Origin: Christiangramia lutea
GTDB lineage: Bacteria; Bacteroidota; Bacteroidia; Flavobacteriales; Flavobacteriaceae
Direction: 5' to 3'
DNA length: 64,000 nucleotides
NCBI RefSeq assembly: GCF_022489035.1
Contig: NZ_JAKVTV010000005.1
Span: forward strand, 186,001 to 250,000
A program made the position numbers and the translations under genes. This document shows, piece after piece, positions 1 to 64,000 of the stretch. The notes beneath the pieces were generated by a model, which made no database searches, had not been told where the DNA came from, and saw only the letters and a list, made by a program, of their open reading frames with translations. The stretch's first letter is position 1, and each line of letters begins with the position of its first letter.

Positions 1-773
1 TTAATGGAATAGATCGATTTCGGACGACCTTTAATTTCATAATCAAGATCTTCCTTGTCCAGGCTATCCTGGATAACCTTGCTGAATTCTTTAATATAGG
101 CATCCTGCTCTTCCTTACTTTCCTTGATCTTGGTGAGGATATCCTGGTAAACTTCCGGCTCGGTATATTTCAGTCCCAGGTCTTCCAGTTCGGTTTTAAT
201 ATTATATAACCCAATTCGGTGGGCCAGGGGAGCGTAAATATAAAGTGTTTCCGAAGCAATTTTCACCTGTTTGTCCGGTCGCATTGCATCCATGGTTTGC
301 ATATTATGCAACCTGTCTGCGATCTTAATAATAATTACCCTTACGTCATCATTCAGGGTAAGCAGCATTTTCCTGAAATTCTCTGCCTGCAGGGAAACAT
401 CTTTGTCCTTTTTAAGGCTTGATATTTTTGTGAGTCCGTCCACGATCTTTGCCACGGTTTCACCAAACATTTCCCTTAGGTCATCGAGAGTATATTTAGT
501 GTCTTCTACCACATCGTGAAGTAATGCTGCCGCAATGGAGGTGGCATCAAGTCCAATCTCAGATGCTACTATTTTTGCTACGGCAATGGGATGGAAGATA
601 TAGGCTTCCCCAGATTTACGGCGCTGGTCTTTGTGCGCATCAACTGCCGTATCAAACGCCTTCCTGATAAGTTTCTTGTCATCTTCAGAAAGTGTTTGAT
701 AACTTATACGCAGTAACTCCTTATACTGCCTTGCAATTTGCTTGTTTTCTTTTGCTATTGCTGCCTCTGTCAT
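1..773 (-). CDS. RelA/SpoT-family (p)ppGpp synthetase/hydrolase, 3' end cut by window edge
   Basis: This is the N-terminal 257 or so codons of a bifunctional alarmone enzyme; the gene runs off the left edge. Reading from the ATG at 773, an HD-type hydrolase domain is visible: LLHDVVEDT carries the HD pair, and IADRLHNMQT is the second conserved hydrolase block. The segment GRPKSIYSI at the truncated end is the start of the synthetase domain. Intact hydrolase motifs suggest a Rel/SpoT-type protein able to degrade (p)ppGpp, not a synthetase-only RelA; synthetase activity cannot be judged because that domain is cut. The neighbouring M48 gene lies 35 bp upstream in the same orientation, so they may be cotranscribed. 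Confidence 0.93.
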   Translation of the reverse strand, partial: MTEAAIAKENKQIARQYKELLRISYQTLSEDDKKLIRKAFDTAVDAHKDQRRKSGEAYIFHPIAVAKIVASEIGLDATSIAAALLHDVVEDTKYTLDDLREMFGETVAKIVDGLTKISSLKKDKDVSLQAENFRKMLLTLNDDVRVIIIKIADRLHNMQTMDAMRPDKQVKIASETLYIYAPLAHRIGLYNIKTELEDLGLKYTEPEVYQDILTKIKESKEEQDAYIKEFSKVIQDSLDKEDLDYEIKGRPKSIYSI

Positions 774-808
774 AGGCTAAAAATACAATTAAGATTATAA
801 GGAAACAA

Positions 809-2047
809 CTAAAATTGGGCCTTCAAATTTCGATATCTCTGTAATAGACTCGGGTGAGAATAGTGTACAAAAATATAGGCTTTATGAGGGGTTAAGTTGC
901 TCAGAGTATTCTTGGATAATCTCTTTAAGCTGGAAATTAGTGAATCACCATTATAGGTGTTTCGGGCATAATTGTCTGCCTGGTATTCAAACTTTCTTGA
1001 AATATAGTTCATGACGAGTCCGGTAATTTCTGAAATTGGACTGTATAGAATTCCGAAGGCTACTAAACCAATATGAAAACTTGGTGTTGCTACACCCAAA
1101 GCTTCAGAAAGTAATGGATTCCCCACAAAAAGCGATAATAACCAGAGCGTAAAACCAGTTGTTAGGACAGATGCAATTAGATTAACGATAATGTGATTTT
1201 TTTTATAGTGTCCTACCTCATGAGCGAGAACAGCTACTATTTCTTCCTCTTCAAGATCATTGATAAGTGTATCATACAAGGTAATTCTCTTCTCTCTTCC
1301 AAACCCTGAAAAATAGGCATTGGCCTTGGTACTCCTTTTTGAACCGTCTATTACAAAAATGTTATCAAGCTGGAATCCAACACTTTTCGCATATTGTTCA
1401 ATCTTTGTTCTAAGGGAACCCTCTCTCAGCGGAGTTTGTTTATTGAATAATGGAACTATTAGTTTCGCATAGAACATATTCATGAAAACTGAAAATACGG
1501 CAATTAATATCCAGGCATACCACCAGAAATTATCTCCGGCAAACTGGTAGAACCAAACGATAAGGGCTAAGATTCCCCCACCAATTATGGCAGACATCAC
1601 CAGGCCTTTTACTTTGTCCAAAAAAAAGGTTCTTTTGGTAGTTTTATTGAAACCATATTTTTCTTCTATTACAAATGTGCTATACCATGAAAAAGGGGTC
1701 ATGAGAATATCACTACCTAACATAATAATCCCAAAAAAGATCAGGGCTACCAAGATATTGCTGTCACTAAAATTTCTCGCCAGCTGGTCTACAAAAGAGA
1801 AGCCATCAAAAATTATAAATCCTAAAGTAAGCAGGACAGAAAATGTACTGGAGATCATCCCGAATTTAAAACGTTCTTTCTTATATCTTTGTGATCTCTC
1901 ATATTCTTCTTTATCGTAAACATCGGTAAGTTCAGGAGGAATAGGATCATTAAAATGTTTCGCGTTCACCGCATCCAGAATTTTATCGATGATAAAATCT
2001 ATGATAATGATGGCTATAATGATATAAAATAGAGTTTCTGCTGTCAA
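809..2047 (-). CDS. M48-family zinc metallopeptidase (Ste24/CAAX-protease-like)
   Basis: A 412-residue polytopic membrane protease. The zinc motif HEVGH lies at residues 276-280 and the probable third ligand Glu354 is in EYQAD. Hydrophobic segments lie near residues 5-20, 65-80, 97-115, 150-168, 178-193, 285-310 and 325-345. This is the architecture of the CAAX prenyl protease 1/Ste24 group, which cleaves or quality-controls proteins at the membrane. Bacteria lack the classical prenylated substrates, so the substrate here is unknown. The gene starts 11 bp after the stop of the TrmH-type methyltransferase gene and is probably cotranscribed with it. Confidence 0.92.
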   Translation of the reverse strand: MTAETLFYIIIAIIIIDFIIDKILDAVNAKHFNDPIPPELTDVYDKEEYERSQRYKKERFKFGMISSTFSVLLTLGFIIFDGFSFVDQLARNFSDSNILVALIFFGIIMLGSDILMTPFSWYSTFVIEEKYGFNKTTKRTFFLDKVKGLVMSAIIGGGILALIVWFYQFAGDNFWWYAWILIAVFSVFMNMFYAKLIVPLFNKQTPLREGSLRTKIEQYAKSVGFQLDNIFVIDGSKRSTKANAYFSGFGREKRITLYDTLINDLEEEEIVAVLAHEVGHYKKNHIIVNLIASVLTTGFTLWLLSLFVGNPLLSEALGVATPSFHIGLVAFGILYSPISEITGLVMNYISRKFEYQADNYARNTYNGDSLISSLKRLSKNTLSNLTPHKAYIFVHYSHPSLLQRYRNLKAQF

Positions 2048-2058
2048 AATTTCCTGAT

Positions 2059-2874
2059 TTATTTGGGGTGGACGGCTCTCTGCCTTTTTGCTTCAAAAAT
2101 AAGAATTCCTGCTGCTACAGAAACGTTCATGGAATCTATTTCGCCATGCATGGGAATGATGATATTCTGGGTAGAATTTTCCAACCATTCGTCGCTTAAG
2201 CCTGTAGCTTCAGTTCCCATAACAACAGCTGAGCCTTTACTAAAGTCGATTTCGTGGTAAGGCTTCGAGGCTTGTAAAGCTGCAGAATAGATTGGAATAT
2301 TCTGTCTTTTTAGAAAATCTATAATTTCAGAGGTGTGCCCGGTAGCGATCTTATTAGTAAATATACAGCCTACGCTGCTTCTAATGATATTGGGATTATA
2401 TAGATCGGTCTTTGGATTGGCAATTATCACAGCATCTACCGCAGCTGCATCTGCCGTTCTTAGAATTGCACCGATATTTCCCGGTTTTTCAGGTGCTTCC
2501 GCAACCAGAATGAGCGGATTAGTGTTTGAAAATTCAAGATTTTCCAGTTGATGTTCTTTCGTTCTGAATACAGCGATCAATCCTTCAGTACTTCCCCGAT
2601 AGGCGATCTTTTCATAGACTTCGTGGCTTATTTCTGTGATCGATGCAGGGTTACTGCTATTAGCCTTGGATATTTCAACCACTTCCGACAGCTCCATGAG
2701 CTCGGGAACAAAATAGAGATGAAGAGGGGAGTAGCCACCTTTTACGGCAAGGGAAATTTCCCTTTGTCCTTCGATTACAAAAGAGTTTTCTTTTCTACGA
2801 TTGCGGGATTTTTCCTGTAATTGTAATAGCCATTTGATCTCTTTGTTCCGCAGGCTTGTGATCTGTTTTAACAT
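2059..2874 (-). CDS. TrmH/SpoU-family RNA 2'-O-methyltransferase
   Basis: This protein (271 aa) has an N-terminal substrate-binding domain (LKQITSLRNKEIKWL, then IEGQREI) followed by a SPOUT methyltransferase domain. Conserved blocks are EAPEKPGNIGAILRTADAA, VVMGTEATGLSDEW and IPMHGEIDSMNVSVAAGI, which build the AdoMet-binding trefoil knot. It probably methylates a ribose in rRNA or tRNA; the exact site cannot be read from sequence. The frame extends upstream to 2937, but the ATG at 2874 is preferred because family homology begins there and the extra 21 codons are low-complexity. The M48 gene lies immediately downstream. Confidence 0.92.
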   Translation of the reverse strand: MLKQITSLRNKEIKWLLQLQEKSRNRRKENSFVIEGQREISLAVKGGYSPLHLYFVPELMELSEVVEISKANSSNPASITEISHEVYEKIAYRGSTEGLIAVFRTKEHQLENLEFSNTNPLILVAEAPEKPGNIGAILRTADAAAVDAVIIANPKTDLYNPNIIRSSVGCIFTNKIATGHTSEIIDFLKRQNIPIYSAALQASKPYHEIDFSKGSAVVMGTEATGLSDEWLENSTQNIIIPMHGEIDSMNVSVAAGILIFEAKRQRAVHPK

Positions 2875-2910
2875 AGGCGTAAAAATACATAGATAATAAG
2901 CATAAAAAAA

Positions 2911-3031
2911 GTTGCCTGAAAACCGAATTGACGTCATCCTGAATTTATTTCAAGATCTTTAAAGATTAAATTTATCAACCTATAGAGAAGCTGAAACAAG
3001 TTCAGCTTGACGTGTCCAGATTTCAGGCAAC
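2911..3031. repeat. Nested inverted repeat of a dispersed intergenic (REP-like) family
   Basis: The outer arms GTTGCCTGAAA (2911-2921) and TTTCAGGCAAC (3021-3031) are perfect inverted repeats. Inside are two oppositely oriented modules, around 2931-2957 (GTCATCCTGAATTTATTTCA) and 2988-3012 (GCTGAAACAAGTTCAGC, then TTGACG). The same modules recur at 13.65-13.85 kb. The element sits between two minus-strand genes and could fold into a long cruciform that stops transcription or protects mRNA ends; that function is inference. Confidence 0.7.
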
Positions 3032-3050
3032 CTTAAAATATCAGGAAATA

Positions 3051-4364
3051 CTATTCACTTTCCTGTTCCTTATATTTCCTGGAATATCGCTTCCAAAGCT
3101 CTGTTTGATGAGTTTCCAGGCTAATTTTGCGGCCATCGATGAAGGCATGAGTAAGAATATTTCCTCGCATGTCCAGAGCATCTCCTTCAGAAATGAACAA
3201 AGTGGCCGACTTACCTTTTTCCAGGCTACCGTAATTATCATCTATACCCAAGATCTTTGCAGTATTAGATGTAATTAATTTCAGGGCATCTTCCTTATCC
3301 ATTCCGAAGGCAGCGACTGTTCCGGCATAGAAAGGTAAATTTCGCGTATTCATCCTTTCCATTTGTCCGCTGCTTTCAAGGGCTACGAGAACCCCTTTAT
3401 CCTGGAGTAGTTTTGCTAATTTGTAGGGATAATCATAATCTTCATATGCTTCCTCAGGTATACTGTGAGGCCTGTTCACCAGAACAGGAATGTCATTGTT
3501 TTTAAGGTCTTCAGCAACACCAAGAGCATAATAACCTCCTACAATTATCAGGTTTTCGAGTTTATGTTCTTTTTTGAACTGAATAAGGTCCAGGATCTCC
3601 TTTTCACCATCAACGTGTACAAACACCTTTTTGTCTCCGTTAAATACCGGCTCCATGGCTAGGAATTGTAGGTTTTTATAATCCCTTTTTCCTTCCAGGT
3701 AAGCCCGGGCAGACGAAAAGAAATCTGAAAGTTCCTGAACATCCTCCATATATTCTTTGTTAGGTTTCAGATCTGGGTCTTCGCCTCTCCACCATCTGCC
3801 TCTTTTATAATTTTCAGGCCAGTTGATATGTAAACCATCATCTTCTTTTACCACCGCATCTTCCCAGTTCCAGGCATCGAATTGAACGATAGAGGAAGTG
3901 CCTGAGATTTTTTCTCCACGAGGAACTATCTGCCCCAGAAGTACTCCGTTAGGCCTCATAGATTCCACGATCTTGCTTTCGGCATTATATGCAATCAAAC
4001 TTCTAATGTTCGGTAGCATTTCACCTATTTCATCCTGATCTACTGTAGCCTTAACGGCAGAGATCTCTACGAGTCCCAGGGTAGAATTTGGAGCTATAAA
4101 ACCAGGATAAACATGTTTTCCCTCTGCATTAATGATCTTTCCAGGATATTGCCTTTTAGTGAGATCTTTTGAGGTTACCTCTATGATCTTTCCGTTTTCA
4201 ATAATTATCAGGCTATTCTCTATAATTTCCCCATTTCCCAGGTGAGCTGTCGCTCCAACAATGGTTATTGCTTCAGTTTGTTTTCCTGCAGGAGTTTGCT
4301 GGGCAAAACTTTGTCCTGAGATCATCAGGATCGCGATTAATATATATGTCTTAAGTAATTTCAT
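3051..4364 (-). CDS. Secreted amidohydrolase-like protein lacking the HxH metal motif
   Basis: A 437-residue protein with an N-terminal signal peptide ending near SFAQQ. It has the composite beta-sandwich/TIM-barrel layout of the amidohydrolase superfamily (imidazolonepropionase-like): ITIVGATAHLGNG at the start, LKLITSNTAKILGIDDNYGSLEKGKSATLFI at the end. Where active members have HxH after strand 1, this one has APNST, and the late catalytic aspartate motif reads ALESSG. It is therefore probably catalytically inactive or a partner subunit. It lies 11 bp downstream of the 986-residue amidohydrolase gene in the same orientation, consistent with an operon and a possible periplasmic complex. 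Confidence 0.87.
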   Translation of the reverse strand: MKLLKTYILIAILMISGQSFAQQTPAGKQTEAITIVGATAHLGNGEIIENSLIIIENGKIIEVTSKDLTKRQYPGKIINAEGKHVYPGFIAPNSTLGLVEISAVKATVDQDEIGEMLPNIRSLIAYNAESKIVESMRPNGVLLGQIVPRGEKISGTSSIVQFDAWNWEDAVVKEDDGLHINWPENYKRGRWWRGEDPDLKPNKEYMEDVQELSDFFSSARAYLEGKRDYKNLQFLAMEPVFNGDKKVFVHVDGEKEILDLIQFKKEHKLENLIIVGGYYALGVAEDLKNNDIPVLVNRPHSIPEEAYEDYDYPYKLAKLLQDKGVLVALESSGQMERMNTRNLPFYAGTVAAFGMDKEDALKLITSNTAKILGIDDNYGSLEKGKSATLFISEGDALDMRGNILTHAFIDGRKISLETHQTELWKRYSRKYKEQESE

Positions 4365-4375
4365 TTTCCTAAAAT

Positions 4376-7336
4376 TTATTTTACCTCTTCTAGTAGATCA
4401 CAGTGAACTCTTTGTTTTTCTTCTTTTTTAATTGGCTGGGTTTCTACACCGTTGTTTTTAGCTTTTAACATCATACCAATAAGTTCATTACGCTCTTTCC
4501 TGATCTCCTTGCGCATTTCTGAATCGCGCTCTATATCAAAATAGAAAACGCCTTCAACCATGGTTTTCTCTGGTTTTGCGTAGATGGAGAGAGGATGGTC
4601 ATTCCAGAGAACAAGATCGGCTTGTTTTCCTGTTTTTATACTGCCAACCAGGTTATCTATATGTAACAGCTTTGCCGGATTGATGGTCACCATTTTCCAG
4701 GCTTCTTCCTCGCTCATTCCACCATATTTTACACTTTTGGCTGCTTCCTGATTCAACCTTCGGCTCATTTCACCGTCATCACTATTAATTGCAACGGTAA
4801 GGCCGGCCTCGGTCATGATCGAAGCATTATAAGGAATGGCATCATTTACCTCATATTTATACGCCCACCAGTCAGAAAAAGTAGAAGCTCCCACGCCGTG
4901 TTCCTTCATTTTATCAGCTACTTTATATCCTTCAAGAATATGAGTGAAAGTATTGATATTAAAACCGAAATTTTCAGCAACTTTCATCAGCATGTTAATC
5001 TCGCTTTGAATATATGAATGTGAGGAAACAAATCTTTCGCCATTGAGGATTTCCAAAATGGTTTCCATTTCCAGGTCTTTTCTGAAATCTGAATCGTCTC
5101 TGCTCGATTCATAAGCTTTCGCCCGGCTAAAATAATCGGTAAAAACCTGTTCTACACCCATACGGGTTTGAGGAAATCTCCCGCCACTCCAGTTGGATTG
5201 TTTTACATTTTCACCTAAAGCAAATTTGATGAAAGGAGGAGCCTGTTCAAAGATCATATCTTCAGCGCTTTCTCCCCATTTTAATTTCAGGATTGCCGAT
5301 TGGCCTCCAATAGGATTTGCTGAACCATGTAAAAGCTGAATGGTTGTAACTCCACCGGCAAGATTGCGGTAAATATCAATATCGGTAGGATCTACAACAT
5401 CTTCCATTTGTACTTCAGCAGAAGAGTTGTGACCGGCTTCATTAATTGCAGATGCCGCTATGTGTGAGTGTTCGTCTACGATTCCTGCGGTGAGATGTTT
5501 CCCCGTCGCATCGATGACTTTTGCTCCACCGGCATTTATTCCAGCTCCAATTTTAACAATTTCACCATTTTTAACCAGTACATCGGTATTTTCTAGAACA
5601 CCATCTTCTTCACTGGTCCACACCGTAGCGTTTTTGAAAAGTACGTTTTGTTGTTGAGGTTTGCTTGAAAAACCGTAGGCGATATTGGGATAAGTGACCG
5701 GTAGCAAATTATGGATTTCCTTATCTTTCTTCATGTCATCCTTCTTTTCAGCTTCTGAAGCCTTTATTACCTGGAACGTAGTTTCATTCCCATTTTGCAG
5801 AATAGCTTTCCCCGAGATTTGCTTTGTTTCTGAAGGAACATTAGCAACCAGTCTGATGAAATCTGATTTCGTAGTATCTGGAGAAGAAAGTAGAAGATTC
5901 ATCCAGTTATTTTCAAAACTGAGCTTTGAACCTATTTTGGAGTTATTGGTCTTTACTTCAGATTTTAATTTAACCGGGTCACCGCTAATTTTAAGTTCAT
6001 ATGTCTTTCCATTTACTTTCAGATTATAATTTCCGGTAATATCGGTTGCATCTATGCTGCTCAGGATCTTTTTCTCTCCCTGTACCCAGTTCTCATAGAG
6101 GGTAGTTTCCTTTTCGAAATAATCTCCGGAAGTGATCAGAAAGTTTGCCCAGGCACCCTCTTTTATCACGCCCAGTTTATTTTCCTGATCAATTGTTTTC
6201 GCCGGAACTGTAGTTAATGCGGCCAGGGCTTCTGCTTTTGGTAAGCCATATTCTATGGCTTTTAAAAGGTTAGTTTTAAAATCTTTTTCAGCGTCTATTG
6301 AATGTGTGGTCAAAGTGAAAGGAACCTCTTTTTCGGAAAGCATTTTCAGGTTCGCCGGAGCCTGGTTCCATTCTCTCATTTCTTCCAGACTTAGTTGGTT
6401 AGCAAGATAAGGATCTTCAACATCGAAAGCCTTCGGAAATTTAAGAGGTACGATAAAGGTAGCATTCGAAGCTTTTGCTTTATCGAGCCTTTGATATTCC
6501 TTTCCGCTTCCAAGTATCACATACTGAATTCCAAATTCATCGCCTACTTTATCTGCTCTGAATTCGTCAAGTAAATTATCTGTAGCAAATATCTGAACTA
6601 GGTTTTTATTTCTGTTCAAAGCTTCAAGAGCAAGATCTTTGTTTTTTGCATGGCCTTCTGCATACCATTTTGCATCCAGATAAGCCTGGCGTATCAAAGC
6701 CATGGCTCCCATGGTAGAAGTAGGGTAAGATTGCCTGGATTGTACACTTTTATCCAGGGATAGGTATTGTGACGACCTTCCTTCAAGGATTCGGTCACCT
6801 TCAGATACTTCCGGAGTTAAAGCCACCAGCATTCCGGCGCCCCTGATAATACCGTCTGGGACATGAGTGTTTACTACACCAAATCCCGCTTGGTGATATT
6901 TTTCAGCTTCTTTAGAATCGAATTTGAAGTGTGAAATAGCTTCGGTATCAGGCCTTATGTGATCGTTCCAGTAAAATCCTTCCCGTGCTGCATCGTATTG
7001 AGGAGTATTCCCAGCTTCAGCTTTTTTTGGCTCTGGAATTCCGAAATCGCTGAAAAGATCTATAAAGGATGGATACACTTCTTTCCCTTTAAGATCGATC
7101 ACGATACTATTTTCAGGAATATCGATGGATTTCCCAACGGCGGTAATCTTTCCTTCTGTTATTGCGAACATCCCATTTTCGATCACATTTTGGGGATCTG
7201 TGTGGATACGGGCATTCTTAAAAACGGTGTAATTGGTGTTACGGGTTTTCACACCATCATTCTTGGGGAAGTATTCCTGGGAATGCAATACGCAACTACA
7301 AAGGAATACACCTAAGATCAGTAATTTTAGTTTCAT
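4376..7336 (-). CDS. Secreted two-module amidohydrolase-family protein
   Basis: This is a 986-residue protein with an N-terminal export signal (LLILGVFLCSC; the LCSC sequence could be a lipobox). Residues about 35-425 form a first amidohydrolase module in which the expected HxH is replaced by FSDFG (about 95-99). Residues about 430-530 are a linker with beta-rich character. Residues about 565-960 form a second module with intact HSH at 623-625 and an Asp-containing VAINSDDGEM motif, so only the second module looks metal-competent. The substrate is probably a cyclic amide or peptide in the periplasm; this is inference from the superfamily. It is followed by a shorter inactive-looking relative. 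Confidence 0.88.
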   Translation of the reverse strand: MKLKLLILGVFLCSCVLHSQEYFPKNDGVKTRNTNYTVFKNARIHTDPQNVIENGMFAITEGKITAVGKSIDIPENSIVIDLKGKEVYPSFIDLFSDFGIPEPKKAEAGNTPQYDAAREGFYWNDHIRPDTEAISHFKFDSKEAEKYHQAGFGVVNTHVPDGIIRGAGMLVALTPEVSEGDRILEGRSSQYLSLDKSVQSRQSYPTSTMGAMALIRQAYLDAKWYAEGHAKNKDLALEALNRNKNLVQIFATDNLLDEFRADKVGDEFGIQYVILGSGKEYQRLDKAKASNATFIVPLKFPKAFDVEDPYLANQLSLEEMREWNQAPANLKMLSEKEVPFTLTTHSIDAEKDFKTNLLKAIEYGLPKAEALAALTTVPAKTIDQENKLGVIKEGAWANFLITSGDYFEKETTLYENWVQGEKKILSSIDATDITGNYNLKVNGKTYELKISGDPVKLKSEVKTNNSKIGSKLSFENNWMNLLLSSPDTTKSDFIRLVANVPSETKQISGKAILQNGNETTFQVIKASEAEKKDDMKKDKEIHNLLPVTYPNIAYGFSSKPQQQNVLFKNATVWTSEEDGVLENTDVLVKNGEIVKIGAGINAGGAKVIDATGKHLTAGIVDEHSHIAASAINEAGHNSSAEVQMEDVVDPTDIDIYRNLAGGVTTIQLLHGSANPIGGQSAILKLKWGESAEDMIFEQAPPFIKFALGENVKQSNWSGGRFPQTRMGVEQVFTDYFSRAKAYESSRDDSDFRKDLEMETILEILNGERFVSSHSYIQSEINMLMKVAENFGFNINTFTHILEGYKVADKMKEHGVGASTFSDWWAYKYEVNDAIPYNASIMTEAGLTVAINSDDGEMSRRLNQEAAKSVKYGGMSEEEAWKMVTINPAKLLHIDNLVGSIKTGKQADLVLWNDHPLSIYAKPEKTMVEGVFYFDIERDSEMRKEIRKERNELIGMMLKAKNNGVETQPIKKEEKQRVHCDLLEEVK

Positions 7337-7419
7337 AAATGTTTAGTGGATTTAAATAAAAGTATAGGTCTAAAATTTAAGAGCCTTAAAGTAAGAAAAT
7401 TTCAGCAATCCTATAGTAT

Positions 7420-8493
7420 CTAAAAGGCATTGCGGGTATCGTCAAAATAATTTACGAGAAGGGCAACCACATAACTATAGCTTTTCATCCCATCGGCCTG
7501 ATTATTCACGATAAGATACCGGTTATAGGTAGCCTTGAAAATGGGTTCAAACGGGTTTTGATGTTTTAGCCAGAACTCATCTACTTCCCGGTAGTTTTTA
7601 AGAATTCCAGGGTTCATTCTTTCAATAAGTTCATCGGCTTTTTCTTTATCTCTTCTATAGAGTTCACTAAGGCAATAACTCAATGCGAAAGTATAGCCAG
7701 AGTACTGGAAGTGTTTGTTGGGGTGGTTCATGGTTACCAGGCAGGCGATAAAGTTTGCCTCATTCTCCTTGGCAAATCCTAGTTGATGCCCAACCTCATG
7801 ACTTGCCGTGGTAGGGATTTTATAGGGCAGTATTAAACTATTAACCTGTGCCTCGTTCGTTAGCGGATTCAGGTAACCGTTAAAGCCCATATAGGTAAGG
7901 GGAAGACTATAAATAGATCTTTTTAAAGCCTCGCCATTATATGCCAGTTCCGGAAAGTCATTCTCGATATTCTTGTAACCCTGTAACGTAGTCTCGAATA
8001 ATTCCCTTTTCGAAAAGTCATAATTTACTTTTGTAGAATCGTTCGCTGCAAGTTCAGCATGTAAACCATTAGACCTTTCGATCAATTTTTCAGTGAGCGT
8101 AATTAATTTTTCGGTGGTGTATTTATTATCAATCTCCAGGCTTTTGTGGAGAGGTAACCTGTAATAATTAAATCCCCAGAATAGGTGAAAACAGAAATAG
8201 ATCACAGAGAGGGTAGCCAGCGTATCTGGAATCCAGATCTTCGGATCTTTAAATTTCTGAGAAATTCTTCTTACCAGCCACATGATGGCAAGAATGATCA
8301 GAATTCCGTAAAGTATATCACCCATGGAAAAGGGGACGATTCCAAGGCTAAATCTCATAATTCTGGAAATCACTGGATATAATCCATGAGAATAATATTC
8401 TTCCACAAACTCTGAATGTCGAGCCAGAAGATTTATCCCGATGATCTGTACCGGTAGAAGTATAGCCAGAACAAGGGTAGACTTTCTTTTCAC
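7420..8493 (-). CDS. DUF3810 membrane protein with HEVGH zinc-binding motif
   Basis: The N-terminus has three hydrophobic segments (starting KSTLVLAILLPVQIIGINLL, then a stretch around GDILYGILIILAIMW, then TLATLSVIYFCFHLFWGF). A soluble domain follows with ASHEVGHQLGFAKENEANF, a gluzincin-like HExxH with a following Glu. It resembles the DUF3810 family, widespread in Bacteroidota and without an established substrate. The open frame starts with TTG at 8526, but GTG at 8493 is preferred because it sits just before the first membrane segment and leaves room for the divergent pepD promoter. A membrane-anchored peptidase is a reasonable inference. Confidence 0.85.
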   Translation of the reverse strand: MKRKSTLVLAILLPVQIIGINLLARHSEFVEEYYSHGLYPVISRIMRFSLGIVPFSMGDILYGILIILAIMWLVRRISQKFKDPKIWIPDTLATLSVIYFCFHLFWGFNYYRLPLHKSLEIDNKYTTEKLITLTEKLIERSNGLHAELAANDSTKVNYDFSKRELFETTLQGYKNIENDFPELAYNGEALKRSIYSLPLTYMGFNGYLNPLTNEAQVNSLILPYKIPTTASHEVGHQLGFAKENEANFIACLVTMNHPNKHFQYSGYTFALSYCLSELYRRDKEKADELIERMNPGILKNYREVDEFWLKHQNPFEPIFKATYNRYLIVNNQADGMKSYSYVVALLVNYFDDTRNAF

Positions 8494-8550
8494 AAGATAA
8501 AAATAGGAATATTCAGGAGGACTCAAATTTTAGAGTTCAGTATTTTCGAA

Positions 8551-8558
8551 TACCTTTG
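8551..8558 (+). promoter_or_regulatory. -7 element TACCTTTG of the pepD promoter
   Basis: TACCTTTG matches the Bacteroidota -7 consensus TAnnTTTG exactly and lies 23 bp before the ATG at 8582. No clear -33 TTG is seen at the usual spacing. It argues that translation starts at 8582 and not at the in-frame GTG at 8558, which overlaps the element. Confidence 0.6.
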
Positions 8559-8581
8559 TGAAGATACCAAAATTTAGATCA

Positions 8582-10042
8582 ATGAACGAAGAAATAAGGG
8601 CATTGGAACCCAAAGTTTTATGGAACAAATTTGCAGATTTGAATGCAGTTCCCAGACCCTCGAAAAAAGAAGAAAGAGTTATTGAATTCATTAAGAATTT
8701 CGGGAATAACCTCAATTTAAAAACTGAAGTGGATAGTGTTGGTAATGTGGTGATCTATAAGCCGGCTACCTCTGGAATGGAGAATCGAAAGAAGATAGTT
8801 CTTCAGGCGCATCTTGATATGGTACACCAGAAGAATAATGATACCGATTTCGATTTTGACACTCAGGGAATAGACATGTATGTAGATGGAGACTGGGTAA
8901 AGGCGAAAGGGACCACTCTTGGTGCTGATAATGGCCTTGGTGTGGCTACTATGATGGCTGTCCTGGAAAGCGACTCTATTGAGCATCCTGCTATCGAAGC
9001 TCTTTTCACTATTGATGAAGAGACGGGGATGACCGGGGCTAAAGGTTTGAGTCCGGAATTACTTGATGGAGAGATCCTTCTAAATCTTGATACTGAAGAA
9101 GACGATGAAATAGGAATTGGTTGCGCCGGGGGAGTAGATATAACGGCTACCAAAAAATATGAAGAGGAGAAAATGCCTGATGCTTACCGTTCTTACTCGG
9201 TTAAAGTAAAAGGTTTAATGGGTGGTCATTCCGGGATGGATATCATTAAAGGTTTAGGTAATGCCAACAAGATGATGAATCGCCTTTTGCTAAACACTTC
9301 TGAAGATCTGAAATTAAGGATTTCAGCCATCAATGGGGGCGGACTTAGAAATGCGATTCCGCGTGAAAGTGAAGCAATAGTCGCCATACCAGATACTGAG
9401 GAGGAAAGCTTTAAAAAAGAAATAGAGTCCCGTGCGGCTGATATCAAATCTGAATATACTTCCCTGGAACCAAATCTTACTGTGGAAATTCAGAAGATAC
9501 CAACAGAGAACTCCATTATGGATCTTAAATCTCAAAAAGAAGTTTTACTTGCTTTGGCAGGGGCACATAATGGTGTTTATAGAATGAGTCCGGAAATTGA
9601 AGGACTGGTGGAAACATCTAATAATATCGCCAATGTCACGCTTAAAGATGGTGAGGTTTATATTAAATGTCTTACAAGAAGTTCTGTTGAATCTTCTAAG
9701 GATGACCTGGCCAGTTCTCTTAAATCTGTTTTTGAACTTGCTGGTTTTGATGTTGAACTGTCGGGCGAATATCCAGGATGGGCACCAAATAGCGATTCTG
9801 CTATTTTGAAAACTCTTGATGAGATCTATCAAAAAATGCATGGTGAAAGAGCTGATATTGCTGCCTGCCATGCCGGATTGGAATGCGGGATCATTGGAAG
9901 CCACTATCCTGAAATGGATATGATCTCATTTGGTCCTACCATTAGAGGAGCACATTCTCCAGATGAGAGGGCAAGTATTAAATCTGCCCAGAAATACTGG
10001 AAGTTCTTACTGGAAGTTTTAAAGAACATTCCGGAGAATTAA
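8582..10042 (+). CDS. pepD: Cytosolic aminoacyl-histidine dipeptidase (M20 family, PepD)
   Basis: This is a 486-residue metallopeptidase hydrolysing Xaa-His and other dipeptides. The M20 di-zinc site is visible: QAHLDMVHQ with the first His and Asp, GADNGLGVA with the bridging Asp, DEETGMTGA with the Glu pair, and a late His in GPTIRGAHSPDER. The lid or dimerisation domain lies around residues 200-390. No signal peptide is present, so it is cytoplasmic. The ATG at 8582 is chosen over GTG 8558 because a -7 promoter element overlaps the latter. It is transcribed divergently from the DUF3810 gene and ends at a strong bidirectional terminator. Confidence 0.94.
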   Translation: MNEEIRALEPKVLWNKFADLNAVPRPSKKEERVIEFIKNFGNNLNLKTEVDSVGNVVIYKPATSGMENRKKIVLQAHLDMVHQKNNDTDFDFDTQGIDMYVDGDWVKAKGTTLGADNGLGVATMMAVLESDSIEHPAIEALFTIDEETGMTGAKGLSPELLDGEILLNLDTEEDDEIGIGCAGGVDITATKKYEEEKMPDAYRSYSVKVKGLMGGHSGMDIIKGLGNANKMMNRLLLNTSEDLKLRISAINGGGLRNAIPRESEAIVAIPDTEEESFKKEIESRAADIKSEYTSLEPNLTVEIQKIPTENSIMDLKSQKEVLLALAGAHNGVYRMSPEIEGLVETSNNIANVTLKDGEVYIKCLTRSSVESSKDDLASSLKSVFELAGFDVELSGEYPGWAPNSDSAILKTLDEIYQKMHGERADIAACHAGLECGIIGSHYPEMDMISFGPTIRGAHSPDERASIKSAQKYWKFLLEVLKNIPEN

Positions 10043-10065
10043 AATCTCGTGAAGATGTAGAAAAT

Positions 10066-10101
10066 AAAAAAGCCCTCAGAAAATTTCTGAGGGCTTTTTT
10101 A
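10066..10101. terminator. Bidirectional rho-independent terminator between convergent genes
   Basis: GCCCTCAGAAA and TTTCTGAGGGC form a perfect stem flanked by A-tract and T-tract, so it works in both directions for pepD (+) and the dual PPIase gene (-). Confidence 0.9.
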
Positions 10102-10117
10102 GCTTTTAAAACTTTGA

Positions 10118-11248
10118 TTATTTTGTTTCGTTGGCCATTTCTACCAGTTCTATCTTAAAGATGAGGTCTGCATTCGGAGGTATTACTCCGCCAGCACCTC
10201 TTTCTCCATAACCTAGGTGGCTAGGGATCCAAAGTACAGCTTCATCACCTATACTCATCTGTTGAATTCCTTCTTTAAAACCAGGGATCATTGGAGCATC
10301 CGGGCCGTATACCATGGCCATTGGCTGGTATCCTCCGGCAGAATCTCTTCTATGATCATAGATTCCCGTTTCTTTTGCTAACTCCATTCTATTGGTGTCG
10401 AAAATAGTACCATCAGCAAAATAACCTGAATAATTTACCATTACTTTCTGGCCATTATTTGGTTTTTCTCCTTCTCCTTTATTTTCAAAGTAGATTTTAA
10501 GTCCGCTGTCTAAAGAGTCTGCTTTAGCTTCCAAAGCTTCAAATTCTTCGGCTTTTTCTTCTGCCATTTCCTGCATTTTCTTCGCTTCAGCTTCCTTTTC
10601 TGCTTCAATGGCAGCAAGTTCAGATTCAAATACTTTTGGAGCATCGAAGTTCTTAGCAGCACTACCTTTTCTAATGATGTTCACCTCGTTCATCACTACA
10701 TCCTTCACAGGACGATCACGCTGGGCAGTTTCAGTTTTCCCGATGGAGTCTACCACATCCTGACCTTTTACGATCTTTCCGAATACTGTGTGTTTTCCGT
10801 CAAGTTGCTGAACCGGAGCAAGAGTTATGAAAAACTGGCTTCCGTTTGTGCCAGGACCGGCATTAGCCATTGAAAGGACTCCTTTTGAATCATGACTTAA
10901 GGAGTCTACAAATTCATCTGGATATTTGTATCCCGGGCCACCACTACCTGTTCCGGTAGGATCTCCACCCTGGATCATAAATCCATCGATAACACGGTGG
11001 AAAATCAGACCTTCGTAGTATTTTTTACCTTCGTAGGTACTGTCTACCATTTTACTGGTTCCTTCGGCAAGAGAGACGAAGCTGGCCACGGTCATAGGGG
11101 TTTCTTCAAAATAAAGTTCCGCAACGATTGGTCCCATGGAAGTGTTGAATTCGGCATACATTCCGTCCTCAAGCTCCGGATATTCCTCATTACAGGATAT
11201 CAGTGCAAATGCTAGTGTTAATAGTAAAAAAAAGCTCTTTGTTCTCAT
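10118..11248 (-). CDS. Lipoprotein with fused cyclophilin and FKBP peptidyl-prolyl isomerase domains
   Basis: This 376-residue protein carries two unrelated prolyl isomerase folds. A lipoprotein signal (FALISC) is followed by a cyclophilin domain, about residues 28-195, with FHRVIDGFMIQGGDPTGTG and NGSQFFIT. Residues about 205-250 form a charged helical linker rich in Glu, Ala and Lys, and residues about 255-372 form an FKBP domain with VMVNYSGYFADGTIFD and WIPSHLGYG. It probably assists folding of periplasmic or outer-membrane proteins. It lies 87 bp downstream of gldI, itself an FKBP lipoprotein, so three isomerase domains are clustered. Cyclophilin-first dual immunophilins have been described in flavobacteria, so the fusion is not new. 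Confidence 0.93.
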   Translation of the reverse strand: MRTKSFFLLLTLAFALISCNEEYPELEDGMYAEFNTSMGPIVAELYFEETPMTVASFVSLAEGTSKMVDSTYEGKKYYEGLIFHRVIDGFMIQGGDPTGTGSGGPGYKYPDEFVDSLSHDSKGVLSMANAGPGTNGSQFFITLAPVQQLDGKHTVFGKIVKGQDVVDSIGKTETAQRDRPVKDVVMNEVNIIRKGSAAKNFDAPKVFESELAAIEAEKEAEAKKMQEMAEEKAEEFEALEAKADSLDSGLKIYFENKGEGEKPNNGQKVMVNYSGYFADGTIFDTNRMELAKETGIYDHRRDSAGGYQPMAMVYGPDAPMIPGFKEGIQQMSIGDEAVLWIPSHLGYGERGAGGVIPPNADLIFKIELVEMANETK

Positions 11249-11335
11249 CTGTATTTAATTGTTTTTAGGGTCAGATATTAATAGCCAAAGATCATTCCAT
11301 TGGAAATTGGAAATTCTCCCAGGCTTATTTCATTC

Positions 11336-11896
11336 TTAATTATTTATTTCCTGATTGGGTTCTTCTTTTATTTCGTGTAGGGTCACCCTCGCGGTGATTG
11401 GCGTGTTGCTGCCTATTTTCTCTTTGTCTCCGTAATAACCGAATGCCTTGTGAGAGGGGAAAAGAAAGGTAACCGTTTCACCTTCTTTCATTAGTTTTAA
11501 ACCTTGCCTTAAACCGGTAAAGAGTTTTTCTTTATCCATGGTGTATTCCTGGGTTGGTTTTTCACCTTTGGCATAAATAGATTTTCCCTCTATGCTTGAA
11601 ATTGAGTAATCAAAAACCACTACATCGCCAAAATCGGGTGTTCTGGTATTCGTACTGTCGGTCGACTTTTCGTTGTAATAATACCAGAATCCGTCGGCAG
11701 AAGATAAATATTCGGTATCTACATTTTCACCCATGACTTTTTTGATATAATCTTCTTCCTGGGCGATCATTTCCTTATTCCTTTCCACAGATTCGTCTAT
11801 ATATGAACCACTGTTCTGGGATACAGGATATCTCGCTTCCGGCGATTTACAGGAAGCTGCAAGGATCAATAAAAATATAACTGCTGTAAATCTCAT
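11336..11896 (-). CDS. gldI: Gliding motility-associated FKBP-type prolyl isomerase lipoprotein GldI
   Basis: A 186-residue lipoprotein (signal LLILAASC) with one FKBP domain: FGDVVVFDYSISSIEGKSIY begins it and FLFPSHKAFGYYG sits at the active site. The spacer region after the lipid anchor (about residues 20-80) and the domain match GldI, required in Flavobacterium johnsoniae for surface gliding, presumably for folding of gliding or type IX secretion components. Its start overlaps the end of the upstream DHH phosphoesterase gene by 4 bp, a typical coupled arrangement in this phylum. Other gld genes are not in the window. Confidence 0.88.
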   Translation of the reverse strand: MRFTAVIFLLILAASCKSPEARYPVSQNSGSYIDESVERNKEMIAQEEDYIKKVMGENVDTEYLSSADGFWYYYNEKSTDSTNTRTPDFGDVVVFDYSISSIEGKSIYAKGEKPTQEYTMDKEKLFTGLRQGLKLMKEGETVTFLFPSHKAFGYYGDKEKIGSNTPITARVTLHEIKEEPNQEINN

Positions 11897-12909
11897 TTTG
11901 AAAGTTCTTCTTTGTATTCTGGTAAGATCTGGTTGAACTTTACAATTGTATCATTCAATGAAAGATCACTTTTTCCACCAGCTGCATTTATATGACCGCC
12001 ACCTTCAAAATGAGCTCGTGCAAACTTGTTGACGTCGAAGTCTCCTTTAGATCTGAAAGACATTTTGATTATGCTTTCATTGGCTTTTTCGATGAAGATC
12101 ACTGCAAAAATAATTCCGTCCAGGGATAGCCCGTAATTTACAAAACCTTCGGTATCTCCTTTTTGAAAATTATGCCTGTCCAACTCATCCTGGGAAAGAC
12201 TTATATAGGCCGTTCTGAGCTCTTTATTCACCTTCAGGTTTTGCAAAGCAGTCCCCAGTAATTGCAATTTATTTTCAGAATTCGTATCGAAAATGTTATT
12301 GTGGATCTGGTCGTTTACAGCTCCTTTATCTATAAGATCTGCAAGCACCCTGTGAGTGTCACTTGAAGTAGAGCTGAAGCGGAAAGATCCGGTATCGGTC
12401 ATGATTCCTGTATATAGGCAGGTCGCGATCTCTGGAGTGATCTTCTTGCTGGCTCTTAGTTTATCGATAAATTTATACACCATTTCACAGGTAGAGCTCA
12501 TCTTTGAATCACTATAGGTATAATGAGCATAATCTGAAGGTTCCTGGTGATGGTCTATCATAACAAAAACCGCATCTGATGCTACCAGGGAATCCTGCAT
12601 TCCGCCGCACCTTGAAAGATGATTAAAGTCGAGGGTGAATACGATCTCAGCTTCAGATATAAGTCCGTCTGATCTTTCCTTCTCATTTTCATAGATAATA
12701 ACCTCCTCGTTACCCGGTAACCATTTTAAAAAATGGGGATAATCGTTTGGAGCAATAACCTTTACATTGTGACCTTTGTCTTTCAGAAAATGCCATAATC
12801 CAAGACTGGATCCCATCGCATCCCCATCTGGACCTTTGTGGGGCACTATCACTATATTTTCAGCCTTGGCCAGCTCGGCCGTTATTTCGAGTATTCTGGT
12901 ATCTATCAT
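11893..12909 (-). CDS. DHH/DHHA1 phosphoesterase, NrnA-like oligoribonuclease/pAp phosphatase
   Basis: This is a 338-residue cytoplasmic enzyme. The DHH-family motifs are present: HKGPDGDAMGSSLG (motif I), FTLDFNHLSR (motif II), MIDHHQEP (motif III, the DHH signature) and a C-terminal DHHA1 domain ending with a glycine-rich block GGGHINAAGG. NrnA-type enzymes degrade nano-RNAs and dephosphorylate 3'-phosphoadenosine 5'-phosphate. The stop overlaps the gldI start by 4 bp. It heads the nrnA-gldI-PPIase group. Confidence 0.92.
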   Translation of the reverse strand: MIDTRILEITAELAKAENIVIVPHKGPDGDAMGSSLGLWHFLKDKGHNVKVIAPNDYPHFLKWLPGNEEVIIYENEKERSDGLISEAEIVFTLDFNHLSRCGGMQDSLVASDAVFVMIDHHQEPSDYAHYTYSDSKMSSTCEMVYKFIDKLRASKKITPEIATCLYTGIMTDTGSFRFSSTSSDTHRVLADLIDKGAVNDQIHNNIFDTNSENKLQLLGTALQNLKVNKELRTAYISLSQDELDRHNFQKGDTEGFVNYGLSLDGIIFAVIFIEKANESIIKMSFRSKGDFDVNKFARAHFEGGGHINAAGGKSDLSLNDTIVKFNQILPEYKEELSK

Positions 12910-13079
12910 ATTCGGGGCTAAATATACAATTTAATACTACTTAAGAAATAGTAGGGACTTGAAATTTATATTTCCAGGAAGATTATAAAATGTCATTTTT
13001 TCAGATGTAAAATTAACCTTTTAAATGAAGGGTTGCATCTAATGGAAATTCAGTAGTTGAACATAAAAGCTTAAAGGAC

Positions 13080-13109
13080 TTGTATATGGGAAGGAATTAT
13101 TTATTTTTG
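13080..13109 (+). promoter_or_regulatory. ndk promoter, TTG-N19-TATTTTTG
   Basis: A -33 TTG at 13080-13082 and a -7 TATTTTTG at 13102-13109 are separated by 19 bp, which fits the Bacteroidota housekeeping promoter. The start codon is 23 bp downstream. Confidence 0.75.
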
Positions 13110-13131
13110 CACCAAATTTAAAAACCATACA

Positions 13132-13551
13132 ATGGCAGGAAATAGAACATTCACCATGATTAAGCCAGATGCAGTAGAGAACGGGCATATTGGTGGAATA
13201 CTAGACCAGATCACAGCTTCAGGATTCAGAATCGTAGCAATGAAGCTTACTCAAATGACTCAGAGAGATGCTGAGACTTTTTATGCGATCCATAAAGAGC
13301 GTCCATTTTTCGGAGAATTAGTTGAATTCATGACACGTGGTCCTATCGTTGCAGCAATTCTTGAAAAAGACAATGCTGTAGAAGATTTCAGAACTCTTAT
13401 TGGAGCTACTAACCCTGAGGAGGCCGCTGAAGGAACTATCAGAAAAAAATACGCGAAGAGCATTGGAGAAAATGCGGTTCACGGTAGTGATAGCGATGAG
13501 AACGCACAAATTGAAGGTGCTTTCCATTTTGCAGGAAGAGAGATGTTCTAA
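13132..13551 (+). CDS. ndk: Nucleoside diphosphate kinase
   Basis: This 139-residue enzyme transfers the gamma phosphate from ATP to NDPs. [19 protein letters not shown] opens the fold, and [12 protein letters not shown] contains the catalytic phosphohistidine. Length and motifs are standard for bacterial Ndk. It is monocistronic: its own promoter lies upstream and a strong terminator follows within 25 bp. Confidence 0.97.
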
Positions 13552-13574
13552 TAGAACAATTTCAATAAATCAAG

Positions 13575-13605
13575 AAAACCGGACTTTTTTGAGTCCGGTT
13601 TTTTT
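13575..13605 (+). terminator. Rho-independent terminator of ndk
   Basis: AAACCGGACT and AGTCCGGTTT form a perfect stem with a short T-rich loop, followed by a run of T. The same CCGGA/TCCGG core recurs in the terminators at 27.6 and 34.8 kb. Confidence 0.9.
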
Positions 13606-13619
13606 ATGCTTTTTTCCAA

Positions 13620-13848
13620 TATTGTCTAACTGAACGCAGTCGAGGTTGAAAAAATGAGATGCTGAAATAAATTCAGCATGACGAAATTTTGGGGTTATCG
13701 TCACCCTGAACTTGGTTCAGGGTCCTTATGAGCTAAGCGACGCAATCTCAAACTTTGAGGTAGTAGTGCAGAGACTGCTTCAGTCGTTATGCTTCTTCAC
13801 AATGCAATTCTATGCGTCACCCTGAACTTGTTTCAGGGTCTCTAAATT
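13620..13848. repeat. Cluster of dispersed intergenic palindromic repeats
   Basis: This 300-base gap between ndk and the next gene holds no gene. It contains ATGCTGAAATAAATTCAGCAT (13658-13678, followed by GACGA) and two copies of CGTCACCCTGAACTTG..TTCAGGGTC near 13701-13726 and 13817-13842, the first module inverted relative to the others. Between them are degenerate pieces such as GACTGCTTCAGTCG. The same family occurs at 2.91-3.03 kb. Such repeats are common between genes in Flavobacteriaceae. Confidence 0.75.
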
Positions 13849-13856
13849 TGAAATAG

Positions 13857-14081
13857 TTACTTTATAAGCGGTTTCTTACTGAAAATCGATTTTAGAATAT
13901 AGCGGCCGTTCTGATCTTTGTCCAGTCTGGGCGAAAGAACCACAGTAATAACTGCTGCCGTGATCATTAGATAAAGATGTTCCATTTGAGGGAAAATTAA
14001 TTCCAGCAAATATCTAAACACTGAAAAGATGATAATAAAGGAAAAGAAATAGATCAGGAATACTTTGACTTTATGACTCAT
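13857..14081 (-). CDS. Small membrane protein of unknown function
   Basis: This is a 74-residue protein with two predicted membrane helices (about residues 7-24, VFLIYFFSFIIIFSVF, and about 32-50) and a basic C-terminus. No recognisable domain. It lies 29 bp downstream of the DUF721 gene in the same orientation and may end the recF-lipoprotein-DUF721 group. Its 3' end abuts the repeat cluster. Confidence 0.6.
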   Translation of the reverse strand: MSHKVKVFLIYFFSFIIIFSVFRYLLELIFPQMEHLYLMITAAVITVVLSPRLDKDQNGRYILKSIFSKKPLIK

Positions 14082-14110
14082 AACTATTGAAATTTGAATT
14101 AAAACAGGTC

Positions 14111-14413
14111 TTATCTCAATACCAGTTTTGAAATGATCTCTTTGCCCATTTCCTCGTTGAGATTTCTAATGATCTTTTCCTTTCCATAACTCAGTTCCTC
14201 TCGTAAAACCGAAGAACTCAACTGTACATAAAGCGTATCATTTTTCAACATCAGATTGGTCGTGTATTTTTCTATGGCCGGCCCCATCTGGCTGTTCCAG
14301 ACATCTCTCACTTTTACCTGGTTCAGCCCTTTTTTATCTAATTTATTTTCATCAACGAAACTCTTGAGCAGGTCGCCCAGTTTCATTTCTTCATTCTTGC
14401 GTCTCTTTTTCAT
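14111..14413 (-). CDS. DUF721 (DciA-like) protein
   Basis: This is a 100-residue protein matching the DUF721 pattern: an N-terminal helix, KVRDVWNSQMGPAIEKYT in the middle, and a C-terminal strand-helix part with LYVQLSSSVLREELSYGKE. DUF721 includes DciA, the replicative helicase operator of bacteria lacking DnaC; location next to recF agrees with a role in replication. Overlaps the upstream lipoprotein gene by 23 bp. Confidence 0.8.
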   Translation of the reverse strand: MKKRRKNEEMKLGDLLKSFVDENKLDKKGLNQVKVRDVWNSQMGPAIEKYTTNLMLKNDTLYVQLSSSVLREELSYGKEKIIRNLNEEMGKEIISKLVLR

Positions 14414-14831
14414 CTTGGCTTAGTAAAGGTTTATATCGTTGGTAGTAGTATTTTTTATCATCCCGGTTCAGAATTACCAGTTTTTCAGCATTAGCTTCTA
14501 CAACTTCCTCTGTCCATTCGTCGAAGGGGGTCTTATAATAAAGAAAAAGGCTGTTGTCTTCAATTCTCGCCGTGACTTTTTCTGAATTATTTGAATTTTC
14601 GATAAACCCACCATCGATCTTTGGTTTCAATTTCTTCCTGAAACCTGTTGAATCTGTGATCTCTATATAATCTATCAATTGACTCAAACTATATTCCACG
14701 ACAGAATCTTTTGCTATTTCAACTTTTTCTATTTGCCAGTAGCCGTTAAGATTTTTTAGCTGTTCCTTGGGATCGTTCTGGGAACAGGAGGTCATGATGA
14801 TAATGGCAAATATCAGGATTAGTCTTTTCAA
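14391..14831 (-). CDS. Lipocalin-like lipoprotein
   Basis: This is a 146-residue protein with a lipoprotein signal (FAIIIMTSC) and a beta-rich domain beginning [15 protein letters not shown], the opening pattern of lipocalin-like domains in Bacteroidota. The start is TTG at 14831, overlapping the recF stop in a TTGA arrangement; the signal peptide begins directly there and no ATG precedes it. Function unknown. It is probably translationally coupled to recF. Confidence 0.72.
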
Positions 14832-15907
14832 AGCTTGAATATTTTATAGGATTGATTGCTGCTTTTAACCACTTTTTCGGTCCTGTCGGCATGTGTGTCA
14901 CTAAGGAAAATTTGTCCTAATTGATCGGTTGCTACCAGGGAAACGATGTGTGAAACCCTGTGCTCATCCAGTTTATCGAAAATATCATCTAGCAAAAGGA
15001 TAGGATTTACCTTGCTTATTTTTTTGATGAAATCGAACTGTGCCAGCTTCAGGGCGATCAAAAATGATTTTTGCTGACCCTGTGATCCGAATTTTTTAAT
15101 GGGATGCCCTTCGATCTCGAAACTTAAATCATCTTTATGGGTTCCCACAGAAGTGTATTGCAAAGCCATGTCTTTCTGAAGGTTCTCTTCCAGTAAATTG
15201 GACAAAGACGATCCAAATAGCTGACTTTTATAATTGATGTCAACAACTTCCTTATCGTTAGTAATGTCAGAATATCTTTTGTTGAAAATAGGAATGAAAT
15301 CCTTCAGGAATTCCTTTCTTTTTTCAAAAAGCTCCTGACCCAGGCTGCTCATTTGCAAATTGTAAACTTCCAGCGTGTCCCTTTCAAATGTGTTATTGGC
15401 AGCAAAATATTTTAATAATGAATTCCTTTGTGATACCAGCTTGGTATATTGTAATAGTTTGTTCAGATAAACCGGGTCACTTTGGGAGATCACTCCGTCT
15501 ATAAATTTTCTCCTGGTTTCCGAACCTTCAATTATCAGGTCTCTATCTGATGGTGAAATGATAACAGTAGGAATAAAGCCTATATGATCGCTAAGCTTTT
15601 CATATACCTTGTTATTTCTTTTTATGACTTTCTTCTGACCTTTTTTAGCACTGGAAAGTATTTTTTCAGATTTCCCGTTTTTGATGAATTCGCCTTCAAC
15701 CACAAAAAAGTCGGAATCGTGGTTTATATTCTGGGATGTTATGGGGTTAAAATAGCTTTTTCCGAAAGACAAATGATAGATGCTGTCCAGCACGTTGGTT
15801 TTACCCACACCATTATTTCCAACCAGACAGTTGATCTTTTCGTCGAATTCAAATTCAGCCGACTTTAGATTCTTATAATTAAGCAGGCTAAGATTTTTTA
15901 AATGCAT
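14828..15907 (-). CDS. recF: DNA replication/repair protein RecF
   Basis: This is a 359-residue SMC-like ABC ATPase that loads RecA at gaps. The Walker A motif [15 protein letters not shown] is at about residues 30-44. The signature region [18 protein letters not shown] and Walker [15 protein letters not shown] are near residues 277-320. [12 protein letters not shown] near the end is the usual RecF C-terminal block. Length is normal. Heads a group with a lipoprotein, DUF721 and a small membrane protein. Confidence 0.96.
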
Positions 15908-16026
15908 AAATCGCTGTATTTCAGCTGGAAAAAGATTAATTGTTGAGAGCTATTTTTCGCTCTCGAAGAAGCTGAAATTATATAAAAAATACAAATAATT
16001 TATCTTTTAATTTTCACAAAAAATTC

Positions 16027-16034
16027 TATTTTTG
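16027..16034 (+). promoter_or_regulatory. -7 element TATTTTTG upstream of the TPR gene
   Basis: TATTTTTG matches TAnnTTTG exactly, 20 bp before the ATG at 16055. No good -33 TTG is present at the expected distance. It probably drives the TPR-ribH transcript, which diverges from recF. Confidence 0.55.
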
Positions 16035-16054
16035 CCACGCATTAACAAATTTTT

Positions 16055-16828
16055 ATGGCAACGTATAAGAAAAGAGGATACAAGCCTTCCAATAAGGAGG
16101 AAAGGGAACAAACAGCAGAACAGGAATCTACAACTGCAGAAGTTTTTAACACTTTAGATGAAGGAGCAAGTAGAACCGAAACATGGGTGGCCGATAATCA
16201 AAAATACATCTACATCATCGTAGGTGTGGCTATAGTTGCTGTTTTAGGATATTTAGGGTATAACCGTTTCGTATTAGAGCCAAAGCAAAATGAGGCAGCC
16301 AATGAAATGGCCAAAGCTCAGGATTATATGGCATCGGCTTTAAGAGCAAATGGAGCTGAAAGCGATTCCCTATACAATCTTGCGCTGAATGGCGGAGAGG
16401 GAAAATATGGTTTCCTTGATATTATTGATAATTATGGCGGAACTGATGCTGCAAATCTTGCACATTATAACGCCGGTTTTGCATATTTGAGAACTGGAAA
16501 ATACCAGGAGGCTATTGAACAACTAGAAGGTTTTGAAAGTGACGATGAGATCTTTTCAGCTCTTGCTGCAGGTGGTATTGGAGATGCGTTTATGCAATTA
16601 GAACAACCAGAGGAAGCATTAGGTTATTATGAAAAGGCTGCTGAAATGAGATCGAACTCGTTCACAACGCCAAGGTTTCTTTTGAAAGCTGCCATCACTT
16701 CAATTCAACTTGGTGATGCAGATGCTGCAGAAGGATTTTTACTTCAAATAGAAGATGAATATCCAGATGCTCCTGAAGCAGAAAAAGTGCCTATCTATCT
16801 AGGGCAGGCCCGCGCAATGAAAAATTAG
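16055..16828 (+). CDS. Membrane-anchored tetratricopeptide repeat protein (YfgM-like)
   Basis: This is a 257-residue protein with a charged cytoplasmic N-terminus, one membrane helix (about residues 51-70, YIYIIVGVAIVAVLGYLGY) and a periplasmic TPR domain. Repeats are visible around AHYNAGFAYLRTGKYQEAIEQL and FMQLEQPEEALGYYEKAAEM. This layout resembles YfgM, an ancillary translocon chaperone; that role is only inference here. It is 3 bp from ribH, so the two are cotranscribed. Confidence 0.85.
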   Translation: MATYKKRGYKPSNKEEREQTAEQESTTAEVFNTLDEGASRTETWVADNQKYIYIIVGVAIVAVLGYLGYNRFVLEPKQNEAANEMAKAQDYMASALRANGAESDSLYNLALNGGEGKYGFLDIIDNYGGTDAANLAHYNAGFAYLRTGKYQEAIEQLEGFESDDEIFSALAAGGIGDAFMQLEQPEEALGYYEKAAEMRSNSFTTPRFLLKAAITSIQLGDADAAEGFLLQIEDEYPDAPEAEKVPIYLGQARAMKN

Positions 16829-16831
16829 AAT

Positions 16832-17338
16832 ATGGCTACAGAAGGTAATAACCTTTCAGAGTACGATAAAGATACGATCCCAAACGCGAAAGACTTTCGG
16901 TTTGGGATCGTTGTTTCTGAATGGAATGATGAAATAACAGAGGGACTTTTCCAGGGGGCATTCGACGCCTGGATAGAAAATGGAGTTAAGAAGGAGAATA
17001 TCGTACGCTGGAATGTTCCCGGAAGCTTCGAATTGATCTACGGCTGTAAAAAAATGCAGGAGAGCTTTGAAATGCTTGATGCTGTAGTGGCAGTTGGTAG
17101 CGTGATACAGGGAGAAACAAAGCATTTCGATTTTGTTTGCGAAGGTGTGACCCAGGGAATCAAGGATCTTAATATCCAGAATGATATCCCGGTGATCTTT
17201 TGCGTATTAACCGATAACAATATAGAGCAATCCCGCGCCAGAAGTGGAGGAGAGCACGGGAACAAAGGAACCGAAGCTGCTATCGCTGCCATTAAAATGG
17301 CTCAGCTTAGAAAGGATGCTAAATTCTACAAAGGCTAA
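16832..17338 (+). CDS. ribH: 6,7-dimethyl-8-ribityllumazine synthase
   Basis: This is a 168-residue enzyme of riboflavin biosynthesis that condenses 5-amino-6-ribitylamino-uracil with dihydroxybutanone phosphate. FGIVVSEWNDEITEGLFQGA binds the pyrimidine substrate, WNVPGSFELIYG and VAVGSVIQGETKHFDFVCEGV line the active site and include the catalytic His of the KHFDF motif. GGEHGNKGTEAA is the C-terminal signature. It lies 3 bp after the TPR gene. Confidence 0.96.
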   Translation: MATEGNNLSEYDKDTIPNAKDFRFGIVVSEWNDEITEGLFQGAFDAWIENGVKKENIVRWNVPGSFELIYGCKKMQESFEMLDAVVAVGSVIQGETKHFDFVCEGVTQGIKDLNIQNDIPVIFCVLTDNNIEQSRARSGGEHGNKGTEAAIAAIKMAQLRKDAKFYKG

Positions 17339-17455
17339 AAGCAAGCCGGCAAGGCTTTTCAAAACGGCATTGTTATTGCTCAGTTATTAATACTCTCAGC
17401 CTTCGGATTTTTGAAGCATTTTGAGTAAATTTGGATCAGCAAACAGTCTACAGTT

Positions 17456-17749
17456 TTGAAAATCAATTTTAACAAGATCAGAAAGAATACCCGGTATAAC
17501 TATACCCCTCGCTATTATAAGGGTAAGGATACGGGTAATATCTATGATTTTGATTCAAAATTCAATAAATATAAAGAAGCTACCAACGCGATAGATTTCG
17601 GATCTCATTGGGCTGAAGCACGTAAATCCAGCCGAACCAGAGGAAACCGAAGTATTAATCGCAGGGTAATTTATATCATCATAATTTTACTTTTCATTTG
17701 TCTGTGGATATTAGATTTTGATTTGTCCATTTTCTCGAATCCCCGTTAA
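17456..17749 (+). CDS. Small tail-anchored membrane protein between ribH and mutL
   Basis: This is a 97-residue protein: a basic, Tyr/Arg/Lys-rich N-terminal 65 residues and one C-terminal membrane helix (about residues 70-90, VIYIIIILLFICLWILDF). No enzymatic motif is seen, so any riboflavin synthase label inherited from its position should be distrusted. The start is TTG at 17456; there is no ATG between it and the in-frame stop at 17426. The stop abuts the mutL start codon, suggesting coupling with mutL. A TAAATTTG match at 17426-17433 could be its own promoter. Confidence 0.65.
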   Translation: MKINFNKIRKNTRYNYTPRYYKGKDTGNIYDFDSKFNKYKEATNAIDFGSHWAEARKSSRTRGNRSINRRVIYIIIILLFICLWILDFDLSIFSNPR

Positions 17750-19606
17750 ATGAGTAACGTAATACAATTGTTGCCCGATCATGTTGCCAACCAGATCGCT
17801 GCGGGTGAAGTGGTGCAACGTCCGGCCTCGGTAATAAAAGAACTTCTCGAAAATTCAATAGACGCAAAAGCCAGCCGTATCCAGGTTGTGATCAAGGATG
17901 CCGGTAAAACCCTTATCCAGGTGATAGATGATGGTGTGGGTATGAATATTACCGATGCCCGAATGAGCTTTGAAAGGCATGCGACCTCAAAAATAAAACT
18001 TGCAGACGATCTATTTTCTCTGAAGACGAAAGGGTTTCGCGGTGAAGCTTTGGCTTCTATCGCCGCTATCGCCCATGTAGAGCTTAGAACCAAAACCGAA
18101 GAGGATGAGGTTGGAACCTGTATCAAGGTAGAAGGAAGTGAAGTGGTTTCTCAGGATCCCTGCGTGACACCAAAAGGAACCTGCCTGAGTGTAAAAAACC
18201 TTTTTTATAATATTCCTGCTCGTCGCAATTTTTTGAAATCAGATAATGTCGAGACCCGGCATATTATCGATGAATTCCAGAGAGTTGCCCTGGCACATCC
18301 AGATATCAGTTTTTCACTTACTCATAATGGGAGTGAGCTTTTTCAGCTTCCAGTGACGAATTTTCGCCAGCGTATCACCAATATTTTAGGTGGAAAAACC
18401 AATGAAAAACTGGTTCCGGTAGAGGAGGATACCGAGATTGTGAAAATATCAGGCTTCGTTGGAAAACCTGAATTTGCCAAGAAGAGCCGGGGAGAACAGT
18501 TCTTCTTTGTAAACAACAGATTCATAAAAAGTCCTTATCTCAACCATGCGGTTGTCGCATCATTTGAAGGTTTGCTGAAGGAAAAGAATTATCCAAGTTA
18601 TTTTCTTTACCTGGAAGTAGATCCAAAATCGATCGATATAAATATCCATCCTACCAAGACAGAGATCAAATTTGATGACGAGCATGCCTTGTATGCAATT
18701 CTGAAAAGTTCTATTAAACATAGTCTTGGGCAGTTCAACGTGGCTCCAATGCTGGATTTTGAAAGAGATTCTGAACTGGACACTCCTTATGAATATAAAA
18801 ATAAGGAAGCCGATATTCCGCAGGTGGAGGTAGATCGAAACTTTAATCCGTTTCAGCAGGAAAGTGCTCCAAAATCTCCATTTTCCGGAGGTGGTGGAGG
18901 ATATAAAAGAGATAAACATCCGGAATGGGAAAGTCTTTACTCGGGAATGCAATCTGAAACTGAAACCGAAGTAGATATTCGGCAGATAGAATTTGAAAGT
19001 GAAGAAGTCACCGGGAATTTATTCGGAGCAAAAGAAGAGCAAACCGAAAAATCCACATTCCAGGTTCAGAAGAAATATATCGTTTCAACTTTAAAGAGCG
19101 GGATCCTGGTTATAGATCAGCACAGGGCTCATACCAGAGTGCTTTATGAAGAGTTGCTGAAGAATATAACAGTTTCATCTGCAGTGAGTCAGCAGCTGTT
19201 ATTTCCTTTAAGACTTCAGTTCAATCATCACGAGGTGGAGATGCTGAAGGAGATCAAGGAATCCCTTGAACAAACCGGATTCATTTTTTCTGAGATCAAA
19301 AAAGATGAGGTTGAGATTACGGGAATTCCAACCCTGATTTCTGAAAGTGAAGTGGAGATCCTGTTAGAAAAGTTACTGGCCGATTTCGAAAAAGATGTGC
19401 CCGATAATGGCTTTTCTCAAACCGATCTGCTGGCCAAGTCTTTAGCGAATTCCATGGCGGTAAGGTCTGGAACGCTATTGAATTCAGCAGAACAACAACA
19501 TATTCTAAATAGACTTTTTGCCTGTAAAGAACCGGCACTGAGTCCTTTTAATAAAACAGTGTTCACTACTTTATCTGTAGATGAACTGGATAAAAAATTT
19601 GCCTGA
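17750..19606 (+). CDS. mutL: DNA mismatch repair protein MutL
   Basis: This is a 618-residue protein. The GHKL ATPase domain has LLENSIDAKA (motif I), DDGVGM (motif II) and TKGFRGEALASIAAIAHVE (motif III). The transducer domain contains NIHPTKTEIKF. A flexible linker with GGGGGY follows (about residues 360-430), then the C-terminal dimerisation domain. The usual metal-nuclease motif of MutL is DQHA-x2-E-x4-E; here it reads DQHRAHTRVLYE from Asp456, with Thr462 replacing the first Glu. It overlaps the downstream rhomboid gene by one base (TGATG). Confidence 0.96.
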   Translation: MSNVIQLLPDHVANQIAAGEVVQRPASVIKELLENSIDAKASRIQVVIKDAGKTLIQVIDDGVGMNITDARMSFERHATSKIKLADDLFSLKTKGFRGEALASIAAIAHVELRTKTEEDEVGTCIKVEGSEVVSQDPCVTPKGTCLSVKNLFYNIPARRNFLKSDNVETRHIIDEFQRVALAHPDISFSLTHNGSELFQLPVTNFRQRITNILGGKTNEKLVPVEEDTEIVKISGFVGKPEFAKKSRGEQFFFVNNRFIKSPYLNHAVVASFEGLLKEKNYPSYFLYLEVDPKSIDINIHPTKTEIKFDDEHALYAILKSSIKHSLGQFNVAPMLDFERDSELDTPYEYKNKEADIPQVEVDRNFNPFQQESAPKSPFSGGGGGYKRDKHPEWESLYSGMQSETETEVDIRQIEFESEEVTGNLFGAKEEQTEKSTFQVQKKYIVSTLKSGILVIDQHRAHTRVLYEELLKNITVSSAVSQQLLFPLRLQFNHHEVEMLKEIKESLEQTGFIFSEIKKDEVEITGIPTLISESEVEILLEKLLADFEKDVPDNGFSQTDLLAKSLANSMAVRSGTLLNSAEQQHILNRLFACKEPALSPFNKTVFTTLSVDELDKKFA

Positions 19607-20367
19607 TGGGAAGAATGACTGAAACCGTAAAGGTTTTACTTATAATTAATGTAATATTCTTTATTGGAAGCCAGTTAATTGGTGATGTAGCTTATGAGTA
19701 TTTCGCTTTATGGTTTGTAAAACACACTAATTTCCAGGTATGGCAGATCGTTTCTCATATGTTCATGCATGGAGGTTTTATGCATATACTTTTTAACATG
19801 TATGCATTATGGGCATTCGGTAGCCCAATAGAGCAGATGCTGGGCCAGAAACGTTTTTTAATTTTTTATTTTGGAGCCGGAATAGGTGCAGCCTTTCTGC
19901 ATACGTTGGTGAATTTTTATGCCTATCAGAATGGGGCAAATGAATTCCTGGAAATTGGATATACCCCGGCAGAGGTAGCCGATTTTCTTCAGGAAGCAGC
20001 TAGATCTGCCGCGGCAACCGGACAGTATAGTTATCCTTCAGGACTGGATGCAGACGCGGTAGGTTCTATGGTAGAATCTTACGCTACCCCGGCGGTTGGA
20101 GCTTCGGGTGCAATATATGGTATACTGGTAGCGTTCGGGATGATGTTTCCAAATGTAGAGTTATTTTTACTGTTTGTACCGGTTCCAATTAAGGCGAAGT
20201 ATTTTATTCCCGGACTAATTATCTTAGATTTGTTTTCCGGTGTTACTGGATATTCCATCTTTGGAGGATCCATTGCCCACTTTGCCCACGTAGGTGGCGC
20301 CTTATTCGGCTTTTTAATGATGTACTACTGGAAAAAGAACCAGTTTAATGATAATCGCTGGTATTGA
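19606..20367 (+). CDS. Rhomboid-family intramembrane serine protease
   Basis: This is a 253-residue polytopic membrane protein. GASGAIYG (about residues 167-174) carries the catalytic Ser, and AHFAHVGGALFG near the C-terminus carries the catalytic His. The HMFMHGGFMHILFNM segment is the conserved rhomboid loop after helix 1. A long insertion between the second and third helices (about residues 105-165, rich in Ala, Tyr and Glu) is larger than in GlpG. Transcribed with mutL upstream and a second rhomboid downstream. Confidence 0.93.
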   Translation: MGRMTETVKVLLIINVIFFIGSQLIGDVAYEYFALWFVKHTNFQVWQIVSHMFMHGGFMHILFNMYALWAFGSPIEQMLGQKRFLIFYFGAGIGAAFLHTLVNFYAYQNGANEFLEIGYTPAEVADFLQEAARSAAATGQYSYPSGLDADAVGSMVESYATPAVGASGAIYGILVAFGMMFPNVELFLLFVPVPIKAKYFIPGLIILDLFSGVTGYSIFGGSIAHFAHVGGALFGFLMMYYWKKNQFNDNRWY

Positions 20368-21272
20368 TGAAATCATCAGATAGATTAAGATATAAGATCC
20401 AGACCGCTACGGTCACTGAAAAGCTCATTGCGATCAATGTGCTGGTCTTTATATTGTTCTTTTTGTTCAGGACCATAGCCTATCTTTTTCAACTACCTTC
20501 AGATTTCCTTATAGAATGGTTCGTTTTTCCAAAGGAGCCAATGGAGTTTTTGTTGAAGCCATGGTCCATAATTACTTATTCCTTCTTGCATAGCGGTATA
20601 TGGCATATACTTTCTAATATGCTGATACTTTATTTCTCAGGTATTTATTTCCTTAACTATTTCAGCCCAAAAAGACTTTTGAATTATTACTTCCTGGGGG
20701 TGATCATAGGTGCGTTGGTCTATATGCTTAGTTATAACCTTTTCCCGGCTTTCCAGGGAACAGGAAAATCTTATTTAATGGGTGCCTCTGCCGGAGTTAT
20801 GGCAGTGCTTATAGGTATAGCTTCGCATATCCCGAATATGCGGGTTAGGCTGATGTTAATAGGCAGCATCAAGTTCTGGTGGATCGCAGCCTTCCTGGTG
20901 GTAATCGATATTATTCAGATTCCTATGGGAAATGCAGGTGGGCATCTGGCGCATTTAGGTGGAGCGGCCTTAGGTTATCTATATACCAATCAGCTAAAAA
21001 AAGGGAACGATATTGGGAAATGGTTTGAAAATATTATGGATTACATAGCATCCCTTTTCAAGCCTAGAGAGCGTAAAGCTAAAATGAAGACTGTTCATAG
21101 AACCGGTAAAACATCCAGAAGTACAAAAAGCACTTCAGGAAAAAGCAATTTCAATAAAGATGAAAAGCAGAAGAGGGTAGATGCTATACTGGATAAGATC
21201 AGTAAAAGTGGATATGAAAGTCTTAGTAAAGCTGAAAAGGACTTTTTATTTCAGGCCGGAAAAGAAGATTAA
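20367..21272 (+). CDS. Second rhomboid-family protein with basic cytoplasmic tail
   Basis: This 301-residue protein has rhomboid features: SFLHSGIWHILSNMLILYF, the catalytic Ser motif GASAGVMAV and the catalytic His in GGHLAHLGGAALG. The last 80 or so residues form a Lys/Ser/Thr-rich linker and a small helical module (DAILDKISKSGYESLSKAEK) resembling the C-terminal domain of several Bacteroidota rhomboids. The ATG at 20367 overlaps the previous stop in TGATG; a TTG one codon upstream is less likely. It is adjacent to the EEP gene with stop and start touching. Confidence 0.92.
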   Translation: MKSSDRLRYKIQTATVTEKLIAINVLVFILFFLFRTIAYLFQLPSDFLIEWFVFPKEPMEFLLKPWSIITYSFLHSGIWHILSNMLILYFSGIYFLNYFSPKRLLNYYFLGVIIGALVYMLSYNLFPAFQGTGKSYLMGASAGVMAVLIGIASHIPNMRVRLMLIGSIKFWWIAAFLVVIDIIQIPMGNAGGHLAHLGGAALGYLYTNQLKKGNDIGKWFENIMDYIASLFKPRERKAKMKTVHRTGKTSRSTKSTSGKSNFNKDEKQKRVDAILDKISKSGYESLSKAEKDFLFQAGKED

Positions 21273-22307
21273 ATGAAGAAACTGAGCCTGTTTGATAAAT
21301 TTATATTTATCCTGAATTCTCTTGCGGCAACCGCCTTGTTGTTTTCTTATTTATTACCGTTAATTCCTCCAAAATCCTTTCCCTTACTTTCGGTTCTAAG
21401 CCTTGGCGTTCCAGTGCTTATTATTCTTAATGTTCTATTCCTGGTGTATTGGGTGTTGAGGTTTAAACGGCAGATGCTTTTATCTCTTTTGATCTTATTG
21501 CTGGGGTATAATTATGTACTGGGGTTTGTGAAGGTTTCAGATTCTGAAATCGATGAAAATAACTCAGCCGATCTTTCCCTGATGAGTTATAACGTAAGGA
21601 TGTTTAATGCCTACGAATGGTCTGATCGAAAAGATATTCCTGAAAAGATCACCGATTTTATAAAAGAAAAGAATCCTGATATACTTTGTGTGCAGGAGCA
21701 CTACGTTGGTGCTGCCGAGCTGTCCAAGGTATATCCCTATGAGTACGTAAAACTAAAGGGTAAGAATGCCGAATTTGGATCTGCTATTTTCTCTAAGTTT
21801 CCAATCGTAAACACGGCCTCTCTTGATTTTCCTCATGACGGCAATAATAATGCTATTTATGCAGATGTGGTTATTGATAAAAAAGATACGGTACGCGTAT
21901 TTAATGTGCATTTCCAATCCTTAAATATCAAGCCTGGAATTGATGATCTTCAGAAGGAGGATTCGAAAAAGTTACTGGGAAGAATTGGTTATGGCTTCTC
22001 TTTGCAACAGGAACAGGCTGAAATGCTGATGGAAGATCTTCAGAAATCACCTTACAAAACCATTATTGCCGGAGATTTCAATAATACCAGTTTTTCGTAT
22101 ATCTATAATTTGATCAAGCAGGACGGCAGATTTAATGACGCCTTCCTGGAAGCGGGTAGCGGTTTTGGAAAAAGCTTTAAGCTGGATTATTTTCCGTTAC
22201 GTATAGATTTTCTTTTGATTGAAAATGAATTGTCTATTAAGGAGTTTAAGAAATACGAGATCGATTATTCCGATCATTACCCGGTTCTAACCAAGATCGG
22301 GCTTTAA
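21273..22307 (+). CDS. Endonuclease/exonuclease/phosphatase-family protein
   Basis: This is a 344-residue protein with two N-terminal membrane helices (about residues 10-65) plus a third around 66-85, then an EEP fold. Motifs: SYNVRMFNAY, DILCVQEHYV with the metal-binding Glu, AGDFNNTSF and a C-terminal SDHYPV with the catalytic His. The active site would face the periplasm if the helices anchor it in the inner membrane. The substrate could be a phosphodiester lipid or nucleic acid. Its 3' end overlaps the convergent WbqC gene by 21 bp. Confidence 0.9.
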   Translation: MKKLSLFDKFIFILNSLAATALLFSYLLPLIPPKSFPLLSVLSLGVPVLIILNVLFLVYWVLRFKRQMLLSLLILLLGYNYVLGFVKVSDSEIDENNSADLSLMSYNVRMFNAYEWSDRKDIPEKITDFIKEKNPDILCVQEHYVGAAELSKVYPYEYVKLKGKNAEFGSAIFSKFPIVNTASLDFPHDGNNNAIYADVVIDKKDTVRVFNVHFQSLNIKPGIDDLQKEDSKKLLGRIGYGFSLQQEQAEMLMEDLQKSPYKTIIAGDFNNTSFSYIYNLIKQDGRFNDAFLEAGSGFGKSFKLDYFPLRIDFLLIENELSIKEFKKYEIDYSDHYPVLTKIGL

Positions 22308-22937
22308 TTCCTGTGACAGCAGGTAATCTAAGGAAGCATTTCCTTCATTAAAGATCAGGTCCAGAATACATAAATTCGACAAAAAACCTCTTTTTTCTTC
22401 AAAAACCTGGGTGTATTTCGAATTCTCAAATCCAAGATCAGATTTGGCATTTATCAATGCCCTGTAATTCATTTTATCTTCAGGATTCAGAATGAATTCA
22501 TCAGTTTTTTCAAATTTCCAGTCAATCTGAAGGCTTTCTGCCACAAAATCCATGCACCTATAATTGAAGTCCATAAGGAATTTATACTTCTTATGATATA
22601 ATGGATATAGATCGTCCTCGTAAAATTCAAAGAATGGCGAAGTCTGGTAGGAAGCTTTAAAAGCCCTCCAGTGCTGTAGCTGCCAGTCGAAATCATTTTC
22701 TATCTGTACATCCTTATATTTCTGATGACCTTTTGTCTTCAATCCCAGAGCAGAACTATGTTTTATAGGAATGTTCAGGGTAAGCTTTCCATTGGCATCA
22801 TAGATATACATTCTGTTTCTATAGGTTTGCTTCTGGTAATTATCCTCATTTTCGAAGTAAAGCTGTTCAACTTTTGCAATAGCTGTCCATTGGCTTATTG
22901 GCCCAAAATAGGAGGGATGTAATAGCACAGGTTTCAT
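22287..22937 (-). CDS. WbqC-like family protein
   Basis: This is a 216-residue protein with the WbqC family start LLHPSYFGPISQWTAIAKVEQ and the later LTLNIPIKHS and WRAFKASYQTSPFFEFYEDDL blocks. WbqC-like genes are often found with polysaccharide genes elsewhere, but here it follows lepB by 5 bp, the usual flavobacterial arrangement. Biochemical function is not established. The gene is the last of the parA-to-wbqC operon. Confidence 0.9.
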   Translation of the reverse strand: MKPVLLHPSYFGPISQWTAIAKVEQLYFENEDNYQKQTYRNRMYIYDANGKLTLNIPIKHSSALGLKTKGHQKYKDVQIENDFDWQLQHWRAFKASYQTSPFFEFYEDDLYPLYHKKYKFLMDFNYRCMDFVAESLQIDWKFEKTDEFILNPEDKMNYRALINAKSDLGFENSKYTQVFEEKRGFLSNLCILDLIFNEGNASLDYLLSQELKPDLG

Positions 22938-22942
22938 AAACT

Positions 22943-24508
22943 CTAAGCTTCTTCTCTACGTTTTTTAAAATATCTCCATCCGAAGAAAATTACCAGGATA
23001 ATAAGGAAATAGGGAAGGAAAGAAGTTGGTTCTCCGTCACCTTTAACGGTAGTGAAAACTCTTTCCCATCTTATCTTATCGAAGCCGCTGGCATTTGAAT
23101 CCCAGCTAAGCCAGATAAAAACAGGTTTTCCAACTACATGGTTCTCCGGAACATAACCCCAGGTACGGCTGTCTTCAGAATTATTCCGGTTATCACCCAT
23201 CATCCAGTAGTAGTTCTGTTTAAAGGTGTATTTGTCTATAGGAGAGCCATTCAATAGAACCTGGGTGCCATTGATACTTAGCTTATTGTTCAGGCCAAAT
23301 TCTTCACCTTCATAAGTCTCAATGATCTCCTTATAAAAGGCCATGGTTTCTGGAGTGATATCTACAGTTACACCTTTTTTAGGAATATAGATGGGTCCGA
23401 AATTGTCATTATTCCAGTTCCTTTTTCTATCGTTCGGGAAGAGGCTGGCATTTTTAACCCCTGCGGAATCTACATATCTTCTTATGGAAGCGACGTTAGG
23501 ATGACTTTTGAAAAGTTCATAATTCTCATCTGAAAGAGACTGAATAAAGAAGCCGTTATTTTCCAGGTAACCAAAACCATCGGTAATATCATAGCGTTTA
23601 TAAAGTACCTGTGGATTGAATCGCTGCCCTTTGGTTTTTCCTATATAGGAGAATTGTGGCTTAGCACGGTCTGGGAGTTGTAATTGCTCCCCATTTATAT
23701 GCACGTAACCATCCACAACCGAAAGTGAATCTCCCGGAACACCCACCGCTCTCTTAACGTAATTAGATTTTTTGTCTATAGGTTTTTTAAAATGTTTGCC
23801 AGACCTATCATGGAACTTTCGCACCGTATCTACAGGCCAGTTAAAGACCACAATATCGTTTCTTTCAATATTCTCGAATCCAGGGAATCTGAAATAAGGA
23901 ATTTGAGGTTTATTCAGATAAGATTTGACACCAAGCACTGGAATAGTATCATGTACCATTGGGAAAGCAACGGAAGTTCCCGGTACCCGGGCTCCATAAT
24001 GAAACTTGCTTACAAATAGGAAATCACCAACCAGCAGGGTCTTCTCAAGAGAGGAGGTGGGAATGGTGAACGGTTGCATGAAATAAGTATGCACGATGGT
24101 AGCTGCAATAACTGCGAATAGGATAGAACTTATCCATTCCCCGGCTTCTGTGCGTGGCTTGAGATCCCTGTCTACTATATAGGCATCATTGGTGGCATAG
24201 TTTACATAGTAGATGTAAAGGCCCAGAGTTAGAATCACCGCAAAAGTTTCGGCAGTCGAGTTCCGACCAAAACTACGAATGGTTTCTACCCAAATTACTG
24301 GTATAATGATGAGGTTTACAATGGGTATGAACATTAATATCACCCACCACCATGGCCTGTTTATGATCTTCATTAATACTAATGCGTTATAAACAGGAAT
24401 TGCCGCTTCCCAGGCTTTTCTGCCTGCTCTTTGATAAAGTTTCCAGGTTCCCAAAAAATGAACTACCTGTAAAAGCAGGAAGAAAATGAACCATTCGGTA
24501 AATGTCAT
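22943..24508 (-). CDS. lepB: Signal peptidase I with N-terminal DUF5684-like membrane domain
   Basis: This 521-residue enzyme cleaves signal peptides of secreted proteins at the outer face of the inner membrane. Residues 1-110 form an extra multi-helix membrane domain resembling DUF5684. The catalytic Ser is Ser153 in PTSSLEKTLL, after helix 130-146; the general base is Lys252 in YVKRAVGVPGDS. Box E MMGDNRNNSEDSR is near residue 445. A final membrane helix and a basic tail (about 500-521) close the protein. It is about 200 residues longer than E. coli LepB, with large insertions between the boxes, typical for Bacteroidota. Confidence 0.94.
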   Translation of the reverse strand: MTFTEWFIFFLLLQVVHFLGTWKLYQRAGRKAWEAAIPVYNALVLMKIINRPWWWVILMFIPIVNLIIIPVIWVETIRSFGRNSTAETFAVILTLGLYIYYVNYATNDAYIVDRDLKPRTEAGEWISSILFAVIAATIVHTYFMQPFTIPTSSLEKTLLVGDFLFVSKFHYGARVPGTSVAFPMVHDTIPVLGVKSYLNKPQIPYFRFPGFENIERNDIVVFNWPVDTVRKFHDRSGKHFKKPIDKKSNYVKRAVGVPGDSLSVVDGYVHINGEQLQLPDRAKPQFSYIGKTKGQRFNPQVLYKRYDITDGFGYLENNGFFIQSLSDENYELFKSHPNVASIRRYVDSAGVKNASLFPNDRKRNWNNDNFGPIYIPKKGVTVDITPETMAFYKEIIETYEGEEFGLNNKLSINGTQVLLNGSPIDKYTFKQNYYWMMGDNRNNSEDSRTWGYVPENHVVGKPVFIWLSWDSNASGFDKIRWERVFTTVKGDGEPTSFLPYFLIILVIFFGWRYFKKRREEA

Positions 24509-24560
24509 AATTATATATTCTTTAGCGTATTAGGCAGAAAATAGGCCTAAATGTTACATT

Positions 24561-25280
24561 TTAATTTTTAAAAAGTTCGGAAAGTACATCCTTCATCGTG
24601 AAAATTCCCGACTTATCTTTTAAGTATTCAGCAGCAACCACGGCACCCAATGCAAATCCCTTTCTCGACTTTGCTGTATGGGTGATCTCGATCTTGTCGA
24701 TCTCAGAATCATAAGTTACGGTGTGAGTTCCAGGAACGTTTTCTTCTCTTTTGGCAAAAATCGGAATTTCATCCGCATCGGCATCTTCGAGTTGCCAGCC
24801 CTTTAATTTTGAATTTTCCTGAAGTATCTGTTGAGCCAGGGAAATTGCCGTTCCACTGGGAGCATCAAGTTTCTGGGTATGGTGAATTTCCTCGATCTCT
24901 ACCGAGTAATCTTCCAGACCCTGCATCATTTTTGCCAATTTTTGGTTGAGCTCAAAAAATACATTTACCCCTAAGCTGAAATTTGAAGCGTAGATAAATG
25001 CTGAATTTTCTTCATTACAGATCTTTTTAGCTTTTTCGTAATTGTCTAACCAGCCGGTGGTTCCGCTCACTACAGGAATGTTATTTCTAAAACAGGTAGA
25101 AATGTTTTTAAAGGCTGCATCGGGAATGCTGAAATCTATAGCAACATCTATTTTAGATCCATCCAGCTCATGATTATCGATGTCGTCACTAACTTTAAGA
25201 ACAACCTCATGTCCGCGGTCTTCCGCGATCTTTTCTATGGTTTTACCCATTCTTCCATAACCCAAGAGAGCGATATTCAT
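24561..25280 (-). CDS. dapB: 4-hydroxy-tetrahydrodipicolinate reductase
   Basis: This is a 239-residue enzyme reducing the DapA product in lysine and peptidoglycan precursor synthesis. GYGRMGKTIE is the dinucleotide-binding loop; FSIPDA and VVSGTTGWLD follow in the Rossmann domain. EIEEIHHTQKLDAPSGTA contains the catalytic His pair and Lys. It lies 1 bp from the DUF5683 stop-start boundary and precedes lepB. Confidence 0.96.
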   Translation of the reverse strand: MNIALLGYGRMGKTIEKIAEDRGHEVVLKVSDDIDNHELDGSKIDVAIDFSIPDAAFKNISTCFRNNIPVVSGTTGWLDNYEKAKKICNEENSAFIYASNFSLGVNVFFELNQKLAKMMQGLEDYSVEIEEIHHTQKLDAPSGTAISLAQQILQENSKLKGWQLEDADADEIPIFAKREENVPGTHTVTYDSEIDKIEITHTAKSRKGFALGAVVAAEYLKDKSGIFTMKDVLSELFKN

Positions 25281-25281
25281 A

Positions 25282-25872
25282 TTAGAATCTGTAATTAAGT
25301 GTAAGTCCGTAATTGGTTTTTCCGGTTAAGGCGTCGAAATCAAGACCTGGTTTAACCGAAAGATCTTCATCTACATTAAACTGTCTTAAATGGGCTTCAA
25401 CGTTGGCATCAATGATATTCAGCACATAGACACCTACAGTTACCAGTATAGAGATCTCTTTATTTTTTTGAAAAAGCTCCTGTGCTCGAATCAAACCTTC
25501 GGTGGAAATCCTTCCCTCATACTCATCTGGCCTGCCAGCAAGTCGGTCTTTATAGGCATTACGGTAACTATCATATTCTTTATCATTGTGTAAATAATAG
25601 GCAATACCCGTTCCAATTCCGGCATAGGCGATAGGGATCTTCCAGTAACTTCCGTTATAAGCCTGTCCCAGACCTGGTAAAACTGCAGAATAGAAAGCGG
25701 CTTTAGCCGGAGCAAGAGCATTGTATGGCTCGTATTCTTTTTCTCGCTGTTCTCTTTTTAATTCCCTTTTTGATTTCTTTTCAGGCGTAACAAGTAAAGA
25801 ATCTTGTTGTGCTGAAGCAACCGAAAGGAAGAACAGGAAGAAGAATGAAAAGAAGTAAGGTTTAAGCTTCAC
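25282..25872 (-). CDS. DUF5683 protein, putative outer-membrane or periplasmic
   Basis: This is a 196-residue protein with a signal peptide (ending SVASAQQ), a very charged Lys/Arg/Glu stretch (about residues 32-46) and a DUF5683 domain starting with AFYSAVLPGLGQAYNGSYWK. Hydrophobic glycine-rich segments follow (IAYAGIGTGIAYYL, ISILVTVGVYVLNIIDA). The start is GTG at 25872, overlapping the parB 3' end by 11 bp; no closer ATG fits the signal peptide. Its function is not known, but it is conserved between parB and dapB in Flavobacteriaceae. Confidence 0.85.
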   Translation of the reverse strand: MKLKPYFFSFFFLFFLSVASAQQDSLLVTPEKKSKRELKREQREKEYEPYNALAPAKAAFYSAVLPGLGQAYNGSYWKIPIAYAGIGTGIAYYLHNDKEYDSYRNAYKDRLAGRPDEYEGRISTEGLIRAQELFQKNKEISILVTVGVYVLNIIDANVEAHLRQFNVDEDLSVKPGLDFDALTGKTNYGLTLNYRF

Positions 25873-26764
25873 CCCGGATTAGTTTTTTGATCCTTTCGAA
25901 ATCTTCTTCGGAAGAAAATGGTATAGTTAGTTTTCCGCTACCTTTTTTGGTAACCTTTACATCTACTTTGGTTCCCAGATATTCATTGAATTCCTTGATC
26001 CCCTTTTTATAGGTTTTCGGTACAGAGACTTTTTTCGCAGTTTTTGCAGGCTTACCATCTGAGTTCAATTCACGAACCAAAACCTCAGTTTCACGTACAG
26101 ATAATGACTTTTCAATAATTTTTTCGTAGATCTCAAGCTGTTTCTGGGTGTCATCGATATTGATAAGAGCCCTGCCATGTCCCATACTTAAAAAACCATC
26201 TCTCATTCCTGTTTGAATGATAGGATCGAGTTTTAGGAGTCTCAGATAGTTGGCAATCGTAGACCTGTTTTTCCCAATGCGCTCACTTAACTGTTCCTGA
26301 GTAAGCTGAATCTCATCGATCAATCTTTGATAAGAAAGGGATATCTCGATAGGATCAAGATCCTGTCTTTGTATATTTTCAACCAGGGCCATTTCCAGCG
26401 ATTCTTGGTCATTAGCTATCCTGATATAAGCAGGAACGGTTTTTAATCCAACCAGTTTGGAGGCTCTGAATCTTCTTTCTCCTGAAACAAGCTGGTATTT
26501 GTCAAAATCCAGTTTTCTAACCGTGATAGGCTGAATTACTCCTAATTCACGGATAGAGGAAGCAAGTTCCTTCAGTGATTCTTCGTTAAAACTTGTTCTT
26601 GGCTGGAATGGATTAACTTCAATGGAAGATAATTCCAGTTCTACAATATGGCCAACCAGTTTGTCGGCATTTTTATCCTCTGCAGATTTTATATCATTAT
26701 CAGGGTCTTTCAGCAGCGCCGAAAGTCCTCTTCCCAAAGCTTGTTTTCTGGTAGCCTTCGCCAT
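25862..26764 (-). CDS. parB: Chromosome partitioning protein ParB
   Basis: This is a 300-residue parS-binding CTPase. The N-terminal part has FQPRTSFNEESLKELASSI and the CTP/arginine-patch motif GERRFRASKLV. The central helix-turn-helix region is LTQEQLSERIGKNRSTIANYLRLL, followed by GHGRALINI. The C-terminal dimer domain is separated by a linker rich in Lys. It lies 5 bp downstream of parA. No convincing parS was found in the window. Confidence 0.96.
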   Translation of the reverse strand: MAKATRKQALGRGLSALLKDPDNDIKSAEDKNADKLVGHIVELELSSIEVNPFQPRTSFNEESLKELASSIRELGVIQPITVRKLDFDKYQLVSGERRFRASKLVGLKTVPAYIRIANDQESLEMALVENIQRQDLDPIEISLSYQRLIDEIQLTQEQLSERIGKNRSTIANYLRLLKLDPIIQTGMRDGFLSMGHGRALINIDDTQKQLEIYEKIIEKSLSVRETEVLVRELNSDGKPAKTAKKVSVPKTYKKGIKEFNEYLGTKVDVKVTKKGSGKLTIPFSSEEDFERIKKLIRGEA

Positions 26765-26769
26765 TTGTA

Positions 26770-27531
26770 CTAGTTTTTCTTTATAATTTCATGTGCCAGG
26801 CTTAAATAATTGCTGGCTCCTTTGCTGGAAGCATCATAGTTTATAATGCTTTCTCCGTAACTGGGCGCTTCACTTAAACGTACATTTCGCTGAATGATTG
26901 TTTCAAACACCATTTCGTCAAAATGTTTTTTTACTTCTTCCACAACCTGGTTAGAAAGTCTCAATCTTGAATCATACATGGTTAATAAAAGACCTTCAAT
27001 ATCCAGTTTATTGTTATGGATCTTCTGTACACTTTTTATCGTATTAAGCAGTTTACCAAGACCTTCCAGGGCAAAATACTCACATTGAATAGGGATGATC
27101 ACCGAATCTGACGCCGTTAGGGCGTTCAGGGTTAATAATCCCAGGGAAGGTGCACAATCGATAAGTATAAAATCATACAGGTCGCGCAAAGGCTCGATTG
27201 CCTTTTTAAGCATGGACTCCCTGTTTTCCTGATCTACAAGTTCAATTTCTATGGCAACCAGGTCTATATGGGCTGGTATAATATCCAGATTTGGAGAGCT
27301 GGTCTTTTGAATGGCATCTTCAGCTTTTATGGAGTGTTCCAGTAGCTGATAGGTTCCATTTTCCACCTCTTCAACATCAATTCCAAGGCCTGAAGTAGCA
27401 TTGGCCTGAGGATCGGCATCAATCAATAATATCTTTTTTTCCAGAACCCCAAGAGAAGCCGCAAGGTTCACAGATGTTGTGGTTTTTCCCACGCCTCCCT
27501 TCTGGTTGGCAATAGCAATGATTTTACCCAT
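26770..27531 (-). CDS. parA: Chromosome partitioning ATPase ParA
   Basis: This is a 253-residue deviant Walker ATPase. KGGVGKTTTSVNLA (residues about 11-24) is the deviant P-loop with two lysines, LLIDADPQANAT is the switch I region, and FILIDCAPSLGLLTLNAL is Walker B. No N-terminal DNA-binding extension is present, so it is the chromosomal Soj type. It is the first gene of the operon that continues through parB, DUF5683, dapB, lepB and wbqC. Confidence 0.96.
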   Translation of the reverse strand: MGKIIAIANQKGGVGKTTTSVNLAASLGVLEKKILLIDADPQANATSGLGIDVEEVENGTYQLLEHSIKAEDAIQKTSSPNLDIIPAHIDLVAIEIELVDQENRESMLKKAIEPLRDLYDFILIDCAPSLGLLTLNALTASDSVIIPIQCEYFALEGLGKLLNTIKSVQKIHNNKLDIEGLLLTMYDSRLRLSNQVVEEVKKHFDEMVFETIIQRNVRLSEAPSYGESIINYDASSKGASNYLSLAHEIIKKN

Positions 27532-27610
27532 TAAAAACGTATGATTTTTGAAAGGTAAAAATACAATTTATTATAGGTTTAGAAAATGAAATTGTTAACA
27601 GCTTCTAAAG

Positions 27611-27659
27611 AAAAAACCGGATAAGTTCCTAGTAAATTCGGGACTTTCTCCGGTTTTTA
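27611..27659 (-). terminator. Rho-independent terminator upstream of parA
   Basis: AAAACCGGA and TCCGGTTTT form the stem, with A-tract on one side and T-tract on the other. On the minus strand it terminates transcripts arriving from the 27.8-30 kb genes before parA. It lies just past the duplicated SDR tail and may originally have been the terminator of that SDR gene. Confidence 0.75.
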
Positions 27660-27705
27660 ATATTTTCTTCAGATTTTTTGTTGAAAACTGAAAAAATAAG
27701 AAGCT

Positions 27706-27780
27706 CTATTTGCCCTTTTTCGACTTGATCATCTGTTCAAGCATATTCCACATTTCTTCCTGAAATTCTTCAGAAATAGC
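27706..27780 (-). pseudogene. Detached C-terminal tail of an SDR gene (duplicate of the 29.2 kb gene end)
   Basis: Read on the minus strand, 27780-27706 encodes ISEEFQEEMWNMLEQMIKS followed by KKGK and a TAG stop, homologous to the last residues of the intact SDR gene (EEIPEEMWDMLEQMIKS, then KKQK). The DNA identity is high from 27716 to about 27760 against 29191 to about 29235. There is no start codon or catalytic domain. This is a leftover gene end separated from any body by the intervening outer-membrane protein gene. Confidence 0.8.
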
Positions 27781-27847
27781 AATTAATAGAAACTTTAAAT
27801 TATAGATTCTAGAAAAGACATTGTTCTATTTTTGAATATCAGAAAAC

Positions 27848-29044
27848 CTACAAGTTAAAGTAATATCCTGCCTCACATGTAAACCTATTGAACTGAAATT
27901 CTTCCAGGCTTTCATACATGGAGGAGTAATCTAATTTTAAGATGAGGCCTTGGTTTTTGGTTAGTTGGTAATTTATACCCGCCTGATAATGGAATCCCAA
28001 TCTCATATCATTTGACAGGTTCTTATAAGGATTTCCATAATATAGAGGTTCTGGTGTAGAAGATCCATCAGAACTTGTTTTCAAAATTGAGTTTTCATGA
28101 TTTAAAATAAAGCTTTTCCCCATGCTAATACCAATGAAAGGATTCACTTTAGAACTATACGGTAATAGATTATATCTAAGGCCGGCATATAGTTCCACCA
28201 GCTGAAAGTCCAATTCCAGCTTATCAAATTCTGGTGTAGATAAATAATTAGCCTCACCACCAGTTTTTGTATAATTCAGGCTTAATAAAGGAGTTAATTT
28301 TGAGTTGAGAAATGAAGGGATAAGAATTATCTCTGTACCAATAGTGAAATTGGTTTCTCCTTTTCCATTTGAAGCAACTGGAGTATTAGTTTTTAAGGAG
28401 TTATAATCTATCCCTCCAAGCAGGCCAACTCTAATTTTGCTTTTTTTGTTAATTTCTGAAGATTTAAAATCTAATTGATCTTTACACTCATTATACGATA
28501 TGAATGAATTACTTAAACTTTTAAGGGAAAGTTTGATGTTCTCCAGAGAGATATCCTGGCCACAATCACTAAAAATCAAGCTCAGGACACCTAAAAACTC
28601 TTTCGTTTCCTTATTAAATTCCTTTCCTTCTTTTTTAATAGATGATTTCCATTTGGCAAGTTCCCTATAGCCAAATTCAGGTGTGTATGCCACATACTTC
28701 ATCGTATTTGATTTATCAAAGTAGTAGTATAAATCTGCGGCACCGCCGACAACTAGATTCAAAAAGAAGGAATCGTCATTGATTGTGTAAGATTTTAAGA
28801 AAAAGGAGTTATCATTTGCAGATATACTTTCAGCTAACTGGGGCGTGACGGGCAGTGAACTTGAATTAGCAGAGGTTTTATAAGAAATAATTTTGGAACT
28901 GGCTATCCCGAGCTCAGAGATTAAAACAGATTTTGTTGTTCCGTCTTTAAATTTAATTTTTGAAGGTATTGCCTGGTCCGATTTCTGAGAAAATATGCAT
29001 AGTGAAATTAAAGTAAATATTGAGGCGCTTATTAGGTTTTTCAT
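27848..29044 (-). CDS. Predicted outer-membrane beta-barrel protein
   Basis: This is a 398-residue protein with a signal peptide (ASIFTLISLCIFSQ). Residues about 25-190 form a soluble part with a helical segment containing Cys165 and Cys185 or so. Residues about 200-398 look like an eight-strand barrel: alternating hydrophobic strands such as KIRVGLLGGIDYNSL, LTPLLSLNYTKTGG, VELYAGLRYNLLPY, NPFIGISMGKSFIL and a C-terminal strand FTCEAGYYFNL ending in an aromatic residue plus Leu. Ligand unknown. It is flanked by the two copies of the SDR tail, which suggests that it arrived by insertion. Confidence 0.75.
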   Translation of the reverse strand: MKNLISASIFTLISLCIFSQKSDQAIPSKIKFKDGTTKSVLISELGIASSKIISYKTSANSSSLPVTPQLAESISANDNSFFLKSYTINDDSFFLNLVVGGAADLYYYFDKSNTMKYVAYTPEFGYRELAKWKSSIKKEGKEFNKETKEFLGVLSLIFSDCGQDISLENIKLSLKSLSNSFISYNECKDQLDFKSSEINKKSKIRVGLLGGIDYNSLKTNTPVASNGKGETNFTIGTEIILIPSFLNSKLTPLLSLNYTKTGGEANYLSTPEFDKLELDFQLVELYAGLRYNLLPYSSKVNPFIGISMGKSFILNHENSILKTSSDGSSTPEPLYYGNPYKNLSNDMRLGFHYQAGINYQLTKNQGLILKLDYSSMYESLEEFQFNRFTCEAGYYFNL

Positions 29045-29180
29045 TTAGTAAAAAAAATTCAATAGGAAGCACATCCAGATTTAGCCCAAACCTGGTCCTG
29101 GATATGCTTGCTATAATAAAGGTCTGGTTAAAGTTTAATGATATCTATGGATATAGATTCTTATTATCAATAGATGTATT

Positions 29181-30062
29181 TTATTTTTGTTTTTTCGACT
29201 TGATCATCTGTTCGAGCATATCCCACATTTCTTCCGGGATTTCTTCCAGTAAATTGAACTGGCCAGCGCCTTTTAGCCACTCACCACCGTCTATGGTGAT
29301 CACTTCTCCATTTACATAAGCCGAAAAATCTGAAACCAGGTAAGCGGCAAGATTAGCCAGTTCCTGGTGGTCTCCCACACGCTTCAAAGGAACTTTTTTA
29401 GCCAGGTCGAATTTCTCTTTAAGGTTTCCCGGTAATAATCGATCCCAAGCACCCTTGGTTGGGAAAGGGCCGGGTGCGATCGCGTTGGAACGGATTCCAT
29501 ATTTCGCCCATTCTACGGCCAGCGACCTGGTCATGGCCAGAACGCCTGCCTTTGCGGTCGCGCTTGGTACCACATAAGCCGAGCCGGTCCAGGCGTAAGT
29601 GGTGACGATGTTTAAGATCGTTTTATTCTCCTCTTTTTGATCTATCCAGTGTTTCCCAAGAGCGAGGGTACAATTCTTACTCCCTTTTAAAACGATATCA
29701 ATGATGGTATCAAAAGCGTTTGCACTTAGACGTTCGGTAGGGGAAATGAAATTTCCAGCGGCGTTGTTCAATAAGATATCTATAGAGCCAAATTCAGTTA
29801 TCACAGCATCGCGCATGGCTTCTACCTGTTCGTAATGTCTAACGTCACACTGAACTGCGAAACAGGTCCCCCCAGTTTCTTCTTCCAGTTCCTTTGCAGT
29901 ATTCTGAAGTTTCTCAAGATTTCTGGAAGTGATCGCCACTTTCGCTCCCAGTTCCAGGAAATATTTGGTCATTGATTTTCCTAGTCCGCTACCTCCTCCA
30001 GTAACGATGATATTTTTGCCTTCAAGCGCATCGTCTCGAAGCATTTTTTTCTTTAAGTCCAT
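29181..30062 (-). CDS. SDR oxidoreductase of the 2,4-dienoyl-CoA reductase type
   Basis: This is a 293-residue short-chain dehydrogenase. The cofactor loop TGGGSGLGKSM is at residues 21-31 and NNAAGNF at 99-105. The catalytic region lacks the usual YxxxK and reads YVVPSATAKAG, with Tyr163, Ser167 and Lys171. This is the arrangement of the mitochondrial DECR1-type 2,4-dienoyl-CoA reductases. It follows the methylmalonyl-CoA mutase genes in the same orientation, which fits unsaturated fatty acid oxidation. The last 25 codons are duplicated near 27.7 kb. Confidence 0.9.
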   Translation of the reverse strand: MDLKKKMLRDDALEGKNIIVTGGGSGLGKSMTKYFLELGAKVAITSRNLEKLQNTAKELEEETGGTCFAVQCDVRHYEQVEAMRDAVITEFGSIDILLNNAAGNFISPTERLSANAFDTIIDIVLKGSKNCTLALGKHWIDQKEENKTILNIVTTYAWTGSAYVVPSATAKAGVLAMTRSLAVEWAKYGIRSNAIAPGPFPTKGAWDRLLPGNLKEKFDLAKKVPLKRVGDHQELANLAAYLVSDFSAYVNGEVITIDGGEWLKGAGQFNLLEEIPEEMWDMLEQMIKSKKQK

Positions 30063-30066
30063 AATT

Positions 30067-30137
30067 TCAGTATTCAGTATTCAGTTGTCAGTATTCAGTG
30101 TTCAGTATTCAGTTTTCAATATTCAGTGTTCAGTATA
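30067..30137. repeat. Degenerate tandem repeat, unit TTCAGTA/TTCAGTG
   Basis: About nine or ten 7-8 bp units of TTCAGT followed by A, G or T lie head to tail between the SDR and mutB genes, then a TATACATTATACGTTATAC stretch. No gene is present in this 134 bp gap. Such arrays are common in flavobacterial intergenic regions and may vary in copy number. Confidence 0.75.
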
Positions 30138-30196
30138 CATTATACGTTATACAATTTACAATCTACATTCATTTGCCCTGCCAACTGCTAACTAGA

Positions 30197-32329
30197 TTAT
30201 TCGTCTATTAATATTTCCAGAAGCTGGGATGCGGCATCGCTGATCTTGGTCCCAGGACCAAATACTGCTACTGCTCCTGCATCGAAAAGATATTGATAAT
30301 CCTGAGAAGGGATCACTCCACCAACAATTACCATTATATCTTCCCTGCCTAATTTTTTTAGCTCATCGATCACTTGTGGAACCAGAGTTTTATGCCCGGC
30401 GGCAAGTGAAGAAACTCCCAGAATGTGTACGTCGTTTTCAACAGCCTGCTGGGCAGCTTCCGCCGGGGTCTGGAATAGCGGACCTATATCCACATCGAAA
30501 CCAAGATCGGCGTAGCCTGTCGCTACAACTTTAGCACCACGATCATGACCATCCTGGCCCATTTTAGCGATCATGATTCTTGGTCTCCGGCCTTCCATTT
30601 CGGCGAATTTATCGGCCAGTTCCCTGGCTTTATTAAATGAGCTGTTATCTTTCATTTCTTTTGAATATACCCCGCTAAACGATTGAATTTTCGCTTTATA
30701 TCTGCCATATACGTCTTCCAAAGCATTGCTTATCTCTCCAAGACTAGCTCTTTCTCGGGCTGCTTCTACAGCAAGTGCCAGTAAATTCCCATTTTCTTCC
30801 TTAGCAGCCTTTCTCAGGTTTTTAAGAGCAGCCTGAACTTTTTCTTCATTTCTCTCGGCTCTAATCTTTTCGAGTCTTGCAACCTGTTGCTTACGTACTG
30901 TCTGGTTATCTACTTCGAGTGTAACCAGCTCTTCCTCTTTATCGAGGCGGTATTTATTTACCCCAACGATCACATCGGTCTCGCTATCTATTCGAGCCTG
31001 TTTTTTCGCAGCAGCTTCCTCGATCCTCATTTTTGGGATACCGGCTTCAATAGCTTTGGTCATCCCGCCAAGTTCCTCGACTTCCTCGATGAGTTTCCAG
31101 GCTTTATGAGCAATCTCTTCAGTAAGTTTTTCAACATAAAAACTTCCAGCCCACGGATCCACAGTTTTGGTGATATTTGTTTCCTGCTGAAGATACAATT
31201 GAGTGTTCCTCGCGATCCTTGCTGAAAAATCGGTTGGCAGGGCAATAGCCTCATCCAGGGCGTTGGTATGTAAACTCTGAGTGCCCCCGAATGCAGCCGC
31301 AGCCGCTTCGATACAGGTTCTTGCGACATTGTTGAAAGGGTCCTGTTCAGTTAAACTCCATCCACTGGTCTGTGAATGAGTTCTAAGCGAAAGCGATTTT
31401 GGATTTTTAGGATTAAACTGCTTGACCAGTTTTGCCCAAAGCATTCGTCCTGCACGCATCTTGGCGATCTCCATAAAATGGTTCATTCCAATTGCCCAGA
31501 AAAAGGATAGTCTTGGCGCGAAACTATCGATATCCATACCTGCATCAAGTCCTTTTCTTATATATTCAAGTCCGTCGGCCAGGGTATAGGCAAGCTCGAT
31601 ATCGCAGGTGGCACCGGCTTCCTGCATATGATAACCCGAAATACTAATACTGTTGAATTTCGGCATATTTTGAGACGTATACTCAAATATGTCTGAAATG
31701 ATCTTCATCGAAGGAGTAGGAGGGTAGATGTAAGTATTTCTCACCATGAATTCCTTCAAAATATCATTCTGAATGGTTCCCGAAAGCTGTTCCGGCTTTA
31801 CTCCCTGCTCTTCAGCAGCTACAATATAGAAAGCCATGATGGGCAAGACCGCGCCATTCATGGTCATGGAAACCGACATTTTATCCAACGGGATCTGGTC
31901 GAACAATATTTTCATATCCTCAACCGAATCTATAGCCACACCTGCTTTTCCAACATCTCCAACCACACGATCATGATCTGAATCATAGCCACGGTGAGTT
32001 GGTAAATCGAAGGCTACAGAGAGTCCTTTCTGACCTGCAGCAAGGTTTCTACGGTAGAAAGCATTACTTTCTTCAGCTGTGGAAAAACCAGCGTATTGAC
32101 GGATGGTCCATGGACGACTGACATACATCGTACTGTAAGGTCCGCGTAAATAAGGTGGAATTCCAGCAGCGAAATTTAAATGTTCGGCTTCTGAAATATC
32201 TTCCCGAGAGTAGGAGGTTTTGATCTCTATTTCTTCAGGAGTCATGAATGTTTCCTTTTCCGATTCAGGAGGTCTGTTAGAAAATTCTTTCTCGGCAAGG
32301 TGTATATTCTTAAGATCTTTGCGTTGCAT
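30197..32329 (-). CDS. Methylmalonyl-CoA mutase large (catalytic) subunit
   Basis: This 710-residue adenosylcobalamin enzyme interconverts methylmalonyl-CoA and succinyl-CoA. The TIM-barrel domain begins at about residue 50 with [20 protein letters not shown] and includes [12 protein letters not shown] and [11 protein letters not shown]. The C-terminal B12 domain has the DGHDRGAKV motif (DxHxxG) whose His ligates cobalt. The small subunit gene lies 11 bp upstream. Functions in propionate, odd-chain fatty acid and branched amino acid metabolism. Confidence 0.97.
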
Positions 32330-32340
32330 AAATCTTGATT

Positions 32341-33744
32341 TTATTGGGTTGGCTGGCTTTGTTTTTCTTCTTCTAATCTTTTTTGCTCACTTTCTTCACT
32401 AAGCCTTTTTTCTAAAATTGGTTCAAGTAAGGTCTTTCGTGGATTTTTCTTCAAAAAAGGATAAAGTTCAATATCATCCTGCATCCTGTCCTGCGGATTT
32501 TCAAACTTATTCGTACCAATTAAAACCAGGTCTCCATTATTGAATTTTTCCTGCTCTTCAGCTGCGCTCTCCTTGATCTTTTTCTGGATAATTCCAGCCT
32601 TCAATTCCTTTAAGAAACCACCACCTTTTTCGATATCCTTAAAGATTTCCAGTGCCTTTTCAGCCACTTGTTTTGTGATAGTTTCAATATAATAGGTTCC
32701 CTGGGCCACATTCCCTACTTTGTCCAGGTAACTCTCATTTCTCATGATCAATAACTGGTTACGGGCAATACGGTCGCCAAACTCGTTGTCTTTATGATAA
32801 ATGGCGTCATAAGGCATATTGCAAATCGCATCAGCTCCGCCAAGAATGGCACTCATACTTTCTGTAGTGGTGCGAAGAAGGTTAACGTTGAAATCGTATA
32901 GAGTTTTAGTGCGTTTGGTTGGTTCAGCAATGATGTGGCAGGTAGTTTTAAAATCAAATTCCCGGGCCACCGTTGCGAACAGCCATCGTAGCGCCCTGAT
33001 CTTTGCGATCTCGAAAAAATAATCTGATCCAACTGAAACAACGAACTGAAATTTGAATAATGATCTTTCTTCTTCAGTTAATCCCAGCTGCTCAAAATGA
33101 TTCAAATATTCCGTAGCCTGCGCGGTGGCATAGGCCAGTTGTTGCGGAATATTTGCCCCGGCATTCTGGTATAGCGAAAGATTAATGCTTGTAACTGAAG
33201 CGATATTTCTGGTTTCCTGAACTATTCTGTCAAGTTGTTCGTGATCTGAACTCAGGTTATCGAACCAGTTTCCAGTTCGGGCAAGCTTTCCGATGATATC
33301 ATTCTGAATGAAAACATTCCAGGATTTCCCTTGTAAGAACTTATCCAGCTTTTGAACAAAATCTGCATCAATAAATTCAGGCTTAAGGAAAATGCTGATG
33401 TCTTCAGGCAAATCCTTAAAAAGTTCAACGAAATCGATTTCTTTCTCAGGTAAAATAAACCAGATTGCTTCGGCACCTTTTTGAAGTCTTTCAATTGCCT
33501 TTTTATTGGCGTTTTCGGCCGAAATTACGTAGATCTTTTCACAAATGTTCCAATGCGTGGGATTCGAAACCTTTAAGGTGTCAGAAATGTCTTCAGATGA
33601 ATAAAAAGGTTTGATATCTATCCCATGCAGGGTTTTGGTAACCAGTTTTTCGTTATAATCGGCTCCCTTTAAATCGGCCTGGATCTTTTGTTTCCATTGT
33701 TTTGCAGATACTTCTTCAAAGTCCTGAAATAACAAATGTTTCAT
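32341..33744 (-). CDS. Methylmalonyl-CoA mutase small subunit
   Basis: This is a 467-residue subunit sharing the mutase barrel fold with the large subunit but lacking the C-terminal DxHxxG cobalamin motif, hence non-catalytic. Visible blocks are [19 protein letters not shown] and [15 protein letters not shown], with [17 protein letters not shown] after. The C-terminal 40 residues are a Glu/Gln/Lys-rich tail. It is 11 bp upstream of the large subunit gene and 36 bp downstream of the FtsB-like gene. Confidence 0.94.
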
Positions 33745-33780
33745 TATAGTTGGTTTTGGTCGGAAAGTCTTGCGACGAAA

Positions 33781-34095
33781 TTAGTCTATAGTATCATATT
33801 CAATAATGTAGATATCTTCATCGGGCCTTTTCATATAATATTTTTGCCTGGCGAACTTTTCTAATTCTACTGAGTCCTGAAGTTTTTCTATGACTGCTTT
33901 ATCTTTCGCAATTTCCTTTTGATAATAATTTTTATTGTCCTGCAGTTCATTTATTTCCTGATCCAGTTCATGATGAATGAACCACGAATTGGTATCCAGA
34001 AAAAACATCCATATCCCGAAAACAAGCATTATCAGCACATATTTATTGCTGATAATCCTGAACCATGGCTTTTTACGCAGGTCTTTAAATTTCAT
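33781..34095 (-). CDS. FtsB/DivIC-family cell division protein
   Basis: This is a 104-residue single-span protein: a short cytoplasmic N-terminus, a membrane helix (about residues 18-32, YVLIMLVFGIWMFFL), then a periplasmic coiled coil (LDQEINELQDNKNYYQKEI) and a C-terminal FARQKYYMKRPDEDIYII, the family's conserved end. Members act in the divisome with FtsL and FtsQ. It lies 19 bp downstream of udk. Confidence 0.88.
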   Translation of the reverse strand: MKFKDLRKKPWFRIISNKYVLIMLVFGIWMFFLDTNSWFIHHELDQEINELQDNKNYYQKEIAKDKAVIEKLQDSVELEKFARQKYYMKRPDEDIYIIEYDTID

Positions 34096-34114
34096 ACGCT
34101 TTAAAGATACAAAA

Positions 34115-34723
34115 TTAGGTTAAGCGATCTTTGATAATGGTTTGAACGATATCAACAGCCACCGTATTATATCTATTGGTTGGAATAATGATATCGGCAA
34201 ATTCCTTGGTGGGTTCAATAAATTGCTGATGCATAGGTTTTAAAGTAGTCTGGTACCTCCATAGCACTTCTTCAAGGTCTCTTCCCCGATCTGCGATATC
34301 ACGTTTTAATCTACGAATCAACCTCTCGTCACTGTCTGCATGAACATAGATCTTGATATCAAAAAGTTCCCGTATCTCCGGATGAGTAAGTATAAGTATC
34401 CCTTCTACAATAACCACTTTTCTAGGCTGAATTTCTACAAAATCACCGGTTCGGTTGTGTTCTTTAAAGGAGTATACCGGCTGCTGAATGCTTTTTCCCG
34501 ACTTTAATTTTTTTAAATGTTCACCTAAAAGGTCGAAATCTATAGACTTAGGATGATCGAAATTGATCTTTTTTCTTTCCTCAAAAGTAAGATGCGTGGT
34601 ATCCTGATAGTAAGAATCCTGAGATATTACATCTACCTCTTCATGTTTTAACTCATCAATGATCTGATTAACTACCGTGGTCTTTCCACTTCCCGTTCCA
34701 CCGGCAATTCCAATTATTAGCAT
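34115..34723 (-). CDS. udk: Uridine kinase
   Basis: This is a 202-residue P-loop kinase phosphorylating uridine and cytidine. GIAGGTGSGKTT at residues 5-16 is Walker A, SQDSYYQD and NFDHPKSIDFDLL are the nucleoside-binding blocks, and RRLKRDIADRGRDLEEVL is the lid. It heads the minus-strand group with ftsB-like, the mutase genes and the SDR. An exact -7 promoter element lies 17 bp upstream. Confidence 0.95.
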   Translation of the reverse strand: MLIIGIAGGTGSGKTTVVNQIIDELKHEEVDVISQDSYYQDTTHLTFEERKKINFDHPKSIDFDLLGEHLKKLKSGKSIQQPVYSFKEHNRTGDFVEIQPRKVVIVEGILILTHPEIRELFDIKIYVHADSDERLIRRLKRDIADRGRDLEEVLWRYQTTLKPMHQQFIEPTKEFADIIIPTNRYNTVAVDIVQTIIKDRLT

Positions 34724-34739
34724 GTTCTTGAAATTTTGG

Positions 34740-34747
34740 CAAAGGTA
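34740..34747 (-). promoter_or_regulatory. -7 element TACCTTTG of the udk promoter
   Basis: On the minus strand TACCTTTG matches TAnnTTTG exactly, 17 bp before the udk ATG. A clear -33 TTG is not seen. Confidence 0.55.
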
Positions 34748-34819
34748 ATATTACTTTTTAAAAAGCTTTTGTCGATTTCATTTGCAATTTACTGTTTGTT
34801 GAACTTATTGCTATAAATA

Positions 34820-34852
34820 AAAAAACCGGACTGTTGACAGTCCGGTTTTTAA
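34820..34852 (-). terminator. Rho-independent terminator after the cytochrome c gene
   Basis: AAACCGGACTG and CAGTCCGGTTT pair perfectly, flanked by A- and T-tracts. It ends the sugar dehydrogenase-cytochrome c transcript ahead of the udk promoter. Confidence 0.88.
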
Positions 34853-34873
34853 TAGAATTATAGCAAAGTTTTT

Positions 34874-35338
34874 CTATTCTTTTTCTTTGATCGCAGCTAC
34901 CTCTTCCACGGTAACCATATCCTTTATATTATTACTCCAGGAGTTCATCACATAATTCATAGCGTCAGCCACTTCCTGGTCGCTAAGTCCCATTGGTGTC
35001 ATTACATTATCATATTTTTCACCATTAACCTCTATTGGTCCCTGCATGCCATATTTAACACCTCGGATACTTTCTTCCCTTTTTTCGGTTAACCAATTTG
35101 AACCGTCAAGAGGAGGGTAGGTACCGGCAATTCCTTTTCCGGTTGGAAGATGGCAGGTAACACATAATTCACCATAGATCTTTTTCCCTCGTTCGATACT
35201 CGCAGTAAGGGGAGTTTTTTCACTTGACTTTTCCGATGAAGGAATAACATAAGATTCTTCTTCAGTATCCTTTTCTTTTTTGTCTGATTTACAGGCGACC
35301 ATCGCGATCAAGCCGAAAATAAAAAGTAACTTTTTCAT
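34874..35338 (-). CDS. Monohaem cytochrome c lipoprotein
   Basis: This is a 154-residue lipoprotein (signal GLIAMVAC) with one haem c site, CVTCHLPTGKG at about residues 58-68, and a later Met in NVMTPMGLSDQEVADAMNYV as axial ligand. It lies 6 bp downstream of the PQQ-type sugar dehydrogenase gene and is probably its electron acceptor at the membrane surface; that pairing is inferred from adjacency. Confidence 0.9.
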   Translation of the reverse strand: MKKLLFIFGLIAMVACKSDKKEKDTEEESYVIPSSEKSSEKTPLTASIERGKKIYGELCVTCHLPTGKGIAGTYPPLDGSNWLTEKREESIRGVKYGMQGPIEVNGEKYDNVMTPMGLSDQEVADAMNYVMNSWSNNIKDMVTVEEVAAIKEKE

Positions 35339-35344
35339 TTTTGA

Positions 35345-36535
35345 TTATTGGTTGATAGTTAATTTAGCAATTCCTTCACCTTCAATGGCTACGTAAATGT
35401 TTCCGTCGGGTCCCTGTCGCACATCTCTAATTCTTCCGGAATCCTCCAGTAATTTAGTCCTTTTGCTGATCTTTTTTCCTTCTAATTCCAGAAGTTCAAG
35501 ATATTGAAATTTTAAAGAACCTACGAGTAAATTTCCTTGAAGCTCTGGAAACTTATCTGAAGAAACATAGGCAAATCCGCTGGGAGCTATAGAAGGTAAC
35601 CAGTAAAAGATGGGATCTTCGAACTCAGGTTTGCTTCTTTCATCTGTTATAGAAGTACCATCGTAATTTTCTCCATAAGTGACTATGGGCCACCCGTAAT
35701 TTGCGCCTTTCTTAACGACGTTTATTTCATCTCCACCCTTAGGCCCATGTTCATGCACCCAGATCTCCCCGGTTTCAGGGTTCAGGATCATACCTTGCGG
35801 ATTCCTGTGTCCATAAGAATAGATGGCTTCCACGGCGTCTTCCTCACCAACAAATGGATTATCTGAAGGAACACTACCATCATCATTTAGCCTGTAAACT
35901 TTACCATTATCTCTGGTAATGTCTTGAGGATTTACATCTCTGGCTCCGCGTTCTCCGGCACTGAAAAACAAATGTCCGTTTTTATCAAAAGCAATCCTTG
36001 ATCCAAAATGCTGACCTTTAGTTGTATTAGGCGTAGCTTTATACAGAACTTCCTTGTTTGTTAACCGTTCTCCTTCAAGTTTAGCCCTCATCAAAGCCGT
36101 ATTTCCACCTTCACCTTCTCCTTCTTTTGAAGAATAGGTTAGGTAGATCCAGCCATTGCTTTGGTAATCTGGATGTAGCACTACATCTAGCAGGCCACCC
36201 TGTCCGCGATCATAGACATCTGGGGCTCCCTGTATTTTCGTCTTATTACCATCCTTAAAATGGATGATCTCGCCTTTCTTTTCTGTAATAAGCATGCTTC
36301 CATCAGGAAGAAAGGTGAACCCCCATGGAATATCGAGGTCTTCAACCACCATTTCATAGGAGTATTTATCTGAACTTTCGGCTTCTATGGGATCTGGAAC
36401 TTCAGTTGGTTCCTGTACCTGTTCCTGCGCATTCTCCTGATTTTCATCTGCCTGGGCAGTATCAGTATCTTTTCCATTTTCTCCACAGGCGATCAGGCTT
36501 AAAGCAAGTCCGGAGGCCAGTAAATATTTTCTCAT
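35345..36535 (-). CDS. Lipoprotein PQQ-dependent sugar dehydrogenase (soluble GDH/YliI-like)
   Basis: This is a 396-residue lipoprotein (GLALSLIACGEN) with an acidic linker (about residues 20-55) and a six-bladed beta-propeller of the glucose/sorbosone dehydrogenase family. Motifs include LDIPWGFTFLPDGSMLITEKKG, DRGQGGLLDVVLHPDY, SYGHRNPQGM, EHGPKGGDEIN and WLPSIAPSGFAY, corresponding to the PQQ and calcium pocket. The frame opens at 36565, but ATG 36535 is chosen because the lipoprotein signal starts there. Whether the organism makes PQQ is not seen in this window. Confidence 0.92.
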   Translation of the reverse strand: MRKYLLASGLALSLIACGENGKDTDTAQADENQENAQEQVQEPTEVPDPIEAESSDKYSYEMVVEDLDIPWGFTFLPDGSMLITEKKGEIIHFKDGNKTKIQGAPDVYDRGQGGLLDVVLHPDYQSNGWIYLTYSSKEGEGEGGNTALMRAKLEGERLTNKEVLYKATPNTTKGQHFGSRIAFDKNGHLFFSAGERGARDVNPQDITRDNGKVYRLNDDGSVPSDNPFVGEEDAVEAIYSYGHRNPQGMILNPETGEIWVHEHGPKGGDEINVVKKGANYGWPIVTYGENYDGTSITDERSKPEFEDPIFYWLPSIAPSGFAYVSSDKFPELQGNLLVGSLKFQYLELLELEGKKISKRTKLLEDSGRIRDVRQGPDGNIYVAIEGEGIAKLTINQ

Positions 36536-36601
36536 AGCATTCGTTTTTATAGGTATAATAAGCATTAAGTAAACTAAGATATAAAAAATTAAAAGTTTTC
36601 A

Positions 36602-36630
36602 TTGCGGGAGATTAATAATTCTTATATTTG
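36602..36630 (+). promoter_or_regulatory. Promoter of tRNA-Pro(TGG), TTG-N18-TATATTTG
   Basis: A TTG at 36602-36604 lies 18 bp before TATATTTG at 36623-36630, which is an exact TAnnTTTG -7 element. The tRNA starts 28 bp further on. Confidence 0.75.
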
Positions 36631-36658
36631 CCGCCCAATTATGGTTGAAACGCCATTA

Positions 36659-36736
36659 CGGGGTGTAGCGTAGCCCGGTTATCGCGCCTGCTTTGGGAGC
36701 AGGAGGCCGCAGGTTCGAATCCTGCCACCCCGACCA
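36659..36736 (+). tRNA. tRNA-Pro (anticodon TGG), CCA encoded
   Basis: The acceptor stem CGGGGTG pairs with CACCCCG, followed by discriminator A and CCA. The anticodon stem CCTGC/GCAGG encloses the loop TTTGGGA, giving anticodon TGG. The T arm has GGTTCGAATCC. The gene stands alone, with its own promoter and terminator. Confidence 0.97.
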
Positions 36737-36739
36737 AAA

Positions 36740-36772
36740 AAAAGCCTGTTGATCTTTCAACAGGCTTTTTTG
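36740..36772 (+). terminator. Rho-independent terminator of tRNA-Pro(TGG)
   Basis: AAGCCTGTTGA and TCAACAGGCTT form an 11-bp stem with a 4-base loop and a T-tract, starting 4 bp after the tRNA. Confidence 0.92.
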
Positions 36773-36773
36773 T

Positions 36774-37070
36774 TTTCTATATTTTCAATTTATTAGGACT
36801 TATATTAAGTGCCTTTTCATACAGAAATACATAGATAAAGCCCTAAGATGTATGTTAGGCCATTCCATTTATACTTTCAGCAATAAATAGTTTTAATTCC
36901 ATTAATGAGCCCTTATTACCTGGGATTAGCTCTACACTTTCATTTTCCAAAAAATCACTTTTGAGATATGATCATTTTAAGCCTTGTCATAGCATTTCCC
37001 CAGTTCTTAATATAATTTTCAATATTTTTAATAACGGATAGTAATCCAATTGCAATCCTGAAACCAACCC
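36774..37070. other. AT-rich intergenic region without a gene
   Basis: About 300 bp between the tRNA terminator and the metal-efflux operon. No ORF with recognisable content, no repeat and no clear TAnnTTTG promoter was found; TATTTTTA at 37023-37030 is a one-mismatch candidate for the efflux genes. Confidence 0.5.
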
Positions 37071-40000
37071 ATGCTCGACCGGATCATAAAATTTAGTATT
37101 ACCCATAAACTAATAGTCCTTTTATTGACGCTCTTTGTTATTGCTTTTGGTCTTTTCTCTCTTTCCCAGGTTCCTATCGGGGCGGTTCCAGACGTGACCA
37201 ACAATCAGGTGCAGGTCATTACAACTTCCAAGAACCTTTCTACACAGGATATGGAGCAGTATATCACCTTACCCGTGGAACTGGAAATGACAAACCTACC
37301 CGGAGTAAAGGAAATAAGATCGGTTTCTAAATTCGGGATTTCGGTGGTTACCATTGTTTTCGAGGAAGACATGGGAACCTATTTGCCTCGACAACTAATT
37401 GCCGAAAAGATAAAATCTGCTTCTGAAAAGATCCCTGGAGGTTTTGGTAAACCTCAAATGGGACCTATAACCACGGGATTGGGCGAGATCTATCAGTATA
37501 CCCTGGATACCAAACCGGGATTTGAAGATCAATACTCAGCTGAAGAGCTTAGAACCATCCAGGACTGGATCGTAAAGAGGCAACTCTCAGGAATTAAAGG
37601 TGTTGTGGAGATCAACGCCTGGGGTGGTTATGTGAAGGAATATGAAATTGCTATTAACACCAGTAAGTTGAACGCCATGGGGATTTCAATTTCTAAAGTT
37701 TTTACTGCTCTTCAAAATAATAATAGTATAGCAGGCGGCGGATATATTGAAAAGGTAAATCAGGCATTTTTTATTCGAGGGCAGGGTCGGGTAACTTCTC
37801 TTGATGATATTAGGAATATAGTTGTTAAAAACGAAACTGGGGTCCCGGTAAATATTAAAGATATCGCTGAAGTTGGTTTTGGTAGTGCAACCAGGTTTGG
37901 TGCTATTACTGCCAACGGTGAGGGTGAAACCGTGCTTGGCCAGGTTATGATGCTGAAAGGAGCCAATTCAGATAAGGTAATTAATGCGGTGAAAAAACGG
38001 GTAGATGAAATATCGAATTCTCTACCTGAGGGTATCATTATCAGACCTTTTTTAGACAGGAGCCAGTTAATAGAACGCACCACATTTACCATCGCCGAAA
38101 ATCTCATCTTCGGTTGTTTGATCGTAGTTTTCGTTGTGGTATTACTGCTGGGAAATTTACGTTCCGGACTTGTGGTGGCATCGGTTATTCCATTATGTTT
38201 ATTATTCGCCCTTTCCATGATGTATGTTTTTGGAGTGGATGCTAATCTTATGAGTCTGGGAGCGATAGATTTCGGGATCATAATTGATGGCGCGGTGATC
38301 ATCGTTGAATATACTGCTTTCATGATCACGCGTAAACAGGGTGAGTATACCGGTCTGGAGAAAAATGAACTCAAACAGTTAAAGGACAGGGTAACCTACG
38401 AAAGTGCCTCTCATATGATGAATTCGGCCATTTTCGGGCAATTGATCATCCTTATCGTTTTTATCCCCATTTTGTCCCTGAGCGGGGTGGAAGGTAAAAT
38501 GTTCCGGCCTATGGCGCTTACCTTCAGTTTTGCGCTTATAGGAGCAATAATCTTCTGTCTTACTTATGTGCCTGTAGCCTCGGCTATTTTTCTCAAGGCC
38601 AAAAAACCTTCAGAAAAGAACATTTCGGTTAGGCTCATTAATAGTTTGAACAATTTGTATGAGCCAGTTATTCACTGGGCTTTAGGCAAAAAAAAGCTTG
38701 TTCTGGGGCTTGCCTTAATAATATTGATTATAACTGGTTTTATTTTCAGCAGGATGGGGGGTGAATTTATTCCCCAGTTAGATGAAGGGGATTTTGTGAT
38801 CCAGCCTGTGTTAAAAACCGGTACCTCTTTAAGCAGGACTATTGAAACCACGACCAGAATGGAAAAGATCCTGTTAGATAGTTTTCCTGAGGTAGAGCAG
38901 GTTGTAAGCCGTATTGGAGCAGCTGAGGTTCCTACAGATCCAATGTCTATGGAAGAAAGCGATGTTATTATTTCCCTAAAACCGAAAGATGAATGGGTGT
39001 CAGCCAAAACGAAGGATGAATTGGCCGATAAATTCAAGGAAGCACTTTCAGTTTTTCCTGGGATGGAACTAGAATTTACACAACCTATTGAAATGCGGTT
39101 TAATGAGCTTATCACTGGCGTTCGTGCAGATATTGCGATCAAGATATTTGGTGAAAATCTTGAAATTTTGAATTCGAGGGCGCAGCAGATAAAAGGAATG
39201 ATTCAGGACGTTAAGGGAGCTGCAGATATTACCGTGGAAAAGATCATAGGGCTACCACAAATGAATGTGAAATATGATCGCCAAAAAATAGCCAGATACG
39301 GTCTTAATATCGCCGACCTTAACCGAATCATAACCATGGGCTTTGCCGGCGAAACCATGGGAAGCGTTTTTGAAGGAGAGAAACGTTTCGATATGGTGCT
39401 AAGGCTGCAGGAAGATAGCAGGAAGGATATTTCAAATTTGAAGAACTTATATGTTGATACACCCTCCGGAGAAAAACTTCCATTAAGTGAACTTGCAAGG
39501 ATTACTTATCAAAAAGGTGCTGCCAAGATATCCCGTGATAATACGCAGCGTCGAATTGTTGTTGGTGTAAACGTAAGAGACAGCGACCTGCAAACCGTAG
39601 TGAACGAGATTCAGGAAATTGTAGATGCTAATATAAGTCTGCCGCCAGGGTACAGGATTACTTATGGCGGACAATTCGAAAATTTACAAAGTGCTACTAA
39701 AAGGTTAAAAGTGGCAGTTCCTATTGCTTTAATCCTAATATTGATATTGCTTTATTTCGCTTTTGGAACTTTTAGGGAAGCTATTATGATATTTTCAGGG
39801 ATCCCTCTGGCCGCTGTAGGTGGAGTACTTTTATTATGGCTTCGAGGCATGCCATTCAGTATTTCAGCTGGTGTGGGATTTATTGCTCTTTTTGGGATAG
39901 CAGTACTTAACGGTATTGTGCTAATAGAGCATTTTAAAGCATTAAGGGAAAAAGGAATGAAGAATATAGATAAAGTGGTGGTTAATGGCTCCCAGGACCG

Positions 40001-41411
40001 TCTTCGAGCCGTACTTTTAACCGCATCTGCTGCAGCCCTGGGATTTTTGCCCATGGCGGTATCCACCGGTGCGGGGGCAGAGGTGCAGCGTCCTTTGGCT
40101 ACCGTAGTGATTGGAGGTTTAATCACATCTACCTTACTTACACTCGTAGTACTTCCGGTGATCTACTCAAAGTTCAGTAAAGTAAATGTGAAAAAGGAGG
40201 CTAGAGCTAATTCCAGGATCAAACCACTATGTATAATCTTGTTTTTATTAAGCGTACCAACTTTTTCCCAGGAAGGAGAAATTACCAGGATTAGAAATTT
40301 TGAAGAATTGCAGTTATTAGCTTTGGAAAATAATGTCGGGCTAAAAGCATCTGCCTTAAGATTGGACGAGGCAGATGCCCGTACCGGAAGTGCCTTTACA
40401 TTTGATAAAACTGAGGCTTACTTCGGAACAGATGAAAGCAACCTCTCGAACAATGAAAGTCTTGATGTTTTCGGGGTAAAGCAAATGTTCAATTTTCCCA
40501 CTTTATACTTCAGCAGGCAGAAACTTGCCAAAAATAAGTATGAACAGGAGCAGAACATCTTCCGCCTGAAAGAATTGAAACTGAAACAAGAACTGGCAAG
40601 TGTCTATTACGAGATTCAGTATGAAAAGGCCAGGATATCTGTTTTGGAGGATCTGGACAGCCTTTACCAGAAGTTCGCTTATGCTGCTAAAAGACGTTTT
40701 GAACTGGGAGAAACAAATTACCTTGAAAAAATCACCGCGAAGTCCAAGAATAAACAACTTGAAACAAATCTTAACCAGGCTAGAAACGAACTAAATATTT
40801 CCCAGGAAAAGCTCAAAGCCTTACTTAATATTAAATCAGACATTTTCATTGAAAAGATACCTTTTGATAAGTTAAGCATCACCAACCTGGGAATTGAGAA
40901 AAATCCTGGGATTGATCTATATGATTCAAGGCACAGGATTTTCGAAGCAGAAGCGAATCTCGAAAAGCAAAATCTACTGCCAGATATTAGTCTTACCTAT
41001 TTTCAATGGAATAACGATGTCATTCAGGAACCTTTACAAGGTTATCAGGTAGGAATTCATATCCCACTATTATTCTTCGGAAATTCTTCAAAAATCAAGG
41101 CGGCGAATATTGCTAAAGAGGCGGCAATGCTGGAAAATTTGGACTATAAGATCCGGCTAGGTTCAGAATATACCCAGTTCTCACAGTTGCTTAGAAAACA
41201 TGAAGTAGCTCTTTTGTATTATGAAAATGAAGGAAAAGAACTTTCTGAAGAGATCATAAAAACTGCCAATATTAGCTATAAAAATGGAGAGATCGATTTC
41301 TTTGAATATATACAGAGCCTTGAAAATTCATTCGAGATCATTCTCTCTTACTATGAAAACCTCAATACGTATAATCAAACCGTAATTCGGCTGAATTATT
41401 TAACCCTTTAA
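37071..41411 (+). CDS. CzcA-type heavy-metal RND pump fused to a TolC-like outer-membrane factor
   Basis: This is a 1446-residue protein. Residues 1-1035 or so form a complete heavy-metal RND transporter: twelve membrane segments, porter domains, and in helix 4 the motif DFGIIIDGAVIIVE, the pattern of HME1 (Co/Zn/Cd) pumps rather than Cu/Ag ones. Residues about 1050-1064 form a second hydrophobic, signal-peptide-like segment, CIILFLLSVPTFSQ. Residues about 1075-1446 are a TolC-type outer-membrane efflux domain with two long coiled-coil halves. The product could be a polyprotein cut by signal peptidase. The adaptor gene starts 9 bp downstream. Confidence 0.93.
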   Translation: MLDRIIKFSITHKLIVLLLTLFVIAFGLFSLSQVPIGAVPDVTNNQVQVITTSKNLSTQDMEQYITLPVELEMTNLPGVKEIRSVSKFGISVVTIVFEEDMGTYLPRQLIAEKIKSASEKIPGGFGKPQMGPITTGLGEIYQYTLDTKPGFEDQYSAEELRTIQDWIVKRQLSGIKGVVEINAWGGYVKEYEIAINTSKLNAMGISISKVFTALQNNNSIAGGGYIEKVNQAFFIRGQGRVTSLDDIRNIVVKNETGVPVNIKDIAEVGFGSATRFGAITANGEGETVLGQVMMLKGANSDKVINAVKKRVDEISNSLPEGIIIRPFLDRSQLIERTTFTIAENLIFGCLIVVFVVVLLLGNLRSGLVVASVIPLCLLFALSMMYVFGVDANLMSLGAIDFGIIIDGAVIIVEYTAFMITRKQGEYTGLEKNELKQLKDRVTYESASHMMNSAIFGQLIILIVFIPILSLSGVEGKMFRPMALTFSFALIGAIIFCLTYVPVASAIFLKAKKPSEKNISVRLINSLNNLYEPVIHWALGKKKLVLGLALIILIITGFIFSRMGGEFIPQLDEGDFVIQPVLKTGTSLSRTIETTTRMEKILLDSFPEVEQVVSRIGAAEVPTDPMSMEESDVIISLKPKDEWVSAKTKDELADKFKEALSVFPGMELEFTQPIEMRFNELITGVRADIAIKIFGENLEILNSRAQQIKGMIQDVKGAADITVEKIIGLPQMNVKYDRQKIARYGLNIADLNRIITMGFAGETMGSVFEGEKRFDMVLRLQEDSRKDISNLKNLYVDTPSGEKLPLSELARITYQKGAAKISRDNTQRRIVVGVNVRDSDLQTVVNEIQEIVDANISLPPGYRITYGGQFENLQSATKRLKVAVPIALILILILLYFAFGTFREAIMIFSGIPLAAVGGVLLLWLRGMPFSISAGVGFIALFGIAVLNGIVLIEHFKALREKGMKNIDKVVVNGSQDRLRAVLLTASAAALGFLPMAVSTGAGAEVQRPLATVVIGGLITSTLLTLVVLPVIYSKFSKVNVKKEARANSRIKPLCIILFLLSVPTFSQEGEITRIRNFEELQLLALENNVGLKASALRLDEADARTGSAFTFDKTEAYFGTDESNLSNNESLDVFGVKQMFNFPTLYFSRQKLAKNKYEQEQNIFRLKELKLKQELASVYYEIQYEKARISVLEDLDSLYQKFAYAAKRRFELGETNYLEKITAKSKNKQLETNLNQARNELNISQEKLKALLNIKSDIFIEKIPFDKLSITNLGIEKNPGIDLYDSRHRIFEAEANLEKQNLLPDISLTYFQWNNDVIQEPLQGYQVGIHIPLLFFGNSSKIKAANIAKEAAMLENLDYKIRLGSEYTQFSQLLRKHEVALLYYENEGKELSEEIIKTANISYKNGEIDFFEYIQSLENSFEIILSYYENLNTYNQTVIRLNYLTL

Positions 41412-41420
41412 AATAATTTC

Positions 41421-42572
41421 ATGAAAATATATATCCTCAATATTTACTTTATTATCTCTGTTGGTTTTATTTTTTTTTCCTGTGGAAATTCAGAAAGGGA
41501 AAGCGATGAAAAAGCGAATAATGTTTTAAGAAAAGATGAAGTCATTCAGGTGAGTCTCCAACAGTTTGAAAACAGTGAAATGAAACTGGGGAAAATCCAG
41601 GAAAAGGAATTTCCATTAAGTGTTGAGGCCACTGGGATCATCGATGTTCCGCCAGAAAATAAGGCTGTGATCAATTCATATACAAGTGGCTATGTTAAAG
41701 AAACTAAGCTTCTTATTGGTGATAAGGTTAAAAAAGGTCAGTTTTTGGTTAGCCTGGAGAACCCAGATTATATTCAGATGCAACAAGACTACCTTGATGC
41801 CATGGAACAAATGAAATATTTGAAATCTGAGTATGACAGGCAGGAAAAACTAATGGCTGAAAATATTACCTCTGAAAAGAACTTCCTCAAAGCTGAAAGT
41901 GATTATAAACGCAACCGTTCTAGGTACTCGGCATTAAGGAAAAAATTACAAATGCTAAACCTGGATCCGGAAGCTGTGGAAAATGGTGCTATTTCTTCGG
42001 TTATACGGATCTATGCGCCTATTTCTGGGAATATCACCGAATTGAACATCAAAAATGGGATGTATGTAACCGCTTCCACTGCACTTATGCAGATCGTAGA
42101 CCGTGATCATGTTCATATAGAACTTGATGTTTTTGAAAAAGATGTGATGAAAATTAAAAAAGGGCAGGAGATCAGATTTCTTATTCCTGAAGCTCAAAGT
42201 GATACCATTAAAGGTATAGTACACCTGGTTGGGAATTCTATTAGTGATCAAAAAAGAACTGTGAAGGTGCATGGACATTTCATGGATAATGAAGACCAGA
42301 AAGATCTCGCTACCGGCATGTTTGTTCAGGCATATGTAATAACCAAATCGAAAAAAGAAAAAGCTTTGCCCGAAATTAGTATTGTTTCTTTAGAGGAGGA
42401 CGATTATGTACTGGTGCTTGAAGGAAAGAACGATTCAGGTTTTTCTTTTAGGCGAGAAAAGGTTACGGTTGGTGATTCCTTTGATGGATTTACCGTTATA
42501 AAGAACAGTTCAGATTTCAACGAAAATGATCAATTTTTAACGAAAGGATCTTTTCCTTTGATCACAGAATAA
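41421..42572 (+). CDS. RND periplasmic adaptor (CusB/CzcB-type) lipoprotein
   Basis: This is a 383-residue membrane fusion protein with a lipoprotein signal (IFFSCGNSE). The lipoyl-like barrel includes AVINSYTSGYVKETKLLIGDKVKKGQFLVSLENPDY, then a helical hairpin (about residues 115-175) and a second lipoyl half, RIYAPISGNITELNIKNGMYV. It bridges the pump and the outer-membrane factor encoded immediately upstream as one fusion, giving a two-gene tripartite efflux system. No histidine-rich metal-binding extension is present. Confidence 0.93.
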   Translation: MKIYILNIYFIISVGFIFFSCGNSERESDEKANNVLRKDEVIQVSLQQFENSEMKLGKIQEKEFPLSVEATGIIDVPPENKAVINSYTSGYVKETKLLIGDKVKKGQFLVSLENPDYIQMQQDYLDAMEQMKYLKSEYDRQEKLMAENITSEKNFLKAESDYKRNRSRYSALRKKLQMLNLDPEAVENGAISSVIRIYAPISGNITELNIKNGMYVTASTALMQIVDRDHVHIELDVFEKDVMKIKKGQEIRFLIPEAQSDTIKGIVHLVGNSISDQKRTVKVHGHFMDNEDQKDLATGMFVQAYVITKSKKEKALPEISIVSLEEDDYVLVLEGKNDSGFSFRREKVTVGDSFDGFTVIKNSSDFNENDQFLTKGSFPLITE

Positions 42573-42631
42573 TGACATTATAATCAAATTGGAATTAACC
42601 ACCACTTAATTTTATCCTTATAAATTATATT

Positions 42632-43528
42632 ATGAGATTTTTATTTACAGCTCTGTTATTTACCTGCTTTTCAGTTTTTTGTCAGGACTACCAAAGTTTT
42701 AAAGTGAATGATGGGAGTATAGCCTTTAGAACCTATGGAGAAGGTGATCCAATCCTAATTATAAATGGAGGGCCTGGGTTGAACAGTACAGGTTTTTCAG
42801 AATTGGCCGAAATACTGTCTGAAAATAATATGACTATTATTTATGATCAACGAGGTACCGGGAATTCTGCCTTAACTGAAAAAAGTTCCTCCAGTTTTAC
42901 AGTGGATCTCATGGTGGAAGATATTGAGAAACTTAGAAAACACCTGGGGATAGAACAGTGGGTGATCCTGGGGCATTCTTTTGGAGGAATGCTGGCCTAT
43001 GCTTATGCTGCTGAACATCCAGAAAGGGTGAAGGGAATGATACAATCTCATAGCGGAGGAATGAGTCTTCAAAATACCGGAAGGTTTGATATAAGGAATC
43101 AATTAGAACCTGCTGAAAATGATAGTCTGGTTAGGTATATGGCTAAGGCTCAAATAAAACCTGGAAATCTTATAATAGAAAAAAAACGAGCCCTGTATAT
43201 GGCTAAAGCCTATCTCTACGAGGCTGAACATGAAGCCACGGTAGCAGAAAGGTTACTTCAGGTAGATAGGGAGGTCAATTCTATGGTCTGGTCAAATATG
43301 CGTGCCCTCAATTTTGATAAAACTTCCGAAATGAAGGTCTTTACAAATCCGGTTTTAATTTTACACGGACTGCAGGATGTGGTACCGATGGAAATTGCTG
43401 AAAAAGCTGATTCCATTTTGCCTAATTCAGAATTGGTGAAGATAGACCGCTGTGGGCATTATGGCTGGCTGGACAGGCCAGAAATTTATCTTAAAGAGAT
43501 AAAAGCTTTTCTGTCAAATAATTCTTAA
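42632..43528 (+). CDS. Secreted alpha/beta hydrolase (proline iminopeptidase-like)
   Basis: This is a 298-residue protein with a signal peptide (FTCFSVFCQ). Alpha/beta hydrolase motifs: NGGPGLNS for the oxyanion hole, DQRGTGNS, nucleophile elbow GHSFGGM with the Ser, HGLQDVVP with the Asp, and CGHYGW with the His. The DQRG and GHSFGG blocks resemble proline iminopeptidases. The substrate is unknown. It is 59 bp downstream of the efflux adaptor and may be read from its own promoter. Confidence 0.9.
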   Translation: MRFLFTALLFTCFSVFCQDYQSFKVNDGSIAFRTYGEGDPILIINGGPGLNSTGFSELAEILSENNMTIIYDQRGTGNSALTEKSSSSFTVDLMVEDIEKLRKHLGIEQWVILGHSFGGMLAYAYAAEHPERVKGMIQSHSGGMSLQNTGRFDIRNQLEPAENDSLVRYMAKAQIKPGNLIIEKKRALYMAKAYLYEAEHEATVAERLLQVDREVNSMVWSNMRALNFDKTSEMKVFTNPVLILHGLQDVVPMEIAEKADSILPNSELVKIDRCGHYGWLDRPEIYLKEIKAFLSNNS

Positions 43529-43588
43529 ATACTCCAGCTTAATTGATTTAGCCTTCTGTTATCATTAAATTCCGGATTTTAAAAACCT

Positions 43589-44449
43589 ATGGATATATCT
43601 GATATAAAAGCAACTATTACACTGCATAACGGAGTAAAAATGCCCTACCTGGGCCTTGGGGTCTACAAAGCAGAAGATGGAAAGGAAGTGAAAAACGCGA
43701 TTCATTATGCGCTGGAGGCAGGTTACCGACTAATAGATACCGCAGCATTTTATGATAATGAGGAAGGAGTAGGTACTGCAATAAGCTCTTCCAATATTCC
43801 AAGGGAAGATATCTTTGTAACTTCCAAACTCTGGATAGACGACCAGGGTAAAGAAAATACCAGGAAGGCTTTTGAAAACTCCCTAAAGAAACTTGGTTTC
43901 GAATACCTCGATCTCTACTTAATTCACTGGCCTGTCCCAGGAAAATTTCTGGAAAGCTGGAAGGTTCTACAAAAGTTGTATGAAGATGGTAAGGTAAAAG
44001 CTATAGGAGTTAGTAATTGTCTTCAGCATCATCTGGAAAGTATCAAGGATTTAGGAGGCATTCAGCCCATGGTGCTTCAGAATGAATTTCATCCAAAATT
44101 AATTCAGCAGGAACTAATTGATTATTGTAGAAAGAATGCTATTCAATATCAGGCCTGGTCACCTCTCATGCGGGGAGAGATCCTGGATCATAAAATCCTT
44201 AAAGACTTAGCCGAAGAGCATAAAAAAACTATCGCACAGATCGTGCTGAGATGGGATCTTGAAAAAGGTGTGGCTAGTATTCCAAAAAGTGTACATAAAG
44301 ACAGAATTATTGAGAACGCCAACATTTTTGATTTTGAATTATCTCCAGATGATATTCAAAAAATTGATGCGCTGGAAAACCATACCAGGACAGGTGCTCA
44401 TCCAGATAAATTCATGGAGTATTTCAGGAAAAAAGGGGTGATCGTTTAA
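43589..44449 (+). CDS. Aldo/keto reductase
   Basis: This is a 286-residue NADPH-dependent TIM-barrel reductase. The catalytic tetrad is visible: DTAAFYDNEEGVG with Asp and Tyr, TSKLW with Lys, and LIHWPVPG with His. IGVSN, LQNEFHP and IPKSVHKDRIIEN bind NADPH. It resembles the 2,5-diketo-gluconate or methylglyoxal reductase group. Its 3' end is 53 bp from tRNA-Pro(GGG). Confidence 0.95.
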   Translation: MDISDIKATITLHNGVKMPYLGLGVYKAEDGKEVKNAIHYALEAGYRLIDTAAFYDNEEGVGTAISSSNIPREDIFVTSKLWIDDQGKENTRKAFENSLKKLGFEYLDLYLIHWPVPGKFLESWKVLQKLYEDGKVKAIGVSNCLQHHLESIKDLGGIQPMVLQNEFHPKLIQQELIDYCRKNAIQYQAWSPLMRGEILDHKILKDLAEEHKKTIAQIVLRWDLEKGVASIPKSVHKDRIIENANIFDFELSPDDIQKIDALENHTRTGAHPDKFMEYFRKKGVIV

Positions 44450-44502
44450 TTTTTAATTAAACTTTGATAATTAAAATAAAGCTGTTTTATTTGCAGAATA
44501 AT

Positions 44503-44576
44503 CGGGATGTGGCGCAGTCTGGTAGCGTATACGCCTGGGGGGCGTGGGGTCGCAGGTTCAAATCCTGTCATCCCGA
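44503..44576 (+). tRNA. tRNA-Pro (anticodon GGG)
   Basis: The acceptor stem CGGGATG pairs with CATCCCG. The anticodon stem TACGC/GCGTG encloses the loop CTGGGGG, giving anticodon GGG. The T arm has GGTTCAAATCC. CCA is not encoded (the following bases are CAAC), unlike tRNA-Pro(TGG) 8 kb away. Confidence 0.95.
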
Positions 44577-44587
44577 CAACATAATTC

Positions 44588-44620
44588 AACCTTCGATAAT
44601 CAAGCTATCGAAGGTTTTTA
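44588..44620. terminator. Bidirectional terminator between tRNA-Pro(GGG) and galT
   Basis: CCTTCGATA and TATCGAAGG form a perfect 9-bp stem with a 7-base loop and a T-tract on the plus strand, 12 bp past the tRNA and close to the galT stop on the other strand. Confidence 0.8.
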
Positions 44621-44628
44621 ATTTTAAT

Positions 44629-45672
44629 TCAGTTTTGATTCAAATAATGAACTTCAGAAAGTTCATTAAGTTTTTGGGCTGCCTGTTCTGCAGTTATATC
44701 CCTTTGCGGACCGGCGAACATTTCATAGCCTACCATAAATTTCTTTACCGTAGCCGATCTTAATAATGGAGGATAAAAACTCATATGAAAATGCCATTCT
44801 GGATATTCTTTTCCATCTGTGGGGATTTGATGGATTCCTGAAGAATATGGAAAACTTGTCTCAAATAGATTGTCATATTTGATCGTTAGCTTTTTAAGAA
44901 TTTCTGCAAAAGCCTTCTCCTCCAGCTCATTTAACTTACCAATATGTTGTAGATGCCTTTTTGGAATGATCATCGCTTCAAATGGCCATACCGCCCAAAA
45001 AGGGATAAGCGCTGCGAAATGCTCATTTTCTTCCAGAATCCTGTCTCCTGATTTTAATTCCTGAACCAGGTAATCTCCTAAAAGGCTACGTTTATTTTCT
45101 TCCCAGTATTCTTTAAATTTTATAGATTTCTTTAAGATTTCTGTAGGCACCGCAGATTGAGACCAGATCTGCCCGTGGGGATGAGGATTGCTGCAACCCA
45201 TAATAGCTCCTTTATTTTCAAAGATCTGCACATAATTGATGTCCTGTTTACCTCCTAATTCCAAGTATTCTTTCTTCCACATTTGGATAACCTTGGTAAT
45301 ATCCTCTTCCTTCATTAAGGGCAGGGTGAGCGAATGATCTGGAGAAAAACAAACTACCTTACAAATTCCCTTTTCACTTTCAGCATGCAATAGCCCTTTC
45401 TTGTAATCGATCCTAGGAGTTTCGGGTAGGAGAGAGGAGAAGTCGTTTACGAAAGTATAAGGTTCTTTGTAATTGGGATTAGTATCCCCACTTGCACGGG
45501 TATTTCCGGGGCAGAGATAACAGGATGGATCATATTTTTCCTTTTTTATCTTTCCGCTCTCTTCTGTTTTTCCCTGCCACGGACGTTTGGTGCGATGGGG
45601 AGAAACCAATATCCATTCTCCCGTGAGAATATTATATCGTCTATGCGGAATATTATTTATTCTGGTATTCAT
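44629..45672 (-). CDS. galT: Galactose-1-phosphate uridylyltransferase
   Basis: This is a 347-residue Leloir pathway enzyme, swapping UMP between UDP-glucose and galactose-1-phosphate. SNPHPHGQIW contains the nucleophilic His that carries UMP; YDPSCYLCPGNTRASG includes the zinc-binding Cys pair; WHFHMSFYPP lies near the C-terminus. It is 5 bp downstream of galK, so the two form an operon. Confidence 0.96.
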   Translation of the reverse strand: MNTRINNIPHRRYNILTGEWILVSPHRTKRPWQGKTEESGKIKKEKYDPSCYLCPGNTRASGDTNPNYKEPYTFVNDFSSLLPETPRIDYKKGLLHAESEKGICKVVCFSPDHSLTLPLMKEEDITKVIQMWKKEYLELGGKQDINYVQIFENKGAIMGCSNPHPHGQIWSQSAVPTEILKKSIKFKEYWEENKRSLLGDYLVQELKSGDRILEENEHFAALIPFWAVWPFEAMIIPKRHLQHIGKLNELEEKAFAEILKKLTIKYDNLFETSFPYSSGIHQIPTDGKEYPEWHFHMSFYPPLLRSATVKKFMVGYEMFAGPQRDITAEQAAQKLNELSEVHYLNQN

Positions 45673-45677
45673 TACTT

Positions 45678-46820
45678 CTAGGATCTTTTTTCTATTTGAG
45701 TTCCAGAATCTGGAGCAACAATTATGGCATCGAGTTTTATATTGAATTTTTGAAAGTAGGCTTTTGAGATTTCTTCAACATAGGGATCAATTTCGATTTG
45801 TTCTATTAAATTCAAAGTACAGCCTCCAAAGCCGCCACCCACCATCCTGGAACCGTAGATAAAATCTTTTTTCCTTGAATAATCCACCAGGAAATCCAGT
45901 TCGGGGCAACTCACTTCATAATTATTTTGAAGGCCTTCATGGGAAGCGTACATAAGTTTCCCAAACTCATAAAGATTTCCGTTTTTCAAGCTACTTGTGG
46001 CTTTTAAAACCCGTTCATTTTCTTTTAAAACATATACACAGCGGGAATAGATTACAGGATCTAATCGGTCCTGATATTGTTTTAAAAGCTGAAAATCAAC
46101 ATCTCTAAGGGAATATACCTCTGGATTTTCTTTCTGTATAATTTTTACAGCTGTTTCGCATTCCTCCCGGCGGATATTGTATTCACTTTCCGCAAGATTA
46201 TGAGAGATATTGGTATTAAGTAATAACAATTTATGATCTCTAAAATCTGCAGGTATGTATTCGGCTTCCAAGGTTTTACAGTCAAGTTTGATCAAATGAT
46301 CTTTTCGGCTCATTACAGAGGCATATTGATCCATGATTCCGCAACTATTTCCAACAAAATCATTTTCTGCTTTTTGAGAAAGTTTTACTATTTCCAGGTC
46401 GGTCAGTTCGAGATTAAATAGAACATTCAAACCGCTGGCCACGCCACATTCCAGGGCAGCAGAAGAACTTATTCCCGCTCCTATTGGAAGTCTACTTTCT
46501 ATTAAACAATCGAAGCCATTCAGTTTTTTTCCTAATTTCTGGATCTGGTCTACTATTCCTAGAATATAATTCTCCCATCCCTCACCTTTCGGAAGATCCT
46601 TTTCCAACATGAAATCAAATCCTTTTTTATAGGTTTCGCTATAAATCCTGCAGGTTTTTCCCCGATTTGACTTAAATCTTAGTTGTATCTTTTTATCGAT
46701 GGCCGTAGGAAGAACAAACCCCTGGTTATAATCTGTATGTTCACCTATCAGGTTTATTCTTCCTGGAGAATAAACTTTAACCGTATAATCCTTCCCAATT
46801 AGATTTTCTATTCTTTCCAT
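45678..46820 (-). CDS. galK: Galactokinase
   Basis: This is a 380-residue GHMP kinase making galactose-1-phosphate. SPGRINLIGEHTDYNQGFVLP is the galactose-binding signature, LPIGAGISSSAALECG is the ATP-binding loop, and GGGFGGCTLNLI is the third GHMP motif. No galactose epimerase or aldose 1-epimerase gene is found beside it. An exact -7 element lies 17 bp upstream. Confidence 0.97.
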   Translation of the reverse strand: MERIENLIGKDYTVKVYSPGRINLIGEHTDYNQGFVLPTAIDKKIQLRFKSNRGKTCRIYSETYKKGFDFMLEKDLPKGEGWENYILGIVDQIQKLGKKLNGFDCLIESRLPIGAGISSSAALECGVASGLNVLFNLELTDLEIVKLSQKAENDFVGNSCGIMDQYASVMSRKDHLIKLDCKTLEAEYIPADFRDHKLLLLNTNISHNLAESEYNIRREECETAVKIIQKENPEVYSLRDVDFQLLKQYQDRLDPVIYSRCVYVLKENERVLKATSSLKNGNLYEFGKLMYASHEGLQNNYEVSCPELDFLVDYSRKKDFIYGSRMVGGGFGGCTLNLIEQIEIDPYVEEISKAYFQKFNIKLDAIIVAPDSGTQIEKRS

Positions 46821-46837
46821 TGTTTAATTCTAATAAG

Positions 46838-46845
46838 CAAAGATA
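46838..46845 (-). promoter_or_regulatory. -7 element TATCTTTG of the galK-galT promoter
   Basis: On the minus strand TATCTTTG matches TAnnTTTG exactly, 17 bp before the galK ATG. No TTG is found at the standard -33 spacing. Confidence 0.55.
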
Positions 46846-47185
46846 ATAAATGTATAAAATACATTTAAAGTATATAAGGTTGAAATTTATCCTTTTTCAT
46901 TTAAAATAAGCTAAATGAAATAATAACACCCTAAACAGCATCTAATCTTAAGCTATTAAAGGACCTTCTTTTGTACGTATCCTGTGGAAAAAAATACCTT
47001 ACGGAACACGGAGATTGTTTTTCCATTCAATCCCATGATACTTTTGAACAAACAGGTTGGAGGTGATGTTGGTAACGGTAAAACAGTCATTGAAATTTAG
47101 AAATGGTTAATGTGGCTGAAAAATTTAAGACCAATAACAGAAATGGTTAGCTTGATTTGCCTTCTTGAAAATATTTTCCTTTATA
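46846..47185. other. Intergenic region with a short unrecognised frame
   Basis: About 340 bp between galK and the PAP2 genes. A 38-codon frame from GTG at 46984 to TAG at 47100 (plus strand, VEKNTLRNTEIVFPFNPM at its start) is the only notable content; it resembles nothing I recognise and may be a gene fragment or chance. An AGAAATGGTTA word occurs twice near 47099 and 47140. Confidence 0.35.
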
Positions 47186-47914
47186 TCAGATTTCAGGATC
47201 CCCTCTGAATATTTCAATCAGGTTAAGAATGAGGATACAAAAAACAACCCAGATCAATCCGGCAATAAAACCTCCGGCTATATCGGTTGGAAAATGAACC
47301 CCCAGGTATATCCGGCTAATTCCAATACTCAGAATTATAAACGAAAGCAAGACAATTAGGCTTACTTTTAGAATCTTGTTCATTCTGAATTTCGTACATA
47401 GATAGATGAGGAAACCGTAAAACGCCATGGCGCTCATGGCATGACCGCTGGGATAACTTAAAGTTTCAACCGACACCATATGTTCGATCCCGGGCCTTGC
47501 TCTATCGATAAAGCGTTTAAGCATCATATTAGAGGAAACTGCAAGTATCAAAACCAAGGTGGTTTGTAAAACGAATTTCCATCTTTTAAAGATCAATCTG
47601 GAAATTAGAAAATAGATCGAGACCACCACCAGATATCCGTAGAGGTCACCAACTTCAGTCATAAAAATGAAGAATTTAGTGAGGCCTGGATTGCGATATG
47701 AAATTATTTCCTTAGTGACGGTTTCATCGAAGTCTGCAATCGCTTCAGTCTTTAAACTATCGGTAAGTTCAATGAATAAATTTATGCTTCCCACCACGAC
47801 GAACAGGGCGATGATCATAATTATGATATACGGCAGTTTATGGTCGTAATCCTTATAGGTCTGAACAAGTACTTTTTTTATTCTTGAGATAAATTCAATT
47901 AAAGTCTTCCTCAT
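47186..47914 (-). CDS. PAP2-family membrane phosphatase
   Basis: This is a 242-residue integral membrane phosphatase with about six helices. All three PAP2 motifs are present: KRFIDRARP, SYPSGHAMS and SRIYLGVHFPTD, with the two catalytic His. The N-terminal 25 residues are cytoplasmic and charged. Likely acts on undecaprenyl or phosphatidyl phosphates. A second PAP2 gene lies 4 bp upstream. Confidence 0.93.
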   Translation of the reverse strand: MRKTLIEFISRIKKVLVQTYKDYDHKLPYIIIMIIALFVVVGSINLFIELTDSLKTEAIADFDETVTKEIISYRNPGLTKFFIFMTEVGDLYGYLVVVSIYFLISRLIFKRWKFVLQTTLVLILAVSSNMMLKRFIDRARPGIEHMVSVETLSYPSGHAMSAMAFYGFLIYLCTKFRMNKILKVSLIVLLSFIILSIGISRIYLGVHFPTDIAGGFIAGLIWVVFCILILNLIEIFRGDPEI

Positions 47915-47918
47915 AAAT

Positions 47919-48494
47919 TTAAAATTTGAAGGAATAACCTATTAAATAATTACCATCACCACTACTAAAGGTTAGTTGCATATGCTTTTGCTGATATTCC
48001 GAAGTAAAGATAAGATTGCTTCCCAAACCAATGGCAGCACCTGCCAGAACATCCAGGATATCATGTTTTTTGGAATCTATTCTGCTGGCAGCTGTAAATC
48101 CTGCGAGGACGTATGCGGGAATACTGTAGTTGAAGCCATATCTTTTATGCACATATCCTGCACTATGAAAGACCGTTGAAGTATGGCCTGAAGGGAATGA
48201 ATTTTCATTACTCTCGTCCGGACGTGGTTTGTTGATCCCTAATTTCAACCCGAAGGTTACGGCTTCGGTTAATAGAAGTCCTTTTGTAAATTGCCATGCG
48301 CCCTTATTATCACCAATTATAAAACTTGTACCCAGGGTTGCGGCTGGAAGGGCAATAAGGATCACATCTCCAATCTTTTGAGTGGTTCCAACCTCTGGCT
48401 GGGTTTCGCTGGTATCCTGGGCAGCTGCCAACTGGAAGAACAGCAGGCAGAAAACGATAAATAACGGAAGTGTTGAAGATTTATAACTTTTCAA
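47919..48494 (-). CDS. PAP2-family phosphatase with signal peptide
   Basis: This is a 191-residue protein with a signal peptide (LLFFQLAAAQ). PAP2 motifs are KLGINKPRP, SFPSGHTST and SRIDSKKHDILD. Only 3 or 4 weak membrane segments remain, and the C-terminus ends YLIGYSFKF like an outer-membrane protein strand, so it may be periplasmic or outer-membrane located. The start is TTG at 48494; no upstream ATG fits. It is 4 bp from the second PAP2 gene. Confidence 0.87.
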   Translation of the reverse strand: MKSYKSSTLPLFIVFCLLFFQLAAAQDTSETQPEVGTTQKIGDVILIALPAATLGTSFIIGDNKGAWQFTKGLLLTEAVTFGLKLGINKPRPDESNENSFPSGHTSTVFHSAGYVHKRYGFNYSIPAYVLAGFTAASRIDSKKHDILDVLAGAAIGLGSNLIFTSEYQQKHMQLTFSSGDGNYLIGYSFKF

Positions 48495-48869
48495 TCTGAG
48501 GCTGAATTTTAAACGTTTTAAATAGGATTCTTACTTCAAAATTTAATGAAGAACTTTGAGTTACTGGTCTTGTGATGTTTACCTAAACAAATCTAAATAT
48601 CCTTGCAGCCTTTATTCTTATTATTTTATTAATATTTTTTCAATCATGAGTTCCTTTAAACCATTCTCGATTCTGAAATCAGGTTATAAATTACATTATT
48701 CCTAGCAGCTCTGCTTTTTTCTTATCTCATTTCAAAAAAGTAATTACCCTTCATTTTTAAAATTCTGAAGCCATGGAAACAGGACAATTTAATACCTAAA
48801 ATGCACGATTAACTTCAACAAATCAAGTACATCCGATGGCATCCGGAAATATGGGGTGTAACTTGGCCA
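48495..48869. other. Non-coding stretch before the PPDK remnant
   Basis: About 375 bp of AT-rich sequence with no intact reading frame. The end of this stretch (from about 48775) may be eroded upstream pyruvate phosphate dikinase sequence, but I could not align it. Confidence 0.4.
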
Positions 48870-49414
48870 CCAAAGTTGGCTTTAACAGGGACGCTAATAG
48901 GGTCATTTAAAAAGTTTATCCTTCAGGAAAAGATCATCATGGATACGGCTCAGAAGGTATTTTCAGAAAGAAATGATACTGTAGATCTTTTTGTTTGGTA
49001 CGATGATCGAGATTTCCCCCTGCGGTTGAAGAGACAGATCAAATTGCGCAACATGCTGAATTCTTTTCTTTTGGAACAGATGACTTAACGCAGATGGTAT
49101 ATGGTTTTTCAAGAGATGATGCTAGAAAATTTCTCCCAGTATATTATGAAAAAGGTCTCTTACAGGATGATTTATTCGAAAAATGAGACCACGAAGAGGT
49201 TGGGCAAATAGTGAATTCGGGAATTGAAAATGGAAAAAGTATGAATTAGAACATGAAAATCGGGATTTGCGGGGAACATGGTGGTGAAACTTCCTCTATA
49301 GGGTTTTGTTACCGTGCCGGAATGAATTACGTAAGTTGTTTACCTTCCTGAGTGCCCTTCGAAAGGTTCGCATCGGCGCAGGCCCCGATTAAGGCAAAAG
49401 TTCGAGTATTTTAA
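48870..49414 (+). pseudogene. ppdK: Decayed C-terminal part of pyruvate phosphate dikinase
   Basis: Across three frames the PEP-binding domain of PPDK is recognisable in order: PLTGTL-like start and LQEKIIMDTAQKVFSERNDT (48876-48995), the GTMIEI block (about 49000), [19 protein letters not shown] then [19 protein letters not shown] (about 49035-49160), VGQIVNSGIENGKSMN (about 49200), [13 protein letters not shown] with the catalytic Cys (about 49268), AGMNYVSC and finally ASAQAPIKAK ending at TAA 49414. Frameshifts and stops separate the blocks. The N-terminal two thirds of the gene are absent. PPDK normally makes PEP from pyruvate. Confidence 0.85.
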
Positions 49415-49658
49415 TCAATAATTGAAAATCAAAACTATAAACCGCAACTGGTAATTTTTCTTCAGTTTTTTAATTAAGGATCGATTGATTAAAAAATATT
49501 ATAAGAACTAAGACTTTTCGCTTTTTTTTATCTTTCTTTTAATTTAAAATGTTAATTTGTGCTAAATTATTGAGACTTTTGGTAGTTGTGCTAATTGAAT
49601 TCAGAATTCGAATAAGAGTCTTTATCTCAGAAAAATCGATTTTAAGAAAATATAATTT

Positions 49659-51401
49659 ATGTCCTTTCAAATAATTGAACAACCTACTACCTATGATGTG
49701 TGCATTGTAGGTTCAGGAGCAGGCGGGGGAATGGCCGCAAAAATACTTTCAGAAAAAGGTTTTAAGATCGCCTTGCTAGAGGCAGGCCCCGATTTTGATC
49801 CAGCAAATTCCGAACAGCGAACGCAATTACGGTGGCCCTACGAGTCCCCAAGAAGAGGTGCCGGTACTCAGCGTGCTTTTGGAGATTTTGATATGGCCTA
49901 TGGTGGTTGGAATATAGACGGAGAACCCTATACAAAAGAAAGAGGAACTGAATTCGACTGGTTCAGGTCCAGAATGGTAGGTGGAAGAACGAATCACTGG
50001 GGAAGAATTTCCCTTAGGTTTGGTCCGCTGGACTTTAAAAGAAAGGATTTCGATGGCAAAGGAGATAACTGGCCTATTGGATATGACGATGTTAAGCCAT
50101 ACTATGATAAAGTTGATAAATTAATTGGAGTTTTTGGAACCAAAGAAAACATGCCAAATGAGCCGGATGGATATTTTTTACCTCCTCCAAAACCCAGGCT
50201 ACACGAACTTTACTTTAAAAAGGGAGCAGAGAAGGTAGGAGTTCCCATGATTCCTTCAAGGCTATCAATCCTGACAAAACGAGTTAATAAAAAACGTCAG
50301 GCCTGCTTTTACTGTAATCAATGTGCCAGGTCGTGTACAGTATATGGAGATTTTTCATCCTCATCGGTTTTGGTAAAGCCAGCACGTGAAACCGGGAACG
50401 TAGACATGTTTGTGAATGCCATGGTACGGGAAGTTATCACTGATGGTAACGGTAAGGCTACGGGAGTTCATTACATAGATAAAACAGATTCCAAAGACTA
50501 TAGGGTAAAGGCAAAAGTGGTCATCCTGGCTGCAAGCGCCTGTAGCTCGGCAAGAATATTATTGAATTCAAAATCCTCCGTACATCCGAACGGACTGGCG
50601 AACTCCAGCGAGGTGGTTGGAAAATATCTTCACGATTCTACGGGATCTTCCCGAATGGCTTTCATTCCTTCTCTTATGGATAGAAAGCGGTATAACGAGG
50701 ACGGAGTAGGAGGAATGCACCTGTATACTCCGTGGTGGTTAAATGACAGAAAAGATTTAGGTTTTACCCGAGGTTATCATATTGAATACTGGGGAGGTAT
50801 GGGAATGCCTTCATATGGATTCGGCTTCAATATGGAAAGTCTTAACGGAATGGTGCCTGGCCTTAACGGTGAAACCAAAAAAGCAGGTGGTTATGGTGTA
50901 GGTCTCATGGAAGATGTGAAGCGGTTCTATGGATCTACCTTAGGATTATCTGGTCGTGGAGAGAGTATCCCGCGTGCTGAAAATCGTTGTGAGATCGATA
51001 ATAACAAAGTAGATAAATATGGAATACCTGTTTTAAAATTCCATTACAAGTGGAGTGATGAAGAAGTGAAACAGGCAGCGCATATGCAGGATACGTTCGA
51101 AGAGATCATTAGTGGTATGGGCGGAATCGCTCTCGGGCAAAAACCTGGTAAAGAATCTAATTACGGACTTGAAAATCCTGGAAGGATTATTCATGAAGTT
51201 GGAACTACCAGGATGGGGAGCGACCCTAAAACTTCGGTACTTAATGAATATAATCAGGCGCATGATGTTCCTAACCTATTCGTGATGGACGGGGGAGGAT
51301 TCGTTTCCCAGGCAGATAAAAACCCTACCTGGACCATCCTGGCCTTGGCCTGGAGAGCTTCAGATTACCTGGCGGAAGAATTAAAGAAAGGTAATGTTTA
51401 A
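49659..51401 (+). CDS. GMC-family FAD oxidoreductase (gluconate dehydrogenase-like large subunit)
   Basis: This is a 580-residue flavoenzyme. VCIVGSGAGGGMAAKIL (residues 10-26) is the ADP-binding motif, and MVGGRTNHWGRISLRF the GMC substrate/flavin block. The C-terminus has the catalytic HEVGTTRMGSDP and the later NPTWTILALAW. A four-cysteine cluster C216-x2-C219-x2-C222-x3-C226 (CFYCNQCARSC) looks like an iron-sulfur motif. Together with the downstream subunit 3 gene it should form a periplasmic sugar or polyol dehydrogenase. No cytochrome c subunit gene is adjacent. Confidence 0.92.
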   Translation: MSFQIIEQPTTYDVCIVGSGAGGGMAAKILSEKGFKIALLEAGPDFDPANSEQRTQLRWPYESPRRGAGTQRAFGDFDMAYGGWNIDGEPYTKERGTEFDWFRSRMVGGRTNHWGRISLRFGPLDFKRKDFDGKGDNWPIGYDDVKPYYDKVDKLIGVFGTKENMPNEPDGYFLPPPKPRLHELYFKKGAEKVGVPMIPSRLSILTKRVNKKRQACFYCNQCARSCTVYGDFSSSSVLVKPARETGNVDMFVNAMVREVITDGNGKATGVHYIDKTDSKDYRVKAKVVILAASACSSARILLNSKSSVHPNGLANSSEVVGKYLHDSTGSSRMAFIPSLMDRKRYNEDGVGGMHLYTPWWLNDRKDLGFTRGYHIEYWGGMGMPSYGFGFNMESLNGMVPGLNGETKKAGGYGVGLMEDVKRFYGSTLGLSGRGESIPRAENRCEIDNNKVDKYGIPVLKFHYKWSDEEVKQAAHMQDTFEEIISGMGGIALGQKPGKESNYGLENPGRIIHEVGTTRMGSDPKTSVLNEYNQAHDVPNLFVMDGGGFVSQADKNPTWTILALAWRASDYLAEELKKGNV

Positions 51402-51412
51402 AATAAGCAATC

Positions 51413-52114
51413 ATGGATAGAAGAGAATCACTAAAAACGCTATTAATTGGTGGAGCAGGTTCCAGCTTATTGCTGAGTTGCAGACTGGATGATACTACAG
51501 ATGTAAGCCAGATCACCGATATTAAGGAAAGAGAGTTTGATTATGGAAGGACTCCTGAAGAGGCCGCCCATGATGAAAAACTGATGGATGATAAGTTCTA
51601 CACCGAAGCTGAGATCGCAACGATTGCTGTTCTTGCCGATATTATTATTCCTGGGGATGGAGAATATCCGCCAGCATCTGAAACCGGAGTCACCGACTTT
51701 ATTGAATTTATCACTAAAGACATTCCGGAGCATAAAACACCGATGCGAGGAGGTTTAAAATGGCTAAGTCATGAGACCTATAAAAGGTATGAAAAGGAAT
51801 TTATAGACTGTTCTAAAGAGGAACAAATTGAAATTGTAGAAGACATCGCCTATCCCGAGGAAGTTAAACCCGAATTGTCTCAGGGCGCTAATTTCTTCAG
51901 CCGTATAAGGAACCTTGTGACTACCGGCTATTTTACCAGTAAGGAAGGGATCGAATATCTTGGGTATATGGGTAACCGGCCCAACGTATGGGATGGAGTG
52001 CCAGAGGATGTACTTAAGAAACACGGGATGGAATATGACGAAAAAACACTGAAAAGGTCTATTAAACCTGAAGAACGAAATGATATCGCAGACTGGTCTA
52101 ATTATGAGGTTTAA
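51413..52114 (+). CDS. Gluconate 2-dehydrogenase subunit 3-family protein
   Basis: This is a 233-residue protein with a twin-arginine-like leader (DRRESLKTLLIGGAGSSLLLSC) that also contains a lipobox. The body matches gluconate 2-dehydrogenase subunit 3: EIATIAVLADIIIPGDGEYPPASETGVTDFIEFI and the final WSNYEV. Subunit 3 accompanies the GMC subunit, with which it is probably exported as a complex. It starts 11 bp after the large subunit gene. Confidence 0.9.
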   Translation: MDRRESLKTLLIGGAGSSLLLSCRLDDTTDVSQITDIKEREFDYGRTPEEAAHDEKLMDDKFYTEAEIATIAVLADIIIPGDGEYPPASETGVTDFIEFITKDIPEHKTPMRGGLKWLSHETYKRYEKEFIDCSKEEQIEIVEDIAYPEEVKPELSQGANFFSRIRNLVTTGYFTSKEGIEYLGYMGNRPNVWDGVPEDVLKKHGMEYDEKTLKRSIKPEERNDIADWSNYEV

Positions 52115-52142
52115 TCCTTTAAAATTCAAAATCTTTATTACT

Positions 52143-52178
52143 ATCAGGGCTCAAATAATTGGGTCCTGAGTTTTTTTG
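52143..52178 (+). terminator. Probable terminator of the GMC operon
   Basis: TCAGG and CCTGA arms (with imperfect inner pairing) are followed by seven T. It lies 30 bp after the subunit 3 stop. Confidence 0.5.
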
Positions 52179-52331
52179 TCTAACAGTCCCTGTGGTAATT
52201 TTAATAAAATGGGGCTGCTTAACCAAGAAAAAGGTCAGTGCTTTGGCTTCGGTTAAGCTCTAACTTTCTAGCATAAGAACTACGTAGATAAATTAAATAT
52301 GCACAATCATTAATTTAAAATTACGTGAATT

Positions 52332-52769
52332 ATGAAAGTTGAATATATACTCCGGATTCGTTGTTTATACCGCTTATTACGTCGAAATTAACGACGAGGT
52401 AGCAGACTTTGACATACTAAGGGAAGTACAATTGTACGTGGACAGAGCAGTAAAAGATGTTGCAAGGACCAAGTATGTTTTTGAAACACATTTTCATGCC
52501 GATTTTGTTAGCGGACACCTGGACCTGAAGAATGAAGCTGGAGCAGAGATCGTTTTTGGACCGTTGGCTAAGCCTATATATGAAGCAACCATGGCACACC
52601 ATGGAAAAGTACTATTTATCGCCTGATTGAAAAAAATGACAAGGAGTATGGGTTTGTTGCCGTTGACACCCTGTATATGGGGGATGTGGGCAGGCCAGAC
52701 CTGGCTCAGCAAATAGTAGCCGAACTTACCGGAAGAATACTGGTAAGGCACTTAAAATACTCTCTTTAA
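52332..52769 (+). pseudogene. Decayed MBL-fold hydrolase (persulfide-dioxygenase-like)
   Basis: ATG 52332 starts MKVE, then a frameshift leads to NIYSGFVVYTAYYVEINDE and DPLREVQ-like text, and VFETHFHADFVSGHLDL carries the HxHxDxxSGH metal motif. After IYEATMAHHGKVLFI a frame change and a deletion remove the segment that should contain the next His ligand; the frame resumes with YGFVAVDTLYMGDVGRPDLAQQ (52640-52718) and ends at TAA 52769. The gene is cut short before any rhodanese domain. Intact relatives oxidise glutathione persulfide or related sulfane sulfur. Confidence 0.82.
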
Positions 52770-53121
52770 AAAAATATCATGCCTTTTTGCGTTCTTTCAC
52801 ATTTCCTAGGAAATGTTGTTCCTGGTTTTAAAGAAATCACCTTCAAAAAGGTCATCCATGTTGAAAGTTTTTGCAAGACCAGAACTCATCCAGGAATCTT
52901 TTTTTTGGGAGAATTAACTAGTTAAATGGCTTAAATCTTCTAGAGTTATACTTCAGTTATTTTCAAATTTCCTTTGAGGTTAATCTATGTTAAACCCAAA
53001 AAACATGATGAAAAACAGATTTTAAAACATTTAATATCAGTAAATTAAGTTGTTTTTGTAACTGGGGTTGCTTTCCGGGATGGACAGATTGCTTAGCTTA
53101 GAAAAAATTAAAATCTATATA
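52770..53121. other. Gap between MBL remnant and DUF302 gene
   Basis: About 350 bp with no intact reading frame. Given the two decayed genes nearby it may contain eroded sequence, but none could be identified. No TAnnTTTG promoter is evident. Confidence 0.4.
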
Positions 53122-53508
53122 ATGAAATATTATTTTAACAGAACGATCAAAGGTGATTTTGATAAGATAATGGACAGGGTGAGAAAGGAATTGGAAAAGG
53201 AGGGTTTTGGCGTATTAACCGAGATCAACGTAAATGAAACCTTTAAAAAGAAGCTGGATGTGGATTTTAGAAGATATCATATCCTGGGAGCTTGCAATGC
53301 ACCCTATGCACATAAGGCGATTAGCAATGAAGATAAAATTGGTACAATGCTTCCATGTAACGTAATCCTTCAGCAGAAAGATAATGGTGAAGTTGAAGTT
53401 GCCGCAGTTAACCCGGTCGCATCCATGCAGGCAGTAGAGAATAATGAGCTGAATGATGTGGCAATGGAAATAGCCAAAAGACTTCTTAGAGTAGTTGAAA
53501 ATGTTTAA
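53122..53508 (+). CDS. DUF302 family protein
   Basis: This is a 128-residue cytoplasmic protein with the DUF302 pattern: FDKIMDRVRKELEKEGFGVLTEINV, YHILGACNAPYAHKAI, MLPCNVILQ and a final helix. A frame extends upstream to 53068, but ATG 53122 is preferred because the conserved domain begins there. DUF302 genes often accompany sulfur-metabolism MBL/rhodanese genes, here represented by the decayed gene 350 bp upstream. Function unknown; two Cys (in GACNA and LPCN) could be functional. Confidence 0.88.
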   Translation: MKYYFNRTIKGDFDKIMDRVRKELEKEGFGVLTEINVNETFKKKLDVDFRRYHILGACNAPYAHKAISNEDKIGTMLPCNVILQQKDNGEVEVAAVNPVASMQAVENNELNDVAMEIAKRLLRVVENV

Positions 53509-53510
53509 CA

Positions 53511-53540
53511 AGGATGGCAAAAAATGCCATCCTGTTCATT
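53511..53540. terminator. Terminator-like hairpin between convergent genes
   Basis: AGGATGGCA and TGCCATCCT form a perfect 9-bp stem with an A5 loop, 2 bp after the DUF302 stop. The T-tract is poor on both strands, so its strength is uncertain. Confidence 0.6.
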
Positions 53541-54128
53541 TTAGTTGGAAACCGGACTTATCATAATATGGGCTCTGTGAGTTCCAGGATCCATTAGCCA
53601 CGGCATTCCCGGTGCTTCGGGTTTAGCTGGTAAACCTGTAGATTCTGTAGTGGCATAAGGCATATAAACCGCATACCTGAATTTCCCATTTTTAAGCTCA
53701 CCCGTTTCCTTATTATAATCTTCTTCAGATCCTGAAAGTACATATAAAGTACTGGGGGAATCGGGCATTTTTAATTTGCCAGATTCAACTTCTTTTTTTC
53801 TGATCTCCCTTTTTTCTATTTCAGATTTTCCTTCTGCTTTAAGTTCACGCCCCCGGGCCATAAATGGCTCCAGTTTTATTGAATAGCAGGCAACCTGTAT
53901 GCCATCGAAATTTGGATCATCTGCAATACACACTTTATTATTAGTGCCTTTTCTTAGCAGTACCACCTCGCCTGCATCATTATATCCATATACCATGGCT
54001 CCGTCGCGATCTTCAGCAGGAGCAGCCTGAACTGCGGTTTTTATCTGTATCTCTTCAGCAAGCGAATTGGATTGAGCATGGATCGAAAAATTCAGAAGAA
54101 AGACGGTCAAAATGATTAAAGTCCTCAT
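53541..54128 (-). CDS. Secreted protein of unknown function
   Basis: This is a 195-residue protein with a signal peptide (VFLLNFSIHAQ). The rest is soluble with a Lys/Glu-rich middle (about residues 95-115, GRELKAEGKSEIEKREIRKK) and two Cys (in VCIADDP and VACYSI). The C-terminal end includes LPAKPEAPGMPWLMDPGTHRAHIM. No known domain is recognised. It is divergent from nothing and convergent with the DUF302 gene. Confidence 0.6.
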   Translation of the reverse strand: MRTLIILTVFLLNFSIHAQSNSLAEEIQIKTAVQAAPAEDRDGAMVYGYNDAGEVVLLRKGTNNKVCIADDPNFDGIQVACYSIKLEPFMARGRELKAEGKSEIEKREIRKKEVESGKLKMPDSPSTLYVLSGSEEDYNKETGELKNGKFRYAVYMPYATTESTGLPAKPEAPGMPWLMDPGTHRAHIMISPVSN

Positions 54129-54207
54129 ATTTAGGTTTGATTTAGTTTTTGAAATTCCTTTAAAAAAGCTTTTAGCTTAAAGATAATTATTTTGAGATTA
54201 TCAACCA

Positions 54208-55575
54208 TTAAAGGCTGAACTCATCGTTTAGTGCTGGGATACTAACCTTCCAGTTGAATTTGGTTTCGATCTTCACTCTAAGGGCATCAGCGGCATGTTT
54301 TTCTCCATGTATTAAAAACACATTTTCAGGGATGTTCTTTATTTCACTGCACCAATCGAGAAGTTCTTTTTGATCTGCATGCGCTGAAAGGCTTTCTAAT
54401 TTCACAATTTTCGCCTTCACCGGGAAATACCTGCCTTTCATTTTAATTTCATAAGCTCCTTCCTCAAGTTGTCTTCCCCTGGTACCCTCAGCCTGATAGC
54501 CTGTAAGTAGTAAATGTGTAGATGGATTTCCTATATAATACTTCAGGTAGGTAAGTATTCTGCCCCCGGTAAGCATTCCGCTTCCGGCGATCACGATTCG
54601 GGGTTTGTTCATATCAATGATCTCCCAGGTTCTTTTATAAGATGAAACCAGTTCGAACCTGTTTTTCATAGCTTCAAAATCATGCTGGGGAATTTTATGG
54701 AATTCGGGAAATCTACTGAAAACTTCTGTAGCATCAATGCCCATGGGACTATCTATATATACAGGGATTTCCGGAATGCGATTGGACTTGAATAATTTCC
54801 AGAGAATATATGCCAATAATTGAAGTCTTTCAACAGCGAAGGAAGCGATAAGTAAAATTCCGTGGGTATTTATAATTTCTAGGATCGATTCTGAAAGTAA
54901 GTTATCTACATTTTCCTGAGGATGAAGTCTGTTCCCATAGGTGCTTTCGAGAAATAAATAATCTGCCCAACGTGGTTTTTTAGGAGCTTCCATTAGCAGA
55001 TCTTCATTCCGGCCCAGGTCTCCCGAAAAAACAAGAGTCTTACCTGAAATATTCAGCTCGATTGAGCATGCACCAAGTATATGTCCAGCCTTGAAATACC
55101 TGAATTTTACATCCTGGCCGATCTCGATCCAATCACCCATATGTACCGACTGGAATAACTTTTGGCATTCTTCAACATCTTTTATGGTATACAAGGGTTT
55201 TGCCGGGTGATGCTTGCTGTATTCTTCCTTATTCGCCTGTTCAGCATCTTCTTCCTGGATCTTGGCTGTATCGTTTAAAATAATACTGGCAATGGCCAGG
55301 CTGGGGGAGGTGCCGTAAATTTTGCCCTTAAAGCCCTGTTGAACCAGTTTTGGCAGATATCCTGTATGATCCAGGTGAGCGTGAGTGATTAATACGAGAT
55401 CGATTTTCGGAACATCAATATCGAGATCCTGCCAGTTCAGAAGCCTGAGTTCTTTAAGCCCCTGGAACATTCCGCAATCTATCATTAACCTTATTTGTTC
55501 ATTCTCCAGGTAAAATTTAGAACCCGTTACCGAACCGGCCGCACCTAGAAATTTTATTTTTAAGCCGCTACTCAT
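54208..55575 (-). CDS. Beta-CASP metallo-beta-lactamase-fold RNase/hydrolase
   Basis: This is a 455-residue cytoplasmic enzyme. The MBL metal site HAHLDHTG is at residues 65-72, with a later LVFSGDLGR and the GHILGACS His. The beta-CASP insert is about residues 200-380 with FLESTYGNRLH, SFAVERLQ and IVIAGSGMLTGGRI. SAHADQKEL near residue 405 is motif C of CPSF-like RNases, and VFLIHGE follows. Relatives are RNA-processing nucleases. Its start overlaps the nuclease-like gene upstream by 4 bp, so the two are translated together. Confidence 0.92.
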   Translation of the reverse strand: MSSGLKIKFLGAAGSVTGSKFYLENEQIRLMIDCGMFQGLKELRLLNWQDLDIDVPKIDLVLITHAHLDHTGYLPKLVQQGFKGKIYGTSPSLAIASIILNDTAKIQEEDAEQANKEEYSKHHPAKPLYTIKDVEECQKLFQSVHMGDWIEIGQDVKFRYFKAGHILGACSIELNISGKTLVFSGDLGRNEDLLMEAPKKPRWADYLFLESTYGNRLHPQENVDNLLSESILEIINTHGILLIASFAVERLQLLAYILWKLFKSNRIPEIPVYIDSPMGIDATEVFSRFPEFHKIPQHDFEAMKNRFELVSSYKRTWEIIDMNKPRIVIAGSGMLTGGRILTYLKYYIGNPSTHLLLTGYQAEGTRGRQLEEGAYEIKMKGRYFPVKAKIVKLESLSAHADQKELLDWCSEIKNIPENVFLIHGEKHAADALRVKIETKFNWKVSIPALNDEFSL

Positions 55576-56411
55576 GCATTTAGTTCTTTATTGCAAAGAT
55601 TTCTGAATTCTGATATGATTCTTTTCTTACGCTCTTCTGAAATACCGGAATGATCAAGTAAAAAGTCTTTGTTTAATAACTGACTTCCTAAAATAATTCC
55701 CCGGTCCAGGAGAAATTGCTTTTCAGATGATGATAGAATTGTAGAGGAAGTAACCGGGTAAATCATAGACTTGTCTATAAGTTCCTTAAGACTACCTTCT
55801 TCAGGATAATTCCAGCTTAATAGTTTAAGCCCGGCGCATTTTCCATAGGACAGCGCATCCTGGGTAAATTGAGTATTTGTCACAAGCCAGCCCTTGTCAT
55901 GTTCATGACTTTTTTCAAAAGCGTATATATCATCAAATCTGGATTTAATATATAAAGGGATCTTTACATCACATTTTCGGCCTTCCTCGCTATGAAATTT
56001 GCATTCTATAAGATGTCTTCCAGAATCCCGGGTAGCGATAATATCTATTTCGTGAGTAACACATTTTCCCTGGAGAATAGGGTTTAGAGTAATTTTATAA
56101 CCATTTATCCTAAGTATTTCAGCTACATATTTTTCAAAAGCAAAACCGGATGGACCTAATTCGTAGATAGCTTTTTTTAAGCTATAACGTGAGGCATAGG
56201 CTCCTCTGTAATCCTTTAGCATCGCGTAAGCCCGGTTATATAGCTCCTTGGTTGAGATTCCCTGGTAAAGTTCATCCTTTATTTCATTTATAATTGCAGA
56301 TACGATCGCATCACTGGCACCACTTTTCTTTAAGGATCGTCTTAATTTGGTGAATGAGAACTTTACCTTTTCTCCTGAAGTTTTTATAATATCAGGCCCT
56401 GCATTTGTCAT
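55572..56411 (-). CDS. ATP-cone domain fused to a PD-(D/E)xK (Mrr-like) nuclease
   Basis: This is a 279-residue protein. Residues about 7-90 form an ATP-cone, with KTSGEKVKFSFTKLRRSLKKSGA and GISTKELYNRAYAML. Residues about 91-200 form a restriction-endonuclease-like fold with the catalytic set Asp123 in HEIDIIA and Glu136-x-Lys138 in LIECKFH. Residues 225-279 are a helical tail with a possible DNA-binding helix. An ATP-regulated nuclease is suggested, acting with the overlapping beta-CASP gene. It could be a defence or RNA/DNA quality-control module; the biology is unknown. Confidence 0.88.
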   Translation of the reverse strand: MTNAGPDIIKTSGEKVKFSFTKLRRSLKKSGASDAIVSAIINEIKDELYQGISTKELYNRAYAMLKDYRGAYASRYSLKKAIYELGPSGFAFEKYVAEILRINGYKITLNPILQGKCVTHEIDIIATRDSGRHLIECKFHSEEGRKCDVKIPLYIKSRFDDIYAFEKSHEHDKGWLVTNTQFTQDALSYGKCAGLKLLSWNYPEEGSLKELIDKSMIYPVTSSTILSSSEKQFLLDRGIILGSQLLNKDFLLDHSGISEERKKRIISEFRNLCNKELNA

Positions 56412-56430
56412 GATACATTAATATTTCAAC

Positions 56431-56820
56431 TCAAACCGGTTTATTGAAAAGCCTTTTAACTTCGGTTTTATTTAATTCAAGAATTGTGAAAATTCCTAGT
56501 ATGATACCCAGTATCCCGGTGAGACAATTTAAAATGGACATTACAAAAACAAAATCATAGTTTCTTTTTTCGCCTATATATTTCGCAGTGAGCAACGTCA
56601 AAATTCCCAATACTAAAAGGAACAGGAATATCATACTTCCTGCAAAAATGATTATGGTTCCTCCAACCTGGGCTTCTTCCTGACTTAAATCGTCTTTTTG
56701 GAAAATAAAAATTCCTAAAAAAATATAAAGTAGAGGAAGAATGCTAAAAGCAAGGGTAAGAATCCCTTTAATGATATAAAGAATCTTAAAGATCCTTAGG
56801 TTATGCTGCTCAGTTTCCAT
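56431..56820 (-). CDS. Small four-helix membrane protein
   Basis: This is a 129-residue protein with four predicted membrane helices (about residues 16-36, 50-75, 58-82 region and 90-112) and charged ends. The helix ILNCLTGILGIILGIFTILEL near the C-terminus resembles bacterial DUF4190/DUF4870-like proteins. Function unknown. It lies between the VOC gene and the ATP-cone gene in one orientation with gaps of about 20 bp. Confidence 0.65.
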   Translation of the reverse strand: METEQHNLRIFKILYIIKGILTLAFSILPLLYIFLGIFIFQKDDLSQEEAQVGGTIIIFAGSMIFLFLLVLGILTLLTAKYIGEKRNYDFVFVMSILNCLTGILGIILGIFTILELNKTEVKRLFNKPV

Positions 56821-56836
56821 TGTTCTTAAGATTTAA

Positions 56837-57280
56837 TCAATTCTCAGGGTTTTCAGCGAAACTTATCATCCAGTTTATCCCAAACTTAACGGTTAACATC
56901 CCAAAATAGGAACCCCAGAAAGTTTTGTCCATAGGCATCATGATGCTACCTTCCTTAGAGAGTTCACGGAAGATCCGGTTCGCTTCATTTTCATTTTCTG
57001 TATTTACTGAAATCGAAAAATTATTGCCCTGCTTAAAGCTTTTTGCCCATTCCCCGCTAGTATCGCTACCCATCAAAATTGTCTCCTTACCTATGCGGAG
57101 AGATATATGCATGATGAGGTCTTTTTCATCATCTTTTACCGGCGGGATACCTTCCTGATCTGGCATTTCTGCGAAAGTGCTCACCTCTGTAAATTCTTCA
57201 CCAAAGACATTTTTGTAATATTCAAAAGCCTCCCGGCAATTTCCGTTGAAGATGAGGTAATTATTGATTTTTGCTCCCAT
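56837..57280 (-). CDS. VOC-family protein (PhnB/DUF3335-like glyoxalase fold)
   Basis: This is a 147-residue protein of the vicinal oxygen chelate fold, PhnB type: NYLIFNGNCREAFEYYKNVFGEEFTEV opens it and FWGSYFGMLTVKFGINWMISF closes it. Substrate unknown; PhnB-like VOC proteins lack a known catalytic role. It starts the minus-strand group of VOC, membrane protein, ATP-cone nuclease and beta-CASP gene. Confidence 0.9.
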   Translation of the reverse strand: MGAKINNYLIFNGNCREAFEYYKNVFGEEFTEVSTFAEMPDQEGIPPVKDDEKDLIMHISLRIGKETILMGSDTSGEWAKSFKQGNNFSISVNTENENEANRIFRELSKEGSIMMPMDKTFWGSYFGMLTVKFGINWMISFAENPEN

Positions 57281-57574
57281 TATGAAACTTTTTTTGATAA
57301 TTAAGCACAGGTAGGAAAATTAAAGGTATCTCAAACCGAATTTTCACAAATTAGACAACTTTTAAGCTCATTAAAATGGAATATGGGAACAATTAAATTT
57401 AACCATAAATCTTTAGAAATATTGACAAAAAATCTATTCGTTTTTGAGTTAATAAAGAAAAAACTGGTTCATAAGTAATTAGTATCTAATATTTTAATAA
57501 CTTTTAAAAACCTGATAATCAAATTTTTGTGGTTATTTAATTATCTTTATAAGGATGTTTAAAAAAAGAATATT

Positions 57575-58351
57575 ATGAGACGTGTACTTTGTTTGATTTT
57601 AATGTTAATGCTATCTAGTGTAGGGTTTTCACAAGAAACATATTTAACTTTTGAATTTATGAAGGTTGACAACTCTCAGGAGGCTTTCTATACTGAAACA
57701 GAGGATTTTTGGGAGAAGATCCATGAACAGCGTGTAGCCAGCGGCGATATAGTTGGCTGGGATCTCTGGCAGTTGCTTCCCGGTGGGGAGGATCAGGGAT
57801 ATCAGTATCTTACGGTTACCGTTTTCAATGATCCTGTAAAAATGATGAATGCGGGAGTTGGTATCATGGAAAGTGCAAAAATGGCCTATCCAGACCTTAG
57901 TGATGAAGAACTTGAAAACAGGGTAAATCTTGCGGGTAGTTCAAGGGACCTTGCTGTTAGGTTATATCTTAGGGTCGTAGACCAGGCTAATGAGAATTAT
58001 GATATGAAACCCGGAATGATCGCCTCTATAGATCTAATGAAGGCGAAGGAAGGAAGATATGAAGATTATGAGAACGCTGAATCTGATACCTTCAAACCTT
58101 ATCACCAAAGTATCGTAGAGGCAGGGGAAAAAGGAGACTGGCAGCTTCTAAGAGTTCTCATGCCACAGGGAAGTGAAGTATATGCAACTCATATAACCGT
58201 AAATATGTTCGATAGCTGGACTCAATATCTTAATTCCATGGAGTTTGACGGAGGAATGACTCCAGATCTTCAGCAAAAAATGAATGATGGTATAAACACC
58301 AGGGATCTAAAATGGATTTATATGGCTACACTATTGAAAGCAGTTCGCTAA
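57575..58351 (+). CDS. Secreted protein of unknown function
   Basis: This is a 258-residue protein with a signal peptide (LMLMLSSVGFSQ) and no membrane segments afterwards. It has two related halves, each opening with a beta-strand and aromatic-rich segment (TYLTFEFMKVDNSQEAFYTE and GMIASIDLMKAKEGRYEDYE), followed by a W-DLWQLLPGG or GDWQLLRVLMPQG turn and a YATHITVNMF or YQYLTVTVF strand. The halves are probably duplicated ferredoxin-like (dimeric alpha-beta barrel) domains. Function not recognised. Confidence 0.65.
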   Translation: MRRVLCLILMLMLSSVGFSQETYLTFEFMKVDNSQEAFYTETEDFWEKIHEQRVASGDIVGWDLWQLLPGGEDQGYQYLTVTVFNDPVKMMNAGVGIMESAKMAYPDLSDEELENRVNLAGSSRDLAVRLYLRVVDQANENYDMKPGMIASIDLMKAKEGRYEDYENAESDTFKPYHQSIVEAGEKGDWQLLRVLMPQGSEVYATHITVNMFDSWTQYLNSMEFDGGMTPDLQQKMNDGINTRDLKWIYMATLLKAVR

Positions 58352-58375
58352 AATTAAGCATTTAATAAAATAAGC

Positions 58376-58411
58376 AGCCTTTGAAATATTTCGAAGGCCG
58401 TTATTTTTTTA
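58376..58411. terminator. Hairpin terminator between convergent genes
   Basis: GCCTTTGAAA pairs with TTTCGAAGGC with one wobble position, followed by T-tract GTTATTTTTTT on the plus strand. It serves the secreted protein gene and possibly the convergent neighbour. Confidence 0.7.
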
Positions 58412-58428
58412 GAAGATTTCAATATTCT

Positions 58429-58863
58429 TCAGGCGATCCGTTTTTGTTTTTGATGCTTAATAGCATCCTTAACAAGCCTGAAGATCTCCTTTTTTAAGAT
58501 TTGAAATTTACTATCGAATTCATGCATCTTTATAAGAAGCTTACGGTGTTCGTGTTTGTAATCCCAATCATTTTCGTAAAGAGGTTGTTTTAGGAACAAG
58601 ATCTTAACTCCATTTTTGTGCATGGTCACCTTATGAAGTAAACTTGATACTTCTTTTCTTAATTCAGCTAACTCTTCTAAGTAATCTTCAGCTTTATCTG
58701 CGAGATGTGATTCAACAATGGGAAAAATGTTGTTGTTAAGAAGGGTTTTTAGAAATTCGAGTTCTTTTAAAATAAAACTGAGTCGGGAATGCCAGATAAC
58801 CGAGTATTTATGAATGATCTCCGGAGACTCCCATCCATAGGCGTTAGAGCTTTTGGTTTTCAT
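58429..58863 (-). CDS. Hypothetical helical protein
   Basis: This is a 144-residue soluble, mostly helical protein without a signal peptide. The helices contain many Leu and Lys (FILKELEFLKTLLNNN, YLEELAELRKEVSSLLHKV and ILKKEIFRLVKDAIKH), suggesting a helix bundle or coiled coil. No conserved family recognised. It is flanked by a 260 bp gap on the upstream side. Confidence 0.55.
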   Translation of the reverse strand: MKTKSSNAYGWESPEIIHKYSVIWHSRLSFILKELEFLKTLLNNNIFPIVESHLADKAEDYLEELAELRKEVSSLLHKVTMHKNGVKILFLKQPLYENDWDYKHEHRKLLIKMHEFDSKFQILKKEIFRLVKDAIKHQKQKRIA

Positions 58864-59127
58864 GATGTAAGATTTATGGTTAAGTGAAAAACTATAATAA
58901 GGCTAGAGAACCTGGAAATAATCCGGCAAATAGGGTATGCCAGTAAGGGGTGAACTAGAACTTTAAGTTATGAATTTAGATCGGAAAAAATCATGATTAA
59001 TATCAGTTTAATTCTTAACTAAGTCATTTTTATTAAAAATGAAAGTTCAGGACAATTTCATTAAATATTTGATATTCAGTGTTCTTATTGATGAGGGTTT
59101 TAGGCAAATCATTATTCGAATAGAAAA

Positions 59128-59637
59128 TTAAAGTTTTAGTCTGAAACCATAGACAGGCAGTTCTTTCTGTATAAAATCAAGATCTTGAGATCTTTTAAAG
59201 CCTAACTTTTCATACATGCTCCAGGCGAGCTTCATGAATTCTGTGGAATGTATTATTATTTCATTATTCCCATCCTTTCTTGCCTGCTTGATACAAGCAA
59301 TAGAAAGACCCTTACCAACCCCGCGTCCTCTAAACTCAGGATCTACCGCCAATAGTCTGAAACCTGAAGCTTTTTTCATGGTAGTTGCAGTTCCACCGGA
59401 TCCATAGGAACTCATATCGCTAAAATAAACTACCGCTCCCATAACCTCCTCCTTGTCACTTAGCGCCACTAGCAATTGCGTATTCGGTTTATTCGTGATC
59501 TCACCAATATTTAACAGCATTTCGTAATAATCTGGTTGTTCATTTTGATTAGGAAAACCTTCGAGGCTGGAATAGACTTCTACAAGTAGTTTTCCAATAG
59601 GTTCAAATTCGTTGGGTTGTGCTTTCCTAATTTTCAT
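59128..59637 (-). CDS. GNAT-family N-acetyltransferase
   Basis: This is a 169-residue acetyltransferase. MKIRKAQPNEFEPIGKLLVEVY is the N-terminal motif, and FRLLAVDPEFRGRGVGKGLSIACIKQA carries the acetyl-CoA-binding RGRGVG loop. SMYEKLGFKR is the C-terminal motif. Substrate unknown. The gene is monocistronic, with about 90 bp to the next gene. Confidence 0.93.
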   Translation of the reverse strand: MKIRKAQPNEFEPIGKLLVEVYSSLEGFPNQNEQPDYYEMLLNIGEITNKPNTQLLVALSDKEEVMGAVVYFSDMSSYGSGGTATTMKKASGFRLLAVDPEFRGRGVGKGLSIACIKQARKDGNNEIIIHSTEFMKLAWSMYEKLGFKRSQDLDFIQKELPVYGFRLKL

Positions 59638-59729
59638 ACCAGTAACTTAATTCAGTTGAATTTTACTCAATAAGGTCTATTACAATAAAGGATTTTCTAA
59701 ATTGTAGCCGGTATTAAAAGTTTGAATAT

Positions 59730-60671
59730 TTAGAGACAGGATTCCGAAATTTTCCAAATGTCTATTGAATTATCCTTATTAGACAGGATCACTTGCTTCC
59801 CATCTTCTGAAAATGTTGCGGCAGTATAGTCTGTAATCCCTTTAGTTCCAAAAGTTTTAATCAAAACTCCGTTTAAACTCCAAAGTTTCGCTAACCCGTT
59901 TTCACCTGCACTAAGGATAAATTTCCCATCTTTTGAAAATTCTACCTGATTAATATCTTCTGAATGACCTTCGAAGGCAGTGATCAAATTTGCCTTGAGA
60001 TCCCAGAGGGCAATGGTTCTATCAAAACTCCCCGTAATTATCTTTTTTCCGTCAGGAGAAAAACTGGCTGCACTTACCCCACTTTTATGATGTTTTTTCT
60101 GAAAAATTTTTGTGCCTCCTATTTCCCAAAGGGAAAAGGTGGTGTCGCAGCTAGCCAGGATAATACTGGAATCATCTGGAGAAAAAGAAGCCTGGTAAAT
60201 CGTACAGGAATGACCAGGAAATTCTCTTACCAGATCTCCTTCTGCTGTCCACAATCTTGCGGTATTATCTCCGCCACCACTTAAAATGTAATTGCCATTA
60301 TGAGAATATACTACTGTTTTTACGTAAATTTCATCTGCCTTTACTGTTTTAACCAGGGTTCCGTCAAGTTTCCAGATCTTGAAGGTCTGGTCACTTCCAG
60401 CCGTTAAAAAATTTTTCCCATCAGGTGAAAAAACCACATCATTCACGCTTCTTTCGTGTGCTACCTTATTAATGATGATTTCATTATTCTTATCACGGAG
60501 AATGAAGGCGGAAGCATCATCACCAGATAAAAGATATTTACCATCAGGGGATTCATCTATTCCTAGTATAGTTTCCGAATGTCCTCTAAAGGTTTTTAGA
60601 GGTTTTTCTGTTTGAGCTGAAAGGTTTCCCTGGAATAATAGAAGAATTAGGATATATATGGCCTTTTTCAT
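59730..60671 (-). CDS. Secreted WD40-repeat protein
   Basis: This is a 313-residue protein with a signal peptide (ILLLFQGNLSAQ) and about seven WD40 repeats forming a beta-propeller: each has a GHS or AHERS element, an SPDGK motif and an IWKL or LWDL end (for example FSPDGKNFLTAGSDQTFKIW). Probably a periplasmic protein scaffold. The bestrophin-like gene lies 21 bp upstream in the same orientation. Confidence 0.9.
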   Translation of the reverse strand: MKKAIYILILLLFQGNLSAQTEKPLKTFRGHSETILGIDESPDGKYLLSGDDASAFILRDKNNEIIINKVAHERSVNDVVFSPDGKNFLTAGSDQTFKIWKLDGTLVKTVKADEIYVKTVVYSHNGNYILSGGGDNTARLWTAEGDLVREFPGHSCTIYQASFSPDDSSIILASCDTTFSLWEIGGTKIFQKKHHKSGVSAASFSPDGKKIITGSFDRTIALWDLKANLITAFEGHSEDINQVEFSKDGKFILSAGENGLAKLWSLNGVLIKTFGTKGITDYTAATFSEDGKQVILSNKDNSIDIWKISESCL

Positions 60672-60692
60672 GAATAGAGAAATAAATTAGGT

Positions 60693-61679
60693 TTAAAGTA
60701 AAAAGCCGTTTTGTGCTTCCATTGCAGGAGGAATTTCGTCATCATTAAGCATTTCCCGCAAGTCTATTTCTATACCTCTGGCAATAGAGGTTATGGGTAC
60801 GTCGTTGTAAGAACCTTCAAAAGGATTTTCTGAATAATCCCCAATTTTTTCCATCAGGAAAAATACCCAGATGATCAATGCTGAAATGATCGGGCAGATC
60901 CAGAATCTCCAATCATCTGTATTTCGAAAAATATCCAGTAAGCCGAAAGGTACGAATGCACAAAATACAAAGGTTAGCCATAGGGTAGTGGAAGCATACT
61001 GCCTGGGAAAGGGGAAATTCTTGATCCTTTCAGATTTTCCCTGGTCTTCATAAAAACTAACTATAAGTTGATGAAATTCCATATGCCTGAAATCATCAAA
61101 ATATCCAAGATCCTTTAATTCCTGCAGGCGTATGGCCTGCCTTTTCATAATTTGTGTTGCGGTATTGGATTTACCCTGAACTTCAGCCAGTTCATTTTCA
61201 GAAATAAATTTTGAGAGTTCAGAATCGAGCTTTTCGTTATAATCCTCGCATACCTTTGCAGAATATAGTTTTTCAAGCCTCTTATCCAGATGCTCCCAGG
61301 GGCGGCTTAACCTTAATTGATGTCTTAGGGCAGTGATCCAGGCGATGTGCCGGTAGATCATTTCCTTTTTAATGCTTTCCTGGTTATCACCCTGAATGAA
61401 TGAGATACTTGCTGCTGCAAAACTTCTACTGTTATTAACTATACTACCCCAGATCTTCCTGGCTTCCCAGGTTCGATCGTAAGAACTATTATTTTTAAAA
61501 CCAAGGTAAAAGGCCACCGCAATACCTATAATACTTATTGGCTGCCAGGGAACTAAAATGTATCCATCAATTAAAATATAAATCACACAAATGATCGCGG
61601 AATAAAGCAAACCTACTAAGAGTGGCTTTTTAGACCAGTTTAAGGTCATCCAGAAGCCATAATTCCTTTTTACATACAT
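60693..61679 (-). CDS. Bestrophin-family (UPF0187) membrane protein
   Basis: This is a 328-residue protein with four membrane helices (about residues 20-55 paired, and 230-285 paired). It carries the family's aromatic N-terminus MYVKRNYGFWM, LGFKNNSSYDRTWEARKIWG and the C-terminal ENPFEGSYNDVPITSIARGIEIDL. Bestrophins are anion channels in animals and cation channels in some bacteria. ATG 61679 is chosen instead of the TTG three codons upstream. It may be cotranscribed with the WD40 gene. Confidence 0.92.
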   Translation of the reverse strand: MYVKRNYGFWMTLNWSKKPLLVGLLYSAIICVIYILIDGYILVPWQPISIIGIAVAFYLGFKNNSSYDRTWEARKIWGSIVNNSRSFAAASISFIQGDNQESIKKEMIYRHIAWITALRHQLRLSRPWEHLDKRLEKLYSAKVCEDYNEKLDSELSKFISENELAEVQGKSNTATQIMKRQAIRLQELKDLGYFDDFRHMEFHQLIVSFYEDQGKSERIKNFPFPRQYASTTLWLTFVFCAFVPFGLLDIFRNTDDWRFWICPIISALIIWVFFLMEKIGDYSENPFEGSYNDVPITSIARGIEIDLREMLNDDEIPPAMEAQNGFLL

Positions 61680-61843
61680 AATTAACAAAAAGACAAAAAA
61701 TAAAAATAAGGATTTATGTGATTAGAAGACCCGAAATCGTCTAAATACCTTCAAATTATTTAGTGAAATTAGTAATTATAAAAACCTGTAATTCAGTGTT
61801 TTGAGTAAAAAGTTGTAAATTTCGGATATATAAAATTCAGTAG

Positions 61844-63172
61844 ATGCCAGCTGTTAGGAATCCCATTATTACCTATTCCGGTATAGGCCAGATGGTCGTT
61901 TATGACGACCAGAATTCAACTTTGCTGGATTGTTCTATCAGCAACCAGATACCTCATTTGCATGAATGTGGAGGAAATGGTAGATGCTCAACCTGTAGAA
62001 TAAGGGTTCTTGAGGGAGCTTCTAATCTTACCCCCAGAACCCTGAAAGAACAACAGATGGCAGAATTCAGAAGATGGGATCCTTCCATCAGGCTGGCCTG
62101 CCAATGTTATACCAAGGGAGATGTAGAAATAGAAAGGCTGGTTTGGACAAGTTCAGAGATCAATAAGCTTCAGTTGGAAACTGTACCCGATGGAGTTGCT
62201 GAAGAACGTGCTATTGCGATCCTCTTTTGCGATATACGCAACTTTACCAAAATGGCCGTAGAAAATAACACCTTCGATATAGCCCATGTTCTGAACAGGT
62301 TTTATACTATTATTGGGGATCCCATATTGCTGAATAATGGAGTGATTTACCAGTATATTGGAGATGAGATCGTAGGATTATTTGGGATTTCAGGAGGAAC
62401 CCGGGAAAAGAATTGCCGGGACGCGGCGAGAGCTGCCCTGGGAATGTATTACGCCATAGAACAGCTTAATCATATGGAACTTGTAGATTTCGATCTGGAA
62501 ATAAAAACCGGAATTGGGATCAACTTTGGTCGGGCCTATATTGGACACTTGGGGCATCCGAAACATAAACAACTCGCAGTAGTAGGAGATCCTATAAATA
62601 CCGCGAGCCGTATTCAGTCGTTCAATAAAGAGGTAGGGTCGAGAATCCTGATCTCCCATGCCGTTTATAAAAGTGTACCTGCAGATACTTTCCATATCAC
62701 CAATGAATATAAAACCCAGTTCGCAGGGCATGAACATGAAAGCACTTTATATGAATTAAAGGGATTTAAGAAAATGGATATTCAGCTTGAATTACAGCAT
62801 TCTTTAGACTATATCTTTTCCAACAAAGAACGTTTCGCAGATAAATTTTACAAGAAAGTATTCGAAAAGGCTCCTGAAGCCAGGGCACTTTTCCGGAAGA
62901 ATATGAAAGATCAGGGGAGGTTATTGACCCATATGCTTGGTGGAATCGTTTATTCCATGAGCCGTCCAGAGCATTTAGAATCTGGACTTGCGTTTCTTGG
63001 TAAAAGCCACGCACGTTATGGGGTTACCAAGGATCATTATCCTGTGGTTTTAAGTTCCATGATGGAAACCATCGAAGAGGAATTGGGTGAGCAGAGCAGG
63101 CCAGACCTTTTACAAGCCTGGAAACAGGTATTGGTTTATGTGACCGATGAAATGAAAAAGTATACTAAATAA
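61844..63172 (+). CDS. [2Fe-2S] ferredoxin - class III nucleotidyl cyclase - globin fusion
   Basis: This is a 442-residue soluble protein with three domains. Residues about 7-97 are a plant-type ferredoxin domain with C42-x5-C48-x2-C51 and C86. Residues about 120-305 are a class III cyclase with metal-binding Asp130 (FCDIRNF) and Asp174 (YIGDEI), and transition-state Asn252 and Arg256 (INTASR). The two specificity positions are Gln170 and Ala245, instead of Lys and Asp/Thr (adenylyl) or Glu and Cys (guanylyl). Residues about 313-440 are a globin with proximal His389 (GKSHARYGV) and Phe350/Gln357 in the distal region. The domains imply a redox- and gas-regulated cyclase; this is inference. Confidence 0.93.
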   Translation: MPAVRNPIITYSGIGQMVVYDDQNSTLLDCSISNQIPHLHECGGNGRCSTCRIRVLEGASNLTPRTLKEQQMAEFRRWDPSIRLACQCYTKGDVEIERLVWTSSEINKLQLETVPDGVAEERAIAILFCDIRNFTKMAVENNTFDIAHVLNRFYTIIGDPILLNNGVIYQYIGDEIVGLFGISGGTREKNCRDAARAALGMYYAIEQLNHMELVDFDLEIKTGIGINFGRAYIGHLGHPKHKQLAVVGDPINTASRIQSFNKEVGSRILISHAVYKSVPADTFHITNEYKTQFAGHEHESTLYELKGFKKMDIQLELQHSLDYIFSNKERFADKFYKKVFEKAPEARALFRKNMKDQGRLLTHMLGGIVYSMSRPEHLESGLAFLGKSHARYGVTKDHYPVVLSSMMETIEEELGEQSRPDLLQAWKQVLVYVTDEMKKYTK

Positions 63173-63180
63173 GACAGAAT

Positions 63181-63552
63181 TTAGTCTCCTTTTCCGAATG
63201 TGATAATAAAACCTTCCGGGTCTTCAATATCAAAATCTTTCATTTTATAGTCCCTGTCTTCGATATCATTCACAATTTTCACCCCCTCATTTTTGCACTG
63301 CTTATAAACATCATCCACGTCCTTCACAAAGATATAAAGGGCCCTGTGATATTTGGAAGGCATAATGGCATCGGCCCGTTTTGTAAGATGTATACCAACA
63401 CCACCTCTTTTTACTACAGCGTAATATGGAGGTTGGCCCCATTCGAAGGTTTTTTCGAAACCTAATTTTTGAGTGTAGAATTCGATTGATCTTGAAAGGT
63501 CACTTACAGGTAATATCGCTGCTGAATGCGAAAAATTATTTGATTCTGCCAT
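63181..63552 (-). CDS. VOC-family (glyoxalase/bleomycin-resistance-like) protein
   Basis: This is a 123-residue protein with the VOC fold: SAAILPVSDLSRSIEFYTQKLGF opens it, YYAVVKRGGVGIHLTK carries a His ligand, and DFDIEDPEGFIITFG carries the Glu-containing EDPEG end. It may act as a dioxygenase, glyoxalase or binding protein; unresolved. It is convergent with the cyclase gene, with an 8 bp gap. Confidence 0.92.
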   Translation of the reverse strand: MAESNNFSHSAAILPVSDLSRSIEFYTQKLGFEKTFEWGQPPYYAVVKRGGVGIHLTKRADAIMPSKYHRALYIFVKDVDDVYKQCKNEGVKIVNDIEDRDYKMKDFDIEDPEGFIITFGKGD

Positions 63553-63898
63553 AACTAGGTTATTAGGTCCCTGGTTCCCTCCATTAAAAACGAAGGTTTT
63601 ACAGGGATGGTTAATTGCTTTATAATATCTAAGGGGATCCCAATTTCTCCTATCAACTATTACCTTAGATTAAATACTAGAAGTAAATAAGGTTTAATTG
63701 AACAGTAAGTTTAGTTGTTGGAGTAGATATTCGATCAAAAAACAATTTTTATAATGTAAATATATGTAAAAAACTGATAATCAGTAATTAGAGAGTTTGT
63801 TCAATTTTAGTTTTATCATGTATCCTTTTTTCTCAACTTTTCTTTTTAAAATATGATTTTCCGGAATTTAAGTTGAAAAAATCCGTATTTTCATAGGG
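63553..63898. other. AT-rich intergenic region
   Basis: About 345 bp with no gene. Nothing recognisable beyond AT-rich sequence; it must contain the promoters for the VOC gene (minus) and the partial lipoprotein gene (plus), but no exact TAnnTTTG match at the right place is evident. Confidence 0.45.
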
Positions 63899-64000
63899 AT
63901 GAAATATCAGATAAAATATTCAGGTTACATTCTGGCACTTGCAGCTATGTCTTTTATTTTTATTCATGGATGTAAAGAGAAGGGCAGTTCCTCCAAAGAC
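63899..64000 (+). CDS. Lipoprotein, N-terminal fragment cut by window edge
   Basis: The first 34 codons of a gene running off the right edge: ATG at 63899, a hydrophobic segment (ILALAAMSFIFI) and a lipobox-like HGC followed by KEKG. Too little is visible to assign a function. Confidence 0.6.
   Translation, partial: MKYQIKYSGYILALAAMSFIFIHGCKEKGSSSKD

Follow-up and report, generated by a model that had tools for sequence, protein, structure and literature searches.

The window, a stretch of 64,000 nucleotides from Christiangramia lutea, contains a gene at 61844..63172 on the + strand that is open from its ATG to its stop codon and encodes a protein of 442 amino acids. All features of this gene described below share that strand. 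The protein combines an N-terminal Fer2 [2Fe-2S] domain (residues 12-89, 61877..62110, Pfam E 8e-10), a class III cyclase domain (residues 122-305, 62207..62758, Pfam Guanylate_cyc E 5e-18) and a C-terminal globin (residues 334-437, 62843..63154, Pfam Globin E 2e-13). Residues 99-119 (62138..62200) form a linker, predicted with low confidence to contain a short helix. With an intact reading frame and all three domains above their gathering cut-offs, the three-domain fusion proposed in the preliminary description is borne out, and the identical domain order in 24 distinct sequences argues that it is neither a chance joining nor an assembly chimaera. An N-terminal membrane anchor is excluded, as the Fer2 domain starts at residue 12 and leaves no space ahead of it. 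When the protein was searched against NCBIfam no model reached its cut-off; the top match, below threshold, was the NO-inducible flavohaemoprotein.

The fusion gene is flanked by a divergent bestrophin gene (60693-61688, - strand) and a convergent glyoxalase-family gene (63181-63552, - strand). Beyond the genus neither is kept adjacent and no other neighbour is conserved, so operon context was rejected as a clue to function. In four Christiangramia/Gramella loci (L032-L035), but not in the window, an OsmC-like frame recognised by eye lies about 160 bases upstream of the fusion gene and shares its strand. Elsewhere in the window, a gene at 55572-56411 (- strand) appears by eye to join an ATP-cone to a restriction-endonuclease-like part, and a metallo-beta-lactamase/beta-CASP-like gene (54208-55575, - strand) overlaps it by four bases.

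The cluster ligands, Cys 42, 48, 51 and 86, lie within the Fer2 domain with the spacing C-x5-C-x2-C-x34-C, defining a [2Fe-2S] ferredoxin domain whose cluster is itself predicted. Sequence comparison places the metal-binding Asp130 and Asp174 and the Asn252/Arg256 pair within the cyclase domain, and these residues, together with a PF00211 score of 65.8 bits against a cut-off of 21.9, identify a class III nucleotide cyclase. In the globin domain the haem pocket is formed by Tyr336 (B10), Phe350 (CD1), Gln357 (E7), His389 (F8, the proximal haem ligand, 63008..63010) and Tyr399 (G5); we take these helix-position names to apply from alignment to Hell's Gate globin I. The globin fold, the proximal His F8 and Phe CD1 mark this domain as a globin. 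Translation and alignment reproduced every position given in the preliminary description for the cluster, metal, transition-state and proximal haem residues, and likewise for Gln170 and Ala245.

These residues are strongly conserved. The four cluster Cys, Asp130, Gln170, Asp174, Asn252 and all five haem-pocket residues are invariant in the 24 globin-fused copies, as are L109, Q110 and E112 of the linker; Arg256 is kept in 23/24, and E436, which by eye is a candidate for Glu H23, in only 19/24. Across all 90 distinct ferredoxin-cyclases the four cluster Cys, the metal Asp and the Asn are retained without exception, and the Arg in 88/90. Mean pairwise identity among the 24 is similar for the ferredoxin (0.63), cyclase (0.67) and globin (0.62) parts, and comparison of the window gene with two copies from the same genus gave dN values of 0.02-0.11 for the individual segments, whereas dS either exceeded 1 or was saturated, indicating that all three parts are under constraint.

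Two AlphaFold2 models of the protein were obtained (mean pLDDT 81.4 and pTM 0.66 for model 1; 84.0 and 0.69 for model 2). Both predict a linker helix with low confidence, at 103-111 or 103-113, and the mean pLDDT of residues 101-120 is 44-60 across the two. At these pTM values, and with low confidence at residues 101-120, the models are not informative about the arrangement of the domains or the distance between cluster and haem. The cluster loop (residues 31-50) gave block means of 68 and 50 in model 1, and 81 and 74 in model 2. Structural searches used model 1 and were dominated by cyclase and globin matches, so they bear on these two parts alone. The cyclase part resembles Spirulina CyaC (1wc3_B; Z 22.8, 3.1 A over 187 residues), and the globin part resembles neuroglobin (7ohd_A; Z 21.5, 1.3 A over 131 residues) and O2-bound Hell's Gate globin I (3s1i_A; Z 21.0, 1.8 A over 130 residues). 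Among solved globins, Hell's Gate globin I and a Roadblock-fused relative of it come closest in sequence, followed by bacterial and flavohaemoglobin-type globins. The haem pocket is thus retained both in its residues (24/24) and in the predicted fold.

Several known systems share parts of this architecture. Spirulina CyaC and Synechocystis Cya2 share its class III catalytic fold (Z 22.8 and 22.2, respectively), but differ in their sensor domains and base-selecting residues. Flavohaemoglobin and Hell's Gate globin I share the globin fold and pocket; unlike flavohaemoglobin, the window protein has no C-terminal FAD/NAD reductase, and its globin is joined instead to a ferredoxin and a cyclase. 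The globin-adenylate cyclase of Leishmania has no ferredoxin and carries its globin ahead of the cyclase. This soluble enzyme likewise couples a globin to an adenylate cyclase, although it is eukaryotic whereas the window fusion is bacterial. The Leishmania protein is reported to act as an O2 sensor (PMC5827161). Globin-coupled sensors also join a globin to a signalling output, but are defined by an N-terminal globin with a variable C-terminal part (PMC1457004); here the globin occupies residues 334-437 of 442, and is closest to the flavohaemoglobin-type single-domain globins.

The closest parallel is Sinorhizobium meliloti CyaC, which shares the [2Fe-2S] and class III cyclase domains. CyaC is reported to bind two haem b besides its [2Fe-2S] cluster, to produce cAMP and to have an activity that is sensitive to the redox state of the quinones (PMC10463352). 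Proteins of the CyaC build were recovered within the same ferredoxin-cyclase family, with S. meliloti CyaC itself compared by description. CyaC is membrane-bound through a diheme-b anchor, whereas the 442-residue fusion has the ferredoxin-cyclase core but lacks the anchor, carries a globin at its C-terminus and has Gln-Ala at the base-selecting positions, where the 27 anchored relatives of CyaC build have Lys-Thr. The fusion is best filed with the CyaC-type ferredoxin-cyclases, minus the membrane anchor, and its combination with a globin as new. Our literature search, in which subscription papers fell largely outside the scope, returned no paper recognisably describing or characterising a ferredoxin-cyclase-globin protein, and none on the spirochaete ferredoxin-cyclase-peroxidase fusions described below.

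After removal of identical cores, we collected 90 distinct ferredoxin-cyclases: 24 full-length globin-fused proteins, all from the Bacteroidota, the phylum of the window, and 66 others. The globin-fused copies form one clade on the core tree (support 100/99), and on these sequences the globin fusion represents one lineage within a wider family of ferredoxin-cyclases whose partner domains appear exchangeable. Among the 66, seven spirochaete proteins (L042, L043, L094, L096, L098, L105, L106) carry a C-terminal haem peroxidase (PF00141), each with the distal RxxFH and proximal His motif. Five (L044, L045, L093, L095, L097) are fused to an FAD/NAD reductase; their cyclase lies between the ferredoxin and reductase parts, in an arrangement resembling an NqrF- or MmoC-like electron chain. 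Twenty-seven have a hydrophobic N-terminal anchor and form one clade (100/100), with four His columns each kept in 26 or 27 of the 27; the label '6TM' that we gave this anchor derives from hydrophobic composition and the conserved His, two of which are missing from L107. The remaining partners are YceI (2/66; L109 and L111), an N-terminal DUF2769 (3/66, one below the cut-off) and N-terminal extensions with no assigned domain (3/66). The YceI fusions adjoin the globin clade on the tree with modest support (81/83). Nineteen of the 90 have no sizeable partner, and seven of these (L060, L086, L087, L135, L139-L141) have Asp-Ala at the base-selecting positions, which is also non-canonical. The partner labels require 12 changes on the core tree, including two for peroxidase and three for reductase, so that partners have likely been exchanged on the ferredoxin-cyclase core, with some of the peroxidase and reductase nodes weakly supported.

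The globin fusion is uncommon. It is present as a single copy in the C. lutea genome and as full-length copies in 6/23 other genomes of the genus (76-90% identity). Counting the C. lutea genome in each case, at least 12 of 299 genomes of the family, in 10 genera, and at least 3 of 395 genomes of the phylum carry it; these are lower bounds, with up to five candidates scored per genome for the family and up to four for the phylum. A ferredoxin-cyclase with no globin was found in two further genomes of the 299. A scan of named genomes added copies in Robertkochia, Saprospiraceae, Lewinella and Cyclobacteriaceae, and two further genome searches scored up to 15 and up to six candidates per genome. 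The set of 90 leaves aside 13/43 matches of the latter search, the interrupted genes L038 and L103, and a second match in the L037 genome (a 485-amino-acid frame). The first of these interrupted genes (L038:5977-7359), a globin-fused copy in a metagenome-assembled genome, has an in-frame stop that reflects either decay or assembly error. A plasmid search matched 166 records, all below 60% identity and one covering at least 80% of the query; two of the 20 plasmid matches listed are a 572-codon annotated cyclase and a record that carries no annotation. On the core tree the copy from Robertkochia (L040), a member of the Flavobacteriaceae, groups with a Cyclobacteriaceae copy (96/84), a placement that suggests horizontal transfer of the fusion.

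From its sequence, a redox- or gas-responsive cyclase is the natural reading of this intact three-domain protein: the window gene probably encodes a soluble enzyme whose output, a cyclic nucleotide acting as signal, is controlled by a [2Fe-2S] cluster and a haem globin. Of the soluble redox and O2/NO sensor proposed in the preliminary description, the absence of an anchor and the intact cluster, catalytic and haem residues stand as observed, while the sensing itself we infer. Our preferred model, to which we assign a probability of roughly 55%, is a CyaC-type redox cyclase in which the quinone-sensing anchor has been replaced by a flavohaemoglobin-type globin and the [2Fe-2S] cluster acts as the electron junction. 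The protein would work as a homodimer, as other class III cyclases do. Its C-terminal globin would bind O2 and NO and exchange electrons with the N-terminal cluster, which would serve as a built-in reductant where flavohaemoglobin has its flavin reductase. Cluster redox state would act through the linker helix on the cyclase dimer and so set the rate of cyclic nucleotide synthesis, giving a signal that would weigh O2/NO against the reducing power available. A role for the cluster as a common switch is suggested by the identified partners of the core, most of them haem or flavin redox proteins that retain their cofactor residues, and by the redox-dependent activity of CyaC. YceI and DUF2769 are not plainly electron carriers and, with the partnerless members, are left unexplained by a common switch.

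Both cofactor sites are invariant in the 24 copies, which would equally be expected if, as in the integration model of the preliminary description, the cyclase carried two independent sensors that exchange no electrons, the cluster sensing redox state or being destroyed by oxidants or NO and the globin binding O2/NO. Globins that sense by binding a ligand and are linked to other outputs do form a known class (PMC1457004, PMC3820574). However, this arrangement leaves the recurrence of the core with several other redox proteins unexplained, and the globin here is flavohaemoglobin-like and C-terminal, unlike those of globin-coupled sensors. We therefore regard it as possible but doubtful, and favour the cluster as electron junction.

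The nature of the product has to be considered separately. The two base-selecting residues are Gln170 (62351..62353) and Ala245 (62576..62578), and they match neither canonical adenylyl cyclases (Lys with Asp or Thr) nor canonical guanylyl cyclases (Glu at the first position). The first position is Gln in all 24 globin-fused copies and in 1/66 other ferredoxin-cyclases, while the second varies (Gln-Ala 16, Gln-Ser 5, Gln-Thr 3). Of the 66 others, 53 have Lys-Thr, seven Asp-Ala and two Asn-Thr, while Asp-Thr, Val-Thr, Glu-Thr and Gln-Thr each occur once. Among 23 further class III cyclases from the phylum, nine also have Gln first, with Ala (6), Ser (1), Thr (1) or Val (1) second, in a sample taken from the fetched loci and picked for similarity to the 442-residue protein; by these sequences, Gln-Ala is a recurrent natural pair among the class III cyclases of the phylum. 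The residues are thus non-canonical, as previously described, but Gln at the first position is common in the phylum and the second position drifts, so the unusual product specificity that had been tentatively read from them does not follow, and we rejected any firm reading of the product from these positions.

On present analysis cAMP is the likeliest product, and some cGMP may be formed alongside it. Sister lineages have Lys-Thr, CyaC makes cAMP, and a mycobacterial cyclase with the pair Gln-Asn is an adenylyl cyclase that also shows some guanylyl activity; the replacement of Lys by Gln at 170 weakens this assignment. A product other than cAMP (cGMP, cCMP or cUMP) owing to that replacement would be in keeping with the near-restriction of Gln, among ferredoxin-cyclases, to the globin-fused proteins, and with the Lys-Asp pairs of all three other class III cyclases in the C. 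lutea genome. We consider it unlikely, given the frequency of Gln-first pairs in the phylum and the activity of the mycobacterial enzyme. In addition, although Gln at this position has two origins on the core tree, it arose only once with the globin clade, and as a single event (one independent pair) its association with the globin carries no statistical weight. The genome also encodes six cNMP-binding proteins (PF00027), none of which has the canonical CRP phosphate-binding signature as judged by eye, and on that judgement no cAMP receptor candidate was taken from them.

That the protein is primarily a globin enzyme, a ferredoxin-fed NO dioxygenase or O2 reductase with the cyclase as a secondary read-out of turnover, would suit the invariant Tyr B10, Gln E7, His F8 and Tyr G5, the sub-threshold flavohaemoprotein match and the catalytic residues in the peroxidase domains of the Leptospiraceae relatives, but it is the cyclase that stays constant whichever partner is attached, and the candidate Glu H23 is not fully kept, making this the least probable of the alternatives and one we hold to be very unlikely.

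Returning to the CyaC-type redox cyclase, a broader and more tentative proposal is that the ferredoxin-cyclase core is a portable reporter of electron flow, which bacteria join to the particular redox protein that requires monitoring, be it a globin, a haem peroxidase, a flavin reductase or a quinone-linked anchor. Its cyclase might then respond to the electrons passing through the [2Fe-2S] cluster and not to ligand binding, the globin-fused form might report O2/NO turnover, and Gln170 might mark a shift in nucleotide preference that became fixed on acquisition of the globin; we would give this proposal as a whole only modest odds.

Redox state and O2/NO are usually sensed by different proteins. 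The fusion unites an electron carrier, an enzyme that makes a signal and a haem protein in a single soluble polypeptide of 442 residues, small enough to be purified and studied intact. As the same core is shared by globin, peroxidase, flavin reductase and CyaC-like anchor, comparison among these fusions would directly test the cluster redox state as a common switch. For cyclic nucleotide signalling in marine Bacteroidota, where we name no receptor candidate here, the fusion would supply a defined input.
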